25,878 nt of DNA from a virus, in the IMG/VR virus record IMGVR_UViG_3300015371_000153, positions 1-25,878 of that record; one strand, written 5' to 3'. Position 1 is the stretch's first letter. Every line of letters starts with the position of its first letter. Positions 1 through 25,878 of the stretch are shown here, in pieces. Made by a program: the position numbers and the translations under genes. The notes beneath the pieces are model-generated. The model was not told where the DNA came from. It searched no databases and saw only the letters and a list, made by a program, of their open reading frames with translations.

Positions 1-20
1 CCGTACAGTATGCGACGCAT
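1..20 (-). CDS. Start of a further gene, cut by the window edge
   Basis: The stop codon of the preceding 240-residue gene (TGA at 22-20) overlaps an ATG at 20-18 by one base, giving TGATG. This is the same coupled arrangement seen at several other junctions in this window. Only six codons (MRRILY) are inside the window, so no function can be given. The call rests on the coupling pattern alone. Confidence 0.35.
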
Positions 21-742
21 CAGCGGCGTATAACGTTCTTGGTGTTGTTCTCGTCGATCGGCACCTTGGTCCGTTCCTTGTCCTTTCTGAACGGATACTT
101 GGCAGTGATGTTCATGTTCTTGGCGCCACACCGTAGACAGGCACCTAGAGCGATTCCGGTAGCTCGGGTATTGATCTTTCCACCGAGTACCACGCAGTCA
201 TGAATCAATCCCGAGGATGCTCCGGCCGAACCGCCGCCTGGATTGCAGAAGAATGCTGCGTGCTGGGTATCCGGACCTCCGGTGTAGTCAAATCGCCGGA
301 TAGTGATATTCCAGCCGTTCATGATCTGCCAACCATCCTGATGCGGAATATGATCAGGATCGAAGGTGTCTTTCAGTTCCATGGCCACAGCCAAGCCAAT
401 CGAATGATCTACGACCAGGAAGCTGGTGCCATTACCCGCCTTGGCCAGATCCCGCTGTAGACCTTCACCCTGGATTAGACCAACGTGGCCTCGGATCCCA
501 CCTAGATGGAATCCATCAGTAGGCTTTCCCGAGAGGTCGCGCGGATCGGTAACCACCATCTCGTCGATGTCAACTTCAGTCGAGCCCTTGGTACCGTTGA
601 AGTTGATATCTCCGTGCTTCACGTAGATAGCCTTGACTCGAAGTAGTTTGACCGATTTGTCGACATTGACCGGTCCCTCATGCTGGATCACCTTGCCGCG
701 ATCGTTGATATCTCTCATGATATTCAACGCGGCAGTCGCCAT
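20..742 (-). CDS. Beta-helix-like hypothetical protein (240 aa)
   Basis: The ATG at 742 follows an AAGGAGGGAG ribosome binding site. The middle and C-terminal half (about residues 130-215) has the rhythm of a right-handed parallel beta-helix: DGWQIMNGWNITIRR at 136-150, then SGLIHDCVVLGG and GIALGACLRCGAKNMNI, with short beta-strands ending in Asn or Asp turns. Such folds occur in phage tailspikes and polysaccharide lyases, but I see no catalytic signature and no virion-attachment domain. A CxxC pair (Cys202, Cys205) could bind metal. The C-terminus is basic. The gene follows the 62-residue gene by 11 bases and probably shares its transcript. The beta-helix reading is inference from spacing patterns; a non-virion role is equally possible. 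Confidence 0.6.
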   Translation of the reverse strand: MATAALNIMRDINDRGKVIQHEGPVNVDKSVKLLRVKAIYVKHGDINFNGTKGSTEVDIDEMVVTDPRDLSGKPTDGFHLGGIRGHVGLIQGEGLQRDLAKAGNGTSFLVVDHSIGLAVAMELKDTFDPDHIPHQDGWQIMNGWNITIRRFDYTGGPDTQHAAFFCNPGGGSAGASSGLIHDCVVLGGKINTRATGIALGACLRCGAKNMNITAKYPFRKDKERTKVPIDENNTKNVIRR

Positions 743-752
743 GGCTCCCTCC

Positions 753-941
753 TTACCAGCGTAGATTGTACCCCTTGTGGTTCTGCAACATTGTGGTCAA
801 CACACAGATCTGGATGATCAACTGATCGCGTGCCGCCACGAGGTCTTCCATGCTACACTCGGTGGTTAGCGCCTTACCGAGCTGTTCGATGTTGTCGCCG
901 ATGCCCTGGACGATCGACCGCTTCTCCGGATCCATTTCCAT
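753..941 (-). CDS. Small hypothetical protein (62 aa)
   Basis: The start at 941 overlaps the upstream gene's stop by one base (TAATG), so translation is probably coupled. A second Met at residue 3 is an alternative start. The sequence is helical and mostly polar, with no membrane segment or signal peptide and two Cys. A stretch around residues 30-52 (MEDLVAARDQLIIQICVLTT) could be a short coiled coil. I do not recognise a family. It lies in the accessory unit that starts at the promoter-like element at 1725-1751. Confidence 0.6.
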   Translation of the reverse strand: MEMDPEKRSIVQGIGDNIEQLGKALTTECSMEDLVAARDQLIIQICVLTTMLQNHKGYNLRW

Positions 942-1201
942 TAGCGTGGGGAAGGTCCGTAGTGAGCGCCAACCACACGCAGGATATCCTCAGCAGTGAG
1001 AGTAACATCGGTGCAGCGATTCAGAGCTTCGCGTAGCATCCTACGGGCGTCATTCTTGGCCTCTGCGAAGCGAAACGTCAGGGCTGTGTATTCGGACTGA
1101 GTGACACGCTTATGTGTCGGAGCGGTCTCACCTTCGACCAAGCCCAGTGCCTCGAGCATGGTCCGGTATTCATCTTGCGTAACATTCTCCCATTTCTTCA
1201 C
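941..1201 (-). CDS. Small hypothetical protein, GTG start (86 aa)
   Basis: The frame stays open upstream to 1318, but that extension would overlap the secreted-protein gene by almost 90 bases and has only a TTG start. I chose the GTG at 1201 because AGGGGAG lies five bases upstream of it. The protein then begins VKKWENVTQDEYRTML. It is a predominantly helical, soluble, charged protein with two YRTML/YTALTF-type segments and an Arg-rich helix (NDARRMLREALNR). I recognise no family. It is about 30 bases downstream of the secreted-protein gene and coupled to the 62-residue gene. Confidence 0.6.
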   Translation of the reverse strand: MKKWENVTQDEYRTMLEALGLVEGETAPTHKRVTQSEYTALTFRFAEAKNDARRMLREALNRCTDVTLTAEDILRVVGAHYGPSPR

Positions 1202-1230
1202 GATGACTCCCCTATAGTGTGGATGGGATA

Positions 1231-1584
1231 TTAGTAGAGCTCCGTGTGGCACTTCATCGTCGAGTAGAGCAGGCTCGTCCGCCAGTAACGCAGCGAGTAG
1301 TACCAGGTCACCCGCCAAGTCCCATGGCAGGTAAAGCTGTATCCGTCGGGATCGGTACCGTCAATTTTCCCCATGCAGTTGACAGTCGAGCGACCCACTC
1401 GGTAGCATCCGGTGATGTCGGTCACCTGATAGCCACCGTCGTCCACCGACTCGTCGACGCTCCACACGAAGTCCTGAGCCTTCTCGTGTGCGGTGGGAAT
1501 CGACAGCCACGGCGAGGCCTGAGCCTGAGCCGGAGCCATGGCTGCGACAAGCAGCCCAAGCGTGATCGTGCGCTTCATACCCAT
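1231..1584 (-). CDS. Secreted small four-cysteine protein (117 aa)
   Basis: The ATG at 1584 (or the second Met two codons later) follows AGGAGAG with five bases of spacing; an upstream in-frame Met at 1629 has no such site. The N-terminus is a textbook Sec signal peptide: MGMKR, hydrophobic ITLGLLVAAMAP, then AQAQA-SP with likely cleavage after Ala23. The mature part is about 94 residues, rich in Tyr, Trp and Asp, with Cys at 60, 70, 86 and 112, which could form two disulfides outside the membrane. The C-terminal half contains FTCHGTWRVTWYYS. The pattern resembles small secreted actinobacterial proteins, but I cannot name a family. It is the first gene after the structured leader at 1609-1726. 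A role at the cell envelope is inference. Confidence 0.7.
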   Translation of the reverse strand: MGMKRTITLGLLVAAMAPAQAQASPWLSIPTAHEKAQDFVWSVDESVDDGGYQVTDITGCYRVGRSTVNCMGKIDGTDPDGYSFTCHGTWRVTWYYSLRYWRTSLLYSTMKCHTELY

Positions 1585-1608
1585 GTGTGCTCTCCTATAA
1601 TGGGGTGG

Positions 1609-1726
1609 AAAAAAATAGAGGCTCCGCATAGCGCAAGTGCCTCAATGAGACCCGAGCTGCATCAAAGCTCCCACAAGTCGGGAATATGATGTGGTGCCCC
1701 ACAGTCGGGGCTCCTACTCGGATCTC
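1609..1726 (-). ncRNA. Structured leader or small RNA candidate with terminator-like end
   Basis: This 118-base stretch lies between a promoter-like element and the secreted-protein gene. On the minus-strand RNA a 10-bp closing stem (1726-1717 with 1656-1647) pairs throughout with one G-U wobble; read as plus-strand RNA that pair would be a mismatch. Inside are hairpins GCCCC/GGGGC (1711-1696), UCCC/GGGA (1683-1669) and GAGCU/AGCUC (1670-1654). The last two share bases and so may alternate. A further stem GAGGC/GCCUC (1643-1618, with an inner CGC/GCG) is followed by UAUUUUUUU, like an intrinsic terminator or attenuator. If transcription starts about seven bases after the -10 box, the outer half of the closing stem would be missing. 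It could be a leader attenuator or a free small RNA. Confidence 0.5.
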
Positions 1727-1751
1727 ATTATAGGCCGTGTTTACGCCGCGA
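1725..1751 (-). promoter_or_regulatory. Promoter-like bipartite element, copy C
   Basis: The minus strand reads TCGCG, 14 bases, TATAATGA, with ACA at spacer positions 7-9 as in the other three copies. TATAAT is a perfect sigma-A type -10 box; no TTGACA-like -35 box lies at normal spacing, and TCGCG takes its approximate place. It overlaps the stop codon of the membrane-anchored HTH gene and precedes the structured leader of the secreted-protein gene. Confidence 0.65.
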
Positions 1752-2175
1752 CTTCGACTTCAACTCGCTCCAGCACATGGCCCGAAACGTGATCGCGCAG
1801 ACCATTCAGATGTCGAGACATCGTAGTCTCAGATACATCAAGTGCTTTTGCCGCCATCCTCTGAGATCCGTAATATAGATCCGTAGTAAGATCATGGATC
1901 AGATACGGCGGTCGTCCAATCTCCTGTCGAATAACGATATTCGACTGCTGGGAATTGAACGAAAAGAAAGACCGATTGGTAGCCGAAATCTCTGCAGTTT
2001 TCAGCCCATAGACTCGACTTAGCAGAAGAGTCTCAATACGGTCTTTCATTATAACGCATGTAATTGTCGCGAGGGCCGCGCCGCCTATCCCGGCAATGTA
2101 CTCTCGCTTGTGCTTTCGCACATGCATCTTCAATCGTTCGAGCTGAGGGAACTCGACCTTGTGATCGTGCTGCAT
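1741..2175 (-). CDS. Membrane-anchored protein with C-terminal helix-turn-helix (144 aa)
   Basis: I chose the ATG at 2175 because AGGAG lies six bases upstream; an in-frame Met five codons earlier lacks this. Residues 1-25 are His/Lys/Arg-rich, then YIAGIGGAALATITCVIM (26-43) is a single likely transmembrane helix. A linker follows. Residues 91-140 read as a NUMOD1-like or resolvase-like HTH: YLIHDLTTDLYYGSQ, then QRMAAKALDVSETTMSRHLNG. Similar short proteins with a basic-TM-HTH plan are familiar to me from actinobacteriophages and are annotated as hypothetical. It has its own promoter-like element and hairpin leader, and a further copy of the element lies inside its coding sequence. A DNA-binding or membrane-tethering role is inference. 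Confidence 0.7.
   Translation of the reverse strand: MQHDHKVEFPQLERLKMHVRKHKREYIAGIGGAALATITCVIMKDRIETLLLSRVYGLKTAEISATNRSFFSFNSQQSNIVIRQEIGRPPYLIHDLTTDLYYGSQRMAAKALDVSETTMSRHLNGLRDHVSGHVLERVEVEVAA
2046..2072 (-). promoter_or_regulatory. Promoter-like bipartite element, copy D (intragenic)
   Basis: The minus strand reads TCGCG, 14 bases, TATAATGA, with ACA at spacer positions 7-9, at the same spacing as the three intergenic copies. It lies inside the coding sequence of the membrane-anchored HTH gene, over its transmembrane codons, and faces the same way. No obvious ribosome binding site and start follow directly, so it may be an internal promoter, a binding site, or a fortuitous match. Confidence 0.45.
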
Positions 2176-2198
2176 ACGGTTCTCCTGCAAATAGTGGG

Positions 2199-2256
2199 AA
2201 AAAATAGGAAGGACGATAGTCGTCCGCGCCTCTGGGGGGAGGCATAACTATCGCCC
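2199..2256 (-). terminator. Hairpin plus U-run in leader (attenuator-like)
   Basis: On the minus-strand RNA a 10-bp stem (2256-2247 with 2220-2211, one G-U wobble) encloses a second stem GCCUC/GAGGC (2243-2239 with 2232-2228). Six bases beyond the base of the stem lies a run of six U (2204-2199), then the ribosome binding site of the 144-residue gene. The wobble pair favours a minus-strand RNA. It begins only four bases after the -10 box of promoter copy B, so it may act as an attenuator, a leader structure or a small RNA. Confidence 0.5.
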
Positions 2257-2257
2257 T

Positions 2258-2284
2258 TCATTATAAGCCCTGTTTTTTTCGCGA
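2258..2284 (-). promoter_or_regulatory. Promoter-like bipartite element, copy B
   Basis: The minus strand reads TCGCG, an A-rich 14-base spacer with ACA at positions 7-9, then TATAATGA. It lies between the terminator hairpin at 2307-2339 and the hairpin leader of the 144-residue gene, which is where a promoter for that gene is expected. Confidence 0.7.
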
Positions 2285-2303
2285 GAAAAATTAGAACCAA
2301 GGT

Positions 2304-2339
2304 AAAACGAGGACGCCATGCTTGACATGACGCCCCCGT
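2304..2339 (-). terminator. Rho-independent terminator candidate
   Basis: Just after the 93-residue gene (stop at 2360) the minus-strand RNA forms a 14-bp stem, 2339-2326 with 2320-2307. All positions pair, including three G-U wobbles, around a five-base loop UCAAG, followed by UUUU. A short U-tract is the only weakness. It would end the transcript started at promoter copy A before promoter copy B begins the next unit. Confidence 0.65.
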
Positions 2340-2359
2340 CTGACCTTCGTTGGATTGTG

Positions 2360-2641
2360 TTATCGCAGTCTGGGCAGGAAGCTTAGAGCTTTCGTGCTGA
2401 TCACGTTGAATCGCTCGTGCTTGAGGATCAGCATGATCCCGAACAGATGTGCAGCGATCGTGGCTAGAGTGTCCGGATGCACCGATGTGGATCTTTCTGC
2501 TGTCCGCATCTTATGCAACTCGAGCACCCTATTCAGGATTACTCCGTACTCTTCGGAATCAGTCCGATACAACTTCAGCTCGAGAAACGCTTCGTGAATC
2601 GCCTTCTCTAGATCTAAGTTTCTCTGGCTGGGCCGGAACAT
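2360..2641 (-). CDS. Conserved small phage protein (93 aa)
   Basis: The ATG at 2641 follows AAGGAG with five bases of spacing. The N-terminal half is helical and charged (LEKAIHEAFLELKLYRTDSE), then VHPDTLATIAAHLFGIMLIL (54-73) forms an amphipathic to hydrophobic helix, then KHERFNVISTKALSFLPRLR. The DTLA..A.LLGI.LIL.HER.NVI.SKALSF pattern is familiar to me from many actinobacteriophage and other phage genomes as a small protein of unknown function near the lysis or tail end. The hydrophobic segment may associate with membrane. It is a single-gene unit between promoter copy A and the terminator at 2304-2339. Confidence 0.75.
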   Translation of the reverse strand: MFRPSQRNLDLEKAIHEAFLELKLYRTDSEEYGVILNRVLELHKMRTAERSTSVHPDTLATIAAHLFGIMLILKHERFNVISTKALSFLPRLR

Positions 2642-2660
2642 ACATCTCCTTAGTTGGGTC

Positions 2661-2687
2661 TCATTATAAGCGATGTTTGTTCCGCGA
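2661..2687 (-). promoter_or_regulatory. Promoter-like bipartite element, copy A
   Basis: The minus strand reads TCGCG, 14 bases with ACA at spacer positions 7-9, then TATAATGA. The -10 box is about 21 bases ahead of the ATG of the 93-residue gene, leaving a leader of roughly 15 bases that holds the AAGGAG site. It overlaps the very end of the holin-like gene. A TTGACT also occurs upstream, but 20 bases from the -10 box, longer than usual. Confidence 0.7.
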
Positions 2688-2690
2688 AAG

Positions 2691-3068
2691 TCAAACCTCC
2701 GGCGGAGGCGGTGGCTTTCGTTTAACTACCTGGAACTTGACTTCTTTATGGGGGTCGACAATATCGTCTGGATGTCCTGTCAACTCCAGCGAATATTGTT
2801 TGGCACCACCGGGACCGGTATCCGTTACCACGATATCTCCGGCATAGCCGGGGTCTGGTACTCCAGCTTGTACCTTGGCATCGTGCAATCTCTCACGGGC
2901 ATAGACCGCTCCGGCAGTAAGTAGCCCCACGAATATCGAACTGAGAAATTGGGCCCGATCGCTTGGATTCAGAATATCGATTACTCCAATAGCCAAGATC
3001 GTAGCGAAGAACGAAACTACCCCAGACCATATAGCGATTGGATGATCCCATAGGTTTTTACTACGCAT
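2691..3068 (-). CDS. Putative holin, two membrane helices (125 aa)
   Basis: Residues 11-33 (beginning IAIWSGVVSFFATILAIGV) and 41-57 (FLSSIFVGLLTAGAVYA) are two likely transmembrane helices joined by a short NPSDRAQ turn. They are followed by a charged soluble tail of about 65 residues that ends in a Pro run (KRKPPPPPEV). Size, two-helix plan and position straight after the last tail gene fit a phage holin or lysis accessory protein. The start overlaps the preceding stop by eight bases. The tail is longer than in many small holins. The endolysin is about 20 kb away, so the lysis assignment rests on membrane topology and position only. A membrane-bound virion or exclusion protein remains possible. 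Confidence 0.6.
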   Translation of the reverse strand: MRSKNLWDHPIAIWSGVVSFFATILAIGVIDILNPSDRAQFLSSIFVGLLTAGAVYARERLHDAKVQAGVPDPGYAGDIVVTDTGPGGAKQYSLELTGHPDDIVDPHKEVKFQVVKRKPPPPPEV

Positions 3069-5517
3069 TGAACATCATCAGATTGAGGATTTGCGGCGGC
3101 CAAGGAGTCTTACCATCCCAGATAGGCGTAGCTCCTCCGCCATCATCGCCGCCCTCGCTTGGTGGAGGTGTTGGATTGATACCCCAACCATCGCCATCGT
3201 ACACCTTCGTTCCAACTCCAGTAGCGATGTCGAATATCCAAATTGGCGATTGTGGACGACGGTCGACAACCGCAATTTTGGTGCCGTCAAAGCTCCAAGC
3301 TATCGGACCAGACAGCATCAATATGGTTTGATCTTCATCTTCGACTGGATTGATTGGATCTACATACGGTGGTGTGTGATACAGCAATGTTGCTCCTGAT
3401 CCATCGGGATTGCCAATGAACAGCCAGCGCTCTCCACTTGCTCCACCGTCGGCGAATGTGGTTTCTGTCCAGACAATCTTGGAATGATCCGGAGACATGA
3501 AAACGTTACTCAGAGCATCTTCTTGGACAATGCTATACGTATTGACAGTTTCGGCAACTACATCATACACGATATAGTTGGCTCCATCTATCTCGGCATA
3601 GAGCTTCACCGAATCTGCAGACCATCGCAAGAGTATGAAGTACTCAAGCGGGTCTAGACCTAGTGCTATTTCGTACAAACCAGATGCATCGGCATTACAT
3701 AGCCAGTGATGTGCCTCATAACCTGATGTTGTAAATCCAGGACGTCGGAAATATAGCTTTGATCCATCCGGCGAAGGAACATGATCGGAATGTGTTATCT
3801 CTTGATCCCCTGGAGCTATTGGGAATGTCTCAGCAGGGAAGAACACTTCCAAATCTACATAATCCGGGAAAGGCGTATTACCTTGGAATATGTCAACCTT
3901 TCTGCCGCCAAGCATATTATCTCTTCGTTTGCTCACGTACATATGGATATCGCCAAGCGAGTCGACAGTAGACTTGGACCATATCCCAGCACGTTCGCTA
4001 ATATCGAAATCCAGACCCTCATTCGAGGCGGAATCGGTAATCTCGGTTATTAGCTGCTGCTTGGTGCTTCCATCCGACTTGATCAAGTAGTAAATAAGTC
4101 TCGATGTACCAGAACCCTCGATATTGTCGGTAAAAGTAGTCCAGAATCTCAGAACGAGTTTCTGATGATCGGCGGTCCATTGTTCGGGAGTGAGGCTTCC
4201 TTGCTCATCGGATGAAATTGGCATGAGCTTGGCATCCGGAGAAATGCCACCAACCAGCCGAGGCAGCATAGGACTACGGACATAACTGAAAACAAAACGA
4301 GCAGGCTTTGGCTCTGTGATGTAGATAGGATTACTCTCTACACCCAGAACTCCACCAGAGCCCAAATCCTTGTCGAAATCAAACAATGCCGGATCAAGAA
4401 TATTGAACGTAGGATATTCTCTGAATCCGTATTGATCTTGAGCCCGAATATGTTCAATTATCTGAACTGGTGCTAGTAGACCATCACTACTTTGGAGCTC
4501 AATTACATCGCCCAGAAAATAGTCATGAGCGAACTTATGTCCAGATATGGTTGTGACTTGCCCATCCACCACTGATGTTTGCATGTAGTGGACAAAGGCA
4601 TTGAATGCCACTTGCCGTCGAAACTTCAGATTCTTCTCCGAGTCATCGGTCTGCGAATCTGGAGCATCGATTCGAATGATTCGACGTTTGAATCCGCGAG
4701 GAACATAGCCACCGGAGTAATGTGGAGTCAGTTCATTCTCGTACATCACATAAATAACGTTCTTGTAATGTTCCCACGAGAACAACTGCTTCTCATCTAG
4801 CAAGGAATCCATGTCCGGACTCATACGAATCAGTCGATGAATATCCTGATTGCTAGTTCGATTGACTCCACGATAGGTGTAAAAGCCTAGCTCGTAAACT
4901 CCGCTAATGGCCGATGCCGATTCCAAATATAGCTTGAAGCCCAGCTTCTGTTCAGTGGCAAATTTCTCGATACCGTCATAGATGGGCCCAATTGGGAATC
5001 TCAGCGTTTTGACATCCCCATTGTCATCAACCGCGACAATCTGTAGACCGGGAATGACTTCCATCGCCCAATCGAAATTAAGCCCGGCATAGAAATCTGT
5101 GTAGGTCTCGGGCGCGATGAGGGTCTTGACGATGACATTGGTAAGAAATTGACCAGCGTTCAGAGTGTCATCAATCAGATCCGCATAGTTCTTAGCGTTG
5201 GGATCAGTCGGATCGTAATTTGGATCTGGAAATAGCGCTTCTCGCTCGTTGAAGAACTTGATCAACGATGAGCCAGTCACCGTCAGCAGACCCTTCTCGA
5301 TCGAACGAGTCTCGATCTGCATGATTTCCTTGCTTCCGTTCATAGCAAGGAATCGGCCTCGAGCGAGCTCGGTGGCTATGATCGACGGTGCTAGTACTAC
5401 CAGCTGAAAATCGCCGGCGGAAGAATATCGCTCTGTCCAAATCGCTGAAATATACGGTTCGATGAGCTTCCTTGGCATGAAGTTATCATCCAAGGTATAG
5501 AGTTCCATACGATCCAT
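3061..5517 (-). CDS. Gp37-like tail protein fused to a TolB/WD40-like beta-propeller (818 aa)
   Basis: The N-terminal part (about 1-390; ELYTLDDNFMPRKLIEPYIS, then WTERYSSAGDFQLVV) matches the plan of the siphovirus ReqiPepy6 Gp37-like family of tail-tip proteins. This includes the late segment GHKFAHDYFLGDVIELQ typical of Gp37-like and Tal-type proteins. From about 405 to 775 the chain changes to propeller-like blades: SPDGSKLYFRR (582-592), WSADSVKLYAEIDG, SPDHSKIVWTE (675-685) and SFDGTKIAVVDRR...IWIFDIATG (742-767). The C-terminus has a Pro/Gly linker and a short tail. The gene starts immediately after the stop of the distal tail gene (TAA-ATG). The family normally sits just after the distal tail protein; the propeller would be exposed at the tip and could bind the host. 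No peptidase motif was seen. Confidence 0.75.
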   Translation of the reverse strand: MDRMELYTLDDNFMPRKLIEPYISAIWTERYSSAGDFQLVVLAPSIIATELARGRFLAMNGSKEIMQIETRSIEKGLLTVTGSSLIKFFNEREALFPDPNYDPTDPNAKNYADLIDDTLNAGQFLTNVIVKTLIAPETYTDFYAGLNFDWAMEVIPGLQIVAVDDNGDVKTLRFPIGPIYDGIEKFATEQKLGFKLYLESASAISGVYELGFYTYRGVNRTSNQDIHRLIRMSPDMDSLLDEKQLFSWEHYKNVIYVMYENELTPHYSGGYVPRGFKRRIIRIDAPDSQTDDSEKNLKFRRQVAFNAFVHYMQTSVVDGQVTTISGHKFAHDYFLGDVIELQSSDGLLAPVQIIEHIRAQDQYGFREYPTFNILDPALFDFDKDLGSGGVLGVESNPIYITEPKPARFVFSYVRSPMLPRLVGGISPDAKLMPISSDEQGSLTPEQWTADHQKLVLRFWTTFTDNIEGSGTSRLIYYLIKSDGSTKQQLITEITDSASNEGLDFDISERAGIWSKSTVDSLGDIHMYVSKRRDNMLGGRKVDIFQGNTPFPDYVDLEVFFPAETFPIAPGDQEITHSDHVPSPDGSKLYFRRPGFTTSGYEAHHWLCNADASGLYEIALGLDPLEYFILLRWSADSVKLYAEIDGANYIVYDVVAETVNTYSIVQEDALSNVFMSPDHSKIVWTETTFADGGASGERWLFIGNPDGSGATLLYHTPPYVDPINPVEDEDQTILMLSGPIAWSFDGTKIAVVDRRPQSPIWIFDIATGVGTKVYDGDGWGINPTPPPSEGGDDGGGATPIWDGKTPWPPQILNLMMFNA

Positions 5518-6372
5518 TTACAGGCCCCCGAAGCGATTGACATAGTTCAGGGTAAAGGACAGTCCAACCGCCTCGGTGATGATCGAAATGACATTAGTTC
5601 CTGGTAGGAGCTCAGGCCATTCCGACTGCAGATCCATCTTAGCCAGAATATCCGTAAATGGATCATCTTCATCAACTGGAACGCTGCGCAAATATCGCTG
5701 GTACCTCTGGGTATTGAGCTCTACAAATTTTGTAGTATTGATGACTGCGTCGCTAAATCGAAACTCGTGATCGATTCCGCGAACGGTGTTTCGGACAATG
5801 AAATCGCCCGAAAACGCATCCATATCAGTCGGGGCTTTGATCTGAACGATGAAGCCGGCACTGAGTGTGCCTTGATAGTTAATCGTCGCTTCGGGAGTAC
5901 CACTCACGATTGGTCCACTGACCTCATGCGAACCAATATCGATGAACTCGGGACGAAGACCTAGGAACGAAATCTGAATCTCTGGATCTATCGAGAACAT
6001 ATTTGGTTCGAACGATTCGACCACTCCGTCGATGTACACCGGAGGCAATTCGTCCGAATAGAACGTCAGCTGCGGTCGCGATTGCGGCATGAAATACTGA
6101 TACAACAGCTGCCGCAGAGACGTCATGGACTGATCGACCCAGTTCGGATTTAAGCCCAACGTAAGTACGATATTGCGTTTTGGTAGACTGGAACCGGTCA
6201 TCAACTCGCCACGACCAGTAGCATAGCCCGTTGTTGCTACATCTGTCTTGACTGGACCCAAACCATCGATATTACGAATCTGAATTGCTTCATTATTCGG
6301 CACGAAGCCGCCTAGCGGAAGATCCGGCACACCTGGCTGATCGCTGATAACTTCCATATGCGTAAGTGGCAT
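5518..6372 (-). CDS. Distal tail (Dit-like) protein (284 aa)
   Basis: The frame opens at 6423, but AAAGGAGG ends four bases before the ATG at 6372, so I start there; the adjacent ATG at 6375 is an alternative. The protein is beta-rich. Its N-terminal part has a ring-forming tail domain pattern: IQIRNIDGLGPVKTDVAT, then GYATGRGELMTGSSLPKRN. A middle segment LRQLLYQYFMPQSRPQLTFY, typical of Sipho_tail/Dit proteins, follows, and then a galectin-like C-terminal half. It lies between the tape measure and the Gp37-like protein, the standard place for Dit, which forms the hub joining tube and tip. A 70-base gap with a hairpin separates it from the tape measure gene. Confidence 0.75.
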   Translation of the reverse strand: MPLTHMEVISDQPGVPDLPLGGFVPNNEAIQIRNIDGLGPVKTDVATTGYATGRGELMTGSSLPKRNIVLTLGLNPNWVDQSMTSLRQLLYQYFMPQSRPQLTFYSDELPPVYIDGVVESFEPNMFSIDPEIQISFLGLRPEFIDIGSHEVSGPIVSGTPEATINYQGTLSAGFIVQIKAPTDMDAFSGDFIVRNTVRGIDHEFRFSDAVINTTKFVELNTQRYQRYLRSVPVDEDDPFTDILAKMDLQSEWPELLPGTNVISIITEAVGLSFTLNYVNRFGGL

Positions 6373-6398
6373 CATGCCTCCTTTCAAATAACAGAGGA

Positions 6399-6435
6399 CC
6401 CCGTGAGTAGCAAGGGGGTACAAGCACCCACGGGG
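6399..6435 (-). terminator. Hairpin between tape measure and Dit genes
   Basis: Just after the tape measure stop, the minus-strand RNA can form a 10-bp stem (6435-6426 with 6408-6399) with one G-U wobble and a 17-base loop. The plus strand would have a mismatch there, which favours a minus-strand RNA structure. No clean U-tract follows, so it is more likely an mRNA processing, stability or partial attenuation element than a full terminator. Confidence 0.4.
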
Positions 6436-6442
6436 CCCATGC

Positions 6443-9400
6443 TCAATTCGTTGGGAATGGCGATGTCGGCGACTTCACCATGATCGAATTGCGAATCCGA
6501 GCAAGCTCGTTGTGCGTTTGCCGATAGATCTCGATATTCGACAGTGGCTCTGGCGAATGATTGTGCTGAGTGAAGTTGACCGTGGTTGTCGCCGCCTGAG
6601 TGTCAATACCACCAGCACCCTTGGTAGTCTTGCGCTGATGGCTAGCCACAGCTGTTGCCGACTTGGTCGAAGTCACGCCAATCTGAACCGTTGCATTCTT
6701 GTTCAAGATCTTCTGCAACTCAGGAGCTTGCTTGCGTACGGTAGATAGATCGAGTACCGGTTTGATAACCGGCTTACTGTCGATTACCGGGCCCTGTTGG
6801 CCCTTACCCAAATGCTTCTTACCTGCCGCTACGACGCCCTTGGCCGCATTGGCCATGACCGCATTGGTTTCGTCGCTATTATTCTTGATGCCATTTTGCA
6901 AGCCCAGCATGATGTTCTTGCCCATGTTGTCAAACACCCGCGAAGGCGAGCCAATATCAAACACCGACGTAGCCTTGTCGATCATATCGCCAGCAATATC
7001 ACCAACCTTCTTGAGCAACTTCGGAGCAATATCCTTCAAACCGTTGAGCATGCCTTCGCCAATAGCACTGGCCACGTCATAGCCAGCATCGATGATCTGC
7101 GGCTCTTTCTTGCGAATTGCATCGGCCAGACCGTGCAGGAAATTAATCAGCGTATCGGCAGCAATATTGACAATCGCCAGCAAACCAGTAGACAGATTGG
7201 TCAAGAACGTTGTAGCCAGAGAGACGGCCTTTTCCACGATCAGTGGAATATTCTGCTGAATACCAGTCAGGAAACTGAGAATAAGATTGATACCAGCAGT
7301 GACAATACTGGGGAGCTGACTGGCAAGTCCATTGACAAAGTTGACAATCAGATTGGCCGCCGAAGCAATAATCGCTGGAAGATTCGCGCTGATATTATCC
7401 AGGAACACCACGATCATGTTCGCGACAATTCGCGCAATACGCGGAATGCCGCTAATGACTCCGTTGAGGAAGCCACCAAGCAGACGTAGACCAGCAGCTA
7501 CGATATTTGGCAACTGCGTTGTCAGAGCATTCAAGAAGTTGGTGATGATGATCCCAACCTGCTGAGTGATCGGACCGATATTCTGGCCTAGACCAGTTAG
7601 CAAGTTGAGCAACAGCGCATACCCAGCGTCAATCAACGGCTGAGCATTAGCTGCCAGCAACGCAAGCAATTGTGTGATCAAAGCCTGCAGTGCTTCTGCT
7701 GCCTTGGGTGCCAACTGGACAATGGCGTCCAGCAGCATGCCCAAGATCTCAACCAATGCTTTGACGATCTTGGGTGCCAATTTGACGACTTCGTCCAAGA
7801 CGACAACGAATCCCTTGAGGAAGTCGATGATCATCTTGGGTAGTGCCGCTAAGAACAGCGTGAAAGCCGCAATCAGTGCTGCCACCGACTTAACTGCGGT
7901 ATCCGACAGCAAGGATAGGCCCTTGGCTGCCAAATATATCGCTGCCCCAATCAAGACCAAGCCTGCGCCGATAGCCGCCAATCCAATACCCAGAGCAACC
8001 AAGGCAGGACCAGCGACCAAGCCGGCTACGGCCAGTACAGCAATTATTGCAGCCATTGCCCCTAGACCGTGCAGAAGCTGATCCCAAGACAGCTGGGCCA
8101 TTAGGACAATCGCCGGCGCTAGCGCGGTAAATGCTGCTGCCGCTGCTAGTAGCGCAACCGAACCCGGTAGAGTTCCTTCCATGGCTGTCAGACCAACAGC
8201 CAACACCAATAGAGCTCCACCCATGGCCACGATACCTCGGACCAGGGTTTTGACGTCCATATGACCGAAGGTGGCCACTACACCGCTGATTGCTTCCAAT
8301 GCCGCAGCCAGAATCACCAATCCGACTGCCATCAGTGGCAGCGTCGGCGGGAACAGATTGACTGCCAACCCAATTGCCACCAGAGCCCCAGCAATAGCCA
8401 GGATTCCAGTAGCTATGGTCTTCTGATCCATCTTGCCAAAGGCCAAAACCGATCCAGCTAGCATGCCAATAGCAATGGCGATCAACACTAGCGATGGCCC
8501 TATCAGAGCTGCTGACGGCGGGAAGGCATTCATAGCCACACCGATACCCAGCATCAGACCAGCAACTGCCGTAAGCCCCTTGGCAATATCCTTCCAGGAC
8601 ATGGTAGCGAACAACTTGGCTGCACCAGCCAAGATGGTAATTGCCAGGGCAATCGGGATCATGGCTAGACCTGCAGCCAACATCTTGACTGGATTCACCG
8701 TTTGTACGGCAATCCCAATCGCACCCAACAGACCGGCTATCCCAGACAAACCTCGAGCAATTTCATCCCAAGACATGGTGGCAAATATCTTTGCTGCACC
8801 AGCTAGGATGACCATCGCTGTAGCCAGTAGAACCAAGGCACCAGCGATAATCGGCATTCGGGCAATACCCTTACCGGCGGCCTTGTTCAGGATCGACATG
8901 GCCCCAACCAGCTCGCCCATACCGACAGCCAATGCAGACAGAGCAGTAGCCAACTTCTTGGGATCGATCGTTGACAAGACAATGACGGCAACAGCCAGAA
9001 TGGCCAATGCAGAGGCAATTTCCAAGATAGTCTTGGCTTGGATCTGCGTCTGCATGGCTTTGAGATTGCCAGTTAGAGTGTCAAAGGTTTCGCTGATCTT
9101 CTTAACTAGACCGCCACCGATGTCGAACTTCTTTCCCCCACCAAGAGCTTTGCGGATGGCAATAAATATCCCACCCAGCAAGACGGTATTGACCGCGGCA
9201 AACACCTTGCTGTAGTCAGCATTCTTGATACCATCGACAACGACATCTGCGAAATTGGAAACGGCGGTGCCAATTGCCGTCATCATTGGGCCTATAGCGC
9301 CCTTGACTTTACTAACGATCTTGATAAAGTCTTCCCAAGCGGTCTTGGCCACTTCGACAATCTTGCCAAACGGATCAAGCTTCTTGTTGAGTCCATCCAC

Positions 9401-11083
9401 CGAATCGGTGAAGGAGTCGATTCCGCTGGTGTCATCGCCAATACCAAGCAAACCAGCAATAGCATCTGCCAACTGCTTGATAATGTCCAGCGGCTGCTTG
9501 AGAATATCGGCTAGTCTGTCGAAGTACTGGTTGAGTCTTCCGCCCTTGATCAAGAACTGATCTAGACGAGTTAGAATATCGCCGATATTGGCAGCGAAAT
9601 CGAGGAATCCTCCGGAGCCCTTCCCAACTCCATCGAACAGATTCCCGAAGAGCCGAACCACGCCCTTGATGATGCCCATGCCAAGTTCGAAAGTGGCAAA
9701 GACCCCTCGAAATATACGCCGGAGATTGACAATGGTGTCATGGCTCGGCTTGAGCGAATTCATCAAGCGCACAAAGCCCTTGGTCATGTCGAACAGGTCT
9801 TTGCCCGTCTTGGGCGGGAAGATCTGACGAAATGCCCTATGTAGCGGCCGCAGAACCCGTAGAATATCATCGAAAGCGATCTTGATGCCTCGAATGAGAA
9901 CTGTACGCCCACCGAGCTTCTTCCACTGCTTCAAGATCTCATCGAAGGCGCCAAATGTCCTACTGACAAAGCCGTTGATGTAGTTGGACAGCGCGGTGAA
10001 GGTCTTCTTGGACTCTTCGAAGTTGCCAAATATGATCTGGAAGGTATTCGACCAACCAGAGCCAATCGACTCCTTGACAACGTCGAAGACTCCACTCAGC
10101 GTCTTAACTTCGGTTGCTGCCAGCTTAGCCGTCTTGGCAGTCTTCTGAATCGCGGCAATCTGTTGATCGTTGAAGCCCTGAGCCTTGAGCTGGGCGTCAG
10201 TCAGATCACCAGTAAACTGTCCCAGAGTCTTGACCAGCACATCCGAGGTCAGCCAGGACTTCTCACCCGGCTTGACCGCCAGAGACTCACGGAAGGTCTC
10301 GCCATTGATTGTGGCATGGCCGGTCTTCTTGTCGATCTCGACTGCACCCTTGGCAATCGTACCCATGGCCTGACCGGTACGAATCAAGGCCTTCTGGAAG
10401 ACGGCACCACCCATGCCGGCGTTGACCACCGAGTTCCAGTCCTGCAAATTGACCTTACCCGCAGCGATGGCCTGAGACAGCTGATACATGGCTGTCGAAG
10501 CCTGCTCAGCGTTCGAGCCTGACAAAGCGGCTAGGTTGGCGATACCCTTGATCGATTGGGTCGCCGGCTTCAGCTGAACACCGGCCGCCGTGAAGGTACC
10601 GATGTTGTGAGCCATCTGACCGAAATTGTAGATCGTCTGATCTGAATATCGGTTCAGATCTTGCAGGGCGGCATTGACCGTCTGTAGATTACCACCGGTG
10701 TCCTGGGTATTGGCCAGAATCGTCTGGATCGAATTCAGGTTAGTCGAGTATTCACTGAATCCCTGCAGCAGAGGATCCAAGCTCAAACTCTTGACCATCC
10801 CGCCGATCTTCTGAACCGCCATGGTGGCGATATTGCCAAAGACCACTCCAGCCGCCACTTGCAGCGTGGAGAGCTTGGCTTTCAGTTGATCGACAGCCGC
10901 TTTTGGCCCGTTTAGAGTGACCCTACTGGCTTGCGTCTCGAGCTTGTCAAGTCCGCTGGCCTTGCCGATATTCTGGATCGAGCTGTCCAGCTTACCCAAC
11001 GTCCTCATCGTTGTTGCCACGCCAGATTCGAACTTGGAATTCTCGAAACTCATAGCAACAACGCGTTCGTCGATGCTCGCCAC
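6443..11083 (-). CDS. Tail tape measure protein (1546 aa)
   Basis: Largest gene in the window. It sets tail length and is ejected during infection. The N-terminal third is helical (MSFENSKFESGVATTMRTLG, a common tape measure opening), followed by NLQDWNSVVNAGMGGAVFQ near 212-230, also typical. Residues about 700-1055 carry hydrophobic repeats of about 57 residues, and 1148-1328 carry 22-residue repeats. Near the C-terminus the signature FDIGSPSRVFDNMGKN (1376-1390) is shared by many tape measures. From the known rule of about 0.15 nm per residue, the tail would be near 230 nm. The start is GTG, overlapping the gp10-like stop by one base (TAGTG), with GGAGGTGA upstream. I see no lytic transglycosylase or peptidase motif. 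Confidence 0.93.
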   Translation of the reverse strand: MASIDERVVAMSFENSKFESGVATTMRTLGKLDSSIQNIGKASGLDKLETQASRVTLNGPKAAVDQLKAKLSTLQVAAGVVFGNIATMAVQKIGGMVKSLSLDPLLQGFSEYSTNLNSIQTILANTQDTGGNLQTVNAALQDLNRYSDQTIYNFGQMAHNIGTFTAAGVQLKPATQSIKGIANLAALSGSNAEQASTAMYQLSQAIAAGKVNLQDWNSVVNAGMGGAVFQKALIRTGQAMGTIAKGAVEIDKKTGHATINGETFRESLAVKPGEKSWLTSDVLVKTLGQFTGDLTDAQLKAQGFNDQQIAAIQKTAKTAKLAATEVKTLSGVFDVVKESIGSGWSNTFQIIFGNFEESKKTFTALSNYINGFVSRTFGAFDEILKQWKKLGGRTVLIRGIKIAFDDILRVLRPLHRAFRQIFPPKTGKDLFDMTKGFVRLMNSLKPSHDTIVNLRRIFRGVFATFELGMGIIKGVVRLFGNLFDGVGKGSGGFLDFAANIGDILTRLDQFLIKGGRLNQYFDRLADILKQPLDIIKQLADAIAGLLGIGDDTSGIDSFTDSVDGLNKKLDPFGKIVEVAKTAWEDFIKIVSKVKGAIGPMMTAIGTAVSNFADVVVDGIKNADYSKVFAAVNTVLLGGIFIAIRKALGGGKKFDIGGGLVKKISETFDTLTGNLKAMQTQIQAKTILEIASALAILAVAVIVLSTIDPKKLATALSALAVGMGELVGAMSILNKAAGKGIARMPIIAGALVLLATAMVILAGAAKIFATMSWDEIARGLSGIAGLLGAIGIAVQTVNPVKMLAAGLAMIPIALAITILAGAAKLFATMSWKDIAKGLTAVAGLMLGIGVAMNAFPPSAALIGPSLVLIAIAIGMLAGSVLAFGKMDQKTIATGILAIAGALVAIGLAVNLFPPTLPLMAVGLVILAAALEAISGVVATFGHMDVKTLVRGIVAMGGALLVLAVGLTAMEGTLPGSVALLAAAAAFTALAPAIVLMAQLSWDQLLHGLGAMAAIIAVLAVAGLVAGPALVALGIGLAAIGAGLVLIGAAIYLAAKGLSLLSDTAVKSVAALIAAFTLFLAALPKMIIDFLKGFVVVLDEVVKLAPKIVKALVEILGMLLDAIVQLAPKAAEALQALITQLLALLAANAQPLIDAGYALLLNLLTGLGQNIGPITQQVGIIITNFLNALTTQLPNIVAAGLRLLGGFLNGVISGIPRIARIVANMIVVFLDNISANLPAIIASAANLIVNFVNGLASQLPSIVTAGINLILSFLTGIQQNIPLIVEKAVSLATTFLTNLSTGLLAIVNIAADTLINFLHGLADAIRKKEPQIIDAGYDVASAIGEGMLNGLKDIAPKLLKKVGDIAGDMIDKATSVFDIGSPSRVFDNMGKNIMLGLQNGIKNNSDETNAVMANAAKGVVAAGKKHLGKGQQGPVIDSKPVIKPVLDLSTVRKQAPELQKILNKNATVQIGVTSTKSATAVASHQRKTTKGAGGIDTQAATTTVNFTQHNHSPEPLSNIEIYRQTHNELARIRNSIMVKSPTSPFPTN
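7100..7642 (-). repeat. 22-residue amphipathic repeats in the tape measure
   Basis: Residues 1148-1328 divide into consecutive units of almost exactly 22 residues, such as AIIASAANLIVNFVNGLASQLP and SIVTAGINLILSFLTGIQQNIP, with six perfect 22-mers in a row and looser copies on both sides. Each ends in LP, IP or similar and has the form of one amphipathic helix plus a turn. Confidence 0.75.
7919..8986 (-). repeat. 57-residue hydrophobic repeats in the tape measure
   Basis: Residues 700-1055 contain about six diverged units. The clearest anchors are FATMSW at 767 and 825, FGKMD at 882, FGHMD at 939 and MAQLSW at 995, spaced 57-58 apart. Each is followed by a small-residue hydrophobic stretch long enough to span a membrane. 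This fits a segment that could enter the host membrane during DNA entry. Confidence 0.75.
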
Positions 11084-11463
11084 TACTTGGTCACCTCCCT
11101 CCAGGCTTCGGCGGCAATGTCCCTAAATATCGGACGCATTGCGGGGTTGATGTAGTCGATCCCTTGAATATAGGCACCGTTACGGGTAGCATGCCCATAC
11201 TGAATTAGCACCGCTATCGGGATGTTACCTGGATTCCGAACGTTGGTGTTCATCCATTGGATCGAGTAATATCCCGGACGCTGGATGATCTCGTACACCC
11301 AGGATTGAGCCGTTTGGCCACTCTCTTCCGGTGTAGCCCGCTTCAAAGCAGCTACGCCCTGTGCTCCAAATCGGTTCAGCTGCTTCAAATATGACCGAGA
11401 TTTCATCCGCTCGAGGAATTCATCGGTATGTTTAAAGTCTCCACTAACAGCTACCTTGATCAT
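11083..11463 (-). CDS. HK97 gp10-like neck/tail completion protein (126 aa)
   Basis: The sequence opens MIKVAVSGDFKHTDEFLERM and continues with GVAALKRATPEESGQTAQSW, a signature of the HK97 gp10-like family (alpha-helix, then ATPxxTGxxAxSW), then IQYGHATRNGAYIQGIDYINPAMRPIF. Proteins of this family act at the head-tail joining region or tail terminus. The ATG overlaps the upstream stop by four bases (ATGA), and the stop overlaps the tape measure start by one. Its place just before the tape measure, not between head closure and tail tube, is slightly unusual, but I have seen it in gut and actinobacterial phages with the same gene set. Confidence 0.8.
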   Translation of the reverse strand: MIKVAVSGDFKHTDEFLERMKSRSYLKQLNRFGAQGVAALKRATPEESGQTAQSWVYEIIQRPGYYSIQWMNTNVRNPGNIPIAVLIQYGHATRNGAYIQGIDYINPAMRPIFRDIAAEAWREVTK

Positions 11464-12092
11464 GAGATCAGATCAAGTAGATCGCCAATTGCCGGCAGAC
11501 TCGGATTTGTCGTAGGCGTACCGTACAACGTGGCTTCGAGACCAGTCAAAGCGATCGGCGGAAGCTCTCGAGAATCTACCGAAATATGATTAGTGGCTCG
11601 GAAACCATCCACGAACAGCGGAGTCCCGGTAATGTCCCATTCGAATGAACCGGGTGTTGCCGATTCGGATACTGTTTCGGATGTGACATCAGCGGATACG
11701 GCCAATAGGTTATAAACCACATGGATCTTGTAGCCGTGCCCCAGAGCGTGGGTATCATCTCCGAGTAGAGTTCGATATGACAGATGGAACATCTTACTGG
11801 GCTGATCATATACTGTAACCCCCGGAGCATACGGTGCGTTTCCCACCACGGAATCAAACACATCGGGGTATGTGAATGCTGTCAACCTAGCCGCGTAATC
11901 CCCAGGAATGGCATGTTCTTGGTACTTGATTCCATCCAGGTAATCCGATTGCACACTACGATCGCGACTTTCAACGATTGACACCAAACCATTCCAAACA
12001 ACCGCGGAGCCATCGGTCAGATAGAGGACACCGCGGTCGATACCCGTCTCATACCGACGTTCTCCTGCTTTGTCCCAGACAAGAACAGTCAT
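11460..12092 (-). CDS. Second tail-tube-like protein (210 aa)
   Basis: It is a clear paralogue of the major tail protein at 12670-13326. Both open with LVWD-(A/K)-x-G-(D/E)-R-x-YETG-(V/I)-D-(H/R)-GVLY, share AWNGL/VWNGL, AFTYP, LSYRT-LG-D, GHGYK or DHGYK, LLA, and end in ALEA-LYG or GLEATLYG and a PxxxDLL/PDEVIEIL tail. The ATG has an AAGGAGG site. Third positions look less G/C-biased than in the major tail gene, suggesting lower expression. It could be a minor tube ring, a tail-tip or initiator ring, or an adaptor. It follows the tail assembly chaperone and overlaps the gp10-like gene by four bases. Confidence 0.8.
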   Translation of the reverse strand: MTVLVWDKAGERRYETGIDRGVLYLTDGSAVVWNGLVSIVESRDRSVQSDYLDGIKYQEHAIPGDYAARLTAFTYPDVFDSVVGNAPYAPGVTVYDQPSKMFHLSYRTLLGDDTHALGHGYKIHVVYNLLAVSADVTSETVSESATPGSFEWDITGTPLFVDGFRATNHISVDSRELPPIALTGLEATLYGTPTTNPSLPAIGDLLDLIS

Positions 12093-12104
12093 GCGGCCTC
12101 CTTT

Positions 12105-12647
12105 CTATCCACTGGTACCTAGTTGCGCTTTACGCTGAGCGTTCAATGCCCGCTGACGTGCCGCAGCCTCGCTACGACTCATCTTCTCCGGTTTGGACTG
12201 CTTGATGTTACAGATTCGGATCAGGGTAAACAGACGATTGAGATGCCAATGTTCGCATTCAAAAGGAATATTGAATACTGTCATCCAATAGTAGATCAAC
12301 TCGGAAGTAATGACTTCTCGAGACTTGGGTGCCCCTGGCTGCTCACTGAACCATGTAGCCGACATTTTGGAGTCGATGTAGTCGGTAATCTCGGTGAAAT
12401 TCGCTTCAGACAGTTGGGAGAAAAGTTCCTCCGGAAAATTAGGGGTCACTATCATGCATCTTACGTAGTAAATGATCTCTTCGGGAGTTTTCGATTCATG
12501 ACCGAGAAACGGCTTTTCGTATTTTGACTCCCATTTTGACAAAGAAACAAGAGAATGCTCAAGCTCAAGAATTGTTCCACCTTGAGTGGTGAATTCTTGA
12601 CTGATTTCATCAAAGGATTCCACTCCGGACACACGAATAGTGAGCAT
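12105..12647 (-). CDS. Tail assembly chaperone-like protein (180 aa)
   Basis: The segment LELEHSLVSLSKWESKYEKP near the N-terminus and SELIYYWMTVFNIPFECEHW with LNRLFTLIRICNIK in the C-terminal half match a family I know between tail tube and tape measure in phages with this gene order, where it is annotated as a tail assembly chaperone. Such proteins coat the tape measure during tube growth. The C-terminus is basic (SRSEAAARQRALNAQRKAQ). The start has GGAG seven bases upstream. I see no downstream second frame that would require a programmed frameshift: the next gene begins 12 bases on with its own strong site. Confidence 0.75.
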   Translation of the reverse strand: MLTIRVSGVESFDEISQEFTTQGGTILELEHSLVSLSKWESKYEKPFLGHESKTPEEIIYYVRCMIVTPNFPEELFSQLSEANFTEITDYIDSKMSATWFSEQPGAPKSREVITSELIYYWMTVFNIPFECEHWHLNRLFTLIRICNIKQSKPEKMSRSEAAARQRALNAQRKAQLGTSG

Positions 12648-12669
12648 TCTCTAGCTCCTTATAGTTTGA

Positions 12670-13326
12670 TCACGGACCAGCGGTCAGAATTTCGATGACC
12701 TCGTCCGGCAGCGGAAGCCGAGGCGCGTCGGTGGCACCGTACAGCTCAGCCTCCAGAGCCGTGAGCGCCGCCGGATCCACCAGAGTCGAGTCGACCACGA
12801 TCAGCGAAGTCGGCTTGTAGTCAGTCACCGGCACGGGGGTGCTGGAGATGGCCCACGAGAACGAGATCGCCGCCGGCGAGTCGTTGATCGTGGCATAGGC
12901 CTTCTCGGAAGGCGCGGCCAGAAGCCCATACAGCAAATGCAGCTTGTAGCCGTGATCCGTACCTTCGATGTCGTTGCCCAGCCGAGTGCGATAGGACAGA
13001 CCAAACGAGTGCCGTCCCTGCTGAGCGACCAACACACCTTCCGTCGGACTGGCCGTACCGTCACACTGTCCGAACTCCTCCGGATAGGTGAAGGCTTCGA
13101 TCGTACCGCCAAAGGTCTCGGCCGACAGCAGGTTCAGGTACTTGATGTTGTCGGCGTACTGGGCGTTGGCTTCTGCACCCGCGGGCGACTCGGTAACGGT
13201 GGTCAGACCGTTCCAAGCCACGCCAGTGGCGTACTCACCCGTATTGTCCGGAATGTAGAGGACGCCGTGATCCACACCGGTTTCGTACAGACGGTCACCG
13301 GTCGCGTCCCAAACCAGAGGTGGCAT
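12670..13326 (-). CDS. Major tail (tube) protein (218 aa)
   Basis: This is a beta-rich protein placed between the tail terminator and the tail assembly chaperone, the usual slot for the tube subunit. It contains GVLYIPDN, AWNGLTTVTES, EAFTYPEEFG, LSYRTRLGNDIEGTDHGYKL and LTALEAELYG. The DNA is visibly G/C-rich at third codon positions, like the capsid gene and unlike the paralogue at 11460-12092, which fits high expression. The start has AAGGA five bases upstream. The family is widespread in siphoviruses of Gram-positive bacteria. A tail tube identity is well supported by position, paralogy and codon choice. Confidence 0.85.
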   Translation of the reverse strand: MPPLVWDATGDRLYETGVDHGVLYIPDNTGEYATGVAWNGLTTVTESPAGAEANAQYADNIKYLNLLSAETFGGTIEAFTYPEEFGQCDGTASPTEGVLVAQQGRHSFGLSYRTRLGNDIEGTDHGYKLHLLYGLLAAPSEKAYATINDSPAAISFSWAISSTPVPVTDYKPTSLIVVDSTLVDPAALTALEAELYGATDAPRLPLPDEVIEILTAGP

Positions 13327-13337
13327 GAATATCCTTT

Positions 13338-13637
13338 CTAAAAGAAGAGGTTGAAGACGTGATGGTTGAGATTCTCCGTTGCATAGAAACGATCGAAGTC
13401 ACAGAACGGCAACTCTTCCACCATGTCTGGCAAAGTACTGTCGGGATCTCGGTCGATGACTGTCACCATGTATCTCTTGGCGTGCAAATATAGACCATTC
13501 TCCGCATACTGTGAGCTGCTACCATTGCGCTCATAAACAATGCATGGATACTCAAGGCTGATGTTAGGCGGAGGTTGAAAATATACATGCGGTGTAATCA
13601 ACTCAAGGAGTGCTTGGAGTTGTAGCCGTTGGGCCAT
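13338..13637 (-). CDS. Tail terminator / tail completion-like protein (99 aa)
   Basis: LQALLELITPHVYFQPPP, YPCIVYERNGSSSQYAENG, KRYMVTVIDRDPDSTLPDMV and FDRFYATENLNHHVFNLFF match a recurrent short protein between head closure and tail tube genes in siphoviruses. It is usually called the tail terminator or a minor head-tail protein, and caps the tube before head attachment. GGAGGTG lies five bases ahead of the ATG. The start lies inside the head closure gene, overlapping it by 35 bases, but the N-terminal LQALLE segment is part of the family, so the overlap is probably real. Confidence 0.75.
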   Translation of the reverse strand: MAQRLQLQALLELITPHVYFQPPPNISLEYPCIVYERNGSSSQYAENGLYLHAKRYMVTVIDRDPDSTLPDMVEELPFCDFDRFYATENLNHHVFNLFF

Positions 13638-13944
13638 TGTACACCTCCCCCAAACGGAGAATAAGGCGGGGGCGTTGAACTTCGGCGTCTATGACCGTCC
13701 AGAGTTCCCCCGCCCATTCCACATAACGAATGGAAAAAAAGTGTTCCAATGCATATTTATTGCCCACGATACTGATCGAATTGCCACCCAAGAGATCCGG
13801 ATTCACATTCTCTCCGGGGCGAAGCTGTCTACTAGTGCGAACAACATCGCCATAGTAGAAATACTCCACGATTGCGTCGACAAACACCCCAGGGGACACT
13901 TCCGTCGACTCACCGTACCCGATCCTACCGTGGAATCGCGTCAT
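13603..13944 (-). CDS. Head closure / head-tail connector-like protein (113 aa)
   Basis: It starts on the capsid gene's stop (TAATG). The beta-rich sequence contains IGYGESTEVSPGVFVDAIVE, YYGDVVRTSRQL, ISIVGNKYALEHFFSIRYVEWAG and PRLILRLGEVYNG, the plan of a small head completion protein that follows the capsid gene in phages of this type. It would close the portal channel after packaging and offer the tail docking surface. The C-terminal TATTPSTP is a short flexible tail. No odd features apart from the 35-base overlap with the tail terminator gene. Confidence 0.75.
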   Translation of the reverse strand: MTRFHGRIGYGESTEVSPGVFVDAIVEYFYYGDVVRTSRQLRPGENVNPDLLGGNSISIVGNKYALEHFFSIRYVEWAGELWTVIDAEVQRPRLILRLGEVYNGPTATTPSTP

Positions 13945-15734
13945 TACGGCGTGGGCGTGACGCCCGTATTCCGGATGACGATCGCCGAGCGAATCTTGGT
14001 AAGGCCACCGGAGAGACGCGTCTCGATCAGGTACTTGTACTGGTTGTAATCGATGTCGAAATCGTCGAACATCGAGACCTCGCCACCGCGATCCGCACCG
14101 ACGGTGTAGTCGGTGAGGTTGACGATGATTCCGAGCAGATCTTCCTCGGTCTCCATCACTTCGACGACCTGGATGTTGGAGACACCGAGCTCCGAAGCCA
14201 GATCTGCCGAGGTGCGATAGAGACGCCGTCCCAGAGAGTCTTTGGCCAGCAGCAGTCGCGTGAGCACGGCCAGGGTGGTGTACAGCGTCGGCGAGCCCGA
14301 GCCCTTGTACACGCCCATGTTGAGCAGGATGTTGTCAACCATCTCCGAGGGGTTCGAACCGACGTCCTCGAGGTTGACTTCGACCGTGGCCACGTACAGC
14401 TCGTGGTCATGCAGGATCGAGCGGATACCGGCACCCTCCGGGGCGCCCGCCGGATCCTTGATCTTGTCTTCGTCATCGACATCGCGACCGTCGCCGATGA
14501 GAATCGCGCGCGCGAGCTCCTCGTCGAGCATCAGACGCATCTCGGCCTTGAGCCAGGCCACCACGTCGAAGTCCGTGATGTCGACGATGTCATCGCGGTC
14601 CAGCTTCTGCTTCTTGTAAATCGTCGCCGGAGTCGTGACCCGCTTGGCCAGTCCGAAGAACTCTTCCTTCTTCAGATTGCCCTTGACGTAGCCCTTAGCT
14701 CGGGCTTCCTCGACCGTGATGTCAGCCACGATCGACTTGATCCGCGAGAACGGCGAGTGCCTGGTGCCTCCGAGCACAGACTTGACCCAGGCGGTGCGGC
14801 GGGCGTCGAATTCCGGGGTGCCAGTGATCGTGCGGGCATCCGGGAACAGGATGTCGATATCGTGAATGCCATGCTTGATGGCGTAGTTACCGACAGCCTC
14901 TTTGAGCGAGCCACAGCGCACGGCATCCGCCACGATGCCCTTGAGATCGTCATGCGAAAGTTGTGGCTTCACCTCCCCGGAGCCATTCTTCTGCTCGAAG
15001 ACATTCATCTTCATGGTCCGCTGCTCCTCCTCGCGGGTCTCGGTGTCGGAATGCTTGACCACTTCCTCGCTGGTCTCCTCTTCCGACTCCGGCTTGGGGA
15101 TTGCCGATGTCTCGATGGCCGCCCCCACCATGTAGTGGACGACCTCCTTCTGTTCGTCGGTCATCTGGTCATAGATGTCCTGGACCGAGGGACCTTCGTC
15201 TTCTGTTTCGTCATCGGCATTGTTTTCCGGGTCGTCATCCCCCGAATCGTTGCCGTGCTTCAGCTCTTCGCCGGTGTAGATCACGGCCTCGTCTTCGATC
15301 TTGACGAGCTCGCCATCGGCGTGCTGAAGCTCGATGTTGTCGATCAAGGCGCCCGGATTGGCACCCGCCAACACCAGAGAGACCTCACGGATCATGCCGT
15401 GTGAGACCTGCTTAAGCTTCTCGACCAGCTGATTGGCAAAGATCGAAAGGAACGTGATGTCCTTGTGCTTGACCAGGATCTTTGCGTTCTGCGCCTGCTC
15501 GGAGTCATTGAAATACCCGAAGGCATAGACCCCTTCGTCCCGGCTTTCCAGGATGGCATGCCCCAGCACATTGCTAGGCTCACTGTGACCATGCTGCCAG
15601 ACAAGCGGCACCTGAGCCTTATCCTGATGCGAGAACGCACCGGGAAGAATGGTGCGGCCATCCGAACATTTCATGTTCGCCTTCGTTGCCCAGCCGCTGA
15701 AATCTGGCTTGACAGCGACAGCACTCTCTCCCAT
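13944..15734 (-). CDS. Fused prohead protease and major capsid protein (596 aa)
   Basis: Residues 1-135 resemble an HK97-type (S78) prohead protease: an N-terminal GWATKANMKCSDGRTILPGAF, the His segment QVPLVWQHGHS (His48/His50), and the Ser segment IREVSLVLAGANPGA (Ser119). Residues about 155-240 are acidic and coiled-coil-like (DDDPENNADDETEDEGPSVQ, then a DQMTDEQKEVVHYMVGAAI helix), like a scaffold or delta domain. From Met241 (MKMNVFEQKNGSG) to the end the chain is an HK97-fold capsid subunit: E-loop and P-domain-like helices near 380-420, and a C-terminal beta segment YLIETRLSGGLTKIRSAIVI. Fusions of this sort are known in some siphoviruses. The start has AAGGAGGG about ten bases upstream. 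Third positions are strongly G/C-biased. Confidence 0.88.
   Translation of the reverse strand: MGESAVAVKPDFSGWATKANMKCSDGRTILPGAFSHQDKAQVPLVWQHGHSEPSNVLGHAILESRDEGVYAFGYFNDSEQAQNAKILVKHKDITFLSIFANQLVEKLKQVSHGMIREVSLVLAGANPGALIDNIELQHADGELVKIEDEAVIYTGEELKHGNDSGDDDPENNADDETEDEGPSVQDIYDQMTDEQKEVVHYMVGAAIETSAIPKPESEEETSEEVVKHSDTETREEEQRTMKMNVFEQKNGSGEVKPQLSHDDLKGIVADAVRCGSLKEAVGNYAIKHGIHDIDILFPDARTITGTPEFDARRTAWVKSVLGGTRHSPFSRIKSIVADITVEEARAKGYVKGNLKKEEFFGLAKRVTTPATIYKKQKLDRDDIVDITDFDVVAWLKAEMRLMLDEELARAILIGDGRDVDDEDKIKDPAGAPEGAGIRSILHDHELYVATVEVNLEDVGSNPSEMVDNILLNMGVYKGSGSPTLYTTLAVLTRLLLAKDSLGRRLYRTSADLASELGVSNIQVVEVMETEEDLLGIIVNLTDYTVGADRGGEVSMFDDFDIDYNQYKYLIETRLSGGLTKIRSAIVIRNTGVTPTP
15012..15035 (-). 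promoter_or_regulatory. Internal Shine-Dalgarno and Met at the capsid domain boundary
   Basis: Inside the fusion gene, AGGAGGAG lies nine bases ahead of the ATG for Met241, exactly where the acidic linker ends and the capsid-like part begins. Translation from here would give a 356-residue (about 39 kDa) capsid protein without protease or scaffold. The same bases encode Glu-Glu-Glu-Gln, so the match could be partly a product of the acidic linker. Confidence 0.5.
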
Positions 15735-15769
15735 TTTGACGTATCCCTCCTTATTTCAACCTTTGGGGC

Positions 15770-16330
15770 TCAACCGAGAGCCTTTTGACGTGCTTTGGCC
15801 GCAGTCAGAGCCGCTTGAACTGTCTTAATTGCTGCCTCCACTTGTTTGATAGAGCCAGATTTTGGATTATTGATTACGCCTTTGGCTGTGGAACCGCCAC
15901 CGGAGCTAGAACTCCGCGCTCGCGCCTGCTTCTCCTTGGTCTTGAGCTCTTGCTTATGCTTCTGACGGTACTCCTTTGATTGCCGAGCAGCTTTGGACTT
16001 CTCAGCTGCGGTTTTATGCTGAGTCTTCTTGTCTCGATTCAGCGCAGCTTTCTTTCGAGCCAGAACAGTTTTCAATTCCGACAGCTTGTTTTCCAGAGTT
16101 GTTATGGCTGCAGCGACCTGTGCACGCTGTCGAGCCAATTGAGCAGCTGCAGGAGGAGGAATACCTGTTCTAGGTCGAGTGGGTCCAGTACGGCTACTGG
16201 TCGGCTGTGCTGCTCCTCGTTGACGAGGATGTAGCTTTCTTGTCCGTAGATAATAAGCATGTGCTTTGGCTGGATCGTAGCCAGGCACAAGATGCATCAG
16301 CGATGGCTTATCCTCTGGGAACTGCACCAT
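15770..16330 (-). CDS. Basic coiled-coil head-region protein (186 aa)
   Basis: Between portal and protease-capsid genes. Residues about 17-36 (GYDPAKAHAYYLRTRKLHPR) carry the HAYYLRTRKLxGR-type motif that recurs in phage head-module proteins of unknown function. Next come a Pro/Arg-rich linker, a long coiled coil (about 66-96, QVAAAITTLENKLSELKTVL), a Lys/Arg-rich region, a Ser/Gly linker, and a C-terminal helix. Position and coiled coils would suit a scaffold or minor head protein, but the basic charge differs from typical acidic scaffolds and might contact DNA. The start at 16330 (GGGGA upstream) overlaps the portal by 23 bases; Met12 at 16297 is an alternative. Confidence 0.65.
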   Translation of the reverse strand: MVQFPEDKPSLMHLVPGYDPAKAHAYYLRTRKLHPRQRGAAQPTSSRTGPTRPRTGIPPPAAAQLARQRAQVAAAITTLENKLSELKTVLARKKAALNRDKKTQHKTAAEKSKAARQSKEYRQKHKQELKTKEKQARARSSSSGGGSTAKGVINNPKSGSIKQVEAAIKTVQAALTAAKARQKALG

Positions 16331-17627
16331 TACCGTTCCCCATCGCTTTGTCTGCTTCGGCCAACGCGGCTTGTACCTGATCGTTGAGTGCTACGGCATC
16401 ACCAGCTGGCGGAACTCCAGTATCTGCCTGTGGCATGTTGGAGTTGATCAGCTGATCAGCCTTCGGCTCCTTCGACGGCTTCAGCCACAGCACCTGTCGC
16501 AGCTCATTGGACGACATGATCTCATTGCGGGCCAACTTGTCAGCGATGTCGGCAATACCACCCTGACCACCGAGTGGAATCAGCTTGAATGGATCTCGGA
16601 AGAACATGATCGACTGATGCTGAGTCCGAGCAGTCTTGGTCAGGAAGGTCCGCTTCATAGCTTCGACAATTGCTGTCACAACCGGCTCGATAGTACGGTT
16701 GATGTAGTTCAGCATTGCCTGCTCGTCGGCCGTGCCGTTCATCACTTCGGGGGTCAAACCCAGCTGCACGTACAGCAGGTTCGTCAAGGTATCGATCTGA
16801 GCGAGTAGATTATTCTCAGCTGGGCGATTGAGCTGAGTGATCTTCTCGGTTCCATCGGTATAGGCAATACCATACTGGCTGCCTTTTAGCTGGAACTCAA
16901 CGTCTCTACGACGCTGTTCAGCCTGTGCGCGACGTTGCTCAGACTTGATCACATACGGCAATTGGATGATAAGATCGAGTTTTCCCGAAGACAACTGCTC
17001 GTCAGTAGTATCCAGTAGACTCAATTTACGAATCAGTCGCTGTAGAGTCGAATTTGGCTCATTCATTACCGAGTAGAGAGGATTCTCTACGATAGCCACC
17101 ATCGACTTGGGCAACGTGATCTCTTCGCGCAAGCCAGTCTTTTCGTTATATACACTAACTCGCACGAATTGTGGATACCACATCATGATTTGACCGACGC
17201 GCATCGTCTGGATGTCGTATCCACCTGTAGCCATCGGATTGAGCGTCGTATCCACTGGCACAATGGCTACAGTACCTTGGTCAAACAGCGACATCATCAC
17301 ATCTTGACGAAAATGACGTGCTGCCTGGTCGATGTTGGCTTCCAACGTCAAGCAATTGTTGAGCCCACTATCGATGTCTTCCAAATATCGGTCCTGATCA
17401 TCTGTTCGCACATGACGGATGTCGACTGAAGCGCAGTCAATGCTCATCCGCGTATAGATTGAGGAGATGATTGAACGCTCATTTGTAATAAACAACTGGG
17501 GACGGTCAGGACGACCCCACATCGACCAGTATTCCCCGCGCTCGCCCATGCGCGAGGGATCATCATCGTTTCTTGGCGTGGTAAACGCGTTCCAAGCGTG
17601 TTTTAACCTATCCCCGAGCTTAGCCAT
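16308..17627 (-). CDS. Portal protein (439 aa)
   Basis: HK97-like portal organisation: N-terminal helices (GDRLKHAWNAFTT), then NERSIISSIYTRMSIDCASVDIRH, a wing region with YDIQTMRVGQIMMWYPQFVRV, and a clip/stem region with LGLTPEVMNGTADEQAMLNY followed by INRTIEPVVTAIVEAMKRTF, the most recognisable portal stretch. The C-terminus is a flexible tail with PPAGDAVALNDQVQ. The portal forms the dodecameric ring through which DNA enters and leaves the head. AAAGGAGGTGAT directly before the ATG is one of the strongest ribosome binding sites in the window. Length is in the usual range for siphovirus portals. It is separated from the large terminase gene by five fibre-like genes. Confidence 0.9.
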   Translation of the reverse strand: MAKLGDRLKHAWNAFTTPRNDDDPSRMGERGEYWSMWGRPDRPQLFITNERSIISSIYTRMSIDCASVDIRHVRTDDQDRYLEDIDSGLNNCLTLEANIDQAARHFRQDVMMSLFDQGTVAIVPVDTTLNPMATGGYDIQTMRVGQIMMWYPQFVRVSVYNEKTGLREEITLPKSMVAIVENPLYSVMNEPNSTLQRLIRKLSLLDTTDEQLSSGKLDLIIQLPYVIKSEQRRAQAEQRRRDVEFQLKGSQYGIAYTDGTEKITQLNRPAENNLLAQIDTLTNLLYVQLGLTPEVMNGTADEQAMLNYINRTIEPVVTAIVEAMKRTFLTKTARTQHQSIMFFRDPFKLIPLGGQGGIADIADKLARNEIMSSNELRQVLWLKPSKEPKADQLINSNMPQADTGVPPAGDAVALNDQVQAALAEADKAMGNGNGAVPRG

Positions 17628-17639
17628 TCATCACCTCCT

Positions 17640-18119
17640 TTACAAGCCCTTGAATTCCAGTGTCATATACGGTTCGATCAACAGAGCAACGCCCGAAGTC
17701 TGGAAACCGGTGATGTACACCCCGAAGGTGCCACCACTCATATCCACAGTGGCTTCGCAGCCGCAGGCCGTAGCCACATTGACCGGTCCGAAAGCTGGTT
17801 TGGAGTCTTTGGCCAGAATGGTGTTGGTAGTTTGACGCTTGATGGCCAGCTGGCGCCCACCAGTAGTGTCAGCCGCACTGTTGACCGAATAGAACAGAAT
17901 ATACGCCGAAATCTGCCAGATACCCGGCGCTGGAGGAGTGATGGTACTACTAACCGCGGGCCATGGTGCTGCCGCATCCGCTCGAGTGAAATCGTAGGCA
18001 TCAAGAACTGCCTGAGCTTCACTCGAATTGGCCAATGACTGCAACGAGCCCGGATAGGTACCGCCCCGCTTGGCTTTGGCTATGACTAGTCCGGATTTAG
18101 GGAAAGCATCAAGTGTCAT
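17640..18119 (-). CDS. Jelly-roll-like virion protein (159 aa)
   Basis: The frame is open further upstream, but the ATG at 18119 overlaps the previous stop by four bases (ATGA) and has GGTGAG upstream. The C-terminal 110 residues have a C1q/TNF-like pattern: GIWQISAYILFYSVN (66-80), GGRQLAIKRQTTNTILA, then VDMSGGTFGVYITGFQTSGVALLI (126-148). The QTSG motif is common in C1q-like bacterial and phage proteins. Such trimeric tips often sit at the end of fibres. It is the last of five fibre or decoration genes before the portal. Function is inferred from fold pattern and context. Confidence 0.65.
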   Translation of the reverse strand: MTLDAFPKSGLVIAKAKRGGTYPGSLQSLANSSEAQAVLDAYDFTRADAAAPWPAVSSTITPPAPGIWQISAYILFYSVNSAADTTGGRQLAIKRQTTNTILAKDSKPAFGPVNVATACGCEATVDMSGGTFGVYITGFQTSGVALLIEPYMTLEFKGL

Positions 18120-18676
18120 GCTATTCTCACCGGTTGTACGGTCATCCATCGACGCATAGCGTTGGTAGCATTAGCGGCATTATTACGATACTTTTGAATA
18201 ACTATGTCTGATGCTGCAAATGTTCTACGCAGTGTTCTGACTCCACCAACCGCAGTACTTGCCGATGGCATATACATCTGTACCGAATCGTTATCTGACC
18301 AAGCGCTTGCGGCAACAGTAAAGAATACGGTACTTCCTGCCGCAGTAGTGTACATAGTCGCCCCATTTACGACCATGTAGTCTCCAGCTCGAGGGATAGT
18401 TATTCCTACTCGAGTTGCAGCTTCTTGGTATGCTGTTTGTGGAGAGAATATCGCTTCGTCAGTTAGTACTTCAGTGGATAGTACCGAGCCGCCGATAAAC
18501 TCCCACTTGTACGTACCACCGCTAGCGTTGTACTTGAAACGCCAATTGACACCGTTAGTCGGATCGACCGGATAGATCCATTCTTGACCATCATACGGTG
18601 CTGGCGGAGGGCTCGTGCCAGTAAAGATAATCTGTGAAAGTGCGGCTCGAGTTGCCGGCCAGGTTTCTAGACTCAT
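18116..18676 (-). CDS. Virion protein with PYDGQEWIYPVD motif and jelly-roll-like C-terminus (186 aa)
   Basis: Residues about 24-62 (APYDGQEWIYPVDPTNGVNW, then RFKYNASGGTYKWEFIGG) are a segment I recognise from many phage structural proteins, where it links an N-terminal attachment part to a C-terminal adhesin domain. The C-terminal part (VGITIPRAGDYMVVNGATMY, VFFTVAASAW, then MTVQPVRI) fits a C1q-like beta-sandwich. The gene overlaps both neighbours by four bases (ATGA), so the cluster is translated as one unit. Likely a fibre or head-decoration component; no enzyme motif seen. Confidence 0.65.
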   Translation of the reverse strand: MSLETWPATRAALSQIIFTGTSPPPAPYDGQEWIYPVDPTNGVNWRFKYNASGGTYKWEFIGGSVLSTEVLTDEAIFSPQTAYQEAATRVGITIPRAGDYMVVNGATMYTTAAGSTVFFTVAASAWSDNDSVQMYMPSASTAVGGVRTLRRTFAASDIVIQKYRNNAANATNAMRRWMTVQPVRIA

Positions 18677-18999
18677 GTGATTTCCTGACCAAATACCGAG
18701 AAACTACACGAACCAAGTGCCGACGATGCTGCTATTACATCACCAGCCCCTAGCGTAATGCCAGAGGTTATGGCAATCGTCTGATTAGGGCCAATAGGGG
18801 AATCGAAAAACAGCCATTGCTTGGCTGCCGATGCAGCACCAGCAACTGCCACTCGGATACGAATGGTAGTAGCCGAGCCAGTACTGGAAACGAAAATCGT
18901 CGAAACCACAGCCTGAGTAGCAGCTGGAACAGTGTAGACGGGAGTATCAGTACCCGCACTTGGCGCAGCTTGTCCTAGCACCTTGTATGCTGTGGCCAC
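18673..18999 (-). CDS. Small beta-sandwich virion protein, GTG start (108 aa)
   Basis: The start is GTG, five bases after GGGAGG, a site made by the last codons of the collagen-like gene. AYKVLGQAAPSAGTDTPVYT, VPAATQAVVSTIFVSSTG, FDSPIGPNQTIAITSGITLG and SFSVFGQEIT belong to a pattern seen in many phages as a small structural protein (short beta-sandwich, often a fibre tip or capsid decoration). No transmembrane segment or enzyme motif. It is tightly packed between the collagen-like protein and the next fibre gene. Confidence 0.65.
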   Translation of the reverse strand: MATAYKVLGQAAPSAGTDTPVYTVPAATQAVVSTIFVSSTGSATTIRIRVAVAGAASAAKQWLFFDSPIGPNQTIAITSGITLGAGDVIAASSALGSCSFSVFGQEIT

Positions 19000-19000
19000 A

Positions 19001-19894
19001 TCAACCTCCCATCAGCATTAGGACTGTTCCTGAATCGCCACCACCACTACCGGCAGGACCTGTTGGTCCAACTGGACCTTGAATACCCTGAGGACCCTGT
19101 GGACCAGTAGGACCTGTTGGTCCAGGATCTCCAGTATCCCCCTTTGGACCCTGTGGACCTGTAGCTCCAGTAAGACCTTGAATACCCTGGTCACCCTTAA
19201 GACCCTGAGGGCCGGTAGCGCCAGTGGCCCCAGTTGCTCCTGTATCGCCTTTTGGGCCTGGATCACCTTGATCGCCCTTTGGGCCGGTCGGACCAACTGG
19301 ACCCTGATATCCCTGGACGCCCTGATCGCCCTTTGGGCCCTGAATACCATCTGCGCCAGCAGGACCAGGAGGACCGGTTGGGCCAGAAGGGCCCTGTGGG
19401 CCAGTAGGACCAGCGGGACCAACAATTGGGCCGGAATCCACCCAAGCTGTGCCAGTCCAAACCCAAAGATGCTGAGTGTCCTGGGCAACATAAGCATCAC
19501 CAGTGGTGGCACCCGAAGGAAGACTCGCGCTATCCGGGACCGTACCCTTCATGTTGATACCAGTACCCGCAGCACCCTGCGCACCGGTATCACCCTTTGG
19601 CCCCTGTGGACCTGTAGGACCTTCGGGGCCAGCTGGTCCCTGAGGACCCTGAGCTCCAGTATCGCCAGTATTACCCTTTACTCCCTGAGGACCTGTAGGA
19701 CCAGTAGGTCCAGCAGGACCAACAGGACCAGGAGGGCCAGGAGGACCAGTATCACCAGAGCCACCAGAACCCGGCGTATACGGGTTGCCGTCCGAATCGT
19801 AGAGTTCAACTCGCTCGAGTGTAACCAGTTTGTCAATTGGCACACCTTGCTGAACGAGCATCTGTCGAATTCTCTGCAAGCTTGGCGACGACAT
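19001..19894 (-). CDS. Collagen-like fibre protein (297 aa)
   Basis: A short N-terminal head ([20 protein letters not shown]) leads into two Gly-X-Y collagen stretches, residues 47-112 and 159-282. They are split by a globular insert of about 45 residues ([20 protein letters not shown], then [10 protein letters not shown]) that is common in phage fibre proteins and probably a small trimeric knob. The C-terminus is [16 protein letters not shown]. Collagen-like stretches in phage proteins form trimeric rods. Many triplets are GPT, GPQ or GDT. AGGTGATG precedes the ATG. Likely a virion fibre, either on the capsid (given its place between terminase and portal) or on the tail. Confidence 0.85.
19049..19420 (-). 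repeat. Second collagen-like Gly-X-Y stretch
   Basis: About 41 Gly-X-Y triplets (residues 159-282) encoded mainly as GGN-CCN-CAA/ACN-type codons, giving a low-complexity DNA stretch prone to triplet slippage. Confidence 0.8.
19559..19756 (-). repeat. First collagen-like Gly-X-Y stretch
   Basis: About 21 Gly-X-Y triplets (residues 47-112), starting [15 protein letters not shown], ahead of the globular insert. Confidence 0.8.
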
Positions 19895-19901
19895 ACATCA
19901 C

Positions 19902-20357
19902 CTAGCTATTCGAGAAAATGATCGATGCTAGACCGAACCAATCACCAGCTCCCTGGAAGGTATTCGCCATCACCACATCGCCATTTGGATGAACATAGAC
20001 GTGAGCGACGCCGCGCTGACCCACAACCGGGAAGTGAATCCCAGCTCCATAGTTGTGACGATAGCCTTCAGGCAGATTGAAAATAACGCCAATCTCTCCG
20101 CCTGAGACAACACCTCTCAGCTCGACGTGACCGTTGGGACGCTTGCGAAACTGCGGCTGCGGATTCCCATCCAGATGGGTCCAGCCGTTCTGCATATCGG
20201 AGTCCGGGATGTCGCGCCATGCCTCACCAGAAAATGGATACGGTTGACCCGATGCGCCATCAAATAACGCCAACTGCTCGGCCACCTGCGAATCGTCAAA
20301 CTCCGGATGAACAATCAGCATTGCCTGGCGAACATCCTGCCTCTGTTGTGCGCTCAC
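19902..20357 (-). CDS. Fibre-tip-like virion protein, GTG start (151 aa)
   Basis: The GTG at 20357 overlaps the terminase stop (GTGA), with GGAGG seven bases upstream. The N-terminal 55 residues are helical (LIVHPEFDDSQVAEQLALFD). Residues about 58-149 have a domain seen at the tips of phage tail fibres and minor tail proteins: GWTHLDGNPQPQFRKRPNGH, VELRGVVSGGE, IFNLPEGYRHN, FPVVGQRGVAHVYVHPNGDV, then a final WFGLASIIF strand. This domain is usually receptor-binding or trimerising. Here it stands alone, directly ahead of the collagen-like gene, so the two may form parts of one fibre. That link is inference. Confidence 0.7.
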   Translation of the reverse strand: MSAQQRQDVRQAMLIVHPEFDDSQVAEQLALFDGASGQPYPFSGEAWRDIPDSDMQNGWTHLDGNPQPQFRKRPNGHVELRGVVSGGEIGVIFNLPEGYRHNYGAGIHFPVVGQRGVAHVYVHPNGDVVMANTFQGAGDWFGLASIIFSNS

Positions 20358-22099
20358 TCAAACGCCTCCTTATGTGCCTTGAATGCAATATAGGCGTCCA
20401 TGAGGGCCGCCACGTTATCGATCTTCTCCTCCATGCGTTTCTTCAGCAATTTCCGATTGCCGTTGGTATCCTCCATGGTGATGGCATTGCCCATGGCGAA
20501 AGTCATCAACGCCTGATCGAAAATAAGATACCGATCTTCACTTAACTTCTTAATTTCACCAAGCGGTACCGATTCCGTCTTGGCTCCCTGAATCACCTTC
20601 TCAATTCCATACGGGCCGTTCTCCGCTTGCCAGCGAGTAACGAACTCCTTGGCGTTGTATGGATCGTAGCCCAGAGCTCGGACGTCGTACTCCGACGCAG
20701 ATATGAATGCGTCGAGATCATCATATACTTCCATGATGTCTAATACAGTTCCGGGCATCACGTGCAAAGAACCTTCGTTGATAAACTCTTCGTACTTCAT
20801 ACGCATCGATGCCTGGAGCAAGAACAGCGTCCGCTCTGTAATATAGCTTCGCGTTTTTACTCCGTACTTTTCTCCACCCAGAGGAAAGAGAAATGTGAAG
20901 GCACAGAAATCGTCCCCCTGCGAGAGATCTGCACCAAGAGCACAAGGCATCTGCCAGAAATCCCGAGGCCGATGAGGTAGTGTTTCTTCGTAGGTGAAGA
21001 AATACGTGTAACCTTCCATCGGAATACCAAAGCGCTTGGCCAAGATATCATTTCGCGAAGCCGGTGCTTTCTCCGCCCGCTCGACGTCCAAATGATAGGT
21101 TTCATAGGTGACGGTCAGTCCAAGATTGGGTTGGGCTTTGAGCCATGTGGAGGGATCTCCAACTTCTTCGATCTCGTCGAGTTTATAATGCCAAATCGAA
21201 ATATGTGGCGCATGGTATTCACCCTTGAGAATGTCCGCAAGTTCCATTTTGATTGTGTCACCACTACCGTTACGGACGGTTCCTTCGGAGGAGATAGCGA
21301 CAATTAAATAGTCATCCAGTTTTGACGCACCTTGCTCAACTGCGCCCACGATATCTTCTCGGATGTCACCTGACAGCCATTCGTCGATTGTCGAGATCTT
21401 GGGACGCAATCCCTGAAGCTTGTTGATGGCCATCGGACGAACTTCACACAACGAGTTGGTTAGGAAATTTTCAATTCCTTTTTTTGTTGATGCAAGCTTG
21501 ACTCGCAGTGCTCTGGAGCCGGTGGTGTTCTGCATTGAGCCTTCGGTCAAGAACCTGAACAGCGGTCCACGCGCGCGCGTGATAGCCGTACGCATTGGAG
21601 ACATCGTCTCTTCCGCTTGTTTCATCGTCGGTGCTGTGGCAATCTGATGAGTAGTCGAAGTATCGACTGTCATAAAATAATTGTGGATTGCCGAAGCGTA
21701 CATCGACTTGGCTGCACCACGAGCCACGATCAAATACTGCTTGGTGGTCAAGCGCTTCTTGATCGTCCGTTTTTCGTAATGACCGCCCCGCGCATTTTCT
21801 GTAGGAATGTACACAGAACGCTCGACGAAATAGTACCAGCCGAAGATCTGCTCAGCCCACAGCTTGAAAGTGAACAGGAGGTGGAGGTCGCTACCATCGG
21901 TAAGCGTCAATTCATTCTCGCAAAAGCGAATGAAACCCTCCACCGCCTGATCGTCGTAGAAGATATTCGGATTCTCGATCAACGCGTCGATCCGATTCAT
22001 CTCCGAAGAGATTTCTCGGTTGACCGGAATAGCACCTTGGATGACCGCATCGCGGAACTGTCCATAGTACACTGGCACTGCAGTATTGGACAACCCCAC
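20354..22099 (-). CDS. Terminase large subunit (581 aa)
   Basis: The DNA-packaging ATPase and nuclease. The ATPase part has a Walker A-like LIVARGAAKSMYAS (residues 123-136; the usual Gly before Lys131 is Ala), an adenine or coupling region ATAPTMKQAEE, and Walker B KISTIDEW with Asp239-Glu240. The nuclease part has three acidic sites in an RNase H-like order: GADLSQGDD (Asp391), LGYDPYNAKEF (Asp479) and DNVAALMDAYIAF (Asp568). The start is GTG with GGAGG four bases upstream. Length is typical. It is separated from the small-subunit candidate by about 3 kb and from the portal by five fibre-like genes. Confidence 0.92.
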   Translation of the reverse strand: MGLSNTAVPVYYGQFRDAVIQGAIPVNREISSEMNRIDALIENPNIFYDDQAVEGFIRFCENELTLTDGSDLHLLFTFKLWAEQIFGWYYFVERSVYIPTENARGGHYEKRTIKKRLTTKQYLIVARGAAKSMYASAIHNYFMTVDTSTTHQIATAPTMKQAEETMSPMRTAITRARGPLFRFLTEGSMQNTTGSRALRVKLASTKKGIENFLTNSLCEVRPMAINKLQGLRPKISTIDEWLSGDIREDIVGAVEQGASKLDDYLIVAISSEGTVRNGSGDTIKMELADILKGEYHAPHISIWHYKLDEIEEVGDPSTWLKAQPNLGLTVTYETYHLDVERAEKAPASRNDILAKRFGIPMEGYTYFFTYEETLPHRPRDFWQMPCALGADLSQGDDFCAFTFLFPLGGEKYGVKTRSYITERTLFLLQASMRMKYEEFINEGSLHVMPGTVLDIMEVYDDLDAFISASEYDVRALGYDPYNAKEFVTRWQAENGPYGIEKVIQGAKTESVPLGEIKKLSEDRYLIFDQALMTFAMGNAITMEDTNGNRKLLKKRMEEKIDNVAALMDAYIAFKAHKEAFE

Positions 22100-22107
22100 A
22101 ATGCCTC

Positions 22108-22644
22108 CTATTTGATCAGGTGCGTATCGACAATCGTTGGTCTTGGTTTTGCCGTCCGATGACCAGTGGCAACCTTGTGCGCTTTCACCGCAAAGCCGAA
22201 GGGATCTTTCTGCGCTTTGGCCAGATGAGCATCAACGAAGCCCTGCCCGATCGAACGCTTGCGTCTGGAATTCAGACTGGTAACCTGAGCTTCCAGATTC
22301 ATTCTTTGAGCCATCTGCTGGAGCTCGGCATTGGAAAGAGTATGGATGCCACTCTTCCGCATCTTCTGCCGAGAGGTAGCAACCTTGATCGCGTCTTCAC
22401 TGGCTGGATGATCCTCACCACCAACAGCCTTGATCTTGGTCTTGCTGAGACTGGTCTTGCCGATGGTGTCAATTACGCGCACCGGCGAAGGCTTGCGATT
22501 GGGATCAGCCCTACGCTTGGCTTCTTCTTCGCCGCGCTTGGTCAGCTTGTGCTCTCGCAGATGCTCGCGCCGAACACCCCAGTGCATTCCCTTGACGCCG
22601 AAGTGTTCCAGAACTTCCTGGCCGATCTTTTGTTCTGTTGTCAT
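22108..22644 (-). CDS. Protein with FGVKGMHWGVR motif (178 aa)
   Basis: Residues 13-26 (LEHFGVKGMHWGVR) form a motif that recurs near the ends of many unrelated phage head-region proteins; its role is not known to me. The rest is strongly basic and helical (REHKLTKRGEEEAKRR, RQKMRKSGIHTLSNAELQQM, then AQRMNLEAQVTSLNSRRKRS) with a C-terminal THLIK. SNAELQQMAQRMNLEAQ is a segment I associate with phage structural proteins carrying the same motif. The ATG overlaps the connector gene stop by four bases (ATGA), and the terminase follows after eight bases. A minor head or packaging-associated role is inference. A shortened form of the motif also occurs in the 41-residue protein at 23662-23787. Confidence 0.7.
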   Translation of the reverse strand: MTTEQKIGQEVLEHFGVKGMHWGVRREHLREHKLTKRGEEEAKRRADPNRKPSPVRVIDTIGKTSLSKTKIKAVGGEDHPASEDAIKVATSRQKMRKSGIHTLSNAELQQMAQRMNLEAQVTSLNSRRKRSIGQGFVDAHLAKAQKDPFGFAVKAHKVATGHRTAKPRPTIVDTHLIK

Positions 22645-23009
22645 GCAGCCTCCGGCGAATCAAACGGATCGACCCATGCTGTGTCTTCACGCAAGACATT
22701 CAGGCGCCACTCGAACTCCTCGATCTGGTTGATCATCGCTGTCTGAGTGTACGATGTGTTCGGAGGATCGAACAACATCCGGACTCTCAGGTAGACGATG
22801 GTCTTGATCAGACCGAGAAACTCAGGATCTTGACAGAAGTCTTCCCATGTGGCCGTATCATCTTCGATCTGGAAGCCCTGTCCAACTCCCAGCTGTTGGA
22901 TGGTAGAGAGGGCCAAATTAATGAACGTGATGATATCCAGATCAAAGGTGTCATCGGCGGGATCGATACCAAGAATCTTCTTGGTGCTCCCGAGAATACT
23001 GTGGTCCAT
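22641..23009 (-). CDS. Head-tail connector (gp6-like) protein (122 aa)
   Basis: An all-helical small protein: ILGSTKKILGIDPADDTFDL, then DIITFINLALSTIQQLGVGQGFQIED, TWEDFCQDPEFLGLIKTIVYLRVRMLFDPP and IEEFEWRLNVLRED. This is the plan of the HK97/SPP1 gp6-like (gp15-like) head-tail adaptor that sits under the portal. AAAGGAGGTGG precedes the ATG. In most siphoviruses this gene follows the capsid gene; here it lies upstream of the large terminase, so head-to-tail connection genes are split between two places. Confidence 0.8.
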   Translation of the reverse strand: MDHSILGSTKKILGIDPADDTFDLDIITFINLALSTIQQLGVGQGFQIEDDTATWEDFCQDPEFLGLIKTIVYLRVRMLFDPPNTSYTQTAMINQIEEFEWRLNVLREDTAWVDPFDSPEAA

Positions 23010-23046
23010 CTACCACCTCCTTTCTCATACGTGCGTGTGTGTACTA

Positions 23047-23397
23047 CTAAACTGGAGGCGAATCCAGAGGCGGCTGATCGGGCGACTGCTGATCGGGCGG
23101 CGTTTCCTCGGACGACTGATCCACAGGCGGCACCACATCCGGGTGAGCCGCGTGGGCGTCATTGACGGCCTGCTCCAGATTCGCAGCCAGGGCATTCAGC
23201 TGATCCGTAGCTGCCTGAACATCACCAGTGCTGGAGACGGCATTCGCCAGTTCGCGCATTTCCGCAGTCGCATCTGCGACAGCCTGGGCCATCGCATTCA
23301 TTGCGTCAGCTAGAGCCATTATACTCCGATCTAGATGTAGTATGTCATGGTGCAGCCAGGCATAACGTTCACCTGGATGCAGAAAGTCTGGAGACAT
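23047..23397 (-). CDS. Ala-rich coiled-coil protein with Pro-rich tail (116 aa)
   Basis: The ATG at 23397 overlaps the upstream stop (TAATG). A second in-frame ATG at 23319 (Met27) has GGAG five bases upstream and may be the main or an additional start. Residues 27-85 are Ala-rich and coiled-coil-like (MALADAMNAMAQAVADATAE, then LNALAANLEQAVNDAHAAH); residues 86-116 are Pro, Asp and Gln-rich (VVPPVDQSSEETPPDQQSP). No family recognised. It could be a small virion or regulatory protein. Third positions are G/C-rich like the capsid gene, which hints at high expression. Confidence 0.6.
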   Translation of the reverse strand: MSPDFLHPGERYAWLHHDILHLDRSIMALADAMNAMAQAVADATAEMRELANAVSSTGDVQAATDQLNALAANLEQAVNDAHAAHPDVVPPVDQSSEETPPDQQSPDQPPLDSPPV

Positions 23398-23660
23398 TAG
23401 TCCCCGCCCGAATCAGGCACTCCGCTGTAGTCCGGCGGGACGCCTCCATCGGAATTCAGTCCGGCAGCCACAAGCGCCGCTTCCTTGGCCGCCTGAATAT
23501 CGGCGAGATCGCTGTGATACGCATTCTCGAGTGCCACACGATCATCGACATACTGCTTCTCGCGCGCGTCGCGCGTCTTGTTGTGCTCCGATTCGATCGG
23601 ACCACGCACCGATTCAGAGATAGTAGCCGGCGGAACTCCAGGCTCAGGTTCTGTTGCCAT
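23397..23660 (-). CDS. Small acidic hypothetical protein (87 aa)
   Basis: The frame opens upstream at 23762, but that part overlaps the 41-residue gene; the ATG at 23660 has AGAGG upstream and starts MATEPEPGVPP. The middle is helical and charged (VRGPIESEHNKTRDAREKQY, ALENAYHSDLADIQAAKEAA); both ends are Pro/Gly-rich. No known family. It is one of three small genes between the endolysin and the connector gene. Confidence 0.6.
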   Translation of the reverse strand: MATEPEPGVPPATISESVRGPIESEHNKTRDAREKQYVDDRVALENAYHSDLADIQAAKEAALVAAGLNSDGGVPPDYSGVPDSGGD

Positions 23661-23661
23661 G

Positions 23662-23787
23662 TTACCTCTTCTTTTTTCTCGAAGTTTTGGGCAACTTGCC
23701 CTTGTTGTTGAAGTGATGCTTCTTGGCCCAGGCCGGTCCCTTAACTCCGAAGGCCCAAGCACGTTGTTTTTGGCTCTTTGCTGGCAT
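23662..23787 (-). CDS. 41-residue basic protein with MPAKS start and FGVKG motif
   Basis: The ATG overlaps the endolysin stop by one base (TGATG) and the stop is one base before the next ATG. The protein begins MPAKSQKQRAWAFGVKG and ends with a Lys/Arg cluster (TSRKKKR). The MPAKS opening with an aromatic-basic core is familiar from small phage proteins of unknown function near structural genes. Residues 13-24 (FGVKGPAWAKKH) resemble FGVKGMHWGVRREH in the protein at 22108-22644. Strong coupling, good fit between neighbours and a recognisable opening make it a real gene despite its size. A nucleic-acid-binding role is possible from charge only. Confidence 0.75.
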   Translation of the reverse strand: MPAKSQKQRAWAFGVKGPAWAKKHHFNNKGKLPKTSRKKKR

Positions 23788-24782
23788 CAGAGATAACGAC
23801 GAGCGCCTAGATCGCGCCTACGGCCGTCCCTCCAGTATCTCGAGAACATGGTAATCGTCGGCGGCGTGTGACCGAAGGTGAAAATCCGTCCACCATCGAG
23901 CGACATCGCTACATGCTTTGCCACACCGCCACCCTGGTACCCATAAAACACGCAATCTCCGGCTAGCATCTCGTCAAACGAGTGCTTTGAGCCGTTTTCC
24001 TGCATGGTTCCGGTATAACCCTGCCCGTCGAAGTCCCGTCCCGACGGATCAGGTCCATATGCCGCGTAGTAGAGGTGATGAATCGAACCTGAACAGTCAT
24101 TCCGAAGCGGCGCAGCCAGTGGACGCCCATACTGATAGGGACGAGTCTGCACATACTGCCCACCCATCTGCACATACTGCTCAGCCAGGGTAATCAGCGT
24201 TGAACGGATGGCTGAACCGGGCATCGGAGCATCCTGAGCCAGATCCTGAGCAAACTCATCCCCGAATGCCCACATCATGGCCCACAGATTCGATCCAATC
24301 TCCCTTCCCATGCTGTTTGGAAGGTCGGCAATGCCTCGGAAGTGCCGAACATCGGCTTCGGTGTTCTCTCCGTACACTCCATTGCGCAAATTGCGTGATT
24401 CATTCCCGAGGGCACGCCAAAGCATCTGCTGAGCAGCTCGTACACGGTCTCCAGTATCGCCGCTTACGAGCTCTCCGTTGGGTAGTGGCGTTGGTTTGCC
24501 AATCTTGGCCTGAAAGTAGATGCTACGGCCATAGGCATCGAAAAACGGCCACAACGAATCGAAAGTCGGTTGCCCAACACGCCCCGTAGCCACAATGTTG
24601 TAAAGACCTTGCCAGGTTCGAATGTCGTTCCTCGAATTCTCCCCGTAGACCCCGTTCTGGGCATTCGTGGGCACGTAATTGTGCTGTCGCAACCCCTTCG
24701 AGACGGCACGTTGAATTGCCAATACGTCTCGACCTATCTCATCACCTCTCAGACCCCGCTTAATCTTCGGTCTATCCGGCAT
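23787..24782 (-). CDS. Endolysin: two peptidoglycan-binding-like repeats and NlpC/P60-type domain (331 aa)
   Basis: Cell-wall hydrolase for host lysis. The N-terminal half has two repeats of a PG_binding_1-like domain. The first (about 10-80) has RDVLAIQRAVSKGL, NGVYGENSRNDIRTWQ and GRVGQPTFDSLW. The second (about 105-170) has DRVRAAQQMLWRAL, NGVYGENTEADVRHFR and GSNLWAMM. The C-terminal half (about 190-330) is NlpC/P60-like: RNDCSGS with catalytic Cys230, a loop with DGQGYTGTM, then LAGDCVFYG and AKHVAMSLDGGRIFTFGH with His290. The catalytic class (endopeptidase or amidase) is inference. No signal peptide, so a holin is likely required. The start overlaps the upstream stop by one base (TGATG). 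Confidence 0.85.
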   Translation of the reverse strand: MPDRPKIKRGLRGDEIGRDVLAIQRAVSKGLRQHNYVPTNAQNGVYGENSRNDIRTWQGLYNIVATGRVGQPTFDSLWPFFDAYGRSIYFQAKIGKPTPLPNGELVSGDTGDRVRAAQQMLWRALGNESRNLRNGVYGENTEADVRHFRGIADLPNSMGREIGSNLWAMMWAFGDEFAQDLAQDAPMPGSAIRSTLITLAEQYVQMGGQYVQTRPYQYGRPLAAPLRNDCSGSIHHLYYAAYGPDPSGRDFDGQGYTGTMQENGSKHSFDEMLAGDCVFYGYQGGGVAKHVAMSLDGGRIFTFGHTPPTITMFSRYWRDGRRRDLGARRYL

Positions 24783-25024
24783 CAGTCCGGCGGAGTCATG
24801 GTGTCGGTCGTTCCCTTCTCCGGCCTGGGGTAGTCACCCTGGTCGGGCTCCGGCTGCGGCTCGGAATCCGGATCCGCGTCCTCGACATCGCCCTCTTCGG
24901 TGGTGCGCCGCACCGGATTCGGCTCAGCCGAGACCGGCGGAGAGTCCTGAACCGGCTTGTCCCATGGCTTGAACTCACCCGGCTTCTTCTCGGGTTCCGG
25001 GGCCTCGGTCGTGGTCTCAGACAT
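24782..25024 (-). CDS. Acidic Pro-rich hypothetical protein (80 aa)
   Basis: AAGGAG lies five bases upstream of the ATG. The protein is low complexity, rich in Pro, Glu, Asp and Thr (TTTEAPEPEKKPGEFKPWDK, then DVEDADPDSEPQPEPDQGDY), probably disordered. No family recognised. It is coupled to the endolysin by a one-base overlap. G/C-rich third positions match the highly expressed virion genes. Confidence 0.6.
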   Translation of the reverse strand: MSETTTEAPEPEKKPGEFKPWDKPVQDSPPVSAEPNPVRRTTEEGDVEDADPDSEPQPEPDQGDYPRPEKGTTDTMTPPD

Positions 25025-25033
25025 GGGTTCTCC

Positions 25034-25447
25034 TTACCAGAGGGTGGTATCCCCAGCCCTTCGGGGGGCAAAGGGCCGGGGAAGTGAACTAGGGTCACCA
25101 TAGTGAATGGCGTTATGAGTAGCGAGACTGGTAGTGATCAGGTATTCTGGGTTGATGATCCAATTCTCACTGTGCAGGATGTCCCGTTCAGTCATCGGAT
25201 TCATGTGATGAATCAGAAGCCCAGCATGGATCTCGTAACCAGGCACACCTAGATCACAGCCATTGTCGCGGACGATTACTTCATCTCGGACCCTCCTCCA
25301 TAGGCGACTGTGGTAGAACTCCTGGTTGACCCAGCGGTCGTACCCGAACGTCCGCACCCCTATCGAATCCCGCATTGCCAGATAGTTGTAGCGCTGCATG
25401 AACGTCTCAAGCCGGCTAAGCTCCGAATAGCACCTAATCTTCGACAT
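25034..25447 (-). CDS. HNH endonuclease (137 aa)
   Basis: The frame is open upstream to 25615, but that part overlaps the preceding gene. I start at the ATG at 25447 (MSKIRCYSELSRLETFMQRY) because the YSEL-x-x-LETF opening is part of the family and it leaves only a 14-base overlap; the ATG at 25399 is a less likely alternative. Family features: FGYDRWVNQEFYHSRLWRRV, RDEVIVRDNGCDLG, then the HNH core LLIHHMNPMTERD (His80-His81, Asn83) and LATHNAIHYG (His111, His115). HNH proteins beside terminase genes assist DNA cleavage in packaging of HK97-type phages; a homing role is the alternative. Confidence 0.8.
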   Translation of the reverse strand: MSKIRCYSELSRLETFMQRYNYLAMRDSIGVRTFGYDRWVNQEFYHSRLWRRVRDEVIVRDNGCDLGVPGYEIHAGLLIHHMNPMTERDILHSENWIINPEYLITTSLATHNAIHYGDPSSLPRPFAPRRAGDTTLW

Positions 25448-25790
25448 CGACGTCAATAGTCTCGGAAACTTGCTGATCGGAACCACCATACGAGCGCATA
25501 GCCTGAATTGCGTCCAGATACAGCTCTTCGATGCGCTGCTGACTGGCAATTGCCTCGCGTTTGACTTGTAGGAGCTCGTTCTCATGCGCGATACGCTGTT
25601 GCTCGAGCCGTTCACGCGTCGAACCCATCTTCAGGAAGTGGGTAATTACCTGAGACGACGCGGTACCAGTTCTGATCTGCTCTTCTGCGAGATCATAAGC
25701 TGCCGAAGCCAATTCTTGCTCTCGAAACTCGGAAGAAGTCGCTGGCCGGCGGCGCCGTCTCGAAACTTCCTGCGGCTTTCGCCTGGCCAT
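25434..25790 (-). CDS. Terminase small subunit-like protein (118 aa)
   Basis: Opens with a basic MARRKPQEVSRRRRRPATSS and continues with EQELASAAYDLAEEQIRTGT, then ASSQVITHFLKMGSTRERLE and a long helix with QRIAHENELLQVKREAIASQ. The DLAE-x-QI-x-x-GTASSQVITHFLK segment is a well-conserved pattern in phages of Gram-positive bacteria, directly ahead of an HNH gene or terminase, where it is called hypothetical or small terminase. The acidic C-terminus (SETIDVDVED) is short. The ATG follows AAAGGAG. The N-terminal basic and helical parts suit DNA recognition at the packaging start. The assignment is by position and pattern. Confidence 0.65.
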   Translation of the reverse strand: MARRKPQEVSRRRRRPATSSEFREQELASAAYDLAEEQIRTGTASSQVITHFLKMGSTRERLEQQRIAHENELLQVKREAIASQQRIEELYLDAIQAMRSYGGSDQQVSETIDVDVED

Positions 25791-25827
25791 AGACCACTTC
25801 TCCTTTCCTTAGAGGCAGTTTTCTCCA

Positions 25828-25870
25828 CCGCAAACTAAGATTGTTTGTGGAATTTGGCCCCCCGGAGCAA
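25828..25870. other. Possible cos/packaging recognition region
   Basis: Non-coding stretch upstream of the small-terminase-like gene. It holds an inverted repeat (25828-25835 with 25843-25850, eight pairs including one G-T, seven-base loop) followed by a G/C run GGCCCCCCGG (25856-25865) flanked by AATT and a T run. Cohesive-end sites of cos phages lie just before the terminase genes and often have GC-rich overhangs with nearby inverted repeats. Cleavage position cannot be determined from sequence alone. Confidence 0.3.
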
Positions 25871-25878
25871 TTTTTAGG

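Follow-up and report, generated by a model that had tools for sequence, protein, structure and literature searches.

The DNA analyzed here (the whole 25,878-nt stretch, hereafter the window) is a 25.9-kb siphovirus fragment whose gene content includes terminase, portal, head maturation protease, tape measure, and Gp37-like proteins. Its portal is 60–65% identical to portals of Arthrobacter, Gordonia, and Streptomyces phages. The accessory region directly follows the structural genes and holds four exact copies of the pattern TCGCG-N6-ACA-N5-TATAATGA, all on the minus strand. The features of this region are as follows.

2661–2687, minus strand: putative promoter copy 1, TCGCGGAACAAACATCGCTTATAATGA; exact match; predicted start at G 2662; precedes the 93-aa ORF
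2360–2641, minus strand: 93-aa ORF of unassigned function (phrog_5818), proposed to be driven by copy 1
2294–2351, minus strand: long terminator-like hairpin at the end of unit 1 (fold z −8.7)
2258–2284, minus strand: putative promoter copy 2, TCGCGAAAAAAACAGGGCTTATAATGA; exact match and PWM; predicted start at G 2259
2208–2259, minus strand: predicted 52-nt hairpin RNA with a C-rich apical loop (GCCUC-CCCCCA-GAGGC), then CUAUUUUUU (fold z −4.9)
1741–2175, minus strand: 144-aa ORF (phrog_27818) with an N-terminal transmembrane (TM)-like segment, a variable linker, and a C-terminal HTH/NUMOD-like domain
2046–2072, minus strand: putative promoter copy 3, TCGCGACAATTACATGCGTTATAATGA; exact match; in frame within the 144-aa ORF; predicted start at G 2047
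1966–2047, minus strand: predicted 82-nt three-way-junction RNA in the linker region of the 144-aa ORF (fold z −5.4), with homologues in loci L076 and L063
1725–1751, minus strand: putative promoter copy 4, TCGCGGCGTAAACACGGCCTATAATGA; exact match and PWM; predicted start at G 1726
1612–1726, minus strand: predicted ~115-nt RNA consisting of a closed three-way junction (1726–1647) and a terminator hairpin (about 1643–1618) with a U tract (fold z −4.5)
1231–1602, minus strand: 123-aa ORF downstream of unit 4, apparently encoding a signal peptide (sequence reading)

The four copies had been proposed as promoter-like elements in a first-pass annotation of this DNA; on rescanning, all coordinates and the ACA at spacer positions 7–9 were exact. 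Copy 1 lies at the start of an accessory unit, as annotated, and the copy described as intragenic is copy 3. The additional claim that these are the only perfect TATAAT boxes on the minus strand had to be dropped, since a fifth, without TCGCG, lies at 23318–23323. With up to two mismatches allowed, five matches were found in the window compared to a mean of 0.54 in shuffled sequences; the fifth was an unrelated two-mismatch site at 715–741. When scored by a PWM trained on other phages, the four copies reached 33.1–38.5 bits, compared to −2.5 bits for the next best site in the window and a maximum of 0.5 bits for the reversed PWM, which served as a control; the gap between the copies and the rest of the window exceeds 35 bits.

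The same pattern, TCGCG-N6-ACA-N5-TATAATGA, was found in at least 120 stretches in IMG/VR, with up to seven copies per locus among the matches listed. The reversed pattern gave 16 matches and a block-swapped pattern gave 5, one per contig. All sites had a single-strand orientation in each of the 161 loci with at least two sites. An RBS and an ORF were located within 75 nt downstream of 253 of 310 sites, compared to 65–73 at control places. Occurrence at chance frequency and the lack of a bias toward gene starts had been named beforehand as grounds for abandoning the motif, and neither was found in the genome scans and controls. TATAAT alone occurs in the window at chance frequency (7 compared to 5.8 expected), as would be anticipated if the copies were chance repeats combined with an AT-rich coincidence. 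However, the full motif is far above shuffles and recurs across phages, and with these controls refuting it, the coincidence reading has a negligible probability.

The homologues of the 93-aa ORF are only 26–47% identical to it, yet 60 of 61 keep the element (with up to three mismatches) 15–40 nt upstream of the start codon; this 61-site sample is partly motif-dependent, some of the loci having been fetched via the motif itself. In Streptomyces phage RosaAsantewaa (gene 26) and Gordonia phage Burley (gene 37), too, a homologue is preceded by this promoter. In the aligned sites, conservation is limited to TCGC(G/A), an A/T-rich run, ACA, a C-rich pair, TATAAT, and GAGACCC. Because positions −40 to −26 carry almost no information across the 61 orthologous sites, no −35 hexamer can be recognized. 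The hexamer expected 16–18 nt upstream of the −10 box of sigma-70 promoters was thus missing from the 61 sites, and a sigma-70 consensus scan of the window did not report the four copies for lack of a −35. What is expected of phage-RNAP promoters, a repeated, unidirectional motif at the starts of transcription units, was observed. These comparisons support the view that the element is a conserved phage promoter, YTCGC(G/A)-N6-ACA-N5-TATAATGA.

Such a promoter could also be served by a host sigma-70-type RNAP that uses TATAAT as its −10 box, with a MotA-like phage activator bound to TCGCG-N6-ACA replacing the −35. TATAAT is indeed the sigma-70 −10 consensus, and the TCGCG block is located about where T4 MotA boxes lie. 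However, the GA after TATAAT is also conserved in the footprint, and the predicted position of the transcription start, considered below, is at odds with sigma-70 use.

A stable closed-stem RNA is predicted to begin at each of copies 2, 3, and 4 (fold z −4.9, −5.4, and −4.5), and the G next to TATAAT, taken as offset 0, is the first base of its outer stem. Predicted closed-stem small RNAs likewise start at the motif at dozens of sites elsewhere. A stem arising from offsets 3–9 and followed by a U-rich tail was detected at 48 sites across phages compared to 12.7 in shuffles. In these 48 sites, offsets 2, 1, and 0 were paired in 92, 88, and 94% of cases, and the T at −1 in 35%, which matches the permutations. 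A second, independent stem test placed the boundary at the same G. Permutations pair offsets 0 and 1 about equally often because the partners are nearly always pyrimidines; the evidence for the start is the sharp pairing boundary and not covariation at offsets 0 and 1.

Since stem complementarity ends exactly at the G after TATAAT, transcription probably begins at this G and not 6–8 bases later. A sigma-70 start 6–8 nt downstream would leave outer stem pairs untranscribed. The RNA stems reach a position 6–8 nt too early for a host polymerase assisted by an activator, which is indirect evidence against such a start. TATAATGA, whose TATAAT had been annotated as a −10 box, is probably an initiation region and not a sigma-70 −10. 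The stem test concerns the 5′ end of the mature RNA, and processing could mimic the boundary. If the element were a repeated operator or an RNA-processing site, with units cut from long read-through transcripts, the location of all sites on one strand and the structured RNA adjoining many of them would be explained. This reading is very improbable, since the sites are at a fixed distance from RBS-ORFs and the footprint is conserved mainly in the part upstream of the RNA 5′ end.

No gathering score was reached in an Rfam search of positions 1–3600 of the window (the best hit was a chance match to mir-71, E = 3.5), and a tRNA scan of the window returned none. A search with nhmmer for the copy 2 and copy 4 RNAs revealed no homologues among the fetched loci. 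C-rich loops of some Gram-positive small RNAs pair with ribosome-binding sites, and it may be speculated that the C-rich loop of the copy 2 RNA resembles them.

Copy 3 is read in frame as ..TITCVIM(K) at the end of the TM-like segment of the 144-aa ORF, and its RNA spans the linker. In the homologues of this ORF, the N-terminal TM-like and C-terminal HTH/NUMOD-like domains are conserved and the linker is highly variable. The nesting was also found in distant homologues: L029 (ITCLIMRG), L063 (two ORFs), and L108/L346 (ITCLIVRG). In L076, the frame is kept and a stop codon is located just upstream. Inspection of the alignments revealed no nested copy in the homologues from L290, L013, L061, and L054. 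The RNAs from the window and from L076 and L063 can be aligned, and their common fold preserves 12 of 30 pairs through changes on both sides. As this stretch also encodes protein, the covariation among three sequences shows apparent selection on the RNA on top of the protein frame.

Relatives encode a phrog_4291 protein of ~880–1000 aa that is usually annotated as an HTH protein; the label of the family itself is “RNA-dependent RNA polymerase.” DFDGD is invariant in 48 of 48 aligned members, and the protein contains the DxDGD motif in a double-psi beta-barrel by which two-barrel single-chain RNAPs are recognized. Its AlphaFold2 model (pLDDT 79.6) matches QDE-1 with Z ~18 and P23-45–type phage RNAPs with Z ~14, and the fold match spans residues 227–715. 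HTH-like segments are present in the N-terminal region and at the C terminus, the latter with weak sigma region 4–like matches.

The polymerase was found in 65 of 112 motif contigs and in 49 of the 54 that are at least 40 kb long (tallies for contigs of this length were summed by hand from per-contig tables). None of 21 control contigs contained it, one giving an HTH-only match. Contigs picked by polymerase alone carried the motif, with up to two mismatches, in about four fifths of cases (21–22 of 27), and no reversed matches; an exact-motif search of these contigs gave few matches until it was relaxed to accept G or A as the fifth base, along with other mismatches. The motif is also present in RosaAsantewaa and Burley, and in none of the non-polymerase controls. 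Overall, the motif was found where the RNAP is present and was absent where the RNAP is absent, except for five motif contigs of at least 40 kb in which phrog_4291 was not found. One of these, L114, has a single site inside a tail-like gene, which may be due to chance; the others (L116, 79.7 kb; L013; L037; and L083) may be incomplete or encode a divergent polymerase.

In bacterial contigs, mostly from Clostridia, whose polymerases are 43–56% identical, 40 motif matches compared to 0 reversed matches were obtained. Of the 40, 39 are on the polymerase strand, often as TTTTATGA. In these variants, the A at position 2 of the presumed −10 is lost, while TCGCG, ACA, and TGA stay, which again argues against a host sigma-70 enzyme with a phage activator. 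Any conserved protein of the lineage could be the required factor, given that RNAP and portal co-occur almost 1:1, but with both the predicted start position and the variants against it, we consider this explanation unlikely.

The phrog_4291 gene is absent from the window, which is a fragment. All relatives of the window’s portal on contigs of at least 40 kb have both the polymerase and the motif, and the closest long-enough portal relatives in IMG/VR carry the motif; a 31-kb contig with a 75% identical portal has eight copies. In INPHARED, the polymerase is present in 250 records and the window’s portal in 256, with equal counts for Arthrobacter, Gordonia, Streptomyces, Lactococcus, Curtobacterium, Rhodococcus, and Microbacterium. 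Since the two proteins mark almost the same phages, the window’s phage is expected to carry a polymerase gene. The main weakness of this evidence is that co-occurrence does not distinguish the polymerase from any other core gene of the lineage.

We propose, with a probability of roughly 0.78, that the four copies are promoters for the phage-encoded single-chain two-barrel RNA polymerase phrog_4291. What was observed is the motif with its footprint, its bias toward gene starts, and its co-occurrence with the polymerase, together with the RNA folds and the covariation of one RNA; transcription itself, its exact start, and its dependence on the polymerase are inferred. Probably unaided by a sigma factor, the enzyme would read TCGC(G/A) at −25 to −21 and ACA at −14 to −12 (counted with the G after TATAAT as 0), separated by an A/T-rich spacer, and would open TATAAT at −6 to −1. 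RNA would start at the G right after TATAAT, yielding 5′-GARR transcripts. Promoters in the accessory region would drive short terminator-ended units, copy 1 giving small mRNAs and copies 2 to 4 closed-stem small RNAs. In the latter, the purine 5′ end would pair with the pyrimidine stretch just before the U tract. The first-pass annotation is thus borne out as to a phage-specific promoter; its suggestion of a phage-modified polymerase or activator came close, but a complete phage-encoded RNA polymerase is better supported.

The promoter may belong to the phage polymerase and yet owe its specificity to a separate phage factor, the polymerase alone not recognizing the element. The polymerase is co-inherited with other core genes, and the need of YonO, another phage RNAP, for extra factors was left open (PMC5467207). 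As the polymerase has its own HTH segments at both ends, the C-terminal one weakly resembling sigma region 4, this variant is possible but rather doubtful. On balance, we favor the broader view that a large, widespread group of phages and prophages relies on a sigma-independent single-chain polymerase, with a bipartite promoter abutting the start, to make accessory mRNAs and small structured RNAs of many unrelated families, one promoter-plus-RNA gene being placed in frame in a membrane-protein gene.

Promoters of T7/SP6 single-subunit RNAPs are compact (~30 bp), reach the start site, and have TATA just before the G at which transcription starts. The element is likewise compact, extends to the predicted start, and has TATA just before a G, but the polymerase fold is unrelated and sequence and spacing differ. 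The different fold rules out TATAATGA as a T7-type promoter. In T4 middle promoters (MotA/AsiA), a block near −30 replaces the −35 hexamer and is combined with a good TATAAT. The element shares this layout, but neither its predicted start position nor its variants agree with use by sigma-70.

The non-virion RNAP gp64 of P23-45 is, like phrog_4291, a single-chain two-barrel phage enzyme with its own promoter motif and a similar fold (Z 14, 8f72 and 8f5m chains). Its proposed promoter motif, derived from starts mapped by ONT-cappable-seq, is GC-rich, weakly conserved, and described for one Thermus phage group (PMC10770324). By that description it is set apart from the strongly conserved, bipartite element found in Actinomycetota phages and Clostridia contigs. 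SPbeta YonO, the best-studied relative, is likewise a phage RNAP with two barrels in a single chain. Its start was mapped ahead of yonK and an unannotated ncRNA, its promoter sequence was stated to be unknown, and whether YonO-type enzymes find promoters alone was left open (PMC5467207). YonO belongs to phrog_8308 (E = 0), while the phrog_4291 RNAP matches phrog_8308 only with E = 1.2e-4, around the catalytic segment. Because of this weak match, membership of phrog_4291 in the YonO family was rejected, and the two are distant relatives from different families; an hhalign comparison of the RNAP alignment with YonO as a single sequence was uninformative. The motif was not found in 25 kb of SPbeta that included the YonO promoter region.

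Neither a published promoter for the phrog_4291 RNAP family nor a description of the motif was found in the literature searched; the start signal of these enzymes appears to be previously undescribed. Its sharp consensus makes the questions of the YonO-type promoter and of stand-alone recognition directly testable. It belongs to a family present in 250 sequenced phage records, including culturable Arthrobacter, Gordonia, and Streptomyces phages, and would allow regulon mapping of an RNAP type thought to be close to the root of cellular polymerases. The results also point to a protein gene that contains, in frame, a promoter together with an RNA gene, and to many unannotated phage small RNAs, without an Rfam match in the scanned loci except for one tRNA-like RNA.

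In many bacterial contigs, a motif copy is located ~1 kb upstream of the polymerase gene (for example, L398:9012, L445:9049, L449:9019, and L380:9052), with a short RNA-like stretch, GAAGAGA..., after it. The location upstream of the polymerase gene possibly reflects autoregulation.

Several motif-driven RNAs of related loci have features of their own. Among 12 such loci, Rfam gave only one weak tRNA match (L081:1790-1842), the sole one at the tRNA threshold. tRNA-like T arms were noted at this place and in L022 (-1661), L048 (-6418), and L126:22436-22522; CCAGGUUCGAUCCCUGG from Gordonia phage Burley is an example. A recurrent RNA with AGACACGAA ... TTTTCGTTGG was found in L076 (-12394), L025 (+4841), L090 (-12976), L031 (+3229), L027, L022, and L017. 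Pairing between these segments could form a pseudoknot (ACGAA/TTCGT); the L017 version, CTATCAA/TTGATAG, differs by a compensatory change. The motif-driven RNA of L024 (site +10959) contains three tandem 29-nt hairpin repeats, TCTAGGTCAGCGCTATGCGAAGACCGAAA, and in this it is like a multi-site binding RNA.
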